Shown here: positions 1 to 64,000 of the stretch, piece after piece
Position numbering within the stretch: position 1 is the stretch's first letter
Layout: each line of letters opens with the position of its first letter
DNA from: Dickeya chrysanthemi NCPPB 402
GTDB lineage: Bacteria; Pseudomonadota; Gammaproteobacteria; Enterobacterales; Enterobacteriaceae
Reading direction: 5' to 3'
NCBI RefSeq assembly: GCF_000406105.1
Contig: NZ_CM001974.1
Location: forward strand, 3,793,028-3,857,027
DNA: 64,000 nt
Notes under the pieces: model-generated
What the model saw: the letters and a program-made list of their open reading frames with translations, nothing else
Told to the model about the DNA's origin: nothing
Databases searched by the model: none
Made by a program: the position numbers and the translations under genes

Positions 1-257
1 TCATAACTACGTACAGAAACCTGCCCGGTCACTGACGGATCAATAATAATATTTTTCTTTAAAACTTGTGCTGCAGTCGCAACAAACTCCTTTATTTCCA
101 CTTCACGAAATGAGGCTGAATATTTATTTGATGTATTCGCAGACGTTGTGGCAGCTAAAGAATGAACATCATCAGTCGTCATCGACTTTTCAGCATAAAC
201 ACGTTGCGATATGATAAAAATTAAAAACAGTGCGTTTGCCCTAAAAATGTTGTTCAT
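1..257 (-). CDS. Type II secretion secretin GspD-like, N-terminal part (cut by window edge)
   Basis: This minus-strand gene starts at 257 and runs off the window. The first 85 codons give a signal peptide of about 22 residues (hydrophobic core, ending near VYA) and then a segment with REVEIKEF and IIIDPSVTGQVSVRS, which is the typical N0 domain of GspD/OutD secretins. GspD forms the outer-membrane channel of the type II secretion system. It starts 16 bp after the GspC-like gene, the usual gspC-gspD order. In Dickeya the main Out system is linked to other genes; the short GspC here suggests the second, Stt-type system. That assignment is inference because only the first two genes are visible. 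Confidence 0.75.
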   Translation of the reverse strand, partial: MNNIFRANALFLIFIISQRVYAEKSMTTDDVHSLAATTSANTSNKYSASFREVEIKEFVATAAQVLKKNIIIDPSVTGQVSVRSY

Positions 258-272
258 TCTTAGATCCTGATC

Positions 273-779
273 TTAATCATTTTTAAAATGTAACGACCGA
301 TAATATCCATTACTGTCGATGATAACTTCATCCGGCAAAATCAGCAGGATCTTTTCATTACCGGGTAGCAAAACATCTCCCGCACGGTAGGTCTGCTGTG
401 TATTATCATTTGCAACTGTTATTCTTGCGGCATTGGCGTCAACCGAATAAACGACACCGGTGAGTTTAGCCGGCGATTCAGACTCCGGCGCATGCTGTAT
501 AATGTATTCTGACAAAGGGTGGTCATATATTCTAAACGTATTGTCTATTCTAAATGTATTGTCACTTTCGGATCTGACGACATGCGGTTCTCCAAACAGA
601 AGTTTTTCCGTCACCGCCTTTTTTTGTTGTACCGTATAAAAATAGTGACTGATATAAAATAGACGTCCCGGCGTGTCGCCATCATCTTGCGGCACGATTA
701 ACCACGTGGAAAACGCCAGTAAACTCAGCCATGAGATTCCACTGATTACTTTTTTAACCGTAATATTAATGCGTTTCAT
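273..779 (-). CDS. Short GspC-like inner-membrane protein of a type II secretion system
   Basis: A 168-aa protein with one N-terminal membrane segment (about residues 11-29) and a periplasmic domain at about 101-163 (AKLTGVVYSVDANAARI, YRAGDVLL, DEVIIDSNG) that matches the homology region of GspC. GspC links the inner-membrane platform to the secretin. OutC-type proteins are about 270 aa and carry a C-terminal PDZ or coiled-coil domain; this one stops directly after the homology region, so that module is absent. An 18-bp tandem duplication repeats DNTFRI at about 73-84. The gspD-like gene follows 16 bp downstream. The Stt-type identity is inferred from its small size. Confidence 0.7.
   Translation of the reverse strand: MKRINITVKKVISGISWLSLLAFSTWLIVPQDDGDTPGRLFYISHYFYTVQQKKAVTEKLLFGEPHVVRSESDNTFRIDNTFRIYDHPLSEYIIQHAPESESPAKLTGVVYSVDANAARITVANDNTQQTYRAGDVLLPGNEKILLILPDEVIIDSNGYYRSLHFKND
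529..564. repeat. 18-bp tandem duplication inside the gspC-like gene
   Basis: Two adjacent 18-bp copies (529-546 and 547-564) differ at two bases (c/t at 537/555 and t/a at 546/564). They are in frame and duplicate the residues DNTFRI in the linker between the membrane segment and the homology domain. Confidence 0.85.
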
Positions 780-1370
780 AGTGCATACTGTATAATCAAC
801 AGGCTAGTGCTATTATTAAACGTGTCTTTATTTTCACAACTTTTCATTTCATTTTTTAATATTTATTTATCAAATTCATCTGCCGTATTAAATATATACC
901 CAAAATAATTCGAGTTGCAGGAAGGCGGCAAGAGAGAGAATCCCGATGAGCTTACTCAGGTAAGTGATTCGGGTGAACGAACGCAGCCAACACACCTGCA
1001 GCTCGAAGTATGACGGGTATAAACATAATTTAACTAAAAACACATAGAGTTACACCGTCTTATTTTTTGTTAAAATCAGCAATATTTCACTAACTAAAAA
1101 CGCTACCGCCCTTAGGATACTTAATCCCAAAAGTCATTTATTAAATACCCCATCACATTCTTCTTGAAATAAAATTACAGTTGATGACCTTGATTTACAT
1201 AAGATTCGTCTCAATAAAAACTACACTTTTTTTCAGATTTAATCGGCACCGTTGCAAATAACCATTAGAGCGGACTGTGCCCACCACGGTAGGCGATCCT
1301 GGGTTGCCGCCCGCGAAGGATGGCGACCTGATCCAACTGTAGCGCCGCCCCTCCTGATGGTGACCACAAC
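780..1370. other. 591-bp non-coding region with ERIC element
   Basis: AT-rich interval between the start of the secretion operon and the end of the MATE gene. It holds one ERIC copy (895-1021). The rest would contain the promoter of the gspC-like gene near 780-880. The open frame at 1252-1446 overlaps the MATE gene end and has no recognisable domain, so it is not called as a gene. Confidence 0.6.
895..1021 (+). repeat. ERIC element, full length (127 bp)
   Basis: Begins TATACCCAAAATAATTCGAG, has the central palindrome around GATGAGCTTACTCAGGTAAG, and ends GTATGACGGGTATA. This is the enterobacterial repetitive intergenic consensus layout. It is nearly identical to the copy at 58310-58436. Confidence 0.95.
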
Positions 1371-2780
1371 TCATGTTATGGTCGGCACAGCCGCGCGAAT
1401 TTTCCGTCCAATGACTAAACTGGCCACGACGGTGATAGCACCATAAGCAAACGCACTTAACGCGACGATGTTGAAAAGCGATGCCAGGTCGGCTTCAAAC
1501 TGTGTGACGGCCAGCCACCCTGCAACCGCCGCAATCACCATGCGCACAGTCCCGGCGAGTACGGGCCAGAGCACGCGTTTCGCTCCCTGACCGGCAAAAT
1601 AGAGCGCCATAGCGATGCCGATGGCGCCATAAAACGGCGCTACGTTTTGCAGGTAGCGGGTCCCTGCCGCCAGAATGGCGTAATCGTCGCTAAACAGCGA
1701 AAGCCAAAGGCGCGGATAAACCGCCACGACAAGCCCGATTAACTCCGTAAACGTAAACGCGACGGCGGCGCCAACCCAGGCAATACGTTGTGCGCGCTGC
1801 GTTTTCCCCGCACCAATATTGACGCCGACCATCGTCATGATCGCCGTCCCCAGCCCAAACAGCAGCGGAATTTGCAGATAATCCAGCCGTGAAGCGATGC
1901 CATACCCGGCGATAGCATCAGGCCCGAACAGCCCGACAACGGCAGTCACCACGGTAACGGTCAAATTGATCTGCACAGTACCGATGGCCGACAGGAAACC
2001 AACGCCAAGTACATCTTTGAATAATCGGGAACTCAGCGGTGCGATTGACAGCCTGATAACACTGTTGGCCGAACGCATATGCCTGATCAGTAATAGCGTG
2101 GCAAAGAGATAGTAGAAAAGTATCGCTATCCCCGCGCCGGCGACGCCAAACGACGGTATCGGCCCCCATCCCATTATCAGCGCAGGAGAGAGCGGCAGCA
2201 GGATAGCGCCCCCCAGCAAGGTGATACGCGCAGGGGTTTTCGTGTCGCCCGCACCGCGCAGGGCGGCAGACAACAACGCAACCAGCCAGACCAGCGGCGC
2301 CCCGGCAAACACAAGATTTGAATAGGCCAACGCGGCAGAAAGCGACGGCCCTTTAACCCCCATTACATGATACAGCGCCTCACCGCCGATGAGGATAATG
2401 GCGGCAAAGGCGGCCCCCAGCACACCAGCAATAATAACGCCATGCCATACCAGCGCCTGCGCATCCTGCCATCGACCTGCGCCGGATGCCCGCGATATCG
2501 CCGATGATAATCCCCCGCCGATGCCGCCGTTCGCCATCATTTGCATCAGCATCAAGACGGGAAATACCACCGCCACCCCAGCTAATACATCGGCGCCAAG
2601 CGAGCTTACAAAGTAGGTTTCCACTACCCCCACCAACGCCTGAACCACCAGCACCGCAACCGTCGGCAACGCCAGACGAAGCATGACCGGCAGGATGGGG
2701 CCGACCAGAATATCCGTGGTCAACTGTTTGGCGGTCGGCTCATGGCTTCGATTTGCGTTCGGTAATAATTTAGTCATCAT
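1371..2780 (-). CDS. MATE family multidrug efflux transporter
   Basis: A 469-aa polytopic membrane protein of the usual MATE/NorM length with about twelve hydrophobic segments. After a hydrophilic 25-residue N-terminus comes VGPILPVMLRLALPTVAVL, then VETYFVSSLGADVLAGV, the typical first-half MATE signature, and LRGAGDTKTPARIT in the loop before the second half. MATE proteins expel cationic compounds using sodium or proton gradients. The next gene upstream on the same strand is the RND outer-membrane factor (start 4291, stop 2813), 32 bp away, so the two may share a transcript. The ribosome binding site before the double ATG start is weak. The substrate is unknown. Confidence 0.9.
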   Translation of the reverse strand: MMTKLLPNANRSHEPTAKQLTTDILVGPILPVMLRLALPTVAVLVVQALVGVVETYFVSSLGADVLAGVAVVFPVLMLMQMMANGGIGGGLSSAISRASGAGRWQDAQALVWHGVIIAGVLGAAFAAIILIGGEALYHVMGVKGPSLSAALAYSNLVFAGAPLVWLVALLSAALRGAGDTKTPARITLLGGAILLPLSPALIMGWGPIPSFGVAGAGIAILFYYLFATLLLIRHMRSANSVIRLSIAPLSSRLFKDVLGVGFLSAIGTVQINLTVTVVTAVVGLFGPDAIAGYGIASRLDYLQIPLLFGLGTAIMTMVGVNIGAGKTQRAQRIAWVGAAVAFTFTELIGLVVAVYPRLWLSLFSDDYAILAAGTRYLQNVAPFYGAIGIAMALYFAGQGAKRVLWPVLAGTVRMVIAAVAGWLAVTQFEADLASLFNIVALSAFAYGAITVVASLVIGRKIRAAVPTIT

Positions 2781-2812
2781 GCAGGCCCAACACTCAGTGT
2801 TATGAATAAAAT

Positions 2813-4291
2813 TTAAACGCCGCTATTGCTGTGCTGGCTGGGAGCCGCCGCCGTTTCTCCGGGTTGCCAGCCGCCGCCGAGCGCTTTGAACGCCGCGACC
2901 GCCGCACGGGCGGATTCGGCTTGCGCCTGAAGTCGCGCATCAGAAGCCCGCAGCATACTTTCGTCGGCTTGCAGCACCTCTATCAGGCTAAGGGTGCCGT
3001 GCTGATAGGCCGCAAACGCCGCATCCCGCGCCCGGCTGAGTGAACCAACCCCTTGCGTCAGCACGCGGGCCTGCTCCTCATTATTAACCAGCGCCGAGAA
3101 GGCGTTTTCCACATCTTCAGTCGCCTGCAATACCGCCAGCCGATAGGCTGCCAGCATCTCAGCTTCCTGGCCTTTGGCCTGGTTGATCTGCGCATTGATG
3201 CGGCCGAAATCGAACAGCCGCCAGCGCAAACCGATCACCTCGGACGCCTGGCTGGCGCCGTTGCTAAACAGGTTGCCGCTGGATACCGTCGTCGCGCTGC
3301 CAAGCAGCCCACTCAGGGAAAATTTGGGGTAATACTCGGCAACGGCGACACCAATACGCGCGTTGGATGCGGCTAAGCGACGCTCAGCCACGATCAGGTC
3401 CGGCCGGCGTCGAAGCAGCTCGCCCGGCGTACCGGTCGCGGCGATTTGCGGCACGGCGGGAATGGCGCTCGTCTCAGCCAGTACTGCCCGGTTCGTGCCC
3501 GGCGCCGACCCCAGCATCACATCCAGTGCGTTCATCGCCGTATCCAGCGCAGTTTGTAAAACGGGCACCGATGCCTGCACCTGCGCCAGCGCGCCTTCGG
3601 CCTGTCTTACCTGAAGCTCCGCCGCCAGCCCCTTGTCATACAAGCGGTTGATGGTGGCGAGCAAATCCTGCTGTGTTTGCACTTGCCGGCGGGCGACGTT
3701 CAGACGGGCCTGTAATCCACGAATCGTGATGTAGATGTCGGCGGTTTGTGCGGCTACCGCCAGACGTGTTGCCGCCACTCCCGCTTCAGACGCCTGATAC
3801 TCGGCAAGAGCCGCTTCCCGCCCGCGGCGCAGGCCGCCGAACACATCCAGTTCCCAACTGGCGCCGAGATTGGTCTCGTAAGAATTACCGTAGCGGTCGA
3901 AACCCGGCGTCGAATTCAGTACTTTCCCCAATGGGGTTTCGACAGACTGGTAGGCACGGCCCGCCTGACCGGAAATGTTGCCGGAAGGCAGCAGTGCGGC
4001 ATTCGCCGCACCAAGACCGGCACGAGCCTGCACCACACGCGCGGAAGCTTGCGCAAGAGAAAGATTCTGCTGCAACGCCTGCGTGATAAATCGGGTTAAT
4101 TGCGGATCGCCGAACCCCTCCCACCACGTCAGAAGCTCGGCACGGGTGACGGCATGTCGTTGATTTACAGCCTCCTGACCAAAATATTTTTCCTGCATTG
4201 ACACGGCAGGCCGGGTGTAATCAGGGCCGACAGCACAACCGGCTAACAAACCAGCCACGGTAAGGACGATAACGGGAGACTTAGGTAACAT
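2813..4291 (-). CDS. RND efflux system outer-membrane lipoprotein (NodT/OprM family)
   Basis: A 492-aa TolC-like outer-membrane factor. The start at 4291 is preferred over the in-frame one at 4315 because GGTGGA lies just upstream and it gives a clean lipoprotein signal: a hydrophobic core followed by LLAGC with Cys19. The mature protein begins AVGPDYTRPAV, a NodT/OprM hallmark, and has two OEP repeats (for example WELDVFGGLRRGREAA and LRWRLFDFGRINAQI). It forms the exit duct of the tripartite pump whose adaptor and pump are on the other strand from 5128. A palindrome at 4322-4345 sits immediately upstream and is likely bound by the divergent TetR regulator. Confidence 0.92.
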   Translation of the reverse strand: MLPKSPVIVLTVAGLLAGCAVGPDYTRPAVSMQEKYFGQEAVNQRHAVTRAELLTWWEGFGDPQLTRFITQALQQNLSLAQASARVVQARAGLGAANAALLPSGNISGQAGRAYQSVETPLGKVLNSTPGFDRYGNSYETNLGASWELDVFGGLRRGREAALAEYQASEAGVAATRLAVAAQTADIYITIRGLQARLNVARRQVQTQQDLLATINRLYDKGLAAELQVRQAEGALAQVQASVPVLQTALDTAMNALDVMLGSAPGTNRAVLAETSAIPAVPQIAATGTPGELLRRRPDLIVAERRLAASNARIGVAVAEYYPKFSLSGLLGSATTVSSGNLFSNGASQASEVIGLRWRLFDFGRINAQINQAKGQEAEMLAAYRLAVLQATEDVENAFSALVNNEEQARVLTQGVGSLSRARDAAFAAYQHGTLSLIEVLQADESMLRASDARLQAQAESARAAVAAFKALGGGWQPGETAAAPSQHSNSGV

Positions 4292-4321
4292 ATTTTTCCA
4301 CCATAGACATTGCACCGATTT

Positions 4322-4345
4322 GTGACCATATTACAAATTGGTCAC
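4322..4345. promoter_or_regulatory. Palindromic operator, probably for the TetR regulator (site 1)
   Basis: Arms GTGACCA and TGGTCAC with a 10-bp AT-rich spacer, 24 bp in all. It lies between the divergent outer-membrane factor (start 4291) and the TetR gene (start 4417). The same 24-bp layout recurs at 5056-5079 before the adaptor gene. Confidence 0.75.
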
Positions 4346-4416
4346 TCGTTGTCAACGAGAAGGTCAGGGGGTAAACTTCTCCCCCTGTGTATTACGTCAG
4401 GGGCAAATTGCAAACT

Positions 4417-5034
4417 ATGAGTAAAGAAAACCCTTATCCCGTGTCGAACCGGGGCCCGGCTGATCATGATGTACGGGATCAGATAGTGAGCGCCGCGACC
4501 GCGCACTTTAGCCGCTATGGCTATGAAAAAACTACGGTTTCAGACCTCGCCAAAGCCATCGGCTTTTCCAAGGCCTACATTTACAAGTTCTTCCCATCCA
4601 AGCAGGCAATTGGCGAAATGATTTGCGCCAACTGTTCGCGAGAGATCGAGTTAGAAGTTCGGGCCGCCGTTGAGGAAGCCGATCGGCCGCCGGAGAAGCT
4701 GCGGCGGATGTTTAAGGCCATCGTCGAAGCCAGCCTGCGTTTGTTCTTTAAGGATCGAAAGCTTTATGAAATTGCAGCGTCGGCCGCCGGCGAACGCTGG
4801 CAGGTAGCGTGCGCTTATGAGGAACGCATCCAGAAATTACTGCAGGACATCTTGCAGGAAGGCCGACAAAGCGGGGATTTTGAACGAAAAACGCCGCTTG
4901 ATGAAACGGCAGCAGCGATTTATCTCGTCATGCGCCCTTATCTCAGCCCACTGATGTTGCAGTACAGTTTCGATTACATCGACGAAGCACCGGCGCAATT
5001 GTCCAGCCTGATACTGCGTAGCTTATCACCATAG
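4417..5034 (+). CDS. TetR/AcrR family transcriptional regulator of the adjacent RND pump
   Basis: A 205-aa protein with a TetR helix-turn-helix at about residues 40-62 (TVSDLAKAIGFSKAYIYKFF) and a helical ligand domain with the LYEIAASAAGERW region. The ATG at 4417 is chosen, with AGGGGC upstream; the frame stays open to a GTG at 4387. It lies between the outer-membrane factor and the adaptor, and matching palindromes occur on both sides. By family behaviour it should repress the pump genes and itself until a toxic ligand binds. The ligand is not predictable. Confidence 0.9.
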   Translation: MSKENPYPVSNRGPADHDVRDQIVSAATAHFSRYGYEKTTVSDLAKAIGFSKAYIYKFFPSKQAIGEMICANCSREIELEVRAAVEEADRPPEKLRRMFKAIVEASLRLFFKDRKLYEIAASAAGERWQVACAYEERIQKLLQDILQEGRQSGDFERKTPLDETAAAIYLVMRPYLSPLMLQYSFDYIDEAPAQLSSLILRSLSP

Positions 5035-5055
5035 TTCAGCAGCGAACACGAGATA

Positions 5056-5079
5056 GTGACTATTGACTAAATTGGTCAC
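5056..5079. promoter_or_regulatory. Palindromic operator, probably for the TetR regulator (site 2)
   Basis: GTGAC and GGTCAC arms in a 24-bp frame identical in spacing to the site at 4322-4345; the right end AAATTGGTCAC is shared apart from one base. It lies 49 bp before the adaptor start codon, where a repressor would block transcription of the adaptor-pump operon. Confidence 0.75.
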
Positions 5080-5127
5080 TTGATTGAAGATGGGTCTCCT
5101 GATTAATCCGTCAAGGGGACTCTACTT

Positions 5128-6246
5128 ATGGCTCGTCGCCGCCTCCTTTCATTTGCAGTTATCTGCGCATTGCCGCTTGCCCTGGCCGCCTGCGGCGAAA
5201 AAACATCCTCCGACCCGCGAACGCAGGCGCCACTGGTACGATCCGCAACGATACAGGGCTCAGAGGTTGAGTCACGGACGTTCACCGGAACGATCGCCGC
5301 CAGAATAGAGAGTGATTTAGGGTTCCGGGTCTCCGGCAAAGTACTGGAACGGCTGGTCGATACCGGGCAAGCCGTGAAACGTGGTCAGCCGTTGATGCGC
5401 CTTGACCCCATCGATCTGGAACTCGCCGCTCGCGCGCAGCAGGAAGCGGTAGTCGCCGCCCGTGCGCGGGCGTTACAAACCGCAGAAGATGAAGCCCGCT
5501 ACCGCGGCCTACGCGGAACCGGCGCGATATCGTCATCCGCTTACGACCAGGTGAAAGCAGCGGCAGACGCAGCCAAAGCCCAGCTCAGTGCAGCACAAGC
5601 CCAGGCCGACGTGGCCCGGAATGCCAGCCGTTATGCGGTATTAGTCGCCGATGGTGACGGCATCGTCATGGACACGCTGGCCGAACCGGGCCAGGTGGTC
5701 AGCGCCGGGCAAACCGTCGTACGTTTGGCTCAGGCCGGGCAGCGCGAAGCGATTATCCAGTTACCGGAAACGCTGCGCCCGGCGCTCGGTTCAACCGGGT
5801 TGGCAACACGCTTTGGCCAGGCTGGCGCCGGCAGTCCGGCCACCCTGCGGCAACTCTCCAACACGGCGGACAAGCTGACGCGCACATTCGAAGCGCGCTA
5901 TGTACTGCAAGGCGAGCTGGCCAACGCACCGCTGGGAACCACGGTGATGATCCGGATCGCCGAAGAACAGGCAACGACGCAGGGAAGCCTGCAGGTGCCG
6001 CTGGCCGCCTTGTTTGACGCCGGCAAAGGGCCGGGCGTGTGGGTGATTCACGGCGAACCGGCAACGGTAACCTGGCGCCCGGTCGCCATTCAGACGATGA
6101 GCGACGACACCGCACGCGTCACCGGCCAGATACAACAAGGTGAACAGATCGTCGCGCTCGGCGCGCACCTGCTGCGCGAAGGCGAAGCGGTGCGGATCGC
6201 TGAGGTTGCTGCCGCCACGACTGCTGCGGCGGGAGGTCGCCCGTGA
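5128..6246 (+). CDS. RND efflux periplasmic adaptor lipoprotein
   Basis: A 372-aa membrane-fusion protein. The N-terminus MARRRLLSFA is followed by a hydrophobic stretch and the lipobox LAAC with Cys22. Domain order is as expected: barrel-sandwich half (LGFRVSGKVLERLVDTGQAVKRGQPLMRLD, about 70-100), helical hairpin (about 105-165), second lipoyl half (DGIVMDTLAEPGQVVSAGQTVVRL) and beta-barrel. It bridges the inner-membrane pump to the outer-membrane duct. The pump gene overlaps its stop codon by 4 bp, which indicates translational coupling. Confidence 0.93.
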   Translation: MARRRLLSFAVICALPLALAACGEKTSSDPRTQAPLVRSATIQGSEVESRTFTGTIAARIESDLGFRVSGKVLERLVDTGQAVKRGQPLMRLDPIDLELAARAQQEAVVAARARALQTAEDEARYRGLRGTGAISSSAYDQVKAAADAAKAQLSAAQAQADVARNASRYAVLVADGDGIVMDTLAEPGQVVSAGQTVVRLAQAGQREAIIQLPETLRPALGSTGLATRFGQAGAGSPATLRQLSNTADKLTRTFEARYVLQGELANAPLGTTVMIRIAEEQATTQGSLQVPLAALFDAGKGPGVWVIHGEPATVTWRPVAIQTMSDDTARVTGQIQQGEQIVALGAHLLREGEAVRIAEVAAATTAAAGGRP

Positions 6247-9200
6247 GTGAAAGCCGTTTCAATCTGTCGGCGCTCGCGGTACGCGAACGCGCCATTACGC
6301 TGTTTCTGATCTTCCTGATCTCCGTCGCCGGTATCCTCGCGTTCTTCCAACTCGGACGTGCGGAAGATCCGCCGTTTACCATCAAGCAGATGACGATCAT
6401 CACCGCCTGGCCGGGAGCCACGGCGCAGGAGATGCAGGATCAGGTCGCCGAACCGCTGGAAAAACGCCTGCAGGAGCTGCGCTGGTATGACCGCGCGGAA
6501 ACCTACACCCGTCCCGGTCTGGCTGTCACCATGCTTTCTCTGCTTGACAACGCACCGCCTTCAGAGATTCAGGAGGAGTTTTATCAGGCGCGTAAAAAGA
6601 TGGGGGATGAAGCCAAAAAATTGCCTGCCGGCGTCGTCGGCCCCCTCATCAACGACGAATATGCCGACGTGACGTTCGCGCTATTTGCGCTCAAAGCCAA
6701 AGGCGAACCGCAGCGGCTGCTGGTACGGGATGCGGAAGCATTACGCCAGCAACTGCTGCACGTTCCCGGGGTGAAGAAGGTCAATATCATTGGCGAGCAA
6801 CCCGAACGCATTTTCGTTTCGTTCTCCCATGATCGACTGGCTACGCTGGGCGTCACGCCGCAGGATATCTTCGCTGCGCTCAATAACCAGAACGTACTGA
6901 CCCCGGCCGGCTCCATCGAGACCAAAGGGCCGCAGGTGTTTGTGCGCGTCGACGGCGCGTTCGATAACCTGGAGAAAATCCGCCAGACCCCTATCGTGGC
7001 GCAGGGACGGACGCTGAAGTTAGCAGATGTGGCCACCGTCGAGCGCGGTTATGAAGACCCTTCGACCTTCATGGTACGCAGCAACGGTGAACCGGCGCTG
7101 TTGCTGGGCGTCGTGATGCGTGACGACTGGAACGGGCTTAAGCTCGGCCAGGCGCTTGAAGCGGAAGTCACCAAGATCAACGCGGCGCTTCCCCTGGGCA
7201 TGACCTTGAGCAAAGTGACCGATCAAGCCGTCAACATCAGTTCGGCGGTCGACGAGTTCATGGTCAAATTCTTCGTCGCTTTGCTGGTCGTGATGCTGGT
7301 GTGTTTTCTCAGCATGGGCTGGCGCGTCGGTATCGTGGTCGCCGCGGCGGTGCCGCTGACGCTGGCGGCGGTGTTCGTCATCATGGCCGCCACCGGCAAG
7401 AATTTTGACCGCATCACGCTGGGTTCGCTGATTCTGGCGCTGGGCTTGCTGGTGGATGACGCCATCATCGCCATCGAAATGATGGTGGTGAAAATGGAAG
7501 AAGGTTACAGCCGCATCAAAGCATCGGCCTATGCCTGGAGCCACACGGCGGCCCCGATGCTTTCCGGCACGCTGGTCACCGCCATCGGCTTTATGCCGAA
7601 CGGGTTCGCCCGCTCCACCGCCGGTGAATACACCAGCAACATGTTCTGGATCGTCGGCATCGCGCTGATCGCTTCCTGGGTGGTAGCGGTAGCGTTTACC
7701 CCTTATCTGGGGGTGAAAATGCTGCCGGATATCAAGAAGGTCGAGGGCGGACACGACGCCATCTACAACACCCGTCACTACAACCGCTTTCGGCAGGTGC
7801 TGGGGCATGTCATTGCCCGCAAGTGGATCGTCGCCGGTGCGGTCATCACGCTGTTCGTGGTATCGGTGCTTGGCATGGGGGCTGTCAAGAAGCAGTTCTT
7901 CCCGGCGTCCGACCGGCCAGAGGTGCTTGTCGAAGTGCAGATGCCGTACGGCACCTCGATTGAACAAACCAGCACCGCCACCGCGAAAGTCGAAGCCTGG
8001 CTGGCGCAGCAGAAAGAAGCGCAGATCGTGACGTCCTACATCGGTCAGGGTGCGCCGCGTTTCTTCCTCGCTATGTCGCCTGAATTGCCTGATCCGTCGT
8101 TCGCCAAAATCGTGGTGCTGGCAGGTAACGATAAAGAGCGCGAAGCCCTCAAGTTCAGGTTGCGCGAGGCGATAGCCGGCGGCTTAGCGCCCGAAGCCCA
8201 GGTGCGTGTCACTCAGATCGTGTTTGGCCCGCCGTCGCCGTTCCCCGTCGCCTACCGCGTCATGGGGCCGGATCCGGACAAGCTGCGCGCCATCGCCGAT
8301 GAAGTCGGGACAGTGATGCGCGCCAGCCCGATGATGCGCACCGTCAATACGGATTGGGGACCACGTGTTCCAACCTTGCACTTCACCCTCAATCAGGACC
8401 GTCTCCAGGCAGTAGGGCTGACCACCAACTCGGTGTCCTTGCAACTGCAATTCCTGCTGAGCGGCACCCCGCTGACAGAGGTGCGTGAAGATATTCGTTC
8501 GGTGCAGGTCGTTGGCCGCGCGGCGGGTGATATCCGCCTTGATCCCGCCAGGATCGCCGACTTTACGTTAGTCGGTTCCGCCGGGCAGCGCATCCCGTTG
8601 TCTCAGGTGGGGTCGGTCGATGTACGCATGGAAGACCCGATCCTGCGACGCCGTGACCGCACGCCGACTATCACGGTTCGCGGCGACATCGCCGAAGGAC
8701 TGCAACCGCCGGATGTTTCCACCGCCATCATGACGCAGTTGCAACCTGTCATCGCGCGTCTTCCGGCAGGCTACCGGATCGAACAGGCCGGCTCGATCGA
8801 GGAATCCGCCAAGGCAACTGTCGCCATGCTGCCGCTGTTCCCGATCATGATCGCCCTCACGCTGCTCATCATCATTTTGCAGGTGCGCTCGATTGCGGCG
8901 ATGGTGATGGTGTTCGCCACCAGTCCGCTGGGTTTGATCGGCGTGGTGCCGACTCTGCTGCTGTTCCAGCAACCGTTCGGCATCAACGCGCTGGTTGGCC
9001 TGATTGCGTTATCAGGGATCCTGATGCGTAACACGCTGATACTGATTGGGCAGATCCACCACAACGAACAGGAGGGCCTGGACCCGTTCCGTGCGGTCGT
9101 CGAAGCCACCGTACAGCGAGCCCGACCGGTGCTGCTGACGGCGCTGGCGGCAATTCTGGCGTTCATCCCGCTCACCCATTCGGTGTTCTGGGGAACGCTG

Positions 9201-9308
9201 GCCTACACACTGATCGGCGGCACCTTGGCCGGGACAATCCTGACGCTGGTGTTCCTGCCGGCCATGTATTCCATCTGGTTCAAGATCAGGGCGGTCCGTC
9301 ATGCGTGA
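6243..9308 (+). CDS. RND efflux transporter permease
   Basis: A 1021-aa inner-membrane pump of the AcrB/MexF superfamily. The GTG start overlaps the adaptor stop. The sequence shows the N-terminal membrane segment, AWPGATAQEMQDQV at the porter entrance, the proton-relay helix GLLVDDAIIAIEMM near residue 405 with paired aspartates, and the second-half helices with PLGLIGVVPTLLL and ALSGILMRNTLILI. It drives drug/proton antiport across the tripartite complex. The sequence resembles the shorter VexF/TriC-like branch rather than AcrB itself. The substrate is unknown. Confidence 0.94.
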   Translation: MSESRFNLSALAVRERAITLFLIFLISVAGILAFFQLGRAEDPPFTIKQMTIITAWPGATAQEMQDQVAEPLEKRLQELRWYDRAETYTRPGLAVTMLSLLDNAPPSEIQEEFYQARKKMGDEAKKLPAGVVGPLINDEYADVTFALFALKAKGEPQRLLVRDAEALRQQLLHVPGVKKVNIIGEQPERIFVSFSHDRLATLGVTPQDIFAALNNQNVLTPAGSIETKGPQVFVRVDGAFDNLEKIRQTPIVAQGRTLKLADVATVERGYEDPSTFMVRSNGEPALLLGVVMRDDWNGLKLGQALEAEVTKINAALPLGMTLSKVTDQAVNISSAVDEFMVKFFVALLVVMLVCFLSMGWRVGIVVAAAVPLTLAAVFVIMAATGKNFDRITLGSLILALGLLVDDAIIAIEMMVVKMEEGYSRIKASAYAWSHTAAPMLSGTLVTAIGFMPNGFARSTAGEYTSNMFWIVGIALIASWVVAVAFTPYLGVKMLPDIKKVEGGHDAIYNTRHYNRFRQVLGHVIARKWIVAGAVITLFVVSVLGMGAVKKQFFPASDRPEVLVEVQMPYGTSIEQTSTATAKVEAWLAQQKEAQIVTSYIGQGAPRFFLAMSPELPDPSFAKIVVLAGNDKEREALKFRLREAIAGGLAPEAQVRVTQIVFGPPSPFPVAYRVMGPDPDKLRAIADEVGTVMRASPMMRTVNTDWGPRVPTLHFTLNQDRLQAVGLTTNSVSLQLQFLLSGTPLTEVREDIRSVQVVGRAAGDIRLDPARIADFTLVGSAGQRIPLSQVGSVDVRMEDPILRRRDRTPTITVRGDIAEGLQPPDVSTAIMTQLQPVIARLPAGYRIEQAGSIEESAKATVAMLPLFPIMIALTLLIIILQVRSIAAMVMVFATSPLGLIGVVPTLLLFQQPFGINALVGLIALSGILMRNTLILIGQIHHNEQEGLDPFRAVVEATVQRARPVLLTALAAILAFIPLTHSVFWGTLAYTLIGGTLAGTILTLVFLPAMYSIWFKIRAVRHA

Positions 9309-9351
9309 TCGGTCCATCGATCCCTAATTATCTGATTTTAGAGGACTTACT

Positions 9352-10158
9352 ATGTCAAAACAAAAGGTTGTGGTGGTTACCGGCGTCTCGTCAGGCATAG
9401 GACGTGCCGTAGCAAAGAAATTTGCCAGTCAGGGCTGTGTGGTCTTCGGCACCGTGCGCAACATCCACACCGCGAACGCATTGCCCGGTGTGGAACTGAT
9501 CGAAATGGATGTGCGTGATGACGACGCCGTACAGCGCGGCATTCAGTCTATCATTGAGCGGGCTCAACGTATTGACGTGCTTATCAATAACGCAGGCACG
9601 AGCTTAGTCGGCGCGGTGGAAGAGACGTCGACGGCGGAAGCCGCCGCCCTGTTCGATACCAACGTGTTCAGTATTTTGCGCACGGTACAGGCGGTGCTGC
9701 CGCTCATGCGGGCGCAGGGTAGCGGGCGGATCGTCAATGTCAGTTCGGTGCTCGGTTTCCTCCCGGCGCCGTACATGGGGCTGTACTCCGCTTCCAAACA
9801 TGCGGTGGAAGGGCTCACGGAAAGTCTGGATCACGAAGTACGCCAGTTTGGTATCCGCGTCACGCTGGTGGAACCGTCTTTCACCCGAACCAATCTGGAT
9901 ATCAATGCGCCGCAGACCAGCGCCAAACTCGACAGCTACGATCGCGAGCGGGGACAGGCATCACACGCCATCGTCAACAGCGTCAACAGTGCTCCCGACC
10001 CTGAAGGGGTGGCCGCCACGATTGTCGATGCCGCGCTGGGACCATGGCAGATGCGCCGCACACCGTCAGGGCAAGCCTCTCTGCTACGTAAACTGCGCCG
10101 CTTCATGCCTGCCGGACCGGTCGATTCCAGTTTGCGTAAAACCTTCGGGCTCAATTGA
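9352..10158 (+). CDS. Short-chain dehydrogenase/reductase (first of two)
   Basis: A 268-aa classical SDR. The cofactor motif TGVSSGIG is at residues 10-17, the NNAG motif at 79-82, the catalytic serines near 131 and the Tyr145/Lys149 pair in YSASK. A good ribosome binding site (AGAGG) precedes the ATG. It starts 43 bp after the RND pump on the same strand, so it may be read from the same TetR-controlled promoter. The substrate is not predictable; enzymes of this subgroup often reduce ketones or act on retinol/steroid-like compounds in annotation only. Confidence 0.88.
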
Positions 10159-10167
10159 CCATCTGTT

Positions 10168-10509
10168 TATACCCAAAATAATTCGAGTTGCAGGACAACA
10201 CGCTCGCGTGTTGAACAACGCAAAGCGTTGGCCCGTCAGGACAAGACTCATTATGAGTCTTGTCACGCGGCAAGCGAGTGACAAATTCGTCGGGAACGAA
10301 TTTGACCAGCCAACGGCTGGCCTCCGGTGAGAGACAGGATGTCTCTCATTTCATCCCGATGAGCTTACTCAGGTAAGTGATTCGGGTGAGCGACAAATCT
10401 GCCGGGAGCAGATTTGAACGCAGCTTGCTGCGGCCCTGAAAGGGCGAGGCCCAAGGAGGGGCCGAGTCACGCAGCCAACACACCTGCAACTTGAAGTATG
10501 ACGGGTATA
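10168..10509 (+). repeat. ERIC element expanded to 342 bp by a chain of short hairpins
   Basis: Both ERIC ends are intact (TATACCCAAAATAATTCGAG at the left, GTATGACGGGTATA at the right) and the central GATGAGCTTACTCAGGTAAG palindrome is present. Between these lie extra hairpins absent from normal copies: 10196-10213, 10216-10230, 10241-10263, 10282-10304, 10306-10320, 10328-10348 on the left, and 10394-10416, 10419-10432, 10433-10445, 10448-10463 on the right. Stems are 5-11 bp. The loop CGGGA occurs twice. Confidence 0.9.
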
Positions 10510-10543
10510 GCAATCATATCAATATGTTAGAGGTAAATACGCC

Positions 10544-11830
10544 ATGAGTACGGGAAACGCTACACGTATCGTCGTGACAGGAACCGGTATTGTCGGGCCA
10601 TTGGGATGTGGTACCGAAAACGTATGGTCCCGCCTGCTGGCCGGACAATCAGGTATTCGAACGTTACCCGCTGAGCTTACTGACGGCACTGGCACGTCGA
10701 TCGGTGGGCGGGTGCCAGCTCGGGAGGAAGATCCACTGGCAGGCTATGACGCAGGAGACATTATTGCGCCCAAAGAGCGCAAGAAAATGGATCGTTTCAT
10801 TGAGTTTGCGTTAATGGCCGCCAAAGAAGCGCTCTCTCAGGCGGGATGGAACCCTGCCGAAGAGTCTCAACGCCAGCGAACGGCCACGATCATTGCGTCC
10901 GGCGTCGGCGGGTTCGGCGCCATCGCCGAGGCGGTGCGTACCACCGACGAGCGGGGGCCACGTCGGCTGTCGCCATTTACCGCACCGTCCTTTCTCGCCA
11001 ACATGGCGGCCGGCCATGTCTCTATCGCACATGGCTTCAAAGGGCCGCTGGGAACGCCGGTCACCGCCTGCGCGGCGGGTGTGCAAGCTATCGGCGATGC
11101 GGCACGGCTGATACGCAGTGGCGAAGCGGACATCGCCTTATGCGGCGGCACCGAGGCGGCGCTAGACCGCGTCGCACTCGGATGCTTTGCGGCGGCTCGG
11201 GCGCTATCGACCGCATTCAACGATCGCCCTCAGGAAGCCTCGCGCCCCTTTGACAGAGATCGGGACGGCTTTGTGATGGCCGAAGGCGCCGGGTTGCTGG
11301 TGATCGAATCGCTCGACCACGCACTGGCGCGCGGCGCGCGTCCGCTGGCGGAGCTGGTCGGCTACGGCACCAGCGCCGATGCCTACCATCTGACGGCCGG
11401 CCCGGAAGATGGCAACGGTGCGCAACGCGCGATGCAGCAAGCACTGCGACAAGCCGGCATCGCTCCCGGCGAGGTTCAGCACATCAACGCACATGCTACC
11501 TCTACGCCAGTCGGCGATCGGGGAGAGCTGAGCGCCATTCGTGCTGTGTTCGGAACCGACTCCAGCGTCGCGATCACATCAACCAAATCCAGTACCGGTC
11601 ATTTACTGGGAGCGGCCGGCGGCATCGAGGCCATTTTCACGGTTCTGGCGTTGCGCGATCAAATCGTGCCCCCGACCCTCAACCTGACCCATCCGGATGA
11701 GCTGGCCAACGGCCTTGATCTGGTAACGACATCCGCACGGGCAATGCCGATGCAGTATGCCCTGTCGAATGGATTTGGGTTCGGCGGGGTGAACGCCTGC
11801 GTGCTGTTTCGTCGCTGGGAAGCGGAGTAA
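10544..11830 (+). CDS. Beta-ketoacyl-[ACP] synthase II (FabF/KAS II-like)
   Basis: A 428-aa condensing enzyme with the full KAS triad: Cys176 in TPVTACAAGVQ, His317 in NAHATSTPVGD and His353 in KSSTGHLLGAAGG. The C-terminal NGFGFGGVN loop is also present. KAS II enzymes extend acyl-ACP by decarboxylative condensation with malonyl-ACP. This copy is not in a fatty-acid (fab) cluster; it is flanked by two SDR genes and lies beyond an efflux operon. That context suggests a specialised acyl product rather than bulk lipid synthesis, which is inference. No acyl carrier protein gene is visible nearby. Confidence 0.9.
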   Translation: MSTGNATRIVVTGTGIVGPLGCGTENVWSRLLAGQSGIRTLPAELTDGTGTSIGGRVPAREEDPLAGYDAGDIIAPKERKKMDRFIEFALMAAKEALSQAGWNPAEESQRQRTATIIASGVGGFGAIAEAVRTTDERGPRRLSPFTAPSFLANMAAGHVSIAHGFKGPLGTPVTACAAGVQAIGDAARLIRSGEADIALCGGTEAALDRVALGCFAAARALSTAFNDRPQEASRPFDRDRDGFVMAEGAGLLVIESLDHALARGARPLAELVGYGTSADAYHLTAGPEDGNGAQRAMQQALRQAGIAPGEVQHINAHATSTPVGDRGELSAIRAVFGTDSSVAITSTKSSTGHLLGAAGGIEAIFTVLALRDQIVPPTLNLTHPDELANGLDLVTTSARAMPMQYALSNGFGFGGVNACVLFRRWEAE

Positions 11831-11930
11831 GAGGATCGCCTGGGCAGGCATTCATCAGGCGGAGCGCTGACACAACGCGCTCCGCCAAGTGTTATCAGGT
11901 CATCACCAAGCCAACATCAAGGGGATTGCT

Positions 11931-12752
11931 ATGCGTAAAATTTGGTTTATCACCGGTGCCTCTCGCGGTTTCGGCCGTCGCTTTGTCGAAGCGGCACTGC
12001 AACGTGGCGATAAAGTCGCCGCCACCGCACGCACTACCGATTCATTGGCCGATCTGGTTGCGGCTCATGGCAGCGCGATTTTACCGTTATCGCTGGATGT
12101 GACCGATAAGTCGGCCGTAACCGACGCCATCAGTCAGGCGCACGCGCACTTCGGGCGGTTGGATGTCGTCGTCAACAATGCCGGTTATGGCGTTTTCGGC
12201 ATGATTGAAGAGATGAGCGAGCAAGAGGTACGCACCCAATTCGACACCAACGTGCTGGGTACGCTGTGGGTGACGCAGGCAGCATTACCCTACCTGCGCG
12301 CTCAGGGCAGCGGCCATATCATCATGTTATCCAGCGTACTCGGCCTCGCCTCCTTCCCGACAACCGGCATCTACAGCGCGTCTAAAGCGTCTGTCGAAGC
12401 CTTTGCCGACGCGTTATCCCAGGAAGTCGCCGCCTTCGGCATTAACGTAACGATTGTCGAACCCGGCCCGTTCAGCACCGACTTTTCCGCTGCTGCGGTG
12501 TATGCCTCACCGCTGGAGTCTTACAGCGGAGTGCGTGATGCGTTTAACGCCAGTTTCTCCGCTATGCCGATCGCCGATCCCGATATCGTCGGCCCGGCGC
12601 TGCTGAAAGTGGTCGATGCCGACGACCCGCCGCTGCGGATCTTCTTTGGCCCGCTTGCCAGCCAGGTTATTCCGTATGTCTATGCCGAGCGGCTCAAGAC
12701 ATGGGAAGCCTGGGGAGATGTCGGCACCGGCGCCGATACCCAGCACAGCTAA
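11931..12752 (+). CDS. Short-chain dehydrogenase/reductase (second of two)
   Basis: A 273-aa SDR beginning MRKIWFITGASRGFG; the ATG at 11931 has AAGGGGA upstream, so the longer frame from 11889 is not used. The motif TGASRGFG is at residues 8-15, NNAG at 82-85, the serine at about 134 and Tyr148/Lys152. It resembles the YusZ/oxidoreductase group that reads SRGFGR instead of the common GIG. It follows the KAS gene by 100 bp on the same strand. Confidence 0.88.
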   Translation: MRKIWFITGASRGFGRRFVEAALQRGDKVAATARTTDSLADLVAAHGSAILPLSLDVTDKSAVTDAISQAHAHFGRLDVVVNNAGYGVFGMIEEMSEQEVRTQFDTNVLGTLWVTQAALPYLRAQGSGHIIMLSSVLGLASFPTTGIYSASKASVEAFADALSQEVAAFGINVTIVEPGPFSTDFSAAAVYASPLESYSGVRDAFNASFSAMPIADPDIVGPALLKVVDADDPPLRIFFGPLASQVIPYVYAERLKTWEAWGDVGTGADTQHS

Positions 12753-12959
12753 CCGTTTCTTTGTCAGCCTGGGCGTGAAACTCGTCGTTCACGCTCAGGC
12801 CCTGTGCCATTTGCCTAATCCATTGGAATAAAAAGCATGAGCAGTACACCGGCTTAACCAACCCGTCTTCCGTATCTGTTGCAAGCCCATCATCAGACAC
12901 GCTGCTATCTACGCTGGCGGGCTCATGGGGAAAGGTTGCCTCTGCGCTTCCCCCCGGCT

Positions 12960-13298
12960 CTATTTAGCCTGGCGCCCGCGTGCGGCCGGCCGCTTCGGTA
13001 TCGTGCCGCCATACACCTGCCACCACGCCGTCAACGCCTCCATCGTCGGCCCCAGTCCGCGAGCCTTCTCGGTGATTTCATATTCGACGCGCGGCGGTAC
13101 TTCTGCGAAGACCGTGCGTGATACCAGCCCATCCGCTTCCAGTTCACGAAGCTGAGCCGTCAGCATGTGCTGCGTGATACCGGGAATGGCTTTGCGCAAT
13201 TCACCAAAACGGTAGATTCGCTGGCTGAGCAACCACATGATCTCCAGCTTCCATTTCCCCGAGAGCAGCGCGAATGCCCGACGCATTTCTTCATGCAT
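12960..13298 (-). CDS. HxlR family winged-helix regulator
   Basis: A 112-aa protein with the HxlR core: ALLSGKWKLEIMWLLSQRIYRFGELRKAIPGITQHMLTAQLRELE, then the wing with PRVEYEITEKARGL. The start at 13298 (AAGGTGAAGAG upstream) gives the normal family length; the frame is open to 13346, but those codons overlap a palindrome that looks like the operator. Diverges from the DoxX-like gene at 13428, the classic arrangement for HxlR regulators and small redox or stress genes. It has no cysteine, so thiol sensing of the HypR type is unlikely. Confidence 0.88.
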   Translation of the reverse strand: MHEEMRRAFALLSGKWKLEIMWLLSQRIYRFGELRKAIPGITQHMLTAQLRELEADGLVSRTVFAEVPPRVEYEITEKARGLGPTMEALTAWWQVYGGTIPKRPAARGRQAK

Positions 13299-13319
13299 AT
13301 TGATCTCTTCACCTTCATT

Positions 13320-13337
13320 AGTATGGTTTTCCATACT
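13320..13337. promoter_or_regulatory. Perfect palindrome, probable HxlR operator
   Basis: AGTATGG TTTT CCATACT, 7-bp arms with a 4-bp spacer, in the divergent interval between the HxlR gene and the DoxX-like gene. HxlR proteins commonly bind such GTA-rich palindromes upstream of their own gene. Confidence 0.65.
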
Positions 13338-13427
13338 TATCACCACTTTTTCATCCTACTTGCGAATTATCATCTTAGACGACATTCTTGCCGCTTGTCG
13401 CATCCCAAACATGAATGTGAGAACCTT

Positions 13428-13835
13428 ATGGCCGCTACCTATACTTATTGGATCAGTACCGTTCTACTCTCTCTGCTCTATTTCACGTCAGCCGCGCTAT
13501 ATGTCGCGAAGAGCGCCGATGTTCGAAAGATACAGGCGGAGTTGGGCTATTCCGCTTCCTATCTCGTTCCCTTCATGATCGTGGTAAAAGTACTGGGCCC
13601 GATTGCGATTCTGTCACGCTTCAATGTGGCACTCAGCGATCTTGCGTATGCCGGCATCTTGTATCACCTGATTTTATCCGGACTCGCACACCTTGGTGTT
13701 CACAAACCCAAAGGCGCCATTCCGGCGGCCGTAGGGCTCATCCTTCTGGCTGCCTCTTTCGCGACACAAAACGTTGCTCGCGAACCTTCATCGCCCTACG
13801 CACCTGTTGCAATAGCAATCCAGGCGCTTCGTTAA
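13428..13835 (+). CDS. DoxX-like membrane protein
   Basis: A 135-aa protein with four hydrophobic helices (about residues 6-26, 46-64, 68-90, 98-116). The pattern LGYSASYLVPFMIVVKVLGPIAILS fits the DoxX/DoxD-like family of small integral membrane proteins. Start ATG at 13428; the open frame runs further upstream to 13167 but overlaps the divergent HxlR gene. It forms a likely unit with the NAD(P)-binding protein 56 bp downstream. Family function is poorly defined. Confidence 0.8.
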   Translation: MAATYTYWISTVLLSLLYFTSAALYVAKSADVRKIQAELGYSASYLVPFMIVVKVLGPIAILSRFNVALSDLAYAGILYHLILSGLAHLGVHKPKGAIPAAVGLILLAASFATQNVAREPSSPYAPVAIAIQALR

Positions 13836-13891
13836 CTAAAAGACCTGGCCGCTCCACCGGCAACATACCTTCCATTTCCCCGAGGTTTAAC

Positions 13892-14527
13892 ATGAAAATA
13901 ACCCTTTTCGGTGCAACCGGAAAAACCGGCAGCTATCTGATTGATGAAGGATTAAAGCGCGGCATGGATATGACGGTCTTTGCCCGACCGAACAGCCCAT
14001 TTGAAAACGCCAACGTACGTGTCATACATGGAGAACTCACCGACAGAGATCGTCTAAGAGAGGCTATTTCGGGTGCTGATGCGGTGTTGTCGGCGCTCGG
14101 CCCGACTTCACTAAAACACCCCAAAAACTGGCCGATTACCAGCGCCATGAGCGCTATCACCGCGGTCATGAAGCAGGAAGGCGTAAAGCGCCTGATTGCT
14201 GTATCAACCGGTACAGCCCCAGATCCTGAAGACCGATTTGATCTAAAAATCAGATTCCCGGCGTTACTTATCCGGTTTGCTATGCCCGGCTCCTTTCAGG
14301 ACATTATCGGACTGGCAAACACGATACGCGCTTCGGAGCTGGACTGGACGATGGTCCGTGTGGCATTCCTGAAAAATACGCCGGCGTCAAACCGCCTGAA
14401 TGTCGGGCTGTATGGACGCACAATACATTCGCAGACGGTCTCTCGTCAGGATGTTGCCATATTTATGTTCGACCAAATCTCGAACCCCGAATTTGTTAAT
14501 CAGGCACCCGGCATCAGCTCACGATAG
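13892..14527 (+). CDS. NAD(P)-binding oxidoreductase, NmrA/SDR-atypical family
   Basis: A 211-aa Rossmann protein beginning MKITLFGATGKTGSYL, with the atypical GATGxTG motif at residues 7-13, an ALG segment at about 70 and the conserved RLIAVSTG strand. No YxxxK pair is in the usual place, so it resembles NmrA-like or biliverdin-reductase-B-like proteins rather than classical SDRs. A ribosome binding site (GAGG) precedes the start. It follows the DoxX-like gene and probably shares its HxlR control. Confidence 0.8.
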   Translation: MKITLFGATGKTGSYLIDEGLKRGMDMTVFARPNSPFENANVRVIHGELTDRDRLREAISGADAVLSALGPTSLKHPKNWPITSAMSAITAVMKQEGVKRLIAVSTGTAPDPEDRFDLKIRFPALLIRFAMPGSFQDIIGLANTIRASELDWTMVRVAFLKNTPASNRLNVGLYGRTIHSQTVSRQDVAIFMFDQISNPEFVNQAPGISSR

Positions 14528-15026
14528 CCTGATCGGGTATACCTGAGTGATATCAAGATGATTCAGATTACGTTTTTCGTGACGCCATCATCATTCCGCC
14601 ACGAGGATGAGCTCGTGGCGTGCCGTTATCTGCGCCCTAATCTGCGCCCTATGGATTGCGCATCCAACAACACCCGCCCAGTGATTCACAATGCAAAAGC
14701 AGCCTCTTCGTCTTACCGCACATAGATATTCACAATTCTTACACCCTGAAAACAAAATAATAACATTTTATTATTATTTCACGATAACTTAACGTCCGTT
14801 TTCCGGATGTGGGGCTGAGTGATGATGCAATGTCTGGCGTATTGCCTGTCTTCACTAACAACCGCGATAAACGCGGTGTTGCATACGCTCCGGAAATACG
14901 GCCCGCTATGTCCAAATTAACAGGGCGACTCAACGTGGTATCAACTCATTTCCTGCTACGGGTAATGATATGCATACCGCAATATTTACATTCATTTTTA
15001 TACGGTTAAAAAAGGTGTTATTGCAT
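14528..15026. other. 499-bp non-coding region
   Basis: Contains a stem-loop at 14597-14620 (CGCCACGAG / CTCGTGGCG) that may end the upstream unit, and two adjacent 12-bp copies of ATCTGCGCCCTA at 14628-14651. The AT-rich stretch 14740-14790 may contain the promoter for the binding protein gene. No gene was recognised. Confidence 0.55.
14597..14620 (+). terminator. Stem-loop after the NmrA-like gene
   Basis: Perfect 9-bp stem with a 6-base loop, 70 bp past the stop codon. No run of T follows, so it may be a weak or factor-dependent terminator. Confidence 0.4.
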
Positions 15027-15809
15027 ATGCTCAGAAAACTATCTCTCCTGAAAATCATCGTTATTTTTACTATCTCACCGTTTGCATTCGCCAAACAGGA
15101 CGTCATTCGTATTGGCGTCGATTTGACTTTTCCCCCCTTTCAAATGCGGGATGAACATGGCAACCCGGCAGGGTTTGATATCGATATAACCGATGCTATC
15201 TGTAAATCAGTCAATGCAAAATGCGACTATATCGTAAACACATTCGATGCCCAGATTCCGGCCCTGCTCGCCAAAAAAATAGACGTTATTTCACCACTTG
15301 GCGTCACGAAAAAGAGAAAAGAATCGATAGATTTCAGCGACTATGCTTTTCATATACCGACCCGATTTGTTGCAAGGAAAGAAACGAACCTGCTTCCCCA
15401 GGTCGACATACTGCGAGGGAAAAATATAGCGGTACAACAAGGCACCATTCAGGAAGCCTACGCCAACAAACACTGGCGGCCTGCGGGGGTTAACGTTATA
15501 ACCTACCCTGATCAGGAAGCGATTTACGAAGATTTATATGCCGGGAGGGTTGATGGCGCGCTGTGCCCATCGGTTGCTCTGACATTCGAATTCCTGCAAA
15601 CCCCGGAAGGTAAGGATTTTGAGTTAAAAGGCCCGGAAGTAACCGATACGGATTTGTTCAGTATCGGCTCAGCATACGGTATACGCAAAGGCGATACGGA
15701 AACGAAGGAGATGTTAAATCTGGGCTTGAAAAACATAATGAACAACGGCGAATTTTCCCGTATCAAAAAACGGTATTTCGGCGATATTGATTTAAGCGTA
15801 AAAGAATAA
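15027..15809 (+). CDS. Periplasmic amino-acid-binding protein (ArgT/HisJ-like)
   Basis: A 260-aa SBP family 3 protein. The ATG at 15027 (AAAGGTG upstream) gives a signal peptide ending in FAFA. The mature chain opens with IRIGVDLTFPPFQMRDEHGNPAGFDIDI, the standard lysine/arginine/ornithine-binding signature, and ends with GEFSRIKKRYFGDIDL. It should deliver a basic or polar amino acid to an ABC transporter, but no permease or ATPase gene is adjacent, so it is an orphan that must use a transporter encoded elsewhere or act as a sensor. Confidence 0.88.
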   Translation: MLRKLSLLKIIVIFTISPFAFAKQDVIRIGVDLTFPPFQMRDEHGNPAGFDIDITDAICKSVNAKCDYIVNTFDAQIPALLAKKIDVISPLGVTKKRKESIDFSDYAFHIPTRFVARKETNLLPQVDILRGKNIAVQQGTIQEAYANKHWRPAGVNVITYPDQEAIYEDLYAGRVDGALCPSVALTFEFLQTPEGKDFELKGPEVTDTDLFSIGSAYGIRKGDTETKEMLNLGLKNIMNNGEFSRIKKRYFGDIDLSVKE

Positions 15810-15874
15810 CGTCAGTCACAGTTAACCGATTCCTTGATTAATACTGAACTATTCCTTTCCGGTTCAATCACTCC

Positions 15875-15895
15875 CCCGGCCTGTAAAAGGCCGGG
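15875..15895. terminator. Stem-loop between convergent genes
   Basis: CCCGGCCT / AGGCCGGG, 8-bp stem with a GTAAA loop, 66 bp after the binding-protein stop and about 107 bp before the stop of the convergent membrane protein gene. The plus-strand flank is purine-rich with no T-run, so it could serve either direction only weakly. Confidence 0.5.
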
Positions 15896-16002
15896 AAGAA
15901 GCAAGACGCCACAGTGCCGAAGCCTGTCGTTTGAGAAAAATCATGTCCAGGGTTATTCGGATAACGCTGTTTTATTATCGTTAATCTCACAATCTGGATG
16001 AT

Positions 16003-16935
16003 TCAAAATATCACCCCATGCAGTGCCGTTCTGACCACAATACCGAACAGCGCCCCCAATGCGGCGTAACGGAACAGGCGAGTAAAACGGGAGCCGACAC
16101 CGAGAAAAATACCGATCCCCGGCAAATCAAAGGTCTGAATCAGTAAACCAGCGGACGCATTGATCTGACTGACGCTCATCTTTCCTTGCTGAATCAGGTC
16201 CGATACCACGCCGAAATAAGCGGTGCCGCCCGCCAGACATTTCACCAGCGTCGGCATCACGAAAACCGGAGAAATATGGGCGGCGGCCAACAACGGCGAG
16301 AAGAAACGCTCAAGCGCCGCCACTGCGCCGGCGGCCTCCAGTATGCCGACAATCGTCATGGAGAGAATCAGCATCGGTACTGACCCCAGCGCCAGCCTGA
16401 TGGCGTCCGCCCCGGCACTGTTAATAATACCGATAATGCCTCTGGCGGCCGTTTCATCGGCAGAGATCTCGCTGGAACGGCGGCTTTCCTCGATAGAGAG
16501 TTTGCGTCCCAGCACGTGGTAGGTCAGCGCGGCGGCGGCCAGACCGCCGATCATCGATATGACAATCGCCGCCGCCCAGTGCAGGCCAAACGGCGTCAGC
16601 GGATAAAATACGTTGCCCTGCCCCATGGCAAACACCATCGCCAGCGTCGCCGCCATATGACGATCAGATACGCCGCGTTTTTCCATCATCGCCAGCGTGG
16701 CCAGCGGCGCGGCAAAACTGACGAAATTAAGCTGAATTAACGCAAAGGTGCTCATCCCGGTGAGCCCAAAAGGCTTGAGGATGGGGGCCATCCAGCGCAC
16801 CAACGCATCGACAACGCCTTTCACTTCCAGAAACCGCATGATGACCAGCATCACCACCATAATCGGCAACAGTGTATACAGTGCAACGTCAACGGAGGCT
16901 TTCCCCGATGACATGATAATTCCAATCACGTTCAT
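16003..16935 (-). CDS. Nucleoside-recognition (Gate) domain membrane protein
   Basis: A 310-aa protein with about eight hydrophobic segments. It carries two Gate-type repeats: the N-terminal part with LPIMVVMLVIMRFLEVKGVV and LIQLNFVSFAAPLATLAMM, and the C-terminal part with SVPMLILSMTIVGILEAAGAV and VKCLAGGTAYFGVVSDL. These are shared by SpmA/SpmB, YjiH-like and nucleoside transporter gating domains. The transported molecule is unknown. It stands alone, divergent from the transglycosylase gene. Confidence 0.75.
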   Translation of the reverse strand: MNVIGIIMSSGKASVDVALYTLLPIMVVMLVIMRFLEVKGVVDALVRWMAPILKPFGLTGMSTFALIQLNFVSFAAPLATLAMMEKRGVSDRHMAATLAMVFAMGQGNVFYPLTPFGLHWAAAIVISMIGGLAAAALTYHVLGRKLSIEESRRSSEISADETAARGIIGIINSAGADAIRLALGSVPMLILSMTIVGILEAAGAVAALERFFSPLLAAAHISPVFVMPTLVKCLAGGTAYFGVVSDLIQQGKMSVSQINASAGLLIQTFDLPGIGIFLGVGSRFTRLFRYAALGALFGIVVRTALHGVIF

Positions 16936-17195
16936 GTAATGTCCCTGCTCGGGTGAAACGGCTCCGGTTGCCGCCGCCGGCGCGCCCCGGATTTCGTCCG
17001 GTTATTTTCGTGACAATCATCACAATATTCCACAACGTTTTTTACCTGCCTGCCATCGAATCACCACTAAAATTCGCGGCAACGACGGACGGATAACCCA
17101 TCGCGTACTTGTCTGTCATAATTCGGTTTTTTCCCTATGGACGTTGCGCTACCATGGCCGCCACGTTGTTTTTGACTGAATTATATGGATATCTG

Positions 17196-18299
17196 ATGCG
17201 TCGCCTGGTTGCTGTTTTCCCGTTGTTGCTGGCGCTGTCCGCCTGCAGCAATAAATCCACTGAGCCCACCGGGGCTGAAATTATCGGTACACCTGCCACC
17301 AACGCCCCATCCGGCGGCTTTTTGTTGTCCCCCGCCCATGCCGGCGGCATGCTGACCAACGGCGATTTCGCCAACAGCCCGGAAGTTAACCGCTTCGTGG
17401 ATAAGATGGTGCAGCAGCATGGTTTCGAGCGCCAACAACTGCACGACGTGCTGGCGCAGGCGCAGCGGTTGGACTGGGTCATCAGGCTGATGGATAAACA
17501 AGCCCCCGCGCCATCAACCGCCACGCCTTCCAACATTCCCAACGGTGCCTGGCTACGTTACCGCAAGCAATTCATCACCCCGGATAACCTGCAAAACGGC
17601 GTCGCGTTCTGGAACCAGTATCAGGATGCACTGGAACGCGCCCAGCAGGTCTACGGTGTGCCGCCGGAGATCATCGTCGGTATTATCGGGGTGGAAACCC
17701 GCTGGGGCCGGGTGATGGGCAAAACCCGCATACTGGATGCGCTGGCTACGCTGGCCTTCGCCTACCCGCGCCGCGCCGAGTACTTCCAAAGCGAGCTGGA
17801 GTACTTTCTGCTGATGGCGCGGGAAGACGGCTTTGACCCGCTGTCGCTGCGTGGTTCGTTTGCCGGTGCGATGGGTTACGGCCAGTTTATGCCATCGGCG
17901 TTCAAGAAATACGCGGTGGATTTCAACGGCGACGGCATTCCCAACCTATGGGACCCGGTAGACGCCATCGGCAGTGTCGCCAACTACTTCAAATCAAACG
18001 GCTGGCAGCCAGACGGACAGGTCGCGGTGACCGCCAGCGGCCAGACTTTCGCACTGGAAACCGGCTTCAAAACCCGCTATTCCTTGTCAACGCTGGCAGC
18101 GGCCGGGCTACGCCCGACCGCTTCATTAGGCGGCGCGCAGGAAGCCAGCCTGCTGCGTCTCGACATGGGCAGCTACTACCAGTTCTGGTATGGCCTGCCG
18201 AACTTCTACGCCATCACCCGTTACAACCACAGCGTGCACTACGCTATGGCGGTATGGCAGTTAGGGGACGAAGTCAGAAAAGCGAAAATGGGGTATTAA
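17196..18299 (+). CDS. mltB: Membrane-bound lytic murein transglycosylase B-like lipoprotein
   Basis: A 367-aa lipoprotein: MRRLVAVFPLLLALSAC puts the lipid-bearing Cys at 17. The catalytic Glu167 is in GVETRWGRVMG, followed by GAMGYGQFMPSAFKKYAVDFNG, the MltB/Slt35 core. It cleaves the MurNAc-GlcNAc bond of peptidoglycan to form 1,6-anhydro ends. The frame is open from 17109, but the start at 17196 is required for the signal sequence; only a weak ribosome binding site is seen. The symbol is by family; the gene is not linked to the srl genes that neighbour mltB in E. coli, so it could be a paralogue. Confidence 0.85.
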   Translation: MRRLVAVFPLLLALSACSNKSTEPTGAEIIGTPATNAPSGGFLLSPAHAGGMLTNGDFANSPEVNRFVDKMVQQHGFERQQLHDVLAQAQRLDWVIRLMDKQAPAPSTATPSNIPNGAWLRYRKQFITPDNLQNGVAFWNQYQDALERAQQVYGVPPEIIVGIIGVETRWGRVMGKTRILDALATLAFAYPRRAEYFQSELEYFLLMAREDGFDPLSLRGSFAGAMGYGQFMPSAFKKYAVDFNGDGIPNLWDPVDAIGSVANYFKSNGWQPDGQVAVTASGQTFALETGFKTRYSLSTLAAAGLRPTASLGGAQEASLLRLDMGSYYQFWYGLPNFYAITRYNHSVHYAMAVWQLGDEVRKAKMGY

Positions 18300-18699
18300 A
18301 CCGAGTAAAAATTGCTAACAAACGCATTAGTACATGCGGATGACGGTTTTCCCGGCGTCAAAAACTGTGCTGAGGTGGACGACTTCGCCGGGTGAGCCGC
18401 ATGGACGCGGCGAAAGCCCGTGCCGCGTCTGACAAAAACGCGAAAAGCGTTTTTGAACAGCGTTTACGCTGGCCCGCAGGGCGAGCCACAGCATGTGGCG
18501 AGTAATCGCGTCACGGGCGGCCCGAACAGCGAAGGCGAACGCCGAAGGGACCGCGAAGCGGCACACCATTTTGCAATGCAAAATGGAACAGCGCTTGCGC
18601 TGGCCCGCAAGGGTGAACCCGTCAGGGTTCATAGTTTAGCCCTCAAGCCAGTGGTCAAGGAGAGGCGGCGCTGAGTAACCGTGTTGTCAGTCAAGCCAT
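18300..18699. other. 400-bp non-coding region dominated by a hairpin array
   Basis: Lies between the transglycosylase gene and the IS110 transposase. It contains the hairpin chain at 18404-18631. The unseen 3' end of the IS lies somewhere after about 18640. Open frames here on both strands follow the palindromes and have no domain, so none is called. Confidence 0.65.
18404..18631. repeat. Array of about ten short independent hairpins
   Basis: Consecutive perfect inverted repeats with short spacers: 18404-18429, 18433-18455 (CAAAAACGC/GCGTTTTTG), 18458-18471, 18472-18482, 18485-18499 (GCCACA/TGTGGC), 18514-18524, 18534-18543, 18551-18561, 18566-18586 (CCATTTTGC/GCAAAATGG), 18589-18602 and 18614-18631 (TGAACCC/GGGTTCA). 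Stems are 4-9 bp and loops mostly 2-5 bases. The hairpins differ in sequence, so this is not a simple tandem repeat. The style equals that inside the ERIC at 10168-10509. Confidence 0.88.
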
Positions 18700-19689
18700 T
18701 CAACTGGCTACCACCCCATAATTTCTGTCATATTGTTGCTGCGTATGCAGCACGCCATAACACAGATGAACCAGCTTCCTCATCGCCGCCCCTATCGCCA
18801 GCATCTTTGCCTTGCCTTTTAGCAACAGTCGCTCGTATTGCGCCTTCACATGATGATTGTGACTGATGGCTGCTATCGCTCCCATATACAGCTTTGCCCG
18901 CATCGCGGATGGCCCGATTTTCGACAACCTGGCTCTGCCACGTACCGAGGCTCCTGAGCGACGCTCTACCGGGATGACCCCCAGATAAGCCGCCACCTGT
19001 TCTGCGCTCCTGAAGCAATTGCCCCGAATGGTAGCCAACATATTCCATCCGATTTGGTCTCCAACTCCATCAATCGACTTCAGAAGTTTCAGGTCGTTCT
19101 TTAGTCCGGGATGGTTGTCTATGTGGTCCGCTATCAGTCTTTCTATACGCTCCAGCTCATCCTTTACGTGCTGCACCATCGATTCCAGTGATGCCATCAC
19201 TTCTTCTGTTGTCAGTGTCGACCTTAACGTGCTCAGCCGGTTTTCCAGGCGCTGTTTATCACCCAGCAGACTATCCCTGTGCTGCAGTAATGCCCTGAGT
19301 TTCCTTATTTCTGGAGCGGGGGACGTCCAGCACTCCGGCTGTCTCAGACAGCCATAACAGGCCAGCGCACAGGCATCCACTTTATCTGTCTTCGTAAGTA
19401 TCCCCATTCCTTTGGCAAACTCTCGCAAACGGTGGGGATTTATCACCGATACAGCAATACCTGACTGATGAAGACCATAAGCGAGGTGTTCGTGATAAAT
19501 CCCCGTTGCTTCCATGACGATATGGGCCTGACTCGGGTCACATTTTTGTCGCGTTAGCCATTCAGCCAGCGCCTCAACCGCGTTGGGGCCATTGGGTAAC
19601 GTTTTCGTCTTCCGTTTACCTTTAATGCCATCAATTAACAGACATACGTCGACGACACGCTTACTGATATCAATACCTACGTAATACAT
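18700..19689 (-). CDS. IS110-family transposase (DEDD recombinase)
   Basis: A 329-aa protein of normal IS110 length. The RuvC-like half shows GIDISKRVVDVCLL with the first Asp, VMEATGIYHEHLAYGL with Glu, and LTKTDKVDACALA with the last Asp pair. The C-terminal Transposase_20 half shows QVAAYLGVIPVERRSGASVRG and LSKIGPSAMRAKLYMGA with the serine of the composite active site. IS110 enzymes catalyse guide-RNA-directed insertion using a structured RNA encoded next to the gene. The frame looks intact. A long non-coding leader precedes the start (19690-19990), as in the IS110 rather than the IS1111 group. Confidence 0.93.
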   Translation of the reverse strand: MYYVGIDISKRVVDVCLLIDGIKGKRKTKTLPNGPNAVEALAEWLTRQKCDPSQAHIVMEATGIYHEHLAYGLHQSGIAVSVINPHRLREFAKGMGILTKTDKVDACALACYGCLRQPECWTSPAPEIRKLRALLQHRDSLLGDKQRLENRLSTLRSTLTTEEVMASLESMVQHVKDELERIERLIADHIDNHPGLKNDLKLLKSIDGVGDQIGWNMLATIRGNCFRSAEQVAAYLGVIPVERRSGASVRGRARLSKIGPSAMRAKLYMGAIAAISHNHHVKAQYERLLLKGKAKMLAIGAAMRKLVHLCYGVLHTQQQYDRNYGVVAS

Positions 19690-19739
19690 AATGATGTCCC
19701 CCTTTCACTGAAGCCATCACGCCCGTTTCGCTTGTACGT

Positions 19740-19900
19740 TCAGAGTCAGTGCTCTAGGTAACCGTTCAATGTTAATGCTGGCGTGAAAGGTGAAACAGAG
19801 GGCTTAAACTCAACCACAAGGTTTACAGCCCTGACTCTCCTTCGAAGCTCACTCTGTTTCATGTCGTGATAGCTAATCACGACATGAGCAAGATACAAGC
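19740..19900 (-). ncRNA. Candidate IS110 bridge RNA
   Basis: The leader of the transposase can fold into two strong elements. A perfect 11-bp hairpin with a 5-base loop lies at 19860-19886 (CATGTCGTGAT / ATCACGACATG). Next to it, GAAACAGAG (19792-19800) pairs with CTCTGTTTC (19852-19860) and encloses GGGCT/AGCCC (19800-19804 with 19827-19831) and AACC/GGTT. A stem with a large internal loop fits the known plan of bridge RNAs in IS110 elements. Exact ends and the target and donor guides are not determined. Confidence 0.5.
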
Positions 19901-20025
19901 CTCTCCTTGTCGTGCGTGCGATGAAATAGCAAAGAAACGGCTCTGTTCATTCCGCACGAAACCATTCACCGCCCAGGCAGACGTCACCGTTCACGAGACA
20001 ACATAGCGGTTTGGGCTGCCAGCCC

Positions 20026-20049
20026 GGTTTTATCTGTACGATAAAAACC
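20026..20049. terminator. Possible terminator downstream of iolB
   Basis: GGTTTTAT and ATAAAAACC form a near-perfect stem around CTGTACG, with a second small hairpin GGGCT/AGCCC next to it (20013-20025). It lies just beyond the stop codon of iolB at the end of the long inositol operon. Confidence 0.4.
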
Positions 20050-20060
20050 TCATGTGCACG

Positions 20061-20888
20061 CTATCCGCTGTGCTTTGCCGCGTATTCCGCGCTGTTCACC
20101 CACTGATGATCCTGCTCCCAGCTAAAGCGCCACTGGCGCACCGGCCCGGCCATCACGTTGAGGTAATAACTGTCGTAGCCCGCCAGCGTCGCCACCGGAT
20201 GATAGCCGCGCGGCACCATCACCACGTCCCGGTCATACACCGCCATGCACTCGTCCAGCGAACGATCCTCGGTATAGACCCGTTGTAGACAGAACCCCTG
20301 CGGCGGATTGAGCCGGTGATAGTAAGTTTCCTCCAGCCAGGTTTCCTGCGGCGGGTTGTCGACGTCGTGCTTGTGGCTGGGGTAAGAACTGGTACAGCCC
20401 TCGTCGGTGTAAACCTCCACCACCAGCAGGCTGTCTGCGGCCTGGTCCTCCGGCAGAATATTGTGCACGAAACGGCGGTTGCGCCCGACGCCACGCGCCT
20501 CGGCACCGATATCCTGCGGCGCGATCAACCGGGTGGGATGGTTACCCGCGCCCGGCGCGGCACAGACCGCCAGTTCCAGCGGCGTATCGGCGATGATCGT
20601 CACCGTTTCACCCGACGTAACATACACCGCCCAGGGCTTCTTACGCTCGAACGGGTTCATACGTTCGCCGATATGCTCAAACCGCGCCTGCGGCGTTACC
20701 ACCGTTGCACGACCGCCGACCAGCACCAGACAACGCTCTTGCGCCACCGCCGGCAGCGCCAGCGTCGTACCGGTCGATAGCTGGTAAACCTCAAACCCGA
20801 CATAACGCCAGCCCGCTCGGGCCGGGGTAATCTGCTGGATGCGCCCTAGCTCATCCGGCACATGATAACGAGACAGTAATCGAGACAT
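20061..20888 (-). CDS. iolB: 5-deoxy-glucuronate isomerase
   Basis: A 275-aa cupin-type enzyme that converts 5-deoxy-D-glucuronate to 2-deoxy-5-keto-D-gluconate in inositol catabolism. The start is the ATG at 20888, which has GGAGG 5 bp upstream; a GTG two codons earlier is less likely. Visible family marks are PFERKKPWAVYVTSGETVTI, the metal-site region SYPSHKHDVDNPPQETWLEETYYHR and NVMAGPVRQWRFSWEQDHQW near the C-terminus. It is the last gene of the minus-strand operon and follows iolE by 22 bp. Confidence 0.95.
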   Translation of the reverse strand: MSRLLSRYHVPDELGRIQQITPARAGWRYVGFEVYQLSTGTTLALPAVAQERCLVLVGGRATVVTPQARFEHIGERMNPFERKKPWAVYVTSGETVTIIADTPLELAVCAAPGAGNHPTRLIAPQDIGAEARGVGRNRRFVHNILPEDQAADSLLVVEVYTDEGCTSSYPSHKHDVDNPPQETWLEETYYHRLNPPQGFCLQRVYTEDRSLDECMAVYDRDVVMVPRGYHPVATLAGYDSYYLNVMAGPVRQWRFSWEQDHQWVNSAEYAAKHSG

Positions 20889-20910
20889 CGCCACCTCCTG
20901 GTTGCTACCG

Positions 20911-21801
20911 TCAAATCAAACCGGCATCGCGGGCAAAGCGTTGCAGGTTAGTAAATCCCAACGTCGCGTAAGTCAGCGGATGCGCCACCGCCGGGTCCTG
21001 TTCGGCTTCCACCACCAGCCAGCCCTGATAATCCTGCGCTTTCAGCAGTTGGAACAATGACGGGTAGTCGACGCAGCCGTCGCCCGGTACGGTGAATACG
21101 CCGCTCAGTACCGCATCCAGAAAACTGGTTTTGCGGTTTTTCACTTCTTTGAGTACCTCGGGGCGGATATCTTTGCAATGCACGTGGTTGATGCGCGTCG
21201 CCCAGCGTTGCGCCACCGCCAACGGATCGGCACCGGCAAAGGTGAGGTGACCGGTATCCAGCAGCAACCCCACTTCCGGCCCGGTATGGGTCATCAGTTG
21301 GTCTACGTCGTCGGCGGTTTCAATCACCGTTCCCATATGGTGGTGATAGGCGATTTGCACCCCCTGCTGCTGGGTATAACGGGCGAATTCGCTGAGCTTC
21401 TCGCCGTATTCCTGCCAGCGCGCCGCCGGAAAACGCGGGCGCAGGTGCACCGGCGTACCCTGCTCGCCGTGAATCGCACCGGTCACTTCGGCGAACACCA
21501 ACACGGTGGCACCCAGTTCCCGCAGCAGGTTGAGATGGTCCTGCACCGCCTCGATTTCCTCTTTGACCGAACGGGTCAGTAGTTGGCCGGAATACCAGCC
21601 GGAGACCAAACGCAGCTCATGTTGTTGCAGAATCGGCCCCAGCACGCCGGACTGACGCGGAAACTTGTTGCCCAGCTCAAACCCGGCGAAACCGGCCTGA
21701 CGCCCTTCGCTCAGGCAGGTTTCCAGCGGGGTTTCCGCACCCAGCGATGGCAGGTCGTCATTGGTCCAGGTCAGCGGATTGATACCCAGTTGAACGCTCA
21801 T
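20911..21801 (-). CDS. iolE: 2-keto-myo-inositol (inosose) dehydratase
   Basis: A 296-aa TIM-barrel protein of the xylose-isomerase-like fold, standard IolE length. It opens VQLGINPLTWTNDDLPSLG and contains YHHHMGTVIETADDVDQL, LLLDTGHLTFAGADP and NHVHCKDIRPEVL, the metal-binding strands of IolE. The enzyme dehydrates scyllo-inosose to 3D-trihydroxycyclohexane-1,2-dione. A GAGGGAA ribosome binding site precedes the start. It lies between iolC and iolB. Confidence 0.95.
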   Translation of the reverse strand: MSVQLGINPLTWTNDDLPSLGAETPLETCLSEGRQAGFAGFELGNKFPRQSGVLGPILQQHELRLVSGWYSGQLLTRSVKEEIEAVQDHLNLLRELGATVLVFAEVTGAIHGEQGTPVHLRPRFPAARWQEYGEKLSEFARYTQQQGVQIAYHHHMGTVIETADDVDQLMTHTGPEVGLLLDTGHLTFAGADPLAVAQRWATRINHVHCKDIRPEVLKEVKNRKTSFLDAVLSGVFTVPGDGCVDYPSLFQLLKAQDYQGWLVVEAEQDPAVAHPLTYATLGFTNLQRFARDAGLI

Positions 21802-21832
21802 TCTCGATTCCCTCTGCTCAGAATTAATGGAG

Positions 21833-23818
21833 TTAGCCGCGCTGACGCCACAAGGCGATCAAGTGCAGGTAGTTATCTTTGACATCGGCGATCAGTTGCT
21901 GATCGTCGATATCGCCGCGCAGCCACTGCTGCGCCGGCTGGGCAAACAACGTGCGCCCCACCGCAAATCCTTTCACCACCGATTGACCGGCAGCGGCGTT
22001 GAACCCCTGACGTAACGTCTCGATCGGCGCATCCAGCCCGAGGATCACCACGCCACGGCAATAGGGATCGCGCTCGGCCAGTAACTGTTCCAACCGTTGC
22101 CAGCCGTCGGCGGACAACGGCGGCAGTTTCCACCAGTCCGGCCGGACGCCAAGGTTGTAAAATCGTTGAATCGCCCGTAGGTACAGCTCGTCGCTGCGCG
22201 GCATATCGGCCGGCAGGATCACCTCCAGCAGCAACTCATGGCCGGACTGGCAACAGGCGCGATAGACCTCGCTCACCTGCCGCTCCTGCGCCAGCCGCAG
22301 CGGGCTGTCATCTTCCGGGTGGAAAAACACCAGGCACTTCACGATGTGTTCCAGCGGCCAGTTCACCAATTGCGAACCGATGTTGCCGTGCTCCAGCGCC
22401 AGTGGGCGTGAGCCCGGCAGCTCGATCGGGCGGCCTATCCACCAGCCTTGCCCGGTGATGGTATTGAGCGCGTCTTGCCCGAAGGTGCCGTCGCACAGTA
22501 ATCCGGCTTTGCCGGGCATTAATCCGGCTTTGCCGGGCGTTAATCCGGCTTTGCCGGGCGTTAATCCGGCTTTGCCGGACGATTCGCCACTGCCCAGCAA
22601 CCCGGCTTGCTGTGCCGCCTGCTGGCTGGCCTGGAGAATCAACTGTTTGAGCGCCGGGATCCGGCTACGCTCGGCACCACAGGCCAGCGCCATCTCCTCC
22701 AGTTGAATACGGTGATCGAAGGCAATGACGCACAGTTCTTCCCAGCGCTGACGGCGGGTGGTGACGCGATGCAGGTGGTTCAGTTCCGGGTCCAGATCCG
22801 GTCTTGGCACCGCATGGGCGCGCGCCAGATAATTATCCAGTTCGATACGGCTCGGCATCGCCGGGGCGCAGCCGTGGCGCGACACCACCAGCGCGCCGCA
22901 GGCATTGGCGTAGGCACAGGCTTTTTCCCAGCCTTCACCGCTCAAATAACCACGCAGCAAGCCGGACATAAACGCATCGCCCGCGCCCAGCACGTTGAGC
23001 ACCTCGACGCGCACGCCTTTGACGGTGATGCCGTCATCCAGCGACGCCGGAATAGCGCCGGTGAACACCGAACAACCGAGCGGGCCACGCTTGCACACCA
23101 GCTCCGCCGCGGTATGCGAGCGCACCTGACGCAGCGCCTGCAATGTGTCGGTGTTACCGCCGGCGATATGAAACTCCTCTTCGGTGCCGACGATCAGGTC
23201 GAACAGGTTCAGCACCTGTTGCAGTTGCGCCGTCACCGCAGCGGATTCGATAAAACGGGTTTCGCCGTCGCCGGGCGAGGTCAACCCCCACAGCACCGGC
23301 CGATAGTCGATATCCAGCACCGTTTTCACACCGTGACGGCGGGCGTAGCGCAGCGCGGTCAATACCGCTTCGCGGGTGTTCGGGTGCGACAAATGGGTGC
23401 CGGTAATCGCCAGACTGCGCGACGAGGCGATGTAGTCTTCGCTGACATCTTCCGGCGTAATGGCCATGTCGGCGCAGTTATCGCGGTAGAAAATCAACGG
23501 AAAGGTTTCCCGGTCCTTGATGCCGAGCAGCACCAGCGCGGTTAGCCGCGTCGGGTCGGTAATCAAGTGGCTGGTGTCGCAGCCGACCTGCTGTAATTCT
23601 TCGCGCAGAAAGCGCCCCATGTGTTCGTCGCCGACCCGCGCCAGCATCGAGGAACGCAACCCTTGCCGGGCGGTGCCGTAGGCGACGTTGCCGGAAGAAC
23701 CGCCCAGATATTTGGCGAAGCTACCCATGTCTTCCAGACACGCGCCGATCTGCTGACCGTACAGGTCTACCGCCACCCGCCCCATGCAAATCACATCAAA
23801 CTGCTTTTGCGTAGTCAT
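21833..23818 (-). CDS. iolC: IolC kinase fused to a DUF2090 (aldolase-like) domain
   Basis: A 661-aa fusion. Residues about 5-340 are a PfkB/ribokinase-type kinase (FAKYLGGSSGNVAYGTARQG; NVLGAGDAFMSGLLRG with the GAGD catalytic loop near 278-281) that phosphorylates 2-deoxy-5-keto-gluconate. Residues about 345-661 are a DUF2090 domain (WEELCVIAFDHR; GQGWWIGRPIELPG), thought to cleave the phosphate product, replacing IolJ. No separate iolJ gene is present here, which supports that role by inference. The start at 23818 has AGGA at good spacing. Residues about 415-440 are tandem heptads coded by a 21-bp repeat. Confidence 0.93.
   Translation of the reverse strand: MTTQKQFDVICMGRVAVDLYGQQIGACLEDMGSFAKYLGGSSGNVAYGTARQGLRSSMLARVGDEHMGRFLREELQQVGCDTSHLITDPTRLTALVLLGIKDRETFPLIFYRDNCADMAITPEDVSEDYIASSRSLAITGTHLSHPNTREAVLTALRYARRHGVKTVLDIDYRPVLWGLTSPGDGETRFIESAAVTAQLQQVLNLFDLIVGTEEEFHIAGGNTDTLQALRQVRSHTAAELVCKRGPLGCSVFTGAIPASLDDGITVKGVRVEVLNVLGAGDAFMSGLLRGYLSGEGWEKACAYANACGALVVSRHGCAPAMPSRIELDNYLARAHAVPRPDLDPELNHLHRVTTRRQRWEELCVIAFDHRIQLEEMALACGAERSRIPALKQLILQASQQAAQQAGLLGSGESSGKAGLTPGKAGLTPGKAGLMPGKAGLLCDGTFGQDALNTITGQGWWIGRPIELPGSRPLALEHGNIGSQLVNWPLEHIVKCLVFFHPEDDSPLRLAQERQVSEVYRACCQSGHELLLEVILPADMPRSDELYLRAIQRFYNLGVRPDWWKLPPLSADGWQRLEQLLAERDPYCRGVVILGLDAPIETLRQGFNAAAGQSVVKGFAVGRTLFAQPAQQWLRGDIDDQQLIADVKDNYLHLIALWRQRG
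22499..22582. repeat. 21-bp tandem repeat (4 units) within iolC
   Basis: Units at 22499-22519, 22520-22540, 22541-22561 and 22562-22582. The two middle units are identical; unit 1 differs at one base and the last at three. Read on the minus strand it encodes the heptad PGKAGLT/M repeated in frame. It lies within the DUF2090 part before AGLLCDGTFG. Confidence 0.95.
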
Positions 23819-23872
23819 TATGTCCATTCCTGTCAGCCCAAAAGGGAAATCGACAACACGTCGGCCAGACGG

Positions 23873-25006
23873 TTATCCCACTTCATGCACCGCCACCCAG
23901 CGTGCGGCCTGATGCGACAGCACAATGGCATCCAGCACCCGGGAGACCCGCCAGCCCTCTTCAAAATCAGGCCACAGCGGCCGGTCGGCGGCGATGCCGT
24001 CGACAAGATCGCGCACCTCGACGGTTTTCTGATCGTTAAAGCCGAAACCATGCCCGGCGCTGGCGCAGAACGCAGCGTATTCCGGGTGTTGCGGCCCGAT
24101 CAGCAAGGTCTGAAATCCTTGCCGGTTAACCGGGTCGTCATGCCGGTACAGCTTCAACTCCGCCATGCGCTCCTGGGTAAAACTGATAGCCCCGCGGGTG
24201 CCGGTGATGACATAACTCAGCCCCATTTTGCGGCCACACGCCACGCGTGACGTCTCGATCACCCCGCGCGCGCCATTGGCGAAACGCACCATCGCATGGG
24301 CCTGATCTTCGTTTTCCACCGTTACCCGATCAGCAGAACCGGCGCTGACCGGCCGCTGCGGCACTACCGTTTGCAGATCGCCGCACACCTCGGCTACCTC
24401 GCCGACCAGGTAGTGCGCCATATTGACGATGTGCGCCCCCACGTCGCCCAGCGCCCCCAGCCCGGCGGTATGCCGAAAACAGTGCCAGTCCGCCGGCTTG
24501 TTCGGGTCGGCCAGATAGTCTTCGTTGTGGGTACCGTAGAAATGGGTCACCTCGCCGATTTCACCACGGGCGATAATCTCTTTCGCCAGCTGTGCCGCCG
24601 GGTTTTTCATGTAGTTAAACCCGACCAGCGTTTTCACCCCCGCCTGGCGCGCGGCATCCACCATCTCGCGCGCCTCGGCGGCATTGAGCGCCAGCGGTTT
24701 TTCCGAATAGACGTGTTTGCCGTGGCGAATCGCCGCCATCGCCATTTCCTGATGCAGAAAATTAGGCGCGCAGATATCCACCACGTCGATGGCCGGGTCG
24801 GCCACCAGTTCCTGCCAGTCACTGGTATAGCGGGCAAAGCCCAGTTCCCGTGCACGCTGTTTCGCCAGCTCCGGCGAGACTTCCGCCAGCATCTCGCACA
24901 CCAGTTGCCCTTTCAGCCCGTACACCACCGGCGCCTGCGCATAGGCGATAGCGTGGGCGCGGCCGATGTAGCCGGTGCCGATCAAACCGATTCGTACCTG
25001 TTTCAT
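23873..25006 (-). CDS. Inositol dehydrogenase-family oxidoreductase (Gfo/Idh/MocA)
   Basis: A 377-aa NAD(P)-dependent enzyme. The start at 25006 has GGGAG upstream. It begins MKQVRIGLIGTGYIGRAHA (Rossmann GxGxxG), then has the EKPLAL strand (Lys of the catalytic set) and GDVGAHIVNMAHYLVGE with the aspartate and histidine of the active site. It is distinct from the IolG-type gene at 28859. Members of this branch include scyllo-inositol dehydrogenases, so it may let the locus use another inositol isomer. It lies between the ABC permease and iolC in the operon. Confidence 0.88.
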   Translation of the reverse strand: MKQVRIGLIGTGYIGRAHAIAYAQAPVVYGLKGQLVCEMLAEVSPELAKQRARELGFARYTSDWQELVADPAIDVVDICAPNFLHQEMAMAAIRHGKHVYSEKPLALNAAEAREMVDAARQAGVKTLVGFNYMKNPAAQLAKEIIARGEIGEVTHFYGTHNEDYLADPNKPADWHCFRHTAGLGALGDVGAHIVNMAHYLVGEVAEVCGDLQTVVPQRPVSAGSADRVTVENEDQAHAMVRFANGARGVIETSRVACGRKMGLSYVITGTRGAISFTQERMAELKLYRHDDPVNRQGFQTLLIGPQHPEYAAFCASAGHGFGFNDQKTVEVRDLVDGIAADRPLWPDFEEGWRVSRVLDAIVLSHQAARWVAVHEVG

Positions 25007-25023
25007 GTGTGTCGCTCCCATTG

Positions 25024-26064
25024 TCAGAGTGCGCCGCGTCGGCTTTTGGCGTAAGTATCGAACGCCACCGCCAGCACGATGATGAGCCCGGTGATGATCT
25101 GCTGGTAGTAGGCCGAGACGTTCATCAGCACCAGCCCGTTAATCAGGATCCCCATAATCACCGAGCCGATAATGGTACCGCTGATACGCCCGTAACCGCC
25201 CATCAGCGAGGTGCCGCCGATCACCACCGAGGCGATGACCCGCAGTTCGAACGAAATACCGGCTACCGCTTCGGCGCTGCCCAGCCGGGCGCTGAGAATA
25301 AAGCCCGCCAGCCCCGCCAGTGCGCCAATCACTACGTAGACGCTGACCAGCACCCGCTGTACGTTAACCCCGGCCAGCCGCGCCGCCTCGGTATTGCCGC
25401 CGATGGCGTACACAAAGCGCCCCCAGCGGGTTTTATGCAGCGCCAGCCAGCCGACCAACGCCACCAGCGCGAAGATCCAGATAGGGATAGAGACGCCGAG
25501 CAGTTCGCCGCGTCCCCACCAGCGGTAACCGGGATCAAACCCGGCGATGGGCGCGCCGTCGTTGACAACCAACGTCAGGCCGCGCCAGATGGTCATGCCG
25601 CCCAGCGTGACGATGAATGGCGACAGACGCAGGCGGGTGACCCCCAACCCGTGCAGGAAACCGATGATCGTGCCTATCGCCAGACAGATGCCGAGCCCCA
25701 CCAGCCAGCTCATGCCGCCCCAGGCTTGCGCATCGACGGTGGTGAAGTTATCGCCTTTGATCACATAAGCGGCGGTCATGGCGCACACCGCCAGAATCGA
25801 CCCGACCGACAGATCAATGCCTGCGGTCAGGATCACGAAGGTCATCCCCACCGCCATGATGCCGTAGATAGACACCTCGGTAAGGATGTTGGTGATGTTG
25901 CGTTCCGTCAGGAAGTTGCTGTTCTGCGACTGAAAAAAGATCAGCAGCAGGATCATGAAAATGAATACCCCGAAACGCTCGAAGAAGGCGATCGGGTCGA
26001 TGCGTCCCCGGCCGTTGGCCGGCGCCGGCAATTTAATGCGGGATAAGGGTTGTTGCATACTCAT
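25024..26064 (-). CDS. Sugar/inositol ABC transporter permease (RbsC-like)
   Basis: A 346-aa inner-membrane protein of the BPD_transp_2 family with about nine to ten hydrophobic segments. Landmarks are VSIYGIMAVGMTFVILTAGIDLSVGS, the standard RbsC signature, and GGTSLMGGYGRISGTIIG. The start at 26064 follows GGAGAG. With the ATPase 10 bp upstream and the binding protein beyond, it forms a carbohydrate-uptake CUT2 transporter, presumably for inositol. Confidence 0.93.
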   Translation of the reverse strand: MSMQQPLSRIKLPAPANGRGRIDPIAFFERFGVFIFMILLLIFFQSQNSNFLTERNITNILTEVSIYGIMAVGMTFVILTAGIDLSVGSILAVCAMTAAYVIKGDNFTTVDAQAWGGMSWLVGLGICLAIGTIIGFLHGLGVTRLRLSPFIVTLGGMTIWRGLTLVVNDGAPIAGFDPGYRWWGRGELLGVSIPIWIFALVALVGWLALHKTRWGRFVYAIGGNTEAARLAGVNVQRVLVSVYVVIGALAGLAGFILSARLGSAEAVAGISFELRVIASVVIGGTSLMGGYGRISGTIIGSVIMGILINGLVLMNVSAYYQQIITGLIIVLAVAFDTYAKSRRGAL

Positions 26065-26074
26065 AGACTCTCCG

Positions 26075-27622
26075 TTATGCGGCCTGTTGTGCGTCATGGC
26101 AGATGGCCATCAGGGTCATCAGCCGCTCTTCCGTGGCGTCATCGCCGTGCAGTTCGCCGGTGACCCGGCCTTCGCTTAGCGTGATGATGCGATCGGAAAT
26201 CGCCATCACTTCCGGCAGGTCGGACGAAATGACGATCACCGCCACACCGCGTTTCGCCATATCGAACAGCACCTGATGCACTTCGGACTTGGTGCCGACA
26301 TCGATGCCGCGCGTCGGCTCATCGACGATCAACACCCGGGGGTTGAGCGCCATACAACGCGCCAGAATCACTTTCTGCTGGTTGCCGCCGGAGAGCTTGC
26401 GCACCTCCTGCTCGCTGTCCACCATCTTGATGCGCAACGCCTGCCGGTAGGATTCGATCAGGTCGTCCTCGCGGCGGGTATCGACGAAGTAGCGCCAGCG
26501 CAACAGCGACGACAGGCTGGAGAGCGACAGGTTGTTGCGGATAGACAAGCCCAGCACGGCACCCTCTTTTTTGCGATCTTCCGGCACCAGCGCGATGCCC
26601 TGATCGAGCGCATGCAGCGGATCGACCGGGTGGTAGGGCTGTCCGTCGAGCCAAAATTCACCGGAAGTGAACGGGTCGGCGCCGAACAGGCAGCGCGCCA
26701 CTTCGGTGCGGCCAGCGCCCACCAGCCCGGCGATACCGAGGATCTCGCCCTCGTGCACCTGAAAACCGATGTTATCGAGCGCGATGCCGTGCGGGTCGAG
26801 CGGCGGTTTTTCCCGGCACAGCCCTTTCACCGCCAGCCGTACCGGTTTGTCGTGATGATGGGTTTCCGACGGCGGACGGCGGGTAAACACCACATCGCGC
26901 CCGACCATCATGCGAATGATGCCGGCCACATCGATGTCGGCCACGTTGCCGGAACCGGTGTAACGGCCGTCCTGAAATACGGTGAAACGGTCACACAGTT
27001 GGAACACTTCGTGCAGCCGGTGCGTGACATAAATCACGCTGACGCCGCGCGTTTTCAGCTCACGCACCACCCGATGCAGGCTCTCGACTTCGCTGTCGCT
27101 CAGCGCGGCGGATGGCTCATCCATCACGATCAGCCGGGCGTTCAGCGTCAGCGCACGAGCGATTTCCACCATCTGCTGTTGCGCTACGCTCAGCCGCGCC
27201 ACCTGGGTGGTCGGCGCTATGTTCAGTTGCAGGTACTCCAGTATCGTGCGGGCTTCCTGATTGACCGCTTGCGCATCGACAAACAGCCGGCTGCGTTGTA
27301 ATTCACGGCCAAGAAACATGTTTTCCGCCACCGTCATGTTGGGCAGCAGGTTGAATTCCTGATAGATGGTGACGATACCGCGGTTTTGCCGCGCTACCGG
27401 CGAATCCTGCGGCGACAGCAGCTCGCCGTTGAAGCGGATATCGCCGCTGGTCTGAGGCTGCGCCCCGGCCAATGCCTTGAGCAGAGTAGACTTGCCCGCG
27501 CCGTTCTCACCCAGCAACGCGTGGATTTCGCCTGACTGTACCGTCAGTTGCACCTTGTTCAGCGCCCAGACGCCGGAGAAATTCTTGGCCAGATCAGTGA
27601 TAGCCAGTAAGGGTTCAGTCAT
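26075..27622 (-). CDS. Sugar/inositol ABC transporter ATP-binding protein (double domain)
   Basis: A 515-aa CUT2-type ATPase with two nucleotide-binding domains. The first has ALLGENGAGKSTLLKALAG (Walker A), LSVAQQQMVEIARAL (signature) and LIVMDEPSAALSD (Walker B). The second has GIAGLVGAGRTEVARCLFG, a degenerate Walker A typical of RbsA-like proteins, LSGGNQQKVILARCM and LIVDEPTRGIDVG. The start at 27622 follows AAGGAGGG. A stem-loop lies in the gap after the binding-protein gene. Confidence 0.94.
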   Translation of the reverse strand: MTEPLLAITDLAKNFSGVWALNKVQLTVQSGEIHALLGENGAGKSTLLKALAGAQPQTSGDIRFNGELLSPQDSPVARQNRGIVTIYQEFNLLPNMTVAENMFLGRELQRSRLFVDAQAVNQEARTILEYLQLNIAPTTQVARLSVAQQQMVEIARALTLNARLIVMDEPSAALSDSEVESLHRVVRELKTRGVSVIYVTHRLHEVFQLCDRFTVFQDGRYTGSGNVADIDVAGIIRMMVGRDVVFTRRPPSETHHHDKPVRLAVKGLCREKPPLDPHGIALDNIGFQVHEGEILGIAGLVGAGRTEVARCLFGADPFTSGEFWLDGQPYHPVDPLHALDQGIALVPEDRKKEGAVLGLSIRNNLSLSSLSSLLRWRYFVDTRREDDLIESYRQALRIKMVDSEQEVRKLSGGNQQKVILARCMALNPRVLIVDEPTRGIDVGTKSEVHQVLFDMAKRGVAVIVISSDLPEVMAISDRIITLSEGRVTGELHGDDATEERLMTLMAICHDAQQAA

Positions 27623-27640
27623 GGGATAGCCCTCCTTCAT

Positions 27641-27660
27641 CACCGGCCTTCCGGCCGGTG
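27641..27660 (-). promoter_or_regulatory. Intra-operon stem-loop between binding protein and ATPase genes
   Basis: CACCGGCC / GGCCGGTG, perfect 8-bp stem with a 4-base loop, placed between the stop of the binding protein gene and the ribosome binding site of the ATPase gene. Such hairpins commonly stabilise the upstream message so the binding protein is made in excess. Confidence 0.6.
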
Positions 27661-27678
27661 CGTGAGTGGTGTGTCCGC

Positions 27679-28617
27679 TTATTTGCCCGCTTCGCCGATA
27701 CGTTCAGCATCGTTCAGGTTGTCTTTGGTGATCATGGTCGGCGGATAGTCCGCGCCGGTGATCGCCGATTTGGTGCGAATGTTGTTGGTCAGTTGGGTCA
27801 TCGCCTGTGTTACCGCGTAGCCGGGACGTTGATCAGCGGTGGCTGCCAGCCAGCCGTCGCGTACCCGCGCCAGCGCTTCCGGTACGGCGTCAAAACCGGT
27901 GACCATCACCTCGCCCGGCTTCAGCCCCTGGCTTTGCAGCGCTTCAATCGCCCCCAACGCCATATCGTCGTTGGCCGACAAAATCACCTGCGGGCGCTTG
28001 GGCAGCGACGGCAGCACGCTTTCCACAATGCGCATCCCTTCGGAACGCATCCAGTTGCCGGTCTGATCCGCCACCAGACGGTACTTGCTGCCGCCGGCTT
28101 TCAGGCTGTCGCGGATGCCCTGCGTACGTTCGATGTTGGATGACGACCCCGGCTGGCCGGTCAGCAGCACGATATCGGCACCGTCCGGAAAGCGCGCTTT
28201 AACGAAATCGCCGATTGCCTGGCCGCCCTTGTAGTTGTTGGCGCCGAAGTGCGGCACTTTCTTGTCGGTCTTCACCGAACGGTCCAGCGTCACCACCGGC
28301 AGTTTGGCGTCCTGAATTTCCGTGACCGCACCGGACACCGCGTTGACATCGTTGGGCGACACCACAAACCCCTGTGCGCCGCGGGTGATGGCGTTTTCCA
28401 GATCCGCCACCTGTTTCGGGGAACTGCCCTGGCTATCCAGCACCTGCAGGTTAACGCCCAGTTCTTTGGCGGCCTTGACCGCAGTACGCTGCATGTGGAC
28501 TTCAAATGGCATGGCCAGGTTGGGAGTACTGAATACAATCTGTTCGTTCTGGGCCTGTGCCAGACCGGACGACATCGTGAAGGCCATCGCGGCGGCCATG
28601 ATGGTTATCTTTTTCAT
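27679..28617 (-). CDS. Periplasmic sugar/inositol-binding protein
   Basis: A 312-aa Peripla_BP_4 protein (RbsB/IbpA-like). The signal peptide MKKITIMAAAMAFTMSSGLAQA precedes a mature chain starting QNEQIVFSTPNLAMPFEVHM. It contains LILSANDDMALGAIEALQSQG-type hinge sequence and a C-terminal region with NIRTKSAITGADYPPTMIT. It captures the sugar in the periplasm for the CUT2 transporter encoded downstream. Its ribosome binding site is weak, and an ERIC copy ends 31 bp upstream of the start. Confidence 0.92.
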   Translation of the reverse strand: MKKITIMAAAMAFTMSSGLAQAQNEQIVFSTPNLAMPFEVHMQRTAVKAAKELGVNLQVLDSQGSSPKQVADLENAITRGAQGFVVSPNDVNAVSGAVTEIQDAKLPVVTLDRSVKTDKKVPHFGANNYKGGQAIGDFVKARFPDGADIVLLTGQPGSSSNIERTQGIRDSLKAGGSKYRLVADQTGNWMRSEGMRIVESVLPSLPKRPQVILSANDDMALGAIEALQSQGLKPGEVMVTGFDAVPEALARVRDGWLAATADQRPGYAVTQAMTQLTNNIRTKSAITGADYPPTMITKDNLNDAERIGEAGK

Positions 28618-28648
28618 GGTGTTGTCTCTGCATCAGTTGGGTGTAGGT

Positions 28649-28775
28649 TATCCCCGTCATACTTCAAGTTGCCGATGCGTTGGCTTTCCTCGCTCACCCC
28701 AGTCACTTACCGATGTAAGCTCCTGGGGATTCACTGCGTCGCCGCCTTCCTGCAACTCGAATTATTTAGGGTATA
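28649..28775 (-). repeat. ERIC element (127 bp), reverse orientation, within the iol operon
   Basis: Reverse complement of the ERIC layout, from TATCCCCGTCATACTTCAAG to TTATTTAGGGTATA, with the central palindrome close to the enteric consensus (TAAGCTCCTGGGGATTCACT). It sits in the spacer between iolG and the binding-protein gene, so it should be transcribed. Confidence 0.95.
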
Positions 28776-28858
28776 AACGTCAGGTTATGTTGTTATTGAT
28801 GTCGTGATGCCAGGGCCTGATGCCATGCCAGACCCTGTAGTTGTGTCATGTAGTTATG

Positions 28859-29845
28859 TCAGAGCGAAACCGCACGCCCCGTCGCCAGCGACTCCAGCGC
28901 TTTGTCGGCCAGATACAGCGCCCGCTCGCCGTCGACGCCGCTGCACTCGGGCCGGGTACGCCCGTGCAGCACCTCGACGAAATGACGCCATTCCGCCGCG
29001 TAGGCGTCACGGTAACGCTGCAAGAAAAAGTGTTCCGGTTTGGCGGCGAGACACCCGGCGTCGCCCCAGTGTTCCACCTGGTTTTCGCGGATATTGCCCG
29101 CGCTCAGCACGCCGAGTTCGCCGTGCAGTTCCAGCCGCTGGTCGTAGCCGTAACCGGAGCGGCGGCTGTTGACGATGGTCGCCATCGCGCCGGAGGCGAA
29201 TTTGAACACCACAAACGCGGTATCGATGTCGCCCGCCGCGCCGATAGCCGGGTCCACCAGATTGCTGCCCTGCGCAAACACCGATACCGGCTCTTCGCCC
29301 ATGATGAAACGCACCATGTCGAAATCGTGGATGGTCATATCGCGGAACAGTCCGCCGGACACGCGCACATACTCCGCCGGCGGCGGCGACGGGTCGCGGG
29401 AGATAATCATCAGCGATTCCGGCTTGCCGATACGCCCTTCGCCCGCCAGCGTTTTCACCCGGCGAAACTGCGGGTCGTAACGACGGTTAAACCCGACGAA
29501 CAACGGCACCTGCTGTTGCTCCACCACCTTCAGGCAGTCGCGCACCCGGGCGATATCCAGATGTACCGGTTTTTCGCAGAAGATGGCCTTGCCGTGGCGG
29601 GCGGCTAGCTCGATCAGGTCGGCGTGGGTGTCGGTGGCGGACGCAATCAGTACCGCGTGTACCGCCGGGTCGGCCATCGCCTCATCGACGGTTTGCAAAC
29701 GCGCCTGATATTTATCAGACAGCGCCTGCGCGTTAGCCGGATTGGGATCGACCACCGAATAGAGGCAGGTTTCCCGATGTTCGGCGATGTTGACGGCGTG
29801 AACCTGGCCGATGCGGCCGGCACCCAGTAAAGCAATGTTAAACAT
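28859..29845 (-). CDS. iolG: Inositol 2-dehydrogenase
   Basis: A 328-aa Gfo/Idh/MocA enzyme. The start at 29845 has GGGAG upstream. It opens MFNIALLGAGRIGQVHAVNIAEH, has the conserved FCEKPVHLD lysine strand, and FRDMTIHDFDMVRFIMGEEP with the aspartate and histidine of the active site. It oxidises myo-inositol to scyllo-inosose with NAD, the first step of the pathway. It is the promoter-proximal gene of the minus-strand transport/catabolic block. Confidence 0.94.
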   Translation of the reverse strand: MFNIALLGAGRIGQVHAVNIAEHRETCLYSVVDPNPANAQALSDKYQARLQTVDEAMADPAVHAVLIASATDTHADLIELAARHGKAIFCEKPVHLDIARVRDCLKVVEQQQVPLFVGFNRRYDPQFRRVKTLAGEGRIGKPESLMIISRDPSPPPAEYVRVSGGLFRDMTIHDFDMVRFIMGEEPVSVFAQGSNLVDPAIGAAGDIDTAFVVFKFASGAMATIVNSRRSGYGYDQRLELHGELGVLSAGNIRENQVEHWGDAGCLAAKPEHFFLQRYRDAYAAEWRHFVEVLHGRTRPECSGVDGERALYLADKALESLATGRAVSL

Positions 29846-29941
29846 GGCTACTCCCTCGATACCTGGAGGTATCACTGGTTGGTTGTAGGGTCAGGGTCTG
29901 TTCTGCTTGTTAGAGTAAAGACAATAAAACGTTTATTTCAA

Positions 29942-29959
29942 TTTCAGTAAAACTGGAAA
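29942..29959. promoter_or_regulatory. Imperfect palindrome upstream of iolG, possible IolR site
   Basis: TTTCAGT AAA ACTGGAAA: arms match apart from one extra G. It lies 97 bp before the iolG start, next to GTTTTATTGTC on the minus strand, part of which (TGTTTTATTTC-like) recurs before iolA. Assignment to the RpiR regulator is inference. Confidence 0.35.
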
Positions 29960-30344
29960 TTATGTTTTTGCGCGCCAGCTAACATTTTTGTGACATATGA
30001 GCAAAATAGTGTTAGCAAAATCACGAAACCATCGTCGTTCCGTCAACGCGTTGCAGAACGGGGAAAAACCCAATCAAGACGGGGGATTAGTAAAGAAAGA
30101 CCACTGCGTATCTTGTAGCCGGCTCACGGGCAAAGCCGCCCGAGGAGAGACGGATAAGGCTATCCGCATTTCCCTGCCAGTGAATAAAAATGAAATAAAT
30201 ATTTCAAATGCCGTTTCCGTTGCAGAAAAACAAGGGCACCGGCGCCATACAGCGATGCTCAATCAGAGGCTGAACACCGCGTAGCAATCGCAGCAATGAG
30301 TTTGTTTAGCAATCAAAGCCGTGGCTGAAAACCGCGTTGAATTT

Positions 30345-30363
30345 GATAATGACAACCATTATT
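30345..30363. promoter_or_regulatory. Fur-box-like site
   Basis: GATAATGACAACCATTATT matches the classical 19-bp Fur consensus GATAATGATAATCATTATC at 16 positions. It lies 45 bp upstream of the ATPase start, a normal position for iron repression. Confidence 0.65.
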
Positions 30364-30407
30364 ATTCAGGGATTGCTGATGCAACCCAGGGCAGGAAATA
30401 ACGCAGC

Positions 30408-31157
30408 ATGATTTCAAATCAGTACATCAGCCGCATCTCTCTTAACCGCGATAAGGTGGAATCATTCGACCTTTATCCATTTTCTATTCCAGCCATTCAT
30501 TCGTTTGACTTTATTGACCCTCACCCCAAGGTAACCTTTTTTATTGGCGAGAACGGCAGCGGCAAATCAACATTGCTGGAAGCAATTGCCGTCGCCATGG
30601 GATTTAACCCCGAAGGCGGCACCCGAAATTTTAATTTCAGCACGCGGGCATCGCATTCAGCATTATCGAATTACCTGAGAATCGCCAAAGGCGTGAAACG
30701 TCCCCGGAATGGATTTTTCTTCCGTGCCGAAAGCTTTTTTAATCTGGCCTCCGAAATCGAACATCTTGATGCCGAACCGGCTGGCAGTCCGCCGGTGATT
30801 AATTCCTACGGCGGTCACTCGTTACATGAGCAATCGCACGGCGAGTCTTTTCTCTCACTGATGATGAACCGCTTTGGCAGCAAGGGGTTATACCTGCTCG
30901 ACGAACCGGAGGCTGCACTGTCGCCAGCCAGACAATTGGCCATGCTCGCCAGAATGCATGACCTGATTCAGGATGATTCACAATTTATTATCGCCACCCA
31001 CTCGCCGATTCTGCTGGGTTACCCGGATGCGTTAATCTACCAGTTCGATGGCGATAGCCTCTCGCCGGTAAATTATAAAGACACCGATCATTATCAAATT
31101 ACACGCTCCTTTCTGAACAACCCGGAAAAAATGCTGCAAGAGTTGATGAAAAAATAA
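30408..31157 (+). CDS. AAA/ABC-type ATPase of unknown role, likely iron-regulated
   Basis: A 249-aa soluble P-loop ATPase. Walker A is IGENGSGKST at residues 46-55; Walker B is LYLLDEPEAALSP at about 165; ATHSPILLGYPDALIYQF supplies the His switch. The family (AAA_23/RecF-like predicted ATPases) is single-domain with no transmembrane partner. A Fur-like box lies upstream. It is on the opposite strand inside the inositol locus, which suggests a later insertion. Function is unknown; a role in iron limitation is inferred only from the site. An 82-aa gene of unknown function follows 78 bp downstream. Confidence 0.8.
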   Translation: MISNQYISRISLNRDKVESFDLYPFSIPAIHSFDFIDPHPKVTFFIGENGSGKSTLLEAIAVAMGFNPEGGTRNFNFSTRASHSALSNYLRIAKGVKRPRNGFFFRAESFFNLASEIEHLDAEPAGSPPVINSYGGHSLHEQSHGESFLSLMMNRFGSKGLYLLDEPEAALSPARQLAMLARMHDLIQDDSQFIIATHSPILLGYPDALIYQFDGDSLSPVNYKDTDHYQITRSFLNNPEKMLQELMKK

Positions 31158-31235
31158 CGCTTCATATCCAGAGACGAGTAAATCCCCCCCCCCGACAGTC
31201 ACGCTAATTAATAAAATAAATTTTGGAGTCAAGTC

Positions 31236-31484
31236 ATGTTTATTTCGGATAAAGACGTCGCCAGAAGAGTCATCAAAAACACCTCTACGATGATAATGTT
31301 AGTTGAAAAAGAGCTGGTCGAACTTGGCGATAAAATACCAGAGGAAGAATATAACCAATGTAAATACCGGGTAGGCGAACTTCTTTATACCCTTTGCAAT
31401 GTGATCAATGATATTTCGATTGATCATCCTGATTTAAAACCTAAAGATTTTCCTGTTTACGTTCGAAAAGAGGTGAGTGAATAA
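31236..31484 (+). CDS. Small protein of unknown function
   Basis: An 82-aa acidic, probably helical protein (MFISDKDVARRVIKNTSTMI...) with a ribosome binding site (TTGGAG) at good spacing before ATG. No family was recognised. No signal peptide or membrane segment is visible. The codon and AT character resemble those of the preceding ATPase gene rather than the flanking iol genes, so the two may have arrived together. A run of nine C occurs just upstream (about 31185-31194). Confidence 0.6.
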   Translation: MFISDKDVARRVIKNTSTMIMLVEKELVELGDKIPEEEYNQCKYRVGELLYTLCNVINDISIDHPDLKPKDFPVYVRKEVSE

Positions 31485-31580
31485 TTCAGGGTTCACACCT
31501 GTCATTCATCTCTGCGTATGGCGTATGGCAGAAGGTGCCCCGCAATGCTGCGCAGGGCACCAGCCAGACAATCAGGCGGA

Positions 31581-33512
31581 TTAATACTGTCGGGCTTTTG
31601 AGCGCTGTAATTGCACCTCGCGCGCCGCGGCTTCAATCGCCGGGTTGTCCGCTACCTGCGCGGTGCCGGTGTTCCACCAGGCGTCGTAGCCGTGGGTCAT
31701 GGTTTTCGGCAACACCTTGATATCCAGCAGACAAGGGCCGGAGTGCGCCTGTGCTTCGCGCACCGCCTGTAACAACGACGCCTCGTCCCGCACCGTCCAC
31801 GCCCGACAGCCGTAGCTTTCGGCGTTGCGGGCGAAATCCACCGTCACCAGCGGGCCGGTCAGTTTGCCGCTGTTCGGGTCGCGCCGTCGGTTCTCGGTAC
31901 AAAAACTGCCCATGCCCTGGCCCATTTGCAGGTTGTTGATGCAGCCGAAGCCGGCATTGTCGAACAGCAACACGGTTATCTTGATGCCTTCCTGCACCGC
32001 GGTTTGCAGTTCGCTGTGCAGCATTAGGTAAGAACCGTCGCCCACCATCGCATACACCGGCTGCTGGGGTGCGGCCAGCCGTGCCCCTACCGCCGCCGCG
32101 ATCTCATAGCCCATGCAGGAATAGCCGTACTCCAGGTGATAGCTGTCCGGCGTTTTCACCTGCCATAGCCGTTGCAGGTCGCCGGGCAACGACCCGGCCG
32201 CGCCCACCACGATAGCGTCGTCTTCCAGCGCATCGTTGAGCAGCCCCAGCACGCGGGTTTGCGTCAGCCGGGAGCCCAACGTCTCACGGTATTCCGCCAG
32301 TTGTGCCTCCAGATGCCCGGCGATTTCCAGTTCCTGTCCGTCGTCGTCACGCCGCTCAAACAGCCGCCGGCGCTCCTGCTGCCAGTCGCTGCGCGCCTGC
32401 GCGACCTCCGCCCCCCAGCCGCTGCGGTAGCCCTGCGCCTCCAGCGCCTGCATCAGTTGCGTCAACCCCTCGTGGGCATCCGCCACCAGCGCGGCGGCAT
32501 CCAGCTTGAACGCATCGAACTCCGCCACATTGAGCAGCAAAAACTCCACCTGCGGGTGGGTAAACAGCGACTTGGAGGCGGTGGTAAAGTCGGTCAACCG
32601 GGTGCCGACGCCAATCACCAGATCCGCTTGTGCCGCCAGCCGGTTGGCGGCCTGCCCGCCGGTCACGCCGATGCCGCCCACGTTGAGCGGATGCGACGAG
32701 ACCACTGCGCCCTTGCCCGCCTGGGTTTCGCCGAACGGCAGATTGAAACGTTCGGCAAACCGGCGGAACGCGTCGTGCGCACCGGCATAACGCACCCCGC
32801 CGCCGCAAATCAGCAGCGGGCGACGTTTACGCGCCAGCAACGCCGCCGCCTGCGCCAGCCGGGTGGTATCCGGCGGGCGACGTTCCAGATGATGAACCCG
32901 CCGCTGGAAGAACGACAGCGGGTAATCCCAGGCTTCCGCCTGTACGTCCTGCGGCAGACATAGCGTTACCGTGCCGGTATCCGCCGGGTCGGTCAGCACC
33001 CGCATGGCGTTGACAAGCGCGCTCATCAGTTGCTCCGGGCGGCTGATGCGATCCCAATAGCGCGATACCGGCCGCAGGCAATCATTGGTGCTGAGGGTGG
33101 CATCGTGATACTGCTCAATCTGCTGCAACACCGGGTCGGGCTGGCGACTGGCGAACAGATCCCCCGGCAGCAACAGCAACGGAATACGGTTGGCGGTGGC
33201 AGTAGCGGCCGCCGTCACCAGATTGGCGGACCCCGGTCCTACCGAGGTGGTTACCGCGTATACGCGACGCCGCCGGTGTTGTTTGGCAAACCCCACCGCA
33301 ATGTGCGCCATGCCTTGTTCATTACAGCCCTGATGCACCTGCAGGTGCCCGGCGTCCTGTTCGAGCGCCTGCCCGATGCCAAGCACGTTGCCGTGCCCGA
33401 AGATGGTCATCACCCCGGCAAACAGCGGCGTTTCCTCACCGTCAACCTCAAGGTACTGCTGATTAAGAAACCGGACCAGCGCCTGCGCCATGGTCATTTT
33501 CAACGTGTCCAT
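31581..33512 (-). CDS. iolD: 3D-(3,5/4)-trihydroxycyclohexane-1,2-dione acylhydrolase (ring-opening)
   Basis: A 643-aa thiamine-diphosphate enzyme of full IolD length. The N-terminal domain has [14 protein letters not shown] and [19 protein letters not shown] with the catalytic glutamate; the C-terminal domain has [19 protein letters not shown] and [12 protein letters not shown], the TPP/Mg motif. It hydrolyses the cyclic dione to 5-deoxy-glucuronate. It follows iolA by 27 bp on the minus strand and is cut off from iolG by the inserted plus-strand genes. Confidence 0.95.
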
Positions 33513-33539
33513 CGTTCTGCTCCCGCAAATCAGGTGGAA

Positions 33540-35051
33540 TTACTCTAGCGTCGGCATGACAAAGCTACTGGCGTGCTGTTCCAGACGCACGCTGGCCGGC
33601 CAACGGCTGGTCACGGTTTTCATGCGGGTATAGAAACGCACGCCATCGTTGCCGTGTACGTTGAGCGGGCCAAAAATGGAACGCTTCCAGCCGCCAAAAC
33701 TGTGGAACGCCATCGGCACCGGGATCGGCACGTTGATCCCGACCATACCCGCCTGCACCTCTTCACTGAACTGGCGGGCGGTTTCGCCGTCGCGGGTGAA
33801 GATGGCCGTGCCGTTGCCGTATTCATGCTGGTTGATCAGGGTCAGCGCGGTCTGGTAATCCGGTACGCGCACCACCGACAGCACCGGGCCGAAAATCTCC
33901 TCCTGATAGATCTGCATGTCCGGCATCACATGGTCGAATAGCGTCGGCCCGACAAAATAGCCCTGTTCATGCCCGGATACGCGAAGCCCACGGCCATCGA
34001 CCCGCAACGTCGCGCCCTGATCGACGCCGCTTTGAATATAGCCGTTAATCTTGTCGCGGTGTGGACCTGAGATCACCGGCCCCATGTCGTTTTCTTTCCC
34101 GTCCACCAGACCGGGGCCGACGCGCATGGCGGCAATCTGCTGTTCCAGCTTGCCGCACAACGCTTCGGCGGTGTCATCCCCCACCGCGACCACCACCGAC
34201 AGCGCCATGCAGCGTTCGCCCGCCGCGCCAAATGCCGCACCGAGAATAGCATTGGCCGCCATCTCCATATCGGCATCCGGCATCAGAATACAGTGGTTCT
34301 TGGCACCGCCCAGCGCCTGACAACGTTTGCCGTGGGCCGATGCGGTGCGGTAGATGTACTCTGCCACCGGCGTCGAGCCGACGAAGCTTACCGCCTGCAC
34401 GCGCGGGTCGGTCAACAGCACGTCTACCGCTGCTTTATCGCCCTGCACCACGTTGAACACGCCGTCCGGCAGACCGGCTTCTTTCAGCAGTGCCGCCAGC
34501 ATCAGCGAGAGCGACGGGTCCTTTTCCGACGGCTTGAGGACAAAGGTATTGCCGGTGGCCAGCGCAATCGGGAACATCCACATCGGCACCATCGCCGGGA
34601 AGTTGAACGGCGTGATCCCCACGCAAACGCCCAGCGGCTGCATCAGCGAATGGCTGTCCACGCCGGTGCCGACGTTGGCGGAGTGCTCGCCTTTTTGCAG
34701 ATGCGGAATACCGCAGGCGAATTCCACCACCTCAAGACCTCGGGTCAGCTCGCCCACGGCATCGGAATAGACTTTGCCGTGCTCTTCGGAAATCTGCCGT
34801 GCCAGCGCGCTCAGGTTTGCTTCCAGCAAGGCTTTGAAACGAAACAGGATGCGGGCGCGACGCAGCGGAGAGTGCTTCGCCCAGTCGGGGAAGGCCGCCG
34901 CTGCCGCGCTAATCGCCTGCTTTGTTTCGTCAGCGCTGCTCAGCGCCACCTGACGAATCGCTTCGCCTGTGGCCGGATTAAATACCGACGCAACGCGCCC
35001 GCTATGGCTGGGCGCAATCTCGCCATGAATGAAATTGGATACGGTTTCCAT
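33540..35051 (-). CDS. iolA: Methylmalonate/malonate-semialdehyde dehydrogenase (acylating)
   Basis: A 503-aa aldehyde dehydrogenase. The start at 35051 has AGAGGTG upstream; the open frame to 35144 is not used. The catalytic cysteine is Cys281 in GAAGERCMALS, typical of MmsA/IolA rather than other ALDHs. ITPFNFPAMVPMWMFPIALATGN is the cofactor region. It converts malonate semialdehyde to acetyl-CoA, the last pathway step. It is first in its transcript, divergent from the RpiR regulator. Confidence 0.95.
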   Translation of the reverse strand: METVSNFIHGEIAPSHSGRVASVFNPATGEAIRQVALSSADETKQAISAAAAAFPDWAKHSPLRRARILFRFKALLEANLSALARQISEEHGKVYSDAVGELTRGLEVVEFACGIPHLQKGEHSANVGTGVDSHSLMQPLGVCVGITPFNFPAMVPMWMFPIALATGNTFVLKPSEKDPSLSLMLAALLKEAGLPDGVFNVVQGDKAAVDVLLTDPRVQAVSFVGSTPVAEYIYRTASAHGKRCQALGGAKNHCILMPDADMEMAANAILGAAFGAAGERCMALSVVVAVGDDTAEALCGKLEQQIAAMRVGPGLVDGKENDMGPVISGPHRDKINGYIQSGVDQGATLRVDGRGLRVSGHEQGYFVGPTLFDHVMPDMQIYQEEIFGPVLSVVRVPDYQTALTLINQHEYGNGTAIFTRDGETARQFSEEVQAGMVGINVPIPVPMAFHSFGGWKRSIFGPLNVHGNDGVRFYTRMKTVTSRWPASVRLEQHASSFVMPTLE

Positions 35052-35361
35052 GGTTACACCTCTGCTGGGTTTAGGGTGACGGATGGCTGATACCGCTTTA
35101 CTGTATATGAAATAAAAATTCCATTTTAATAAGAAATAAAACAAATGTTGATTATTGTGATCCAGGATAGATTTTCTGGTAAACGTCAGGTAACCGCTAT
35201 TTAACCGGGTTTTTCAACGGATTTATCCGCCGGCACCGCATGAAACAGCTGAAGTATTCATTCTATTTTCTACCGAAAAAATAACAAATTGGTTTGAAAT
35301 GCCGGTTCAACTCACTAGAATCGGATCATTACCATCCCGCCGGATGACGGAGAACAACACT
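35052..35361. promoter_or_regulatory. Divergent promoter region between iolA and the RpiR regulator
   Basis: 310 bp, very AT-rich at 35100-35150. Two copies of GAAATAAAA/C lie about 24 bp apart on the same face (near 35107 and 35130) flanking ATTCCATTTTAATAA. Related TTTATTTC occurs before iolG. These are candidate IolR binding sites; assignment is inference. Confidence 0.4.
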
Positions 35362-36219
35362 ATGGCGATGGCGACCAGCCTGAGAGAATTACAGGAGCAG
35401 ATCCGCGCACGGTACGATGCCCTGAGTAAGCGTTTGCAGCAGGTGGCGCGTTACGTGCTGGATAACACCAACAGCGTGGCGTTTGACACCGTTGCGGTGA
35501 TTGCCGAACAGGCGGACGTCCCGCCTTCGACGCTGATCCGTTTCGCCAACGCCTTCGATTTCAGTGGTTTCAATGAAATGAAACAGCTGTTTCGCATGAA
35601 TCTGGTGGAAGAAACCGCCAGCTATACCGACCGGGCGCGCTTATTTCGGGAGATGGAAGACCGGGTACCGGAACGCCCGCAGGACATCCTGCACGAGTTC
35701 GCCCGCTCCAACGCGCAGGCGATGCAGCAACTGGCGGCACGCACCCAGCCGGAAGATCTGGAAAAAGCGGTCGACCTGCTGGCACAGGCCGATACCATTT
35801 ATATCGTCGGGCTACGCCGCTCATTCAGCGTCGCTACCTATCTGTCTTATGCACTGAGTCATCTGGAAAGCCGCCCGGTGCTGGTCAACGGGCTGGGCGG
35901 CATGTTCCGCGAACAGCTGTGTCGCCTGAGCGACAAAGACATCGTGGTGTCGATCAGCTTCTCGCCTTACGCGCAGGAAACGGTGATGGTGAGTGAAATG
36001 GCCGCCAGCGCCGGCGCGCGCCAAATCGTGATCACCGACAGTCAGCTAAGCCCGCTGGCTACCCTGAGCGACCTGTGCTTCGTGGTAAAAGAAGCGCAGG
36101 TCGATGCCTTTCGCTCCCAGTCCGCCACGTTGTGTCTGGTGCAGTCGTTGATGGTGTCGCTGGCGTACCGTCAGGGCAACAGCCTACGCCAGCGTGAAGA
36201 GGGGCAGAAAAGCGCCTGA
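35362..36219 (+). CDS. iolR: RpiR family regulator of inositol catabolism
   Basis: A 285-aa protein with an N-terminal RpiR helix-turn-helix (about 25-75; VAFDTVAVIAEQADVPPSTLIRFANAFDFSGFNEM) and a C-terminal SIS sugar-phosphate-binding domain (about 120-260; IYIVGLRRSFSVATYLSYALSHL and IVVSISFSPYAQETVMV). The start at 35362 has GGAG upstream. It is divergent from iolA, the usual place for RpiR-type IolR in proteobacteria, where a phosphorylated intermediate relieves repression. The symbol rests on context and family. Confidence 0.88.
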   Translation: MAMATSLRELQEQIRARYDALSKRLQQVARYVLDNTNSVAFDTVAVIAEQADVPPSTLIRFANAFDFSGFNEMKQLFRMNLVEETASYTDRARLFREMEDRVPERPQDILHEFARSNAQAMQQLAARTQPEDLEKAVDLLAQADTIYIVGLRRSFSVATYLSYALSHLESRPVLVNGLGGMFREQLCRLSDKDIVVSISFSPYAQETVMVSEMAASAGARQIVITDSQLSPLATLSDLCFVVKEAQVDAFRSQSATLCLVQSLMVSLAYRQGNSLRQREEGQKSA

Positions 36220-36557
36220 TCGGCACCGGCGAGAGAAATTTCAGCCGGGTCGCCCTCCCGGCAGCCAGGTTCATCATCCCTGGTTGAAGCTCTCATACCT
36301 CACGCCGCGACTGTCACAAACGCGATGAAATCGGGTTCGCCCCTCTCTTTTTACGCCCTTTCTTTCATATGGGTTAATTCTGCATCACCACCGAAAAAGA
36401 CAGCGCCCAGTTACCTGAAAAAGGTCCCGCCTCGCGGTATGAAGTGATACTCTTGCACCCACAGATCAAGACGTTTGACTTAGAGCCTATCCCATTAGGT
36501 GCCAGACAGTTCAACGATCCTAATAACAGAAAACGATCCCATAACGGAAAGAGTGAT
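36220..36557. other. 338-bp region between iolR and ddlA
   Basis: Contains GCCGGG/CCCGGC at 36244-36262, a small stem-loop that may mark the iolR transcript end, and the presumed ddlA promoter near 36480-36550. The open frame from 36444 is the upstream extension of ddlA and is not used. Confidence 0.5.
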
Positions 36558-37658
36558 ATGAGTAAAATTCGGGTTGGCGTGGTTTTTGGTGGTAAATCCT
36601 CTGAGCACGAAGTGTCACTGCAGTCCGCAAAAAATATTGTGGATGCCATTGATAAAACGCGATTCGATGTGGTGCTGTTAGGCATCGACAAGCAAGGGGA
36701 ATGGCACGTCAACGACGCTTCCAACTATCTGCTCAATGCCGACAACCCGGCGTTGATCGCCCTGAACCGTTCCAGTCAGAATGTGGCGCTGATCCCGGGG
36801 CAAACCCATCATCAGTTGATCGATACGGCCAGCGCCAGCGCCTTGTCGCAGATTGACGTTATTTTCCCGATCGTTCACGGCACGCTGGGCGAAGATGGCT
36901 CGTTGCAGGGCCTGTTGCGCATGGCGAACATCCCGTTTGTCGGCAGTAGCGTATTGGGCTCCGCCGTCAGCATGGACAAAGACGTCACCAAGCGCCTGTT
37001 GCGCGATGCCGGGCTGCAGGTTGCGCCGTTCGTGACGCTGACCCGCGCCAATCGCGCCCGCCATGCTTATGGCGATCTCACCACCCAGCTTGGCCTGCCG
37101 TTATTCGTCAAACCCGCCAATCAGGGATCGTCCGTCGGCGTCAGCAAGGTGCGCAATCAGGCGGAATTCGATCACGCCGTGGAGCTGGCGTTCCGTTATG
37201 ACCATAAAGTATTGGTGGAATCGGCGATCGTCGGACGGGAAATTGAGTGTGCGGTGCTGGGTAACGACTACCCGAAGGCCAGCGTTTGCGGCGAGATCGT
37301 ACTGCATGACGAGTTCTATTCTTACGACACCAAATACATCAATGAAGACGGTGCCGCAGTGGCGATCCCGGCCGTGATGGACGACGATGTTCACCAGCAT
37401 ATCCGCGACATCGCCCTGCGGGCGTTTCAGGCGCTTGATTGTCGTGGTATGGCGCGTGTAGACGTGTTCCTGACGCCGGACAATCAAGTCGTCGTCAACG
37501 AGGTCAACACCCTGCCCGGGTTCACTAACATCAGTATGTACCCGAAACTATGGGAAGCCAGCGGCATCGGCTATACCGCTCTGATCACCCAACTGATTGA
37601 ACTGGCGCTGGAGCGCCACGCGCAGGACAGCAACCTGCAAAGCTCGGTACACGAGTGA
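36558..37658 (+). CDS. ddlA: D-alanine--D-alanine ligase A
   Basis: A 366-aa ATP-grasp enzyme joining two D-alanines for peptidoglycan. It begins [24 protein letters not shown], the Ddl signature; later come [24 protein letters not shown] and [23 protein letters not shown]. The length fits DdlA (364 aa in E. coli) rather than the 306-aa DdlB. The ATG at 36558 with GGAAAGAG upstream is chosen. A stem-loop follows the stop. Confidence 0.96.
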
Positions 37659-37665
37659 GGATGAT

Positions 37666-37696
37666 GCTCCGGTACGCGCATGGCGTCTGCCGGAGC
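37666..37696 (+). terminator. Probable terminator of ddlA
   Basis: Outer stem GCTCCGG/CCGGAGC with an inner stem ACGC/GCGT, 7 bp past the ddlA stop and before the convergent YciI gene. No T-run follows. Confidence 0.5.
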
Positions 37697-37704
37697 CGGT
37701 TCAC

Positions 37705-37989
37705 TCAAATGCGGCTCAGAGCCGAAAACGCATCAATAGTCATAGACGGTTGGAAATTGATGACCTCGTAATTCGCTACCGCCTGAAACGGATCCTGCTC
37801 TAAAAACGCCTCCAGCTCTTCCCGCACGACGCTCTTCGCCAGAATCACTCCGCCGGTACGCGGATTCTTGCGTCCGGAAGCCACAAACATGCCCTGTTCA
37901 TATCCCCGTTTCAGCCAGGTCACATGTTTCTCCAGCAAGTTCTCCACTTCATCCAGCGGCGCATGGTATGTCAAACTGATGATATACAT
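37705..37989 (-). CDS. YciI family protein
   Basis: A 94-aa protein with the YciI fold sequence: MYIISLTYHAPLDEVENLLEKHVTWLKRGYEQGMFVASGRKNPRTGG and AFLEQDPFQAVANYEVINF. The conserved His (HVTWL) and Asp (QDPF) of the family are present. YciI proteins are dimeric and suspected to be small enzymes; function is unproven in most cases. It follows the VOC gene by 14 bp and is presumably co-transcribed. Confidence 0.88.
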   Translation of the reverse strand: MYIISLTYHAPLDEVENLLEKHVTWLKRGYEQGMFVASGRKNPRTGGVILAKSVVREELEAFLEQDPFQAVANYEVINFQPSMTIDAFSALSRI

Positions 37990-38003
37990 GGTTGTTCTCT
38001 TCG

Positions 38004-38399
38004 TTATAAATCGGTATTCGGCCAGCGCCCTTGCTGCAACACTACCCGGTAACCGTCGGGATCACGGAAAGTTTTGCCCTGCCGTTCCCAGTAAGGATTA
38101 AATGACGCCACCACGCTGAAGCCGGCCTGTGCCATGCGATCGCAAGACTCCTGCCATCGTTCATGGTCAGGCATGTACAGCACCAGTAAATCGTCTTCCG
38201 TCGGCGCCGGCATGATCGGGTGAGTATGACAAACGGTAAACTCAAGGTGCCAGGCCAGCCCCCGTCGACCCAGCATAACACCACTGAAGCCGTCGTGTTG
38301 CGCAAACGCGCCTAATTTCTGCAACCCCAGCCCATCACAGTACATCCGCTCGCTGCGTTGCAGGTCCGTCACTGGCCGCGCTATACGTAATGTGGTCAT
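38004..38399 (-). CDS. VOC (glyoxalase/bleomycin-resistance) family protein
   Basis: A 131-aa vicinal-oxygen-chelate protein. Two beta-alpha-beta-beta-beta modules are recognisable: IARPVTDLQRSERMYCDGLGLQ at the N-terminus and AGFSVVASFNPYWERQGKTFRDPDGYRVVL at the C-terminus. The family includes glyoxalases, dioxygenases and antibiotic-binding proteins; the substrate cannot be told. Good ribosome binding site AAGGA. Upstream of, and coupled with, the YciI gene. Confidence 0.85.
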   Translation of the reverse strand: MTTLRIARPVTDLQRSERMYCDGLGLQKLGAFAQHDGFSGVMLGRRGLAWHLEFTVCHTHPIMPAPTEDDLLVLYMPDHERWQESCDRMAQAGFSVVASFNPYWERQGKTFRDPDGYRVVLQQGRWPNTDL

Positions 38400-38536
38400 G
38401 GGTCAATCCTTTTCGCTTGATGAAAAATACCGTGATATCACGCATCACCACCAGCGGCCACGTTGATTATTCCTCTTTTTTATCATGGTATTATATGAAA
38501 TAGTGATCCGATTATCGGTTAAGTAAGGAGCCCGTA

Positions 38537-38813
38537 ATGCCGTCACACCGCCAGTCATTGTTTACCATCCGGCCGGAAGCGGTGGATCGACCCGAGATCC
38601 TCATGCTGCTGGAAAAGCGGGATGCCTATCAGGCTTCGTTGTATCCGGCGGAGTGCTGCCACTTCACCGATTTGCGCAAACTGCGCCGCCGATGAATCAC
38701 AGGCAATCCGGCTCTATCAACGCCACGGCTATCGTCTGTGCAGTCCTTTTTTCCCTTACGGCGACGACCCGCTCAGCGTGTATATGGAAAAAACGCTGGA
38801 GGGCGGATCCTAA
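38537..38813 (+). pseudogene. GNAT acetyltransferase with internal deletion and frameshift
   Basis: The first frame (38537-38694) encodes a GNAT N-terminus: FTIRPEAVDRPEILMLLEKRDAY and SLYPAECCHF, then stops. In another frame, 38700-38813 encodes the typical C-terminus AIRLYQRHGYRLCSPF and DPLSVYMEKTL. The middle part of about 70 residues that would bind acetyl-CoA is missing. The two halves match the ends of a YPEA-like GNAT of about 150-160 aa. The original gene has thus lost its core and is not expected to work. Confidence 0.8.
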
Positions 38814-38843
38814 AAAAACTGATTGCAGACTCTGGAATGAAAG

Positions 38844-38861
38844 CTGTATATTTAGCCAGTA
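38844..38861 (+). promoter_or_regulatory. LexA (SOS) box of dinI
   Basis: CTGTATATTTAGCCAGTA, 22 bp before the dinI start. It has the CTGT half and the imperfect CAGTA half of the enterobacterial dinI SOS box, so damage-inducible expression is expected. Confidence 0.75.
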
Positions 38862-38882
38862 TTTTTCATGGAGATGCAACTA

Positions 38883-39122
38883 ATGTACGTAGAGTTGGTT
38901 TACGATAAAAGAAACGTGAGCGGGTTACCCAACGCGGCGGAACAGATTAAAAACGAACTCACCAAACGGATCCATCGGGTGTTTCCGGACGCGGAAATCA
39001 AGGTAAAACCGATGCAGGCCAACGCCATCAATTCCAACGCCAGTAAACAGGATAAATCCACCATCAACCGGATTATCGAAGAGATGTTCAACGAGGCCGA
39101 CGAATGGCTGGCGCCGGAGTAA
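38883..39122 (+). CDS. dinI: DNA-damage-inducible protein I
   Basis: A 79-aa DinI family protein: MYVELVYDKRNVSGLPNAAEQIKNELTKRIHRVFPDAEIKVKPMQ then INRIIEEMFNEADEWL. DinI modulates RecA filaments and the SOS response. The ATG at 38883 is preferred over 38868 because the GGAG there fits its spacing and the product has the family length. A LexA box lies upstream. Confidence 0.92.
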   Translation: MYVELVYDKRNVSGLPNAAEQIKNELTKRIHRVFPDAEIKVKPMQANAINSNASKQDKSTINRIIEEMFNEADEWLAPE

Positions 39123-39285
39123 CGGCCGTCAGGGCCGGCCATTCCTTGCCCTTCTGCACCATCGCGACACCATGCTGATCATCAGGCTATAGTCACCCGC
39201 ATAAGTCACCCGCATAGTCACGTGCAATGACTCTCTCTCGAGCCATGATCGTCGGCTGCGATCGTGTATAAGAGCAAAGCCCGAC

Positions 39286-40011
39286 CTAGTAATACTCGAT
39301 TTTGGTAGTGTGCGTCAGCGTGGTCACCGTTTGCGTCACCCCCTTGCCATTGGATACCAGCACCTGACACTGGCGCGGGTTAAAATGCTGGTCATACTGG
39401 CATGTGGTGCGGGTTACGCTAATCTGTTGGTTGTTTTCCGTCACGATGACCGTCGCATTCAACCGCTTTTCCGCCGGAGCGTCGTTTTGCATCTCAACGG
39501 TGGTCACCTTGCCGTTTTCCGGTGAAACAAACGTCATGCTGATCGGGAACCCCTCATCGTCGTAACGATAGCTCGCCAGCGGCGTAGGCCGATCGCGATA
39601 GACCACCTCGCTGATCGCCTGTTTATCATCGGAACGGTAGCTCAGGCGGCCATCCGGCGTTTTCTCCAACTGGCAGTGTTCCGTCAGTTGAAACAACACC
39701 TGACGATCACTCTTCTCTATCAATCTATTCCCGTCACGTAGCAGATCCAGATCGAGATTCATCGCCGGCTGGTAGGTACGTAGTGTCACCAGGCATCCTT
39801 CGGCATCAAATGCGCCTTCAACATAGGCGGTGACTTTGCCGGCATCGTCGGTCTGCGTTTGTGTAAAATGCTTAATCTTTCCCCGTAGCGCATCAAAACC
39901 AAAAATATTGGAAAGTCCAGCCAGCACTGGGTTCACCGGCTCCAGCGCCGATGTTAAGTCACACCCTGCCAGTAATATCGCCCCCACCAGCACCATGGCG
40001 TGTCGTTTCAT
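39286..40011 (-). CDS. YnfC-like lipoprotein
   Basis: A 241-aa lipoprotein. MKRHAMVLVGAILLAGC gives a lipobox with Cys17. The body matches the YnfC/YpfJ-like family of uncharacterised enterobacterial lipoproteins (FTQTQTDDAGKVTAYVEGAFDAEGCLVTL; SYRYDDEGFPISMTF; CQYDQHFNPRQCQVLVSNGKG). It is expected at the outer or inner membrane; no function is established. It stands alone on the minus strand. Confidence 0.8.
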   Translation of the reverse strand: MKRHAMVLVGAILLAGCDLTSALEPVNPVLAGLSNIFGFDALRGKIKHFTQTQTDDAGKVTAYVEGAFDAEGCLVTLRTYQPAMNLDLDLLRDGNRLIEKSDRQVLFQLTEHCQLEKTPDGRLSYRSDDKQAISEVVYRDRPTPLASYRYDDEGFPISMTFVSPENGKVTTVEMQNDAPAEKRLNATVIVTENNQQISVTRTTCQYDQHFNPRQCQVLVSNGKGVTQTVTTLTHTTKIEYY

Positions 40012-40134
40012 AGTCCTTATCCTGGATATTTGTTGAATCGCATCAGTTTACGTCAATTCCCAAAGAGAGGATAAAGAAACGCGCTATCGCTATCGGGAAG
40101 CCCCAAATAGAAGAGAACCTCCAGAAGGCGCAGG

Positions 40135-40680
40135 TCACGCCGTCGCCATCATGGGCGACGGCATCATGTAAACGGCAACGGTTGCCTGCTGCTGCCGGGA
40201 AGTCAGAAATACCTGGCGGATCCCCAGCGAATGAAAGCCGCACTTGAGCAACACCCGGCCGGAAGCCACATTTTGCGGTAAGTGGCAGCCATAGATTTTC
40301 TCAACGCCTAACTGGCTAAATGCGAACTGGCATAACGCCCGGCCGGCTTGCGTGCCAAACCCTCGCTGCCGAAAATCCGCGCTCAGCCAATAGCCGATCT
40401 CCGGCTGCGCCGTTTCCAGCGAAACCAGTGAAATCGAACCAATCAACTGCTGGTTCTCAGACAGACAGATAGCGTAGGCCACGCCTTTACGTTGCTCCCA
40501 GTGATGCTGCAAATCGGCAATCCAGTTAGCTACCGCCTCACGCGGGCAAGGATAGGGAATCAACATGGTCATGGCGGAAATATCGGGCGTGCTGTTCAAC
40601 AGAGTGCAGACTTCTGCAACGTCAGGTGCTTGTAATGGTCGTAACAGTAAATGTTCGGTAGTCAGGGTCGGTTGCCGCAT
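40135..40680 (-). CDS. GNAT N-acetyltransferase (RimJ/RimL type)
   Basis: A 181-aa protein with the RimJ/RimL pattern: TEHLLLRPLQAPDVAEVCTLL, then IGSISLVSLETAQPEIGYWLSADFRQRGFGTQAGRALCQFAF containing the acetyl-CoA loop RQRGFGT, and VASGRVLLKCGFHSLG. Substrates in this family include ribosomal proteins and small amines. The start has a strong GAGGAG. No operon partner is seen. Confidence 0.88.
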   Translation of the reverse strand: MRQPTLTTEHLLLRPLQAPDVAEVCTLLNSTPDISAMTMLIPYPCPREAVANWIADLQHHWEQRKGVAYAICLSENQQLIGSISLVSLETAQPEIGYWLSADFRQRGFGTQAGRALCQFAFSQLGVEKIYGCHLPQNVASGRVLLKCGFHSLGIRQVFLTSRQQQATVAVYMMPSPMMATA

Positions 40681-40805
40681 CGGATTCTCCTCATCAGTCG
40701 CCTCCCGTCGTCATGTCCACGGGTGCTCTGTTAGGTGGCGTCATGGCAAAGAAGAGTTCCGGCCGACGCGGTTCTCGTTGGCCGACGACACAGAGATAAC
40801 CTGTC

Positions 40806-40902
40806 TATACCCGTCATACTTCACGTTGCAGGTGCGTTGGTTTTATTACCCGGCCCATCCCTGGGCCTTGCGCCTTCTGGGGCGCAGCTCGAATGAGTTA
40901 TC
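40806..40902 (-). repeat. Degenerate ERIC element with two extra hairpins
   Basis: The left end TATACCCGTCATACTTCACG and right end CTCGAATGAGTTAT are ERIC-like in reverse orientation. The middle is replaced by GGCCC/GGGCC (40852-40867) and GCGCC/GGCGC (40870-40885) hairpins. It is a shorter relative of the expanded copy at 10168. Confidence 0.7.
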
Positions 40903-40917
40903 GCCTGCCGGTCAGCG

Positions 40918-41340
40918 TCAGGAATACAGGCTGTTGGCCGCTTGTTCGCTTTCCTCACGGGTGTATCCCCCGTAAGTCATGGCGGAAATAAACGCGGTGC
41001 GGTCGGTCTTGGGGTACACTTTTTCATCCAGTAACACCCGGCCGACCTCTTCCGGCGTCAGTTGTGGGTACTGCTCATGAATCCCCCCCACCACATCCCA
41101 GGCGGCGTAGCCGAGCACGCGGATAATAGCCGCGACCTGCAGCGGTGAGGTGTCATCCTGGTAGGTTGAATGAATCACATCGGCTATCAGTTTTGAGGTC
41201 AGCACGTTGACTTTGGACACATCGCTGTAACGGCTACCCAGAGATTGAACAATATGATTGATGGCGTCTTCCGGTCCATAGCCTCTTTCACGAATTCGGG
41301 TTAATACCGAAACCATCTTGTCTCTCAGATCGATAAACAT
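40918..41340 (-). CDS. Protein of unknown function (140 aa)
   Basis: A soluble, mainly helical 140-aa protein with AAGGAA as ribosome binding site. I do not recognise a family. Repeated helix-forming segments are DKMVSVLTRIRERGYGPEDAINHIVQSLGS, ADVIHSTYQDDTSPLQVAAIIRVLGYAAWDVVGGIHEQY and RTAFISAMTYGGYTREESEQAANSLYS. No signal peptide or membrane segment. It lies alone between an ERIC remnant and the nifJ promoter region, on the opposite strand to nifJ. Confidence 0.7.
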   Translation of the reverse strand: MFIDLRDKMVSVLTRIRERGYGPEDAINHIVQSLGSRYSDVSKVNVLTSKLIADVIHSTYQDDTSPLQVAAIIRVLGYAAWDVVGGIHEQYPQLTPEEVGRVLLDEKVYPKTDRTAFISAMTYGGYTREESEQAANSLYS

Positions 41341-41890
41341 AGTGCTATTCCTTCGTCAAAGTCGATAATCAACCCGAAGCGCGCGAAGGCTATCCCTGAG
41401 GTATAAACACATTTCCTTAATGGCCGCGTCTGGGATTTTCCTGCCAGTCTCACACTGGTGACCGCATCAACAAACCTGATACTTTATTTCAGCATAGGCG
41501 CAGATGCCTATCCTTCCACTGGCATTTCCCGCTTTGTGGGCAAACGCCGACTTTTTACGCTGATCACCCCCACCTATTGAAAGGCCACGGGTATGACTCC
41601 CAATACAACCTAATTCCATTAACGATACATTAATATGGCTTTTTATCGTTAACGCGACTTTCCTGACAAGAATGTGACATTGATAAGGTTGATGGTATCA
41701 ACCTATTTCAGGGAACTGCACAACCCACACCTTAGCTGTTATGATCTCAAGCCCTAAGCTACGCCGCCTGCTCGCCATACGCATCTTGCAACCTTGCAAC
41801 AACCTAGTGAGCGATAACCGGTCAATAAAACCCGCTGAACGTTGATAATAATTCCCTGTAGGGGGAGTCCTTCAGCAAGGAGGTTTAATC
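41341..41890. other. 550-bp region upstream of nifJ
   Basis: Long divergent interval between the 140-aa unknown gene and nifJ. It holds a perfect palindrome at 41687-41703 and a strong ribosome binding site AAGGAGG immediately before nifJ. No sigma-54 -24/-12 element or spaced FNR box was found by eye. Confidence 0.5.
41687..41703. promoter_or_regulatory. Palindrome in the nifJ upstream region
   Basis: GGTTGAT GGT ATCAACC, 7-bp arms with 3-bp spacer, 188 bp before the nifJ start. It resembles an FNR site (TTGAT-N4-ATCAA) but the spacer is one base short, so identification is open. Confidence 0.5.
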
Positions 41891-44800
41891 ATGATTACCA
41901 CTGACGGTAACAATGCAGTCGCCTCAGTCGCCTGGCGAACTCATGAAGTTATCGCCATCTACCCTATTACGCCCAGTTCGGCCATGGCAGAACAAGCTGC
42001 AGCCTGGTCGAGCGACGAGCGCAAAAATATCTGGGGAGACACGCCCCGCGTCGTTGAGATGCAGTCTGAAGCCGGAGCGATCGCTACCGTGCACGGCGCG
42101 TTGCAGACCGGCGCCTTATCCACCACCTTTACCTCGTCGCAGGGATTGCTGCTGATGATCCCGACGTTGTACAAACTGGCGGGTCAGTTGACGCCGTTTG
42201 TGCTGCACGTCGCCGCCCGTACCGTGGCCACCCATGCATTGTCGATTTTTTGCGATCACTCCGATGTGATGGCGGTGCGCCAGACCGGCTGCGCCATGCT
42301 GTGCGCCGGCAATGTGCAGGAAGCGCAGGACTTTGCGCTGATTTCACAGATAGCCAGCCTGAACAGCCGCCTGCCGTTTATCCATTTCTTCGACGGCTTT
42401 CGTACCTCGCACGAAATCAACAAGATCGAACCGCTGAGCGATGCACAACTGCATACGCTGTTGCCGCAGGCGGCGATTGAGGCGCACCGTAAGCGTGCAC
42501 TTACTCCTGAACATCCGGTTATTCGCGGCACGGCGTCGAACCCCGATACCTTTTTCCAGGCGCGTGAAGCGACCAACCCGTGGTACGACGCGGCATTCGG
42601 TCATGTCGAACAGGCGATGAACGACTTCGCCCGCGAAACCGGCCGACAATATCAGCCGTTCGAGTATTACGGCCATCCAGACGCGACCCGCGTTATCGTG
42701 ATGATGGGGTCCGGCGTCGGCACCTGCGAAGAAGTGATCGACACGCTGTTGACGCGCGGCGAAAAGGTCGGCGTGGTAAAAGTGCGTCTCTACCGGCCGT
42801 TTTCCGCACAACACCTGCTGGCGGCAATCCCGCAAAGTGCGCAGTCCATCGCGGTGCTGGACCGCACCAAAGAACCCGGCGCCCAGGCGGAACCGCTGTA
42901 TCTGGATGTGATGACCGCGCTGGCGGAGGCGTTCTCACGCGGTGAGCGCCCACTTATGCCGAAAGTGATCGGCGGCCGTTATGGGTTGTCGTCAAAAGAG
43001 TTCACCCCGCAATGCGTAGCAGCGACGTATAAAGAGTTGGCGCTTACCAACCCGAGACCTCGCTTTACCGTCGGTATTTATGACGACGTCACCCACCTGT
43101 CGCTGCCGCTTTCCGACCAGCCGATGCCGACGCAGGCGTCGCTGGAAGCGCTGTTCTACGGCCTCGGCAGCGACGGTACCGTATCCGCCGCCAAGAACTC
43201 GATCAAAATCGTCGGTAATTCAACCCCGCTGTTTGTACAGGGTTATTTCGTCTACGACTCCAAGAAAGCCGGCAGCCTGACGGTTTCCCATATGCGCGTC
43301 GGCCCGCATCCGATTCACTCCGCCTACCTGATTGAACAGGCGGATTTCGTGGCTTGTCATCAGTGGCAGTTCATCGACAAATACAACATGGTGGAGCGCC
43401 TGAAACCGGGCGGCATCTTCCTCGTCAACGCGCCGTACAGCGCCGACGACCTGTGGCATCGGTTGCCGCAGGAGGTACAGGCCGGACTGAACCAGCGTCA
43501 GGCACGGGTGTACTGCATCAATGCGGCGAAAATCGCCCGTGAATGCCAGTTGGGCGCCCGTATCAACACCGTGATGCAAATGGCGTTCTTCCACCTGACG
43601 CAAATCCTGCCGGGCGGCGATGCGCTCGATAAACTGCGCGCCGCCATCGCCAGCAGCTACGGCAGCAAAGGGCAGGAACTGGTGGAGCGCAACTGGCGGG
43701 CACTGGACACAACGCTGGCCGCGCTGGAAGCGGTGGCACTGGAACCGGTCAATCCGGACAGCCCGTGCCGCCCGCCGGTGGTATCCGACGCCGCGCCCGA
43801 TTTCGTCAAAACCGTCACCGCCGCGATGCTGGCCGGTCTGGGCGACAGCCTGCCGGTTTCCGCGCTGCCGCCGGACGGGACCTGGCCAGTCGGCACCACT
43901 CAGTGGGAAAAACGCAACATCGCCGAAGCCATCCCGTTGTGGAAACCGGAGCTGTGCACCCAATGTAACCACTGCGTGGCCGCCTGCCCGCATTCCGCTA
44001 TCCGTGCCAAAGTAGTACCCGCCGAGGCGATGGCCGACGCGCCGGCGTCATTGCAGTCGCTGGATGTGAAAGCCCGCGACATGCGCGGCCAGAAATATGT
44101 GCTGCAGGTCGCCCCGGAAGACTGCACCGGCTGTAACCTGTGCGTAGAAGTGTGCCCGGCCAAAGATCGCCAAAATCCAGACATCAAAGCCATCAATATG
44201 GAACCCCGGCTGGAACATGTCGCGACCGAGAAAACCCAGTACGACTTTTTCCTTACGCTGCCGGAAATCGACCGCAGCAAGCTGGAACGCATCGATATTC
44301 GCACTTCGCAGTTGATCACGCCGCTGTTCGAGTACTCCGGCGCCTGTTCCGGTTGCGGCGAAACCCCGTACATCAAGCTGCTGACCCAGTTGTACGGCGA
44401 CCGTCTGCTGGTCGCCAACGCCACCGGGTGCTCCTCAATTTACGGCGGTAACCTGCCGACAACCCCCTGGACCACCGACGCCAACGGCCGCGGGCCGGCC
44501 TGGGCGAATTCGCTGTTTGAAGACAACGCCGAATTCGGGCTGGGTTTCCGCCTGAGCGTCGACCAGCACCGCCAGCGTGCCCTGCGCGTGCTGGAGCAGT
44601 TGGCCGCGCAACTGCCTGCCGACCTGGTCGCCGCCTTGCAAGACACGTCGGTGAATGTCGATACACGGCGCGAACAGATTGCCCACCTGCGTCAGTCGCT
44701 CAGCGCCATCGATAGCGACGACGCCCGCCAACTGACGGCGGACGCCGACCATCTGGTGGATAAATCCATTTGGTTGATCGGCGGCGATGGCTGGGCCTAC

Positions 44801-45424
44801 GACATCGGCTACGGCGGTCTCGACCACGTCATGAGTCTGTCGGAAAACGTCAACGTGCTGGTGCTCGATACCCAATGCTATTCCAACACCGGCGGTCAGC
44901 AATCGAAAGCTACCCCGCTCGGCGCGGTCACCAAGTTTGGCGAGCAAGGCAAGCGCAAAGCGCGCAAAGATCTCGGCGTCACGGTGATGATGTACGGCCA
45001 TGTCTACGTAGCGCAGATTTCGTTGGGCGCCCAGCTAAACCAAACGGTGAAAGCGATTCAGGAAGCGGAAGCCTGGCCGGGGCCGTCGTTGATCATCGCC
45101 TATAGCCCTTGCGAAGAGCACGGCTACGATCTGGCATTCAGCCACGACCAGATGCGTCAGTTAACCGCTACCGGATTCTGGCCGCTGTACCGTTTCGACC
45201 CACGTCGCGCAGCACAAGGCAAACCAGCGCTGGTAACGGACTCTCGTCCGCCGTCAGCCAGCCTGAGCGAAACCCTGCTCAACGAGCAACGCTTCCGTCG
45301 TCTCAACAACCAGCAACCGGAAGCCGCAGCCCGATTGTATGAAGAAGCCGAAGCCGACCTGCGCCGCCGCTATGACTTCCTCAGCCTGTTGGCTGGCAAG
45401 GCCGAAAAAAGCGAGCAGGAATAA
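41891..45424 (+). CDS. nifJ: Pyruvate:flavodoxin (ferredoxin) oxidoreductase
   Basis: A 1177-aa single-chain PFOR that oxidises pyruvate with CoA to acetyl-CoA, passing electrons to flavodoxin or ferredoxin. Order of modules: TPP pyrimidine domain (TDGNNAVASVAWRTHEVIAIYPITPSS, residues 3-30), CoA domain, two 4Fe-4S motifs at about 695 and 750 (CTQCNHCVAACPHSAIR; CTGCNLCVEVCPAKD), and the C-terminal TPP domain with GACSGCGETPYIKL, NATGCSSIYGG and YSNTGGQQSKATPLGAV. Length equals NifJ/YdbK. Strong Shine-Dalgarno AAGGAGG at the start. Alone on its transcript, with a strong terminator. Confidence 0.97.
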   Translation: MITTDGNNAVASVAWRTHEVIAIYPITPSSAMAEQAAAWSSDERKNIWGDTPRVVEMQSEAGAIATVHGALQTGALSTTFTSSQGLLLMIPTLYKLAGQLTPFVLHVAARTVATHALSIFCDHSDVMAVRQTGCAMLCAGNVQEAQDFALISQIASLNSRLPFIHFFDGFRTSHEINKIEPLSDAQLHTLLPQAAIEAHRKRALTPEHPVIRGTASNPDTFFQAREATNPWYDAAFGHVEQAMNDFARETGRQYQPFEYYGHPDATRVIVMMGSGVGTCEEVIDTLLTRGEKVGVVKVRLYRPFSAQHLLAAIPQSAQSIAVLDRTKEPGAQAEPLYLDVMTALAEAFSRGERPLMPKVIGGRYGLSSKEFTPQCVAATYKELALTNPRPRFTVGIYDDVTHLSLPLSDQPMPTQASLEALFYGLGSDGTVSAAKNSIKIVGNSTPLFVQGYFVYDSKKAGSLTVSHMRVGPHPIHSAYLIEQADFVACHQWQFIDKYNMVERLKPGGIFLVNAPYSADDLWHRLPQEVQAGLNQRQARVYCINAAKIARECQLGARINTVMQMAFFHLTQILPGGDALDKLRAAIASSYGSKGQELVERNWRALDTTLAALEAVALEPVNPDSPCRPPVVSDAAPDFVKTVTAAMLAGLGDSLPVSALPPDGTWPVGTTQWEKRNIAEAIPLWKPELCTQCNHCVAACPHSAIRAKVVPAEAMADAPASLQSLDVKARDMRGQKYVLQVAPEDCTGCNLCVEVCPAKDRQNPDIKAINMEPRLEHVATEKTQYDFFLTLPEIDRSKLERIDIRTSQLITPLFEYSGACSGCGETPYIKLLTQLYGDRLLVANATGCSSIYGGNLPTTPWTTDANGRGPAWANSLFEDNAEFGLGFRLSVDQHRQRALRVLEQLAAQLPADLVAALQDTSVNVDTRREQIAHLRQSLSAIDSDDARQLTADADHLVDKSIWLIGGDGWAYDIGYGGLDHVMSLSENVNVLVLDTQCYSNTGGQQSKATPLGAVTKFGEQGKRKARKDLGVTVMMYGHVYVAQISLGAQLNQTVKAIQEAEAWPGPSLIIAYSPCEEHGYDLAFSHDQMRQLTATGFWPLYRFDPRRAAQGKPALVTDSRPPSASLSETLLNEQRFRRLNNQQPEAAARLYEEAEADLRRRYDFLSLLAGKAEKSEQE

Positions 45425-45749
45425 TACTGCGCGTGCAAACCGATGCCGGGAGCGGGAAACCGCTCCCGGCTGTTCCTTCCGGCACACGCCGACCATGCGG
45501 TTCGCTCCCGTTATTTATCGCGTTATTTCCCTGCATTTTCCTGCCGGTCACCGCGCAGCACGAGACTTATTTATATACTCCGCGCCTGCGTATCCTGAAT
45601 TATGGCGGGGAATATGGCGGGGAATAATGTAATTGATTGTACATCGGGTTTTCCTGCCGCCCTTCTGCACATATAATGCGCATCCGGACTTTATTGTCCG
45701 GATAACAACAATTCCTTTGCCGCAATGGCTTTTAACACTCAACAAAGAC
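45425..45749. other. 325-bp region between nifJ and the L,D-transpeptidase gene
   Basis: Contains the nifJ terminator, a 12-bp direct duplication TATGGCGGGGAA at 45601-45624, and the presumed promoter of the transpeptidase gene near 45690-45735. Confidence 0.55.
45445..45478 (+). terminator. Terminator of nifJ
   Basis: Perfect 11-bp GC-rich stem GCCGGGAGCGG/CCGCTCCCGGC closed by a GAAA tetraloop, followed by TGTTCCTT. Confidence 0.85.
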
Positions 45750-46826
45750 ATGAAAATGAGTATTCGCGCGATCCTGACGTTAGTTGTGGCGGCGGCTGCT
45801 TTCAGCCAGACAGCACTCGCCGTGGTTTACCCGTTGCCAGCTCCGAATAGCCGGCTGGTAGGAGAAAATATCCAAGTTACCATCCCCAGCGACAGCACCG
45901 ATGCGCTGGAACACTTTGCCGCTCAGTACCAGATGGGCCTGAGCAACCTGCTGGAAGCCAACCCGGGTATTGATGTGTATCTGCCAAAACCCGGCAGCAC
46001 CATGACGGTGCCGCAGCAACTGATTCTCCCGGACACCCCGCGCGAAGGCATCGTGATCAACAGTGCCGAGATGCGTCTGTATTACTTCCCGAAAGGCTCC
46101 AAAACCGTAGTGGTATTGCCGATCGGTATCGGCCAGCTCGGTAAAGATACCCCGATCAACTGGGTAACCTCAGTACAGCGTAAGAAAGAGCGCCCGACCT
46201 GGACGCCGACCGCCGCCATGCATGCGGAATACGCCGCCCGCGGTGAGTTCCTGCCCAAGGTTTATCCGGCCGGCCCGGACAACCCGATGGGGTTGTACGC
46301 ACTCTACATCGGTAACCTGTTCGCCATCCACGGCACCAATGCCAACTTCGGTATCGGCCTGCGCGTCAGCCATGGTTGTGTGCGTCTGCGCGACAAAGAC
46401 ATCAAATACCTGTTTGACCACGTTCCGGTCGGCACTCGCGTTCAGTTCATCAATGAACCGGTGAAAGCGACGGTAGAGCCGGATGGTTCACGCTATGTCG
46501 AAGTACATAACCCACTGTCTCGCACCGAAGAAGAGTTTAGCTCCGACACACCGGTACCACTGAAACTGACCCCAGTGGTGACCAAGGCTCTGGCAGACGC
46601 CAGCGTGAGCGAAAGCGCAGTGAATCAGGCGCTGCAAACTCGCTTAGGTATGCCGACGAAAGTGAACGGTGCCGAAGAAAACATCGCACCGATCGCGCCG
46701 GCTACCCCAGAGGCTCCGCAGGCACCGGTTATTCAGCAGACCAATACGCCGGCAACGCCGGATGATGCACAGCCGGTTGTTACCGACGCCGCACCGGTCG
46801 TCGCAACTGACGCAAACAAATCCTGA
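45750..46826 (+). CDS. ldtA: L,D-transpeptidase (ErfK/YbiS/YcfS/YnhG family)
   Basis: A 358-aa periplasmic enzyme. [24 protein letters not shown] is a signal peptide. A LysM-like segment ([24 protein letters not shown], about 50-75) precedes the YkuD domain (about 100-240) with catalytic Cys210 in [22 protein letters not shown]. The C-terminal Pro/Ala tail is typical of enterobacterial forms. It links Braun lipoprotein or makes L,D cross-links. The symbol is a family guess: LdtA, B, C or E cannot be told apart here. An extra in-frame upstream ATG at 45633 is not used. Confidence 0.85.
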
Positions 46827-46847
46827 TCTCTGGATGTTAATCCTTTT

Positions 46848-46880
46848 AACAGGGCGGCTTAGGCTGCCCTGTTTGTTTTG
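46848..46880. terminator. Terminator between ldtA-like and GNAT genes
   Basis: AACAGGGCGGC/GCTGCCCTGTT stem (11 bp with one mismatch pair) followed by TGTTTTG on the plus strand. The minus-strand gene stops at 46891, so it may serve both. Confidence 0.85.
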
Positions 46881-46890
46881 ATTGGCCCAG

Positions 46891-47625
46891 CTAACCACGC
46901 CGGCGACTCGAGTCTTCCTTCATGATCAACTCGGTGAGTTTTTCAATCTGCCTGCCTTCTTCATCGAAATTATGTTCATCGAGCCACTGCGCGTACGCCG
47001 CCCGCAACGCGGGATATTCGCCGTCAATGATTGAATGCCACGCTGTATCGCGGTTGCGCTGATGAGTAACAATTACCTGACGGAAAATCCCTTCGAACGT
47101 GAAGCCATAGCGCAACGCCGCGGCTCGAGAGGGAGCGTTTAGCGAATCGCATTTCCATTCAAAGCGGCGATAGCCAAGGTCTTCAAAAACGTACTTCAGC
47201 AGAAGCGACATGGCCTCCGTCGACAAACGTGTGCGTTTCATACGCGGAGAATACGTGACATAACCAACCTCAATCACACCGTTTGGCGCATCAATACGCA
47301 TGAGGGCAAGCGTACCGACCGCCTTACCGCTAACCAGGTCAACCACCGCATAATGCAGTGGGTCGGTTAACGTTGCGACAGCCGTTAAATAGAGGCGATA
47401 AGCCTCGAACGTATCAAATGGACCAATAGGGAGGTAGGTCCAATCACGCAAATCATGAGCGTCCTGATACGCGTCATAGAGATCGGCGGCATGGCGTTCA
47501 ACATCAACGCGTTCGAGCCTGCAATAGCGGCCAACAAGAGGTTGGCCATCGGGAAGCCGTGCTCCTTGCCAGTCCGGCAGAGCGTTACCAATAGGCTGCT
47601 GGTACTCATTCAATCTAACTATCAT
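46891..47625 (-). CDS. GNAT N-acetyltransferase, RimJ/RimL-like
   Basis: A 244-aa GNAT with an extended N-terminus: LVGRYCRLERVDVERHAADLY, then IEVGYVTYSPRMKRTRLSTEAM for the acetyl-CoA loop and FEWKCDSLNAPSRAAALRYGFTFEGIFRQ for the C-terminal part. It belongs to the YjaB/RimJ-like group often acting on proteins. It is divergent from a MocR regulator 100 bp away, so that regulator may control it. Confidence 0.85.
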   Translation of the reverse strand: MIVRLNEYQQPIGNALPDWQGARLPDGQPLVGRYCRLERVDVERHAADLYDAYQDAHDLRDWTYLPIGPFDTFEAYRLYLTAVATLTDPLHYAVVDLVSGKAVGTLALMRIDAPNGVIEVGYVTYSPRMKRTRLSTEAMSLLLKYVFEDLGYRRFEWKCDSLNAPSRAAALRYGFTFEGIFRQVIVTHQRNRDTAWHSIIDGEYPALRAAYAQWLDEHNFDEEGRQIEKLTELIMKEDSSRRRG

Positions 47626-47725
47626 TTATTTACCTTGCTCTGGAGAGGTGTGAGTTGTTACCAAGATAAGGCAATGCTGGTATCTTAAAAAGGTCCACAA
47701 ATCGTCACTTTTTTAGGTCCACGCC

Positions 47726-49189
47726 ATGATTGACATCATCGGTGTTTTAGAGCCTGGCGCAGTCACACCGACTGGCGAGCCCATTTCGTTGCAAAAACAG
47801 CTGATAGGGCGTTTGCAGCAAGGGATCCTATCTGGAAGATTGCCGGCAGGCTCACTGCTGCCCTCCTCCCGAGCACTTGCCGAGGAACTTGGCGTATCAC
47901 GCAACACCGTGGTGATTGCGTACGATCATCTGGCTGCGGAAGGGTATGTGCTGGCCAACCGACAGGGCACTCGCGTGACCTCGTTAGCTAGCTATACAAG
48001 CCATGCTCAGGAACCCGATGCGGTGTGGCAACCCGTGTCGCTGGCGCGACGGCTGTCGCCATTTGTAGCAATCCATCCGCAATCGCCACCCGAAGCGCTA
48101 TTGTTGCCAGGGATGCCGGCCCTTGATCTTTTCCCGCTGGCGGCATGGCGCCGTTCGCTCCTGCGCGCAACGGGGCGCGCATTACCCCAAATGCTCGGGT
48201 ATGGCCCACCCGCTGGCGAGCCAGCATTGCGCGATGCGATCGCCGCACATCTGCACATCACGCGCGGCGTGCGCTGTGACGGCTCACAGGTCGTTATCAC
48301 CGAAGGGACTCAGGAAGCCCTGAATCTCTGCGTCACCTTGCTAACGAACCCCGGCGATATCGCATGGGTCGAGGACCCTGGTTATCGTGGTGCGAAGGCG
48401 GCATTTTATGCCGGCGATCTGCGAACCATACCGGTTCGCGTAGACCAGGACGGCCTGGCGGTACCGCCGGAAACATGGGGTAACTATCCCCCGACGCTCA
48501 TCTACACATCGCCTGCTCATCAGTATCCCACTGGTGCCGTGCTATCAATTGCACGGCGGCTGGAATTGATAGCACAGGCAAAACGCGTGGGCGCGTGGTT
48601 AATTGAGGACGACTACGACAGCGAATTCCGCCACGCTGGCGATCCCATCGCGAGCATGCACGGACTGGTGCCCGATGCACCGGTTCTCTACATCGGTTCG
48701 TTCAGTAAGACGATGTTTCCGGCATTGCGGATCGGCTTCGTGGTGCTTCCACGCAGCGTGATAAGTCAGGCTCAATCCACATTGCATGAACTGCTGCGTG
48801 GCGGCCATCGCTTCGAACAGCTGGCGCTTGCGGACTTCATCAACAGCGGCGAATTCGGACGACACCTCGGTCGTATGCGACGCCTCTACCGTGAGCGCCA
48901 GCATGTGCTGCGTGAGGCGCTGACGAAGCATTTCGCACAGGCGCAGATTCTCGGAGGCCACTCAGGGATGCATCTGACCTTAAGGTTGCCGCCACAAGTT
49001 GATGATCGTACGGTCGTCACAAGCGCGCAGCCGCATGGAATCGCCGCACATGCATTGTCGACGTTCACCATCGCACCGACAGCAAAAGAAAACGGGCTCG
49101 TCATCGGCTACGGCAATACCCACGCAGAAGCCATCCCTGATGCTGTGAGTACGCTTGCACGGCTGGTGCAGAAAGCCGCACTTTCCTAA
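47726..49189 (+). CDS. MocR family regulator (GntR HTH + aminotransferase domain)
   Basis: A 487-aa fusion. The GntR winged helix is at about residues 20-85 (LPSSRALAEELGVSRNTVVIAYDHL), and a fold-type I aminotransferase domain at 120-480 binds PLP through Lys328 in SFSKTMFPALRIGFVV, with Asp296 in IEDDYDSEF. MocR proteins such as PdxR or GabR use PLP or amino-acid adducts as signals. The ligand here is unknown. The divergent GNAT gene is the most probable target. Confidence 0.9.
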   Translation: MIDIIGVLEPGAVTPTGEPISLQKQLIGRLQQGILSGRLPAGSLLPSSRALAEELGVSRNTVVIAYDHLAAEGYVLANRQGTRVTSLASYTSHAQEPDAVWQPVSLARRLSPFVAIHPQSPPEALLLPGMPALDLFPLAAWRRSLLRATGRALPQMLGYGPPAGEPALRDAIAAHLHITRGVRCDGSQVVITEGTQEALNLCVTLLTNPGDIAWVEDPGYRGAKAAFYAGDLRTIPVRVDQDGLAVPPETWGNYPPTLIYTSPAHQYPTGAVLSIARRLELIAQAKRVGAWLIEDDYDSEFRHAGDPIASMHGLVPDAPVLYIGSFSKTMFPALRIGFVVLPRSVISQAQSTLHELLRGGHRFEQLALADFINSGEFGRHLGRMRRLYRERQHVLREALTKHFAQAQILGGHSGMHLTLRLPPQVDDRTVVTSAQPHGIAAHALSTFTIAPTAKENGLVIGYGNTHAEAIPDAVSTLARLVQKAALS

Positions 49190-49344
49190 CGGTTATTGCC
49201 ATGACGTTGATTGCTACACCCCGCGGTCATCCCGCCGGAGCATCTCTCCCCATCAAGCTTGCCGCCCCGTCATACAGGAGTGGCTGAGATTCGCTGTCCG
49301 TTGCACTGCGGTTTAGGCTTCACTTCACAAAATCAATTGACTTA

Positions 49345-49370
49345 TCATTAGTTGACTTGTTAACTAATGA
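49345..49370. promoter_or_regulatory. Perfect palindrome, probable MarR operator
   Basis: TCATTAGTT and AACTAATGA arms (9 bp, perfect) with an 8-bp spacer, 26 bp in all. The right end overlaps an in-frame ATG at 49367, which argues that translation begins at 49400. MarR regulators usually bind such sites over their own promoters. Confidence 0.75.
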
Positions 49371-49399
49371 CATTCTCATCTATTTTAACGGATCTCACC

Positions 49400-49855
49400 A
49401 TGTCACAGACCGAATCCTCCGCTCGTCGGCATTTCGCCATTCAGTTGGGCCAAACCACTCGCCTGTGGCGCCGGGTTATTGACCGGGAACTGCAACCTTA
49501 CGGATTAACCCAGGCCAGTTGGCTGCCGTTACTGTTTATCGCCCGTGAAGAGATGCCGACTCACCAGAAAGCGCTGGCCGAATCGCTGGTGCTCGACGCG
49601 TCAGCCGTCGTGCGGGTACTGGATAATTTACAGAAACAAGGGTTTATCGAAAGGCGGGAAGGCTGCGATCGCCGTTTTCGCGAAATTCATCTCACCGCCG
49701 TCGGACTCGAGCTAGTGAAAAAAGTGGAATCCATCGCCGGGCAGGTCCGTAATCAGGCGCTGGAAGGGGTATCGGAACAGGATATTCAACAGGTCAGCCG
49801 CATTATCGATCAGGTTATGGCTAACCTCTCCCGCAGCGAAAACGGTCTCTCATGA
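49400..49855 (+). CDS. MarR family transcriptional regulator
   Basis: A 151-aa winged-helix protein: MSQTESSARRHFAIQLGQTTRLWRR, then THQKALAESLVLDASAVVRVLDNLQKQGFIERREGCDRRFREIHLT. The wing sequence RREGCDRRFREI is typical of SlyA/MarR. The start at 49400 is chosen because the longer version begins inside the palindrome. Its stop overlaps the next gene by 4 bp, so regulator, EmrA-like and EmrB-like genes form one operon controlled by autoregulation. Confidence 0.9.
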   Translation: MSQTESSARRHFAIQLGQTTRLWRRVIDRELQPYGLTQASWLPLLFIAREEMPTHQKALAESLVLDASAVVRVLDNLQKQGFIERREGCDRRFREIHLTAVGLELVKKVESIAGQVRNQALEGVSEQDIQQVSRIIDQVMANLSRSENGLS

Positions 49856-50973
49856 ACAATCACGTATCCCGGCTGATAGGATTTCGGCACCTTGGCCAAC
49901 GCCAGCGTACTTTTTTACTGACAGGCGCTGCATTGCTGTTATTCGCGTTGCTGATACTGGCCTACTGGTTTCACCAGCGTTTCACGCACATCACGGAAAC
50001 CGATGCCCGCGTCATGGGTGAAGTGATTCCGTTGGCCAGCCGGGTGAATGGTTGGGTCACCGCCCGCCCTGTTATTGACGGCGATGTCATCCGCAAAGAT
50101 CAGTTGCTGGCGCAGATAGATGATCGCGATGCCCGCCTGCGGCTGGCGGAACAGGAAGGGAATCTGGCCGCCGCCGACGCCCAGATCAGTTATAGTCAAA
50201 CCCAGCGTCAGGTCACCGATCTCACCACGCAAGCCGCACTGGACGAGGCGCGTGCGAAGCTGGCGTCAAGCGACTCCGCCGTCAATAATGCCGGTTATCA
50301 ACTCAGCCTGGCGCAAAATAACTTCCAGCGCGACGATCAATTACTGAAAAGCAACCTGACCGCCCGCAAAACCTGGGACGAATCGCACACAGCGCTGTTG
50401 CAACGTCAGAGTGAACTGCGCGAAGCCGAGGCTCAACGCGGCGCCCAGCACGCAGCGTTGAATAACGCTCAGGCCCAGCGCAACACGTTGCAGGTGCTGG
50501 ATAAACAGATTGAGATGCAGCGCCAGCAACGCATTGCATTGCAGGCACAGGTCGATCAGCTCAAACAGGAGATCGCCGACCGGGCGTTACGCTCCCCGGT
50601 AGACGGCGTGGTGGATCGCACCATCGTCAATGTGGGCAGTTACGCCCAGGCCGGCCAGTGGGTCATGCTGGTACACGACCCCCGCAATCTGTGGGTCGAA
50701 GCCAACATCAAAGAGACCGCCATCGGCCGGGTACGGGTTGGGCAGCAGGTGGATATTCAGGTCGACGCGTATCCGGACAAACACATTAGCGGCCATGTCA
50801 TACGGGTTGGCGATACGGCGACCAGCCAGTTTGCCTTGCTGCCGAGCCCCAATCCCTCCGGCAACTTCACCAAAATCACCCAACGAGTACCGGTACGTAT
50901 CGCGCTGGATGATCCCAACAGCGGCCTGAAACCGGGCCTGATGGCGGAAGTGAGCATCAATGTCGCCGATTGA
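49852..50973 (+). CDS. EmrA-like membrane fusion protein
   Basis: A 373-aa HlyD-family adaptor with one N-terminal membrane anchor (TFLLTGAALLLFALLILAYW). The lipoyl half (TDARVMGEVIPLASRVNGWVTARPVIDGDVIRKDQLLAQID) is followed by a long helical hairpin (about 95-235) and the second half RSPVDGVVDRTIVNVGSYAQAG. It connects an MFS pump to TolC. The start overlaps the MarR stop and the pump starts within its last codons. Confidence 0.92.
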   Translation: MNNHVSRLIGFRHLGQRQRTFLLTGAALLLFALLILAYWFHQRFTHITETDARVMGEVIPLASRVNGWVTARPVIDGDVIRKDQLLAQIDDRDARLRLAEQEGNLAAADAQISYSQTQRQVTDLTTQAALDEARAKLASSDSAVNNAGYQLSLAQNNFQRDDQLLKSNLTARKTWDESHTALLQRQSELREAEAQRGAQHAALNNAQAQRNTLQVLDKQIEMQRQQRIALQAQVDQLKQEIADRALRSPVDGVVDRTIVNVGSYAQAGQWVMLVHDPRNLWVEANIKETAIGRVRVGQQVDIQVDAYPDKHISGHVIRVGDTATSQFALLPSPNPSGNFTKITQRVPVRIALDDPNSGLKPGLMAEVSINVAD

Positions 50974-52579
50974 AGCCCAGGCCGCACGTTTCGGCTATCG
51001 CTATCGCTGGCTGGCGACCGTCACCATCATGCTCGGCACCATCGCCACCACCGCCACGGCGACCATCGTCAATGTGGCGATGCGTGACATCATGGGCGCC
51101 TTCGGTATGGGGCAGGATCAGGCGCAATGGTTATCCACCGCCTTTCTGGCTTCGATGACCGCGACCATGCTGATCACCGCCTGGACACTGGAACGCGTTG
51201 GTTACCGCGCCACCTATGTCGGTTCGCTGGTGGTGTTCATCGCCGGTAGCCTGCTCGGCACCTTCAGCCAGAACAGCACCGAGGTGATCGTTGCACGAAT
51301 TCTCCAGGGCGGCGCCAGCGGCGTGATCCAGCCACTGGCGATGATCATCATCTCGCAGGTATTTCCGGTGTCGGAACGCGGTAAAGCAATGGGGATTTAC
51401 GGCGTCGGCGTGGTACTGGCACCGGCACTGGGGCCGGCTGCCGGCGGATTAATGGTCGACCAGCTCGACTGGCGCGCCGTGTTCATGGTGGTGGTGCCGT
51501 TTTGTCTGGCCGGGATCGCCGCCGCATGGGTTATTCTGCCGGGCAAAAGCGCACAAACCGGCGGTTCGCCGCGCCGCTTCGATACCATAGGGTTCATTCT
51601 GCTGGTCACGGCGTTAACCTCGCTGCTGGCCGGGCTATCCAATGGGCAGCGTGAAGGCTGGGGATCATTTTTGATTATCTGCCTGCTGACCACCGCGGTA
51701 ATCTCAACACTGGCGTTTATCATCCGCGAGTTCACCACACCGTATCCGCTGCTGAGTCTGCGGGTATTCGCCAACCCGGCGTTTACCTCCGGCTGCATCG
51801 TGGCATTCGCTCTGGGTGCGGGCATCTACGGCTCAACCTATATCATCCCGTTGTTTGTACAAAGCATTCAGGGCTACACGCCGACGCGCTCCGGCTTGCT
51901 GCTGATGCCGGCCGGACTGGCGCTCGGCATGGTGTTCCCACTGGCGGGGGCGCTCAGCGACAAGCTCAAACCGCACCTGCTGGTGATCGCAGGTTTACTG
52001 CTGTTCGGGCTATCTTGCTGGTTGTCCAGCGCGGCGGATACCGACACCCCCTTCTGGACCATGGCCTGGTGGATCGTCATCGGCCGCGTAGGGCTTGGGG
52101 TGATGTTGCCCGCCATGAATGCCGGCGCGCTACGGGCGTTGCCGCCGGCACAATTGGCGCAAGGCGCAGGCAGCCTGAATTTTATTCGTCAGTTGGGCGG
52201 CGCTATGGGCGTCAACCTGCTGTCGGTTTTTATTGAACGACGCGCGACGTTTCACGGCCAAATGCTGGCACAATCGCTGACGCTGGACAATATTCGCAGC
52301 ACCGACGCCATCCGCCAGCTTGGCCTGCTGTTTAGCCACGGCGGCAATCCGCTCGGCGAGCCGCTGAGCACCCGCATCAACCCCGGCATCATGACCTATC
52401 TGGAATCGGTGTTAACCCCCAAAGCACAGATGTTTGCCTATCTGGATGGATTTTTTATGGTGGCGATGTTCTTTTTTCTGGCGATCTTACCCGCCTGGTT
52501 TATCCGGCCGCGCCCGGTGCTGAACCCTACGCCGTCATCGGCAGCTATCACTGTGGATAACGCCAAAGCCCCGACGTGA
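50960..52579 (+). CDS. EmrB-like MFS drug efflux transporter (DHA2, 14 TM)
   Basis: A 539-aa protein of the DHA2 family with about 14 hydrophobic segments. The motif-A-like loop QVFPVSERGKAMG and motif C GVGVVLAPALGPAAGG are clear. Its start overlaps the EmrA-like gene by 14 bp, giving translational coupling. Together with EmrA-like and a TolC duct it expels hydrophobic compounds. Some matching pumps export fatty acids or uncouplers; the substrate here is unknown. Confidence 0.92.
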   Translation: MSPIEAQAARFGYRYRWLATVTIMLGTIATTATATIVNVAMRDIMGAFGMGQDQAQWLSTAFLASMTATMLITAWTLERVGYRATYVGSLVVFIAGSLLGTFSQNSTEVIVARILQGGASGVIQPLAMIIISQVFPVSERGKAMGIYGVGVVLAPALGPAAGGLMVDQLDWRAVFMVVVPFCLAGIAAAWVILPGKSAQTGGSPRRFDTIGFILLVTALTSLLAGLSNGQREGWGSFLIICLLTTAVISTLAFIIREFTTPYPLLSLRVFANPAFTSGCIVAFALGAGIYGSTYIIPLFVQSIQGYTPTRSGLLLMPAGLALGMVFPLAGALSDKLKPHLLVIAGLLLFGLSCWLSSAADTDTPFWTMAWWIVIGRVGLGVMLPAMNAGALRALPPAQLAQGAGSLNFIRQLGGAMGVNLLSVFIERRATFHGQMLAQSLTLDNIRSTDAIRQLGLLFSHGGNPLGEPLSTRINPGIMTYLESVLTPKAQMFAYLDGFFMVAMFFFLAILPAWFIRPRPVLNPTPSSAAITVDNAKAPT

Positions 52580-52680
52580 CTCTGTGAAGCGTCTTCAGAA
52601 CGCGCCAGATGACAGTTGCCGCCCAGCCGAAAGACCGCTAAGGTTGGGCGGTTAATTTTTCCCTTTTCAGGACGCCAGCT

Positions 52681-54177
52681 ATGTCCAATAACAGTTTGTC
52701 CGGCAACGAAAAAAATCTGTCCAACACGGTACTTCCCACCACCGTGCAACAACCTCGCTACGACCGCCAATCGTTAAAACCCCGTATCGTGCATATTGGC
52801 TTCGGTGCCTTTCACCGCGCACATCAGGCGTTGCTGACCGATCGGGTACTCAATCGTCAGGGCGGCGACTGGGGGATCTGCGAAGTGGTGTTGTTCAGCG
52901 ACGATACGCTGATTTCAGCCCTGCGCCGTCAGGATCACCGGTTTACCGTGCTGGAAAAAGCCGCTCACGGCAATCAGGCCATTGTAGTGGGCGCGGTCTG
53001 TCAATCGCTACACGCCCGAGTGGAGGGGATCGCCGCGATTCTGGAACAACTGGCGGATCCTGTCGTGGCGATCGTATCGCTGACCATCACCGAAAAAGGT
53101 TATTGCCGCGCAGGCAACAAAGGTGAGCTTGATTGCGACAACCCGCTGGTACAGCAAGACATAGCTAATCCGCGTCACCCTTCGTCAGTGCCCGGATTAC
53201 TGGCCGAAGCGCTGCGCCTGCGCCGTGACCGCGGTATCGCCCCTTTCTCGGTGCTTTCCTGCGATAACGTGCCGGAAAACGGCAAAGTCACCCGTCAGGT
53301 CGTGATGGATGCGGCGCGTCTGCAAGACCCCGCGCTGGTGAATTGGATCGCCCAGCATGTCACTTTCCCCAACACCATGGTGGACCGTATCGTGCCGGCC
53401 GCCACGCCGGAAACGCTGAACCAGATCGCCGATGCCATCGGCGTCGCGGATCCGTGCGGTATCGCCTGTGAGCCGTTTATTCAGTGGGTGGTGGAAGATA
53501 ACTTTGTAGCCGGCCGCCCTGACTGGGAACTGGCGGGGGCGCAACTGGTCGATGACGTACTGCCGTTTGAAGAGATGAAACTGCGTATGCTCAACGGCAG
53601 CCACTCTTTCCTGGCTTATCTCGGCTATCTGGCAGGCTACGAACATATCAATAATTGCATGGATGACCCGCACTACCGGCAGGCGGTACGCCACCTGATG
53701 TTGCAGGAACAGGCACCGACGTTACAGGTAGCCGGCGTGGATCTGCCCACCTATGCCGATCAATTGCTCGAGCGTTTTTCCAACCCGGCGCTGAAACACC
53801 GCACCTGGCAGATTGCGATGGACGGCAGCCAGAAACTGCCGCAACGCCTGTTGGCGTCACTGCGCTGGCATCTGGCACGCGGCAGCGACCATCGCGCCTT
53901 GACGTTGGGCGTAGCCGGCTGGATGCGTTACGTCGGCGGCATCGACGATGCCGGTCAGACGATTGATATCCGCGACCCGCTGGTCGCCACGTTGCAGCAC
54001 ATCGTCGGCACCACCGGGGACGATGCAGAGCGAGTCCGCGGTCTGCTGTCTATCAGCACGCTATTTGGCGATGAATTGCCCGGCAACGCCGCCTGGGTAG
54101 CGGAACTGACCAGCGCGTATCTGTCGTTGCGCGACAACGGCGCCAAAGCCACCGTCGCCGCGCTGTTCAACGCCTGA
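52681..54177 (+). CDS. Mannitol dehydrogenase family oxidoreductase (fructuronate reductase-like)
   Basis: A 498-aa NAD-dependent long-chain polyol/uronate dehydrogenase. It begins with the cofactor strand RIVHIGFGAFHRAHQALLTD, and carries MVDRIVPAATPETLNQ and the C-terminal domain signature MKLRMLNGSHSFLAYLGYLAG with the catalytic Lys of the K-x5-N-x2-H type. The family holds fructuronate reductase (UxuB), mannitol and arabinitol dehydrogenases and E. coli YdfI; the substrate cannot be fixed. Proximity to togT favours a uronate. A strong terminator follows. Confidence 0.88.
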   Translation: MSNNSLSGNEKNLSNTVLPTTVQQPRYDRQSLKPRIVHIGFGAFHRAHQALLTDRVLNRQGGDWGICEVVLFSDDTLISALRRQDHRFTVLEKAAHGNQAIVVGAVCQSLHARVEGIAAILEQLADPVVAIVSLTITEKGYCRAGNKGELDCDNPLVQQDIANPRHPSSVPGLLAEALRLRRDRGIAPFSVLSCDNVPENGKVTRQVVMDAARLQDPALVNWIAQHVTFPNTMVDRIVPAATPETLNQIADAIGVADPCGIACEPFIQWVVEDNFVAGRPDWELAGAQLVDDVLPFEEMKLRMLNGSHSFLAYLGYLAGYEHINNCMDDPHYRQAVRHLMLQEQAPTLQVAGVDLPTYADQLLERFSNPALKHRTWQIAMDGSQKLPQRLLASLRWHLARGSDHRALTLGVAGWMRYVGGIDDAGQTIDIRDPLVATLQHIVGTTGDDAERVRGLLSISTLFGDELPGNAAWVAELTSAYLSLRDNGAKATVAALFNA

Positions 54178-54183
54178 GCCTGA

Positions 54184-54203
54184 GCCATACCGAACGGTAT
54201 GGC
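54184..54203 (+). terminator. Stem-loop after the mannitol-dehydrogenase-like gene
   Basis: GCCATACCG/CGGTATGGC, 9-bp stem with 2-base loop, 7 bp past the stop. The stronger terminator lies further on at 54231. Confidence 0.5.
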
Positions 54204-54230
54204 CCACACAGCGTGCAACAGCCACCCCAT

Positions 54231-54270
54231 ACGCCGCGCATCGGCAGCCAATCCCGTGCGCGGCGTTTTT
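54231..54270 (+). terminator. Rho-independent terminator
   Basis: ACGCCGCGCA/TGCGCGGCGT, perfect 10-bp stem with a 16-base loop, followed by TTTT. It ends the transcript of the dehydrogenase gene. Confidence 0.8.
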
Positions 54271-54406
54271 CGTTCTGATACCCCAAAAGGCGCAGACTAC
54301 GGCACAAGAGTGGCTCTTCTCCACGTATTCAGGTTGTAGCTCAATCATGAAACACACGATGCACCGCCTGAGATCGCGCATCGTCTGAGATAAGGTGAAT
54401 CAGGCT

Positions 54407-54628
54407 TTACTTTTCCGGCAAGGGCTCCGGCAAATACTCCAGCACATCACCAGGCTGGCAGGACAGCGCCTCGCAAATGCCTTGCAATGTATCGAACCTG
54501 ATACTTTTCACTTTGCCGGACTTCAGCAACGAAAGATTCTGTTCAGTAATGCCGATCACCCGCGCCAGCTCACGGGACTTCATCTTCTTTTGCGCCAGCA
54601 GTACATCCAGTCTGATAATGATTGGCAT
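54407..54628 (-). CDS. Small XRE-family (YozG-like) transcriptional regulator
   Basis: A 73-aa Cro/CI-type helix-turn-helix protein: MPIIIRLDVLLAQKKMKSRELARVIGITEQNLSLLKSGKVKSIRFDTL then CQPGDVLEYLPE. The ATG at 54628 gives the standard length; upstream in-frame ATGs at 54655 and 54745 give non-family tails. Homologues usually sit next to a DUF2975 membrane gene, which is missing here. A CRP-like site lies 54-69 bp upstream. It is divergent from togT, though 450 bp away. Confidence 0.85.
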   Translation of the reverse strand: MPIIIRLDVLLAQKKMKSRELARVIGITEQNLSLLKSGKVKSIRFDTLQGICEALSCQPGDVLEYLPEPLPEK

Positions 54629-54681
54629 AACCCGTCTTAACAACAATTTACTCATGACCGATAAAATACACCGCCTGGCCA

Positions 54682-54697
54682 GGTGAGATAAATCACA
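54682..54697. promoter_or_regulatory. CRP-like site
   Basis: GGTGA-GATAAA-TCACA fits the CRP core TGTGA-N6-TCACA with one mismatch. It is close to the XRE gene and about 385 bp from togT, so catabolite control of the former is more direct. Confidence 0.5.
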
Positions 54698-55043
54698 CTT
54701 TTTGTGGTGCATCTCCTGAAAGATCACAAGCCGCTCACAATTCATCGCTGTTTTTTACAATTGTTCTTGCTTTTTGCCCGCTTGCACGGCGAAATAGCGA
54801 TGATAGTTTCGCCACTTTCCCCGGCGCTATCGTTCCTGCCAACAATCAGCTTTATCGTTTAACGATAAAAAAACAATGCAAACCGGTAAGACATTACATG
54901 TTACCGGTCGATATCCATGATCAAATTAAAAAAACTTATTTCATGATCTCCATGACAGATTCCTATTAAAAGCCCTCCGGAGTGGGATGGCTAGTTTACT
55001 TTTGTCGCGAACAGGCAAATGATAAGAACATGAGTTCATTTCA

Positions 55044-55062
55044 AATGAAATAATGTTTTAAT
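55044..55062 (+). promoter_or_regulatory. KdgR box of togT
   Basis: AATGAAATAATGTTTTAAT matches the KdgR consensus AATRAAAYRNYRTTTYATT at all but one position. It lies 19 bp before the togT start, overlapping the expected leader. KdgR represses pectinolysis genes in Dickeya until KDG accumulates. Confidence 0.8.
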
Positions 55063-55081
55063 ATTGTTAGGCGAATTGATC

Positions 55082-56608
55082 ATGAGTAAACCTATTACGT
55101 TCAAACACACGTTCTGCTATGGCAGCGCGAACTTGCTGGGCAGTGGTGCTTTAGCCATCAGTGGCGCCTGGCTAATGTATTTCTATACCACGTTCTGTGG
55201 CTTGTCCCTGGTTGAAGCCGCGGCTATTTTCTCCGTAGCTAGCGTCATCGACGCCATCAGTAACCCGATTATGGGTTACATCAGTGATAACTTTTACAAT
55301 ACGCGTATCGGCCGTATTTTCGGTCGCCGTCGCTTCTTCATCCTGCTCGGTATTCCGATGGTGCTGGTCTACCCGATGTTGTGGATGGAAGGCTTGGGCT
55401 TCTGGTACTACTTGTCGACCTACGTGCTGTTCGAGCTGATCTACACCTCCATTATGGTGCCGTACGAAACGCTCGCGACCGAAATGACCACCGACTTCAA
55501 AGTTCGCTCCAAACTGACGGGTTCCAAGGCTATCTTCGGTAAAGTCGCCAACTTCCTGGCGGCGTTTATCCCGGGACAGTTCATTGGTATCTACGGTAAA
55601 GACTCCGCCACGCCGTTCTTCTACACCGGTCTGGCTTATGGCTTCATCATGTGTGCGGCGATGATCGCCCTCTACTTCACCTCCTGGGAACGTTCACCGA
55701 ATGAAGTCGCGCGCGAGCACACTCAGAACCTGTGGCAGTCGCTGAAAAAACTCAGCATCGACATGGCCTCCACTTTCCGTCTGCGTATCTTCCGTAAACA
55801 TCTCGGCATGTACCTGTTCGGTTTCGGTGCCGAGTGGCTGTTCGCTTCCGCCTTCACTTACTTCATCGTCTTCGGCCTGAAGCAAAGTACGGCGGTAGTT
55901 TCTCAGCTCAACAGCTTCAGTTCGATCATGCAGTTTATCTCCACGTTTCTGTTCATCGGCATCTGTGTGAAAATGGGCTTTGGTCGCCCGTATCGCCTGG
56001 CGCTGATGGTGGTAATCGTCAGCGTGATCGCCTACGCAGCGCTCTATTTCACTGGCTGGTCTCAAACAGCAACCATGATCGTCCTGTTCGGTATCACCGC
56101 TATCTTCGGTTTGAGCACCGGTGGTATCTACTACATTCCGTGGACGGTTTACACCTTCCTGGCGGATGTGGATGAAGTGCTGACGGGCCGTCGCCGCGAA
56201 GGGATTTACGCCGGCGCTATGACCTTTGCAGGCAAAATGGTACGTTCCGTCATCGTCTTCGCGATGGGTTGGATTCTGAGCCAGTTCGGCTTTATTTCCG
56301 GCAAAGCGGCCCAACCAGAAAGCGCAGTACTGGCGATTGTGGGCGTGTTCTCATTGGGCGTTATCGCTCTGGCGGTCGTCGCCATCTACTTCAGCACCCA
56401 AATGCGTCTAGACCGTAAGAATCATATGATTCTGCTGCAGGAAATTGCCCGCATCAAAGCAGGCGGCGCCATTGCAGATGTTCCGGCGGAAGCCCGTGCG
56501 GTTGCCGAAGAATTGACCGGCTGGAAATACGAACAGTGCTGGGGTAATAACCCGCTGGGTATGCAACAGGAAGCAGCAGAACCGGTAGTTGCGACCTCGC
56601 CTCGTTAA
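55082..56608 (+). CDS. togT: Oligogalacturonide transporter of the GPH family
   Basis: A 508-aa 12-TM symporter of the glycoside-pentoside-hexuronide family. Signatures: SVIDAISNPIMGYISDNF at the first cytoplasmic loop, ETLATEMTTDFKVRSKLTGSKAIFGK in the middle, and GIYYIPWTVYTFLADVDEVLTGRRREGIYAGAMTF. TogT in Dickeya imports oligogalacturonides from pectin. The start at 55082 follows AGG; a KdgR box precedes it. A 13-bp stem terminator and a 16-bp tandem array follow. Confidence 0.94.
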   Translation: MSKPITFKHTFCYGSANLLGSGALAISGAWLMYFYTTFCGLSLVEAAAIFSVASVIDAISNPIMGYISDNFYNTRIGRIFGRRRFFILLGIPMVLVYPMLWMEGLGFWYYLSTYVLFELIYTSIMVPYETLATEMTTDFKVRSKLTGSKAIFGKVANFLAAFIPGQFIGIYGKDSATPFFYTGLAYGFIMCAAMIALYFTSWERSPNEVAREHTQNLWQSLKKLSIDMASTFRLRIFRKHLGMYLFGFGAEWLFASAFTYFIVFGLKQSTAVVSQLNSFSSIMQFISTFLFIGICVKMGFGRPYRLALMVVIVSVIAYAALYFTGWSQTATMIVLFGITAIFGLSTGGIYYIPWTVYTFLADVDEVLTGRRREGIYAGAMTFAGKMVRSVIVFAMGWILSQFGFISGKAAQPESAVLAIVGVFSLGVIALAVVAIYFSTQMRLDRKNHMILLQEIARIKAGGAIADVPAEARAVAEELTGWKYEQCWGNNPLGMQQEAAEPVVATSPR

Positions 56609-56635
56609 GACGTCTTTACCTTCAGTCTATCATCA

Positions 56636-56665
56636 CGACAATGCCGCCACCGGGCGGCATTGTCG
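56636..56665 (+). terminator. Terminator of togT
   Basis: CGACAATGCCGCC/GGCGGCATTGTCG, perfect 13-bp stem with a 4-base loop, 28 bp past the stop. No T-run, but the stem is very stable. Confidence 0.75.
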
Positions 56666-56845
56666 CATTCAGATATCCTCTGGCCCTGCCATCAGCAAAC
56701 GCCTGACCTTTCCCCCTCTGTCATGCCTGTCACCACCACGACTTCGCCCTTGCGTGTCGGCTTCATGTTAAAAGCGGCAAAGGAGTGAGTATTACGCAAC
56801 GCGATGCAAATACGCAGAGCGGCAGAACCAGAGCACCGGGTCGAA

Positions 56846-56957
56846 CTATTCGGCAAACCAAATATTCAGCAAACCAACTAGTTAGCAAAACAAGTAGTTA
56901 GCAAACCAACAAGTCAGTAGACCAACCGGTCAGCGGAATAACAGGTTAACGGAATAA
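56846..56957. repeat. Seven tandem copies of a 16-bp repeat
   Basis: Units at 56846, 56862, 56878, 56894, 56910, 56926 and 56942, each 16 bp. Examples: CTATTCGGCAAACCAA, GTAGTTAGCAAACCAA, CAGGTTAACGGAATAA. The first four share GCAAA-CCAA nearly exactly; the last three drift towards CGGAATAA. The period is not a multiple of three, and no gene covers it. Confidence 0.9.
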
Positions 56958-57119
56958 CAAGAATCCGGCGGGATCTGAGCCAGGCCGCACAAGCCGTCGC
57001 CCGCAATGCAATGCCTGACGATAAAGAACAAAAGAGATATGTGCTTCAAGCTAAAAACCGTTCCGCTCTCAATATGGCGGCACCGTTGAAACCGTGCCGC
57101 CATACAGGAGAAAAGCCGC

Positions 57120-58130
57120 TTATATCAGTGCGGCTTCACGCAGTTCGCTTTTCAGGTAAGCATAATAAATGGGCGCGGCAATCACGCCGGAAATACCGAA
57201 TGCCGCCTCAAACACCAGCATAGCCAGCAGGATTTCCCAGGCATGTGCCTTGATTCGGGTACCGACAATCTGGGCATTGAGGAAATACTCCAGTTTGTGT
57301 ATCAGCATCAAGTAGACCAGCGCCAGCAGCGCGATCGGCACGGAAATTGACAGCGCGGCGATGAACACCACGGAATTGGAAATCAGATTGCCAATCACCG
57401 GCAGCAGACCAAAAATGAAGGTCAGCACCACCAGCGTCTTGGCAAACGGTAGGTGAATGCCGAAGCCGGGCAAAATGCCCAGAATGAAAATGGCGGACAG
57501 CACCGTGTTCACCAGCGAAATCTTCACCTGAGCAAACACGATGTTGCGAAACGAGGACGACAGCAACGTGACCCGGTGCATCAGTTCGGTTTTCAGCAAC
57601 GGCTTATCCACCGTCGGCTCGATGTTATATAGGGAGATGATCGCCCCGAGGATCATGCCGATCAACATGGTGACAAAACCATGCAGAAAATCTTTCCCCA
57701 TATTTTGCAACATCACCACATGCTTTTGCAGCCACATCACAAATTCATGTTGCAGTTCCTCCACGCTGACCGGCAGATAACCCGGCAGGTAGGTCATGAT
57801 CTGTGTTTGCACATCCTCAAGAATGAAAGCGATACGCGCATTGAACACGCTGGTGTCTTTCATCTCCTGCATCAGCAGCCCGACCAGCGAGCCAAAAATC
57901 ACGCTTAGCAGGCAAACCACCAGCGTACTGATCACCGCCACTACCGCCAGCCGGGCTCGCTTGCCGCTGATGACCTTCTGGAAATACGGCGTAAGCAGAT
58001 TAATGATTTCATACACCAGAAAGCCGGCGATAAAGCAGGCAAGCAGGCGCAGCTCAATCAACAGCAACAGCCCGCCAACGGTAAACGCAAAGCTCAGCAA
58101 CCTGGCCTGTTTCAAATTCAACAACTGCAT
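57120..58130 (-). CDS. AI-2E family transporter (PerM/YdiK-like)
   Basis: A 336-aa membrane protein with about eight hydrophobic segments: LLLIELRLLACFIAGFLVYEIINLL at the N-terminus, LVNTVLSAIFILGILPGFGIHLPFAKTLVVLTFIFGLLPVIGNLISN in the middle and GISGVIAAPIYYAYLKSEL at the C-terminus, the UPF0118 signature. Family members export AI-2 or ions, or are permeases of unknown substrate; the label is a family name only. Convergent with togT. Confidence 0.88.
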   Translation of the reverse strand: MQLLNLKQARLLSFAFTVGGLLLLIELRLLACFIAGFLVYEIINLLTPYFQKVISGKRARLAVVAVISTLVVCLLSVIFGSLVGLLMQEMKDTSVFNARIAFILEDVQTQIMTYLPGYLPVSVEELQHEFVMWLQKHVVMLQNMGKDFLHGFVTMLIGMILGAIISLYNIEPTVDKPLLKTELMHRVTLLSSSFRNIVFAQVKISLVNTVLSAIFILGILPGFGIHLPFAKTLVVLTFIFGLLPVIGNLISNSVVFIAALSISVPIALLALVYLMLIHKLEYFLNAQIVGTRIKAHAWEILLAMLVFEAAFGISGVIAAPIYYAYLKSELREAALI

Positions 58131-58582
58131 ATGACATCCCGTTTCTTACTGCAACGTCAGAGGTTTGCCGAACCTTCCGGCACCGCCAAAGGCGCAAATC
58201 CCCTGACCATGAAATACTGTTTCGGCAACCATTCTTAGCGTTTTAACGACGAAACACCAGCATGATGAGCGGCATTTTTACTCTCCAGACCGGGAGACTG
58301 ATTAGGTTATATACCCAAAATAATTCGAGTTGCAGGAAGGCGGCAAGAGAGAGAATCCCGATGAGCTTACTCAGGTAAGTGATTCGGGTGAACGAACGCA
58401 GCCAACACACCTGCAACTTGAAGTATGACGGGTATAAAGAAAAAATGTCAGGATGTCGGCGTCGCGTTGTTGCACGCGGCAGGTGCTAAATAATTCAAGT
58501 TGCAGGGTAACATCAAAAGGCACATGAAAAGAAACGGGAGAGCATCGCCCTCCCGTGTTCGGCACTCGCTACCGTTTCCGGT
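58131..58582. other. 452-bp region with ERIC element
   Basis: Upstream of the AI-2E permease gene and downstream of the peptide transporter operon. It contains the ERIC at 58310-58436 and a fragment of ERIC left end (TAAATAATTCAAGTTGCAGG near 58488-58507). Confidence 0.7.
58310..58436 (+). repeat. ERIC element, full length (127 bp)
   Basis: Same sequence layout as 895-1021, with intact terminal TATACCC/GGGTATA and a central palindrome. The two copies share the GATGAGCTTACTCAGGTAAG centre. Confidence 0.95.
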
Positions 58583-59389
58583 TTACATCTGCTCTGATCG
58601 CACCGCCAGTTCCCGGCTGTATTGTCGGCTGGCATCGACCAGCATTGAGGTGTAGGCGTTTTTGGGGGTATCGCGGGCCAGGTCGCTGGTCGCGAGCGTT
58701 TCCAAAATGCGGCCGTATTGCATTACCGCCACGTTGTGGCACAGATGCGCTATCACCCCCAGGTCATGCGTCACCATCAGGTAAGTCAGCTTTTCCTGCT
58801 GCTGTAACTCCGCCAGCAGATTCAGAATCTCCGCCTGTACGGAAACATCCAGCGCCGAGGTCGGCTCGTCCAGCAGCAATACCCGAGGTTCAAGAATCAA
58901 CGCTCTGGCGATCGCCACGCGCTGACGCTGCCCGCCGGAAAGCTGGTGAGGATAACGGCGGCGGAACTGCGACCCCAACCCAACCTTTCCTAATAACGTA
59001 TCGATGCGATCATCCCGATCGGCGATACGGTGGATTAACAATGGTTCCGCCAGAATCGCCTCGACGGTATGGCGCGGGTGCAGCGAACCATAAGGATCCT
59101 GAAATACCATTTGCACCCGGCGACAGCGTGCCTGTTCAATACGGTGCGCCAGCGGTTGACCATCGATCCAAAGCTGGCCTTGCCAGTGGTTAAACAGCCC
59201 GGCCAGACATTTCAGCACCGTGGTTTTTCCGGAGCCGGACTCGCCGACCAGCCCAAAAATCTCACCGTCGTTAACGGTGAGATTCACATCGTACAACACC
59301 TGATTTTGCGCGCTTCCCTCACCAAACGTCAGGTTCAGGTTACGCACCTCAATCATCGCTCGCGGCGTCGGGATTGCCTCAGTCGTCAT
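58583..59389 (-). CDS. Peptide/nickel-type ABC transporter ATPase (DppF/OppF-like)
   Basis: A 268-aa ATPase. Walker A is GLVGESGSGKTTVLKCLAG, the signature is LSGGQRQRVAIARALI and Walker B is VLLLDEPTSALDVSVQ. It hydrolyses ATP to drive peptide-type uptake. It is the last gene of the operon, 9 bp after the DppD-like gene. Compared with DppF it is short, lacking the extra C-terminal oligopeptide-specific domain. Confidence 0.9.
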   Translation of the reverse strand: MTTEAIPTPRAMIEVRNLNLTFGEGSAQNQVLYDVNLTVNDGEIFGLVGESGSGKTTVLKCLAGLFNHWQGQLWIDGQPLAHRIEQARCRRVQMVFQDPYGSLHPRHTVEAILAEPLLIHRIADRDDRIDTLLGKVGLGSQFRRRYPHQLSGGQRQRVAIARALILEPRVLLLDEPTSALDVSVQAEILNLLAELQQQEKLTYLMVTHDLGVIAHLCHNVAVMQYGRILETLATSDLARDTPKNAYTSMLVDASRQYSRELAVRSEQM

Positions 59390-59398
59390 ATGCGCTCC

Positions 59399-60307
59399 TT
59401 AAGGGTTGAGCCAGGCGGGATCACGATTCATGACCGGTAAACGTGGCCGAGGATTATCGATATCCGGCAGGGCATTAAGCAAGCCACGGGTATAAGGGTG
59501 TTGCGCCCTCTCCAGATCCGCGGCCGCTATCGACTCCACTACCCGGCCGGCGTACATCACCAGCACCCGATCGCAGAAGCTGCGCACCAGATTGATATCG
59601 TGGCTGATAAAAATCAGCCCCAACCCCCGCTCACTGACCAGATCATCCAACATCGCCAGCACCTGCAGGCGCACGGACACATCCAGCGCCGAGGTCGGCT
59701 CGTCGGCAATCACCACCTCCGGTTCGGTAATCAGCATCATGGCAATCATGATGCGCTGCCCCTGCCCGCCGGAGATCTCATGCGGATACAAGCCATACAC
59801 CCGCTCCGGCTGGCGAATGCGCACCACATCCAGCATCGCCAGTACCTTTTCCTTCGCCGCCTGCCACGAGACACGGTGGTGAGCGAGATAGGCTTCGGCT
59901 ATCTGATCGCCGACGCACACCACCGGGTTCAGCGAATACTTGGGATCCTGCATGATCATGGAGATGCGTTTACCGCGGATCTGACGCATCCGCGCTTCGT
60001 CCGCCGCCAGCAGGTCGATACCGTTAAAGTTCAAGCGGTCGGCAGTAATGCGGGCGCTACGCGGATGCAACTGCAATAAGGCGCGCCCAACGGTGGATTT
60101 GCCGGAGCCGGATTCCCCCACAATCGCCAGCTTTTCACACCCCAGCGAGAAAGACACACCGCGCACGGCATCGGTCACCGCACGGCCATTGACGAAACTC
60201 ACCCGCAGATTGTCTACCTCCAGCAGCGAACCGGCTTCCGCCTTGCGGTGAGTCACATTCACATTATTCAGTTCTGGGATCGAGGATGTCACGTAAGCCA
60301 TCTCCAA
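59399..60307 (-). CDS. Peptide/nickel-type ABC transporter ATPase (DppD/OppD-like)
   Basis: A 302-aa ATPase. Walker A is AIVGESGSGKSTVGRALL, signature region EISGGQGQRIMIAMMLI, Walker B VVIADEPTSALDVSV. The C-terminal ALPDIDNPRPRLPVMNRDPAWLNP is the oligopeptide-type extension, lacking its cysteines. It overlaps the DppC-like gene by 44 bp at the start, so the first start codon (60307) might not be the used one; a later start is possible. Confidence 0.9.
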   Translation of the reverse strand: MEMAYVTSSIPELNNVNVTHRKAEAGSLLEVDNLRVSFVNGRAVTDAVRGVSFSLGCEKLAIVGESGSGKSTVGRALLQLHPRSARITADRLNFNGIDLLAADEARMRQIRGKRISMIMQDPKYSLNPVVCVGDQIAEAYLAHHRVSWQAAKEKVLAMLDVVRIRQPERVYGLYPHEISGGQGQRIMIAMMLITEPEVVIADEPTSALDVSVRLQVLAMLDDLVSERGLGLIFISHDINLVRSFCDRVLVMYAGRVVESIAAADLERAQHPYTRGLLNALPDIDNPRPRLPVMNRDPAWLNP

Positions 60308-61169
60308 GGAAATTGAACGCCAGACTGTTGATTAAAATCGCCAGCCCCGGAATCGTCACCAACCACCAACACTCCATCATGTAGCGGCGGCCTGCCGAAA
60401 TCATCGCCCCCCATTCCGGGTCGGGCGGCTGAGCACCCAGCCCGAGGAAACCCAGACCAGCGGCAGTCAGAATGATGCCGGCCATGTTCATGGTGATACG
60501 AATAATCACCGACGGCAGACACAGCGGCACAATGTGATGCAGCAGAATACGCAGCGAAGACGCGCCCTGCAGTTTTACCGCCGAGACAAAATCAGCCTGA
60601 CGTAGCGACAAGGTCTCCGCCCGCGCCAGACGCGCGATCGGCGGCCAGGCGGTGAGCGTAATGGCAATCACCACATGCTCCAGCCCCGGCCCGAGTGCCG
60701 CCACAAACGCCAGTGCCAGCACCAGACTGGGGAATGAGATGAAGATATCGGTGATGCGCATCAAAATGGTATCGACCACGCCGCCGTAATACCCCGCGAC
60801 CACGCCCAGCAACAACCCGATGGGCCCGACGGTGACCGACACCAGCGCCACGATATACAACGTGATACGGGAACCGTATACCAGACGGCTGAACACATCA
60901 CGGCCGAATTCATCGGTGCCGAACCAATGGCTGGCGCTCGGCGCCTGCAACGCATTGGTAAGATCCTGCGCCAGCGGGTCGTGGGTGGCGATGAGCGGTG
61001 AAAACACCGCCATCAGCAGCAACAGCAATACAATGGCCAAACCTATCGCCGTCAACGGGTTGCGCATCATCAGCAGTAAAAAGCCGAATAGGCGCGCACC
61101 GCGCAGCTTCAGGCTGCCGGCACGTTTCTGCGGCTGCGCGCGCAATACCGGCTCAGAGGAAATCGTCAT
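60264..61169 (-). CDS. Peptide/nickel-type ABC transporter permease (DppC-like)
   Basis: A 301-aa permease with five to six membrane segments: MMRNPLTAIGLAIVLLLLLMAVFSPLIATHDP, then HWFGTDEFGRDVFSRLVYGSRITL and GLLLGVVAGYYGG, with EAA-loop region RLARAETLSLRQADFVSAVKLQGASSLRIL. The motif HWFGTDEFGRD is the DppC signature. It overlaps the DppB-like gene by 4 bp, so they are translationally coupled. Confidence 0.92.
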   Translation of the reverse strand: MTISSEPVLRAQPQKRAGSLKLRGARLFGFLLLMMRNPLTAIGLAIVLLLLLMAVFSPLIATHDPLAQDLTNALQAPSASHWFGTDEFGRDVFSRLVYGSRITLYIVALVSVTVGPIGLLLGVVAGYYGGVVDTILMRITDIFISFPSLVLALAFVAALGPGLEHVVIAITLTAWPPIARLARAETLSLRQADFVSAVKLQGASSLRILLHHIVPLCLPSVIIRITMNMAGIILTAAGLGFLGLGAQPPDPEWGAMISAGRRYMMECWWLVTIPGLAILINSLAFNFLGDGLRDILDPRTE

Positions 61170-62224
61170 ACTCTCGTCCTCGGATCAAAGACCTGATACA
61201 ACATGTCCGATAGCAGATTCAGGCTGACGAAAATCAACCCGACCAGCAGGACACAACCCATCACCGCGTTCATGTCGCCCAGCAACAGGCTACCGGTGAG
61301 ATAGGAACCAAAACCCGGCCACGAGAACACCGTCTCGATCAATACCGCACCTTCCAGCAATGACCCGTAAGCCAGCGCCACCACCGTCAGCAACTGCACC
61401 AGAATGTTACGGAACGCATGCGCCCACACGACGCGAAATTCCGACAATCCCTTCACCCGCGCGGTGATGATGTATTCCTGTGACAACTGCGCCAGCATGA
61501 AACTGCGCGTCATACGGCTGATGTACGCCAGCGAGTGAAACCCCAGCAGCGTGGCGGGCAGCACCAGATGATTAAGCGCACTGCGGAACACCTCCCAGTT
61601 GCCATCCAGCATCGAATCGACCAGCAACAGGCCGGTACGGTTTTCCACCAGCCCGTCGTAAGCCATGTCGACCCGCCCGGCGCCGCCGACCCAATTCAAC
61701 CAGGCATAGAACACCAGCAGCCCCATCATCCCCACCCAAAAGATCGGGGTGGAATAGCCCGCCAGGCTGATGAAACGCACCACGTAATCCGCCCATTTAC
61801 CGCGCCTTGCCGCCGCCAGCACGCCCAGCGGCACGCCAAGCCCTGCACCGACGATAATCGCCATCGTCGCCAGTTCAACGGTGGCGGGGAAAACCCGGAT
61901 AATGTCGTCAATAACCGGACGGCCGGTCAGCAACGCATTACCAAGATCGCCGTGCAACAGCGCGTTGAAGTAAATCCAGAACTGAACGTACAGCGGCTTA
62001 TCCAACCCCAGTTGCTGATAAACCTGTTGGTAGGTGCTTTGGTCGGCATCCTGCCCGACGATCGCCAGCACCGGATCGATAGGCATGACGCGGCCGATAA
62101 TAAACGTCAGGATCAATAAACCAAACAGCGTGACCGCGACCTGGAATAGACGTTTCGCCAACCGACGCAACATCCCTCCCGGCCTCAGCCACTCGCCCGG
62201 TTTGATTCGATCAGAGAAAACCAT
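61166..62224 (-). CDS. Peptide/nickel-type ABC transporter permease (DppB-like)
   Basis: A 352-aa permease. The start at 62224 with GGGAG upstream is chosen; the open frame to 62365 would overlap the binding-protein gene. Characteristic are LLILTFIIGRVMPIDPVLAIVG (DppB N-terminus), YVVRFISLAGYSTPIFWVGMMGLLVF and IITARVKGLSEFRVVWAHAFRN in the EAA loop. Pairs with the DppC-like permease. It is preceded by the binding-protein gene on the same strand. Confidence 0.92.
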   Translation of the reverse strand: MVFSDRIKPGEWLRPGGMLRRLAKRLFQVAVTLFGLLILTFIIGRVMPIDPVLAIVGQDADQSTYQQVYQQLGLDKPLYVQFWIYFNALLHGDLGNALLTGRPVIDDIIRVFPATVELATMAIIVGAGLGVPLGVLAAARRGKWADYVVRFISLAGYSTPIFWVGMMGLLVFYAWLNWVGGAGRVDMAYDGLVENRTGLLLVDSMLDGNWEVFRSALNHLVLPATLLGFHSLAYISRMTRSFMLAQLSQEYIITARVKGLSEFRVVWAHAFRNILVQLLTVVALAYGSLLEGAVLIETVFSWPGFGSYLTGSLLLGDMNAVMGCVLLVGLIFVSLNLLSDMLYQVFDPRTRV

Positions 62225-62309
62225 GTTCTTTCTCCCTCGTTCCCGGTCAGCAACAGGCATCAGGCCGCCGCTGACCGGTGATTTCACGTTGGCGCTTTGC
62301 GATCGCCCA

Positions 62310-63920
62310 TTAGCGTTGCTTGTACACATCACGCAGATGGGTGGTGGAAGACGGATGCGGCACATACTTCACCACGTCCTTGCGCAACACCACCGAGTCG
62401 ATCATCTGAGAAACCGGAATAATGGCCGGATACAACGCCTCATAACGGTTCTGAACGTCGATATACATCTGCTTCTGCTTTTGCGGGTCCTTTTCCAGCA
62501 ATGCCTGATCGATCATCTCGTTCAGTTGCTTGTCATAAAACGAGGTGCGCCAGCCCTGAAAATTGGTCAACTTGGCTTCATCGCTGTTGTCGGGGTTGTA
62601 AACCACGGAACGCAAGCTGGAATGCGGATGAGGATCAACCCCGCCGCCGCCGCGCCCGACCAACATGTCGAACTTGCGATCGCGCATCGCGCCATAAACC
62701 TGATTACCGGTGCCGGAGAGGATCTGAACTTTGATGCCGGCTTGCGCCAGTGTCGATTGCACTGAAGTAGCAAGATTGAGGAACGGTTGATCGGACAACA
62801 CACGCAGCGTAGTCTCAAAGCCGTTGGGGTAGCCCGCTTGTGCCAGCAAGGTCTTCGCCCGCGCCACATCCAGCTTGTAACCCGGATCAGGCAGCGTGGC
62901 GTCCATCCCTTTCTGGATCGGGCGCTGATGGTAGAAACCATAGCCGGTCATCACGGTGTTGTTGATGCCGTCGTAGTCGATCAGATAGCGTACCGCTTCG
63001 CGCACTTTCGGGTTGGCGAAGTAGGTGTTCTTCAGGCTCATCGACACGTAATACAACGTGCCTTTGGTCACCTCTTTCACCACGACATCTTTATCCTGCT
63101 TAAGCGCGTTGATATCCGGCACCGACATGCCGGTCGCCACATCGATATCGCCTTTCTCGATCATTAACCGCAGCGCCTGCGATTCGGTCATATGCCGGAA
63201 AATGACGCGCTTCATTTTGGCGTCGCCCTGCCAGTAACCGTTGACGCGGCTGATACGCAGCACATCTTTCGCCTGCCATACATCCAGCTTGAAGGGGCCG
63301 GAGCCGGCTTCATTGGTGGTCAGCCAGCCATTGCCCCAGTCGCCGTTTTTCTCGTGTTGCAGCACCGTTTTGCGATCCAATACCGAGCCGCTGCCGAGCG
63401 TCGCCAGCGAATAGATGATCAGTTTGGGATCGTTGGGTTTGGGCAGTTCGATCTCAACCGTATGGGCATCTTTGGCGCGGATCATCTTCGCGACGTTATC
63501 CGTCGTAAAGCCGTACGATTTCCAGGTGGTCGCCTGCGCCATATTCAGGTGCAGCAACCGGCTCATCGACCAGACAAAATCCTCGGCGGTCACCGGGTTG
63601 CCGGAATGGAATTTCGCGTTATCCACCAGATTGAAGGTGATGACTTTGCCGTCGTCACTCACGCTCCAGCTTTTCGCCAGCGCGGGCAACACGTGGCTCA
63701 GGTTGTCGGGGTCCAGCTCGACCAGCGAGTCGTAGAGATTCACCACGACGCCGACCACTTCATTGCCGGTCATCGCGGCTGGGTCCAGCGACAGCATGTT
63801 GTTCATATTCATGCCGACAATCAATTGATCGTCAGGCGTTTTAGCAGACAGAATCGCCGGCGTGGCGGCCATACACAGTGTGCTCAGTAACAGGGTACGA
63901 AGTATTGCTCGCGCTTTCAT
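62310..63920 (-). CDS. Peptide/nickel-type periplasmic binding protein (SBP_bac_5)
   Basis: A 536-aa protein of the DppA/OppA/NikA family. The signal MKARAILRTLLLSTLCMAATPAILSA is followed by LIVGMNMNNMLSLDPAAMTGNEVVGVVVNLYDSLVELD. The body has SWSVSDDGKVITFNLVDNAKFHSGNPVTAEDFVWSMSR and IDYDGINNTVMTGYG. It captures a peptide or related ligand. It is the first gene of the operon; GGAG precedes the start. The promoter would lie in 63921-64000, partly outside the window. Confidence 0.93.
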   Translation of the reverse strand: MKARAILRTLLLSTLCMAATPAILSAKTPDDQLIVGMNMNNMLSLDPAAMTGNEVVGVVVNLYDSLVELDPDNLSHVLPALAKSWSVSDDGKVITFNLVDNAKFHSGNPVTAEDFVWSMSRLLHLNMAQATTWKSYGFTTDNVAKMIRAKDAHTVEIELPKPNDPKLIIYSLATLGSGSVLDRKTVLQHEKNGDWGNGWLTTNEAGSGPFKLDVWQAKDVLRISRVNGYWQGDAKMKRVIFRHMTESQALRLMIEKGDIDVATGMSVPDINALKQDKDVVVKEVTKGTLYYVSMSLKNTYFANPKVREAVRYLIDYDGINNTVMTGYGFYHQRPIQKGMDATLPDPGYKLDVARAKTLLAQAGYPNGFETTLRVLSDQPFLNLATSVQSTLAQAGIKVQILSGTGNQVYGAMRDRKFDMLVGRGGGGVDPHPHSSLRSVVYNPDNSDEAKLTNFQGWRTSFYDKQLNEMIDQALLEKDPQKQKQMYIDVQNRYEALYPAIIPVSQMIDSVVLRKDVVKYVPHPSSTTHLRDVYKQR

Positions 63921-64000
63921 TGTTCTTCTCCAGGTGTGGAAGTATGGAAGACGACAACATATTGTTTTTTTAATGATGATGACCGTACGGATGACTGCGC

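Follow-up and report, generated by a model that had tools for sequence, protein, structure and literature searches.

Hairpin-bearing elements that enter a short fixed target without duplicating it are represented by the REP/RAYT and IS200/IS605-type elements. Foldable insertions at fixed places inside ERIC repeats were reportedly described in 1997, by Cromie, Collins and Leach and by Sharp. The rtT RNA, or RttR, of the Escherichia coli tyrT operon (RF00391) is treated in Rfam as one RNA made of a tRNA-end context and the module analysed in this work. The REP/RAYT definition given in PMC3733652 comprises a GTAG or CGTC tag, a single short palindrome and a RAYT gene. Rickettsia palindromic elements are described in PMC2229807 as short palindromic inserts that can lie in frame in genes, and the left-end sequence of the RU-2/YPAL repeat of Yersinia is printed in Table 1b of PMC2759123. 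The 160-bp typing repeat of Yersinia enterocolitica, as given in PMC7828411, contains the module by eye. In mainly open-access literature, no paper was found that describes the family or joins rtT, the ERIC interruptions, AaHKsRNA22 (RF02902) and the typing repeat.

Here we analysed a hairpin-rich locus behind a lytic transglycosylase gene of Dickeya chrysanthemi NCPPB 402, within a 64-kb stretch of DNA (the window). Its recurring module has three hairpins and no GTAG or CGTC tag in the model consensus, in contrast to the single tagged palindrome of REP, and no PF01797 (Y1 transposase) match is found in the genome; these are differences from REP/RAYT and IS200/IS605-type elements. It resembles the IS200/IS605 type in the absence of target duplication (in two coding genes) and in its short target (35 chosen sites, with CA exceptions). 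In-frame insertion is shared with the Rickettsia elements as described there; features of the module are its preference for GA^A as a target and the constancy of its linkers. Relative to the ERIC interruptions, modules were observed here at three ERIC sites and also in non-ERIC hosts, in other orders and classes. The host repeat of the locus begins with TTCAGACTGCTGACAAAC, 18 bases identical to the printed RU-2 left end (18/18 in the own-genome copy L003, a 15-base match in the copy of the congeneric genome G003, degenerate in the window copy), and the inverted right end is also common. Within RU-2 as given in that source (body of ~168 bp), no other exact match of more than 10 bases was found in L003, and the host repeat is longer and carries modules; because the left end is common and the body shows no likeness, the host is named 'YPAL-like' only. 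Taken as a family, the module is best read as a widespread variety of small palindromic mobile element. Part of the family is already known separately, namely the rtT RNA and, reportedly, the ERIC insertions.

Anatomy of the locus and of its module

An earlier note had described positions 18404-18631 as a chain of about ten unrelated short hairpins. A greedy count of perfect stems (at least 5 bp, loops of at most 6 bases) gives 7 stems with 98 paired bases, compared with means of 1.95 stems and 21.3 paired bases (maximum 6 and 70) in 500 dinucleotide shuffles. None of the 1388 control windows of 228 bp, drawn from four 20-kb segments of this genome, reaches either value, and RNA folding yields -111.2 kcal/mol, where shuffled sequences average -86.7 (z -5.3; 0/200 shuffles as low). 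The exceptional hairpin richness is borne out by all three comparisons, with 0/500 shuffles of the same composition, the check that the note itself had named, reaching the observed stem number. The count is seven instead of ten under this rule, and the hairpins are related: the 27-base unit GAACAGCGTTTACGCTGGCCCGCAGGG reappears 131 bp downstream with 89% identity, and BLAST against the own genome (4.70 Mb, 21 contigs) finds copies of the region at 91, 88, 84 and 85% identity together with several partial ones. The element also runs past the noted interval at both ends. Its resemblance to the interior of the ERIC at 10168 is real, the same module being present in both, and in a scan of the 64 kb (2551 windows of 230 bp) only the ERIC windows at 10168 equal or exceed its score. 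A simple tandem repeat was ruled out by the finding of two related yet diverged modules, and 48151-48480, with a fairly high hairpin count, reads as coding and was dropped. No Rfam family matched anywhere in the window at gathering scores.

The region reads as a nested composite of a YPAL-like repeat, two modules (B and C) and an IS110-family insertion (Table 1). The borders of the IS110-family element were taken from the uninterrupted hairpin of G003; candidate IS1111-type sub-terminal repeats in it were discarded, the left member being part of the host repeat in G003. An insert-free host repeat measures ~370 bp (own copy L003, with the inverted right end taken as border). The G003 orthologue, which lacks module C, reads GCGGCATAG at that site. 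A plasmid search with the region itself gave no match.

Table 1. Features of the hairpin-rich locus and of related sites in the window.
Feature	Coordinates	Strand	Basis
ERIC repeat with three modules (10194-10265, 10280-10351, 10392-10469)	10168..10509	+	R1 58.7, 37.3, 87.4 bits
Lytic transglycosylase gene (SLT_2 domain), upstream	17196..18299	+	PF13406, E 2.6e-90
YPAL-like palindromic repeat, left part (host of both modules)	18304..18675	+	Own-genome copies and G003 orthologue; starts near 18304, degenerate ..TGCTAACAAACG end
Module B, CAAAA..GAGTA, 72 bp with three hairpins, apparently inserted between GA and A	18433..18504	+	R1 match 18431-18505, 86.8 bits (copy belongs to the R1 seed); absent in G003 orthologue
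Module C, divergent 68-bp member at GCGGCA^TAG	18564..18631	+	R1 match 18564-18634, 44.5 bits, E 1.3e-9; non-seed
IS110-family element in the host repeat's terminal hairpin CAAGGAGAGG..CCTCTCCTTG	18676..19899	-	PF01548 and PF02371; transposase ORF 18700-19689
YPAL-like repeat, right part after the IS	19900..20000	+	CCTCTCCTTGTCGTGCG.. continues as in uninterrupted G003 copy; outer end approximate
Decayed module in ERIC remnant	40846..40919	-	R1 29.5 bits, E 8.6e-6; flank ends ..CTGCAACGTGAAGTATGACGGGTATA

The module follows the layout GA^CAA[stem 1]TTG-AAC-[stem 2]-GGCCC..GGG-GAG-[stem 3]-GAGTA^A, with a length of ~65-80 bp in most matches. Hairpin 1 is framed by CAA..TTG and frequently has a CGGGA loop; the linker AAC, hairpin 2 and a GGCCC..GGG mini-hairpin come next. 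Hairpin 3 frequently bears an A(N)GGAT loop and is closed at its base by a tandem G.A pair or, equivalently, by Watson-Crick pairing; the module ends with GAGTA. Covariance model R1 was built from 12 typed modules of this genome and a second model, R2, from 119 matches. In alignments fitted to R1, and leaning to that extent towards the modelled structure, 25 of 26 pairs changed on both sides among 115 distinct rows, with a score of 0.449 against 0.119 in shuffles and at most 0.067 for slid partners, and with 90.4% paired cells against 70.9% in shuffles; the named-genome set alone (86 distinct rows) gave 22/26 pairs and 0.415. These alignments show stems that appear to be maintained by paired changes. 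At the base of hairpin 3, GA..GA is seen in 60/86 and 58/106 distinct rows, a complementary combination (GA..TC or AA..TT) in 18/86 and 35/106, and other letters in 8 and 13; the tandem GA/GA or complementary base, 78/86 and 93/106 rows in total, speaks for the top strand. G.U pairs exceed A.C mismatches weakly (44 vs 31 and 41 vs 28).

Copies, host repeats and target sites

Across the whole genome, R1 found at least 122 matches at E<=1 and at least 114 at E<0.001 among 150 scored of 2631 first-look candidates, recovering all three modules of the ERIC at 10168 as well as B and C of the locus. A linker-based pattern gave 96 raw matches (overlaps counted) versus 2 for its reversed form. According to a flank rule on 119 of the 122 matches, 80 fall at three fixed ERIC sites (site 1, 25; site 2, 23; site 3, 32) and 4 at the YPAL-like site, with 35 unclassified. 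Many of the 35 are worn ERIC remnants by eye, and one of them, at own position 4103224, is a YPAL-like copy missed by the rule. Each ERIC or YPAL-like site holds mostly its own module subfamily. The ERIC at 10168 retains the TATACCC..GGGTATA ends and the core, and uninterrupted 127-bp copies occur elsewhere in the genome: 41 full-length ones were found among 42 matches, with 40/201 candidates scored. A module-free 127-bp ERIC copy also lies in the window at 58310-58436. In five ERIC remnants (own 318336, 1290866, 1517140, 2987981 and 4169333) the site-1 and site-3 modules appear to be fused and the ERIC core lost, as if modules had recombined.

Among relatives, R1 at E<=1e-4 matched 21/38 genomes, with 3 to 107 matches within the genus. 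R2 at E<=1e-6 matched 108/274 genomes drawn evenly from the class (92/222 genera) and 71/299 genomes across the phylum, 50 of them outside the class and most of these from one family; since 16-17 candidates per genome were scored in the class and phylum surveys, copy numbers are lower bounds. In E. coli, an ERIC query with the site-3 module in it finds, in 670/5426 genomes, a stretch that spans 80% or more of its length. Judged by these matches, the module family reaches across Gammaproteobacteria and outside this class. When named genomes were scanned with a pattern, at least 119 stretches were returned, and R1 gave 88 matches at E<=0.01 on 80 of these loci. Strong matches come from Pectobacterium, Serratia, Klebsiella, Citrobacter, Sodalis, Brenneria and Salmonella diarizonae, and further ones from Marinobacter (73.8 bits), Aestuariibacter (83.1), Bowmanella (54.6) and Thiohalobacter (39.8). 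In GC-rich genomes, several hits of the pattern lacked an R1 match and were put down to chance.

The hosts of the module are diverse. Duplicated tRNA 3' ends reading GGTTCGA^ATCC or nearly so carry it in Aestuariibacter (L270), in a MAG (L313) and twice in the own genome (L104 and L013), behind an intact tRNA-Arg or tRNA-Lys gene. At L304 and L337 it lies within a GTCAT(T/C)CC..GGA^ATCCA palindrome, which we take to resemble the dRS3 type. In one genome (G285, L416-L426) with at least 17 matches, all 11 that were fetched lie in one CCCTCTCCCT..GGGGTGAGGG palindrome, another host repeat. Modules lie near tmRNA genes at L401 and L406, in two genomes of the class-wide set, and in the apparent D-loop of a tRNA-Ser-like sequence at L450 (G165).

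Two coding genes contain the module. In Marinobacter persicus, 72 bp interrupt an IS1182 transposase ORF; excising them yields ..ADTGFANE.., gap-free versus 5/5 homologues (picked from 120 listed) with 83-87% identity across the junction. A Methylococcus gene carries an in-frame module of net 25 codons in G175 (L439) and net 24 codons in G164 (L414); the insert is common to three Methylococcus proteins (P0121, P0122, P0123) and missing in the Thioalkalivibrio homologue P0125. This gene is small and uncharacterised, the module sequence differs between G175 and G164, and a Pfam scan of the G175 protein gave no match. These comparisons show apparent insertion without target duplication or loss in both genes.

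At 35 target sites, hand-picked for GA on the left with CA-left sites omitted, the right side is A in 32, T/C in 28, C in 20 and C in 26, only the first A being modelled. Many sites in several repeat families suggest a preference for GA^A(T/C)CC without target duplication. Exceptions to GA are module C, at CA^T, and several class-wide copies after CA. A module consensus found no match in phages and 170 plasmid records, 165 of them Salmonella; in one of three plasmids inspected (Salmonella) the module lies between ybtP and ybtA.

The tRNA-linked copies connect the module with a described RNA. Within the tyrT-tyrV stretch of K-12, R1 has four matches (29.7, 28.9, 26.4 and 21.6 bits; E 1.9e-6 to 2.1e-4 in 16 kb). 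Two of these were viewed in full, and both occupy a GGTTCGA^ATCC site where the 3' end of tRNA-Tyr is duplicated. Conversely, RF00391 scores 104.4 and 100.4 bits (cut-off 45) on the own tRNA-Lys copies L013 and L104. The rtT RNA contains the module. The window copies sit in YPAL-like and ERIC repeats, without the tRNA context that belongs to the Rfam family, and RF00391 gives no match to them at E<=1. AaHKsRNA22 extends over whole modules, with 25.1, 29.4 and 22.3 bits in the window and 33.3-37.9 bits at L281, L295 and L037, all under its gathering score of 39.8. Tandem tRNA 3'-end duplications with the module, similar to the Y. enterocolitica typing repeat, are seen at L013 (own 3286136) and at K-12 tyrT (L386); they give rise to length differences downstream of tRNA genes.

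Presence and absence at orthologous sites

The site after the transglycosylase gene was compared in eight congeneric genomes. The repeat has the orientation of the window copy in G003 (L178) alone, where B, C and the IS are missing; the empty sites there read GCCGCTCCGGGAGAGCGTCACGGGC and GCGGCA-TAGTTTAGCC. A module-free copy in opposite orientation occupies the site in G002, G005, G006 and G008, and no repeat was found within the 760 bases viewed after the gene in G001, G004 and G007.

At own 4103224, where module B is present, the same repeat in G005, G006 and G008 has CCGG-GAG-CGCG instead, and a more diverged G002 copy is likewise empty. The G005 and G008 repeats are nearly identical to the own one, and identity over the two halves of the locus is 92-95% there. 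Ten positions right of the junction the own copy keeps its repeat-specific base (CACGAGC), where CACGGGC or AATGGGC stands in the four other YPAL-like copies of the own genome that hold B. Gain of the module in this lineage would be the simplest reading, given four empty relatives. The change at the YPAL-like site is GAG to A..AC rather than a pure insertion.

Other sites differ in either direction. At L006 the own genome is empty and G004 filled; at L002 the own genome has B and C and G004 has B only. At L008 the own genome is empty and G003 filled (pair L008/L194), and ~60 bases left of the module differ as well, which suggests recombination between repeats. An 800-kb part of G008 offered counterparts for eight of 87 module clusters: in clusters 64, 65, 67, 68 and 72 the entire ERIC or remnant is missing together with its modules, cluster 75 is probably alike, cluster 73 is masked by N in G008, and cluster 77 is the 4103224 case.

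The earlier note had suggested a class of elements, mobile or copied, whose hairpin cargo varies, and had named orthologous sites as the place to look. The aligned loci there show the module present or missing as a unit, in support of this suggestion. The variable cargo holds in that stems vary with compensation between fixed linkers; the region as a whole is apparently a nested composite and not one element. The seamless insertions in coding genes speak against the further idea of a scar left by a hairpin-making enzyme.

Movement of the module and rival readings

We give a probability of roughly 0.55 to the reading of the locus as a nested mobile composite, in which the module is a non-autonomous hairpin-bearing element moved as a folded top strand of single-stranded DNA by an enzyme from elsewhere. 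The YPAL-like repeat after the transglycosylase gene would have been entered by two modules, and its terminal hairpin by an IS110-family element; each module would be recognised as the folded top strand, and the enzyme moving it would be supplied from elsewhere. A resident Y1 transposase as the mover is unsupported, with 0 PF01797 matches in the own genome, though this genome has the most modules of the 38 compared; Y1_Tnp occurs in 17/38 genomes, by eye unrelated to module number. No autonomous relative of the module was met in the course of the other searches. A wider proposal, which we hold tentatively and a little short of even odds, is that of a distinct mobile-element class: a ~70-nt strand with three hairpins and fixed linkers, without terminal inverted repeats or target duplication, would enter GA^AYCC as a folded single strand with the help of a separate enzyme. 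Such an element would be present in much of Gammaproteobacteria and in further classes of this phylum. The rtT RNA, the ERIC interruptions and perhaps AaHKsRNA22 would be its members, and it may carry twin CsrA-type hairpins into new transcripts.

The site-bound subfamilies count against mobility, since a few founding insertions and copying of the host repeats would explain most copies; the copies at CA in place of GA also weigh against the preferred reading. It is conceivable, if somewhat unlikely, that the module itself is immobile now and that, once a few old insertions had occurred, its copies multiplied only along with the host repeats and through recombination, or template switching, between these. 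The conversion-like pair L008/L194, the whole ERIC-plus-module units missing in G008 at the five clusters named above and the replaced GAG at the YPAL-like site fit this as well, but the common site rule and the clean junctions in many unrelated hosts, coding genes included, do not, nor does the repeat-specific base kept beside the 4103224 junction. Chance palindromes in a GC-rich intergenic stretch deserve hardly any weight: the coding-like 48151-48480 also scores fairly high, but the control windows and shuffles exclude this origin, and family members and covariation contradict it.

Two further readings turn on RNA. The CsrA consensus contains GGA, and the GGA loops of hairpins 1 and 3 would, once transcribed, serve as a CsrA/RsmA binding site or decoy, a function for which the module might be kept; we regard this as an unlikely explanation of the family. 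Of 115 distinct modules, 51 have GGA in loop 1, 49 in loop 3, 44 in both and 1 in loop 2, above within-loop letter shuffles (means 22.9 for loop 1 and 16.4 for loop 3; maxima 35 and 26). A module regex run on 29 class-wide loci missed 8 and gave one spurious placement. In 41 modules defined by a regex (69 class-wide and 12 named loci), GGA occurs in loop 1 of 32, in the hairpin-3 region of 37 and in both of 32; rttR, which contains the module, is an annotated small RNA in E. coli K-12. On the other side, window modules B and C have no GGA in either loop, the G.U excess over A.C is slight, and GGA also lies at insertion points and may serve insertion instead. Gene orientation, too, shows no clear bias: the upstream gene is co-directional in 20/35 scored cases of 87 clusters (20/31 and 15/22 under stricter limits), the strictest rule scoring 17/87. 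Retro-insertion, with module RNA copied into DNA, for example from tRNA-linked transcripts such as rtT, seems improbable; numerous copies adjoin tRNA genes, within duplicated 3' ends, and two are near tmRNA genes, but most classified copies in this genome are in ERIC, and the G.U excess expected of RNA is weak.

For the preferred reading, a module moved as single-stranded DNA, the seamless and also in-frame insertion, together with the absence of an obvious hairpin transposase in a module-rich genome, points to an unknown enzyme. The two covariance models and the target rule make searches for this enzyme and for an RNA role directly testable. If the reading is true, one small element would account for the tyrT/rtT repeats, the ERIC interruptions, the tandem repeats behind tRNA genes and unannotated hairpin arrays.
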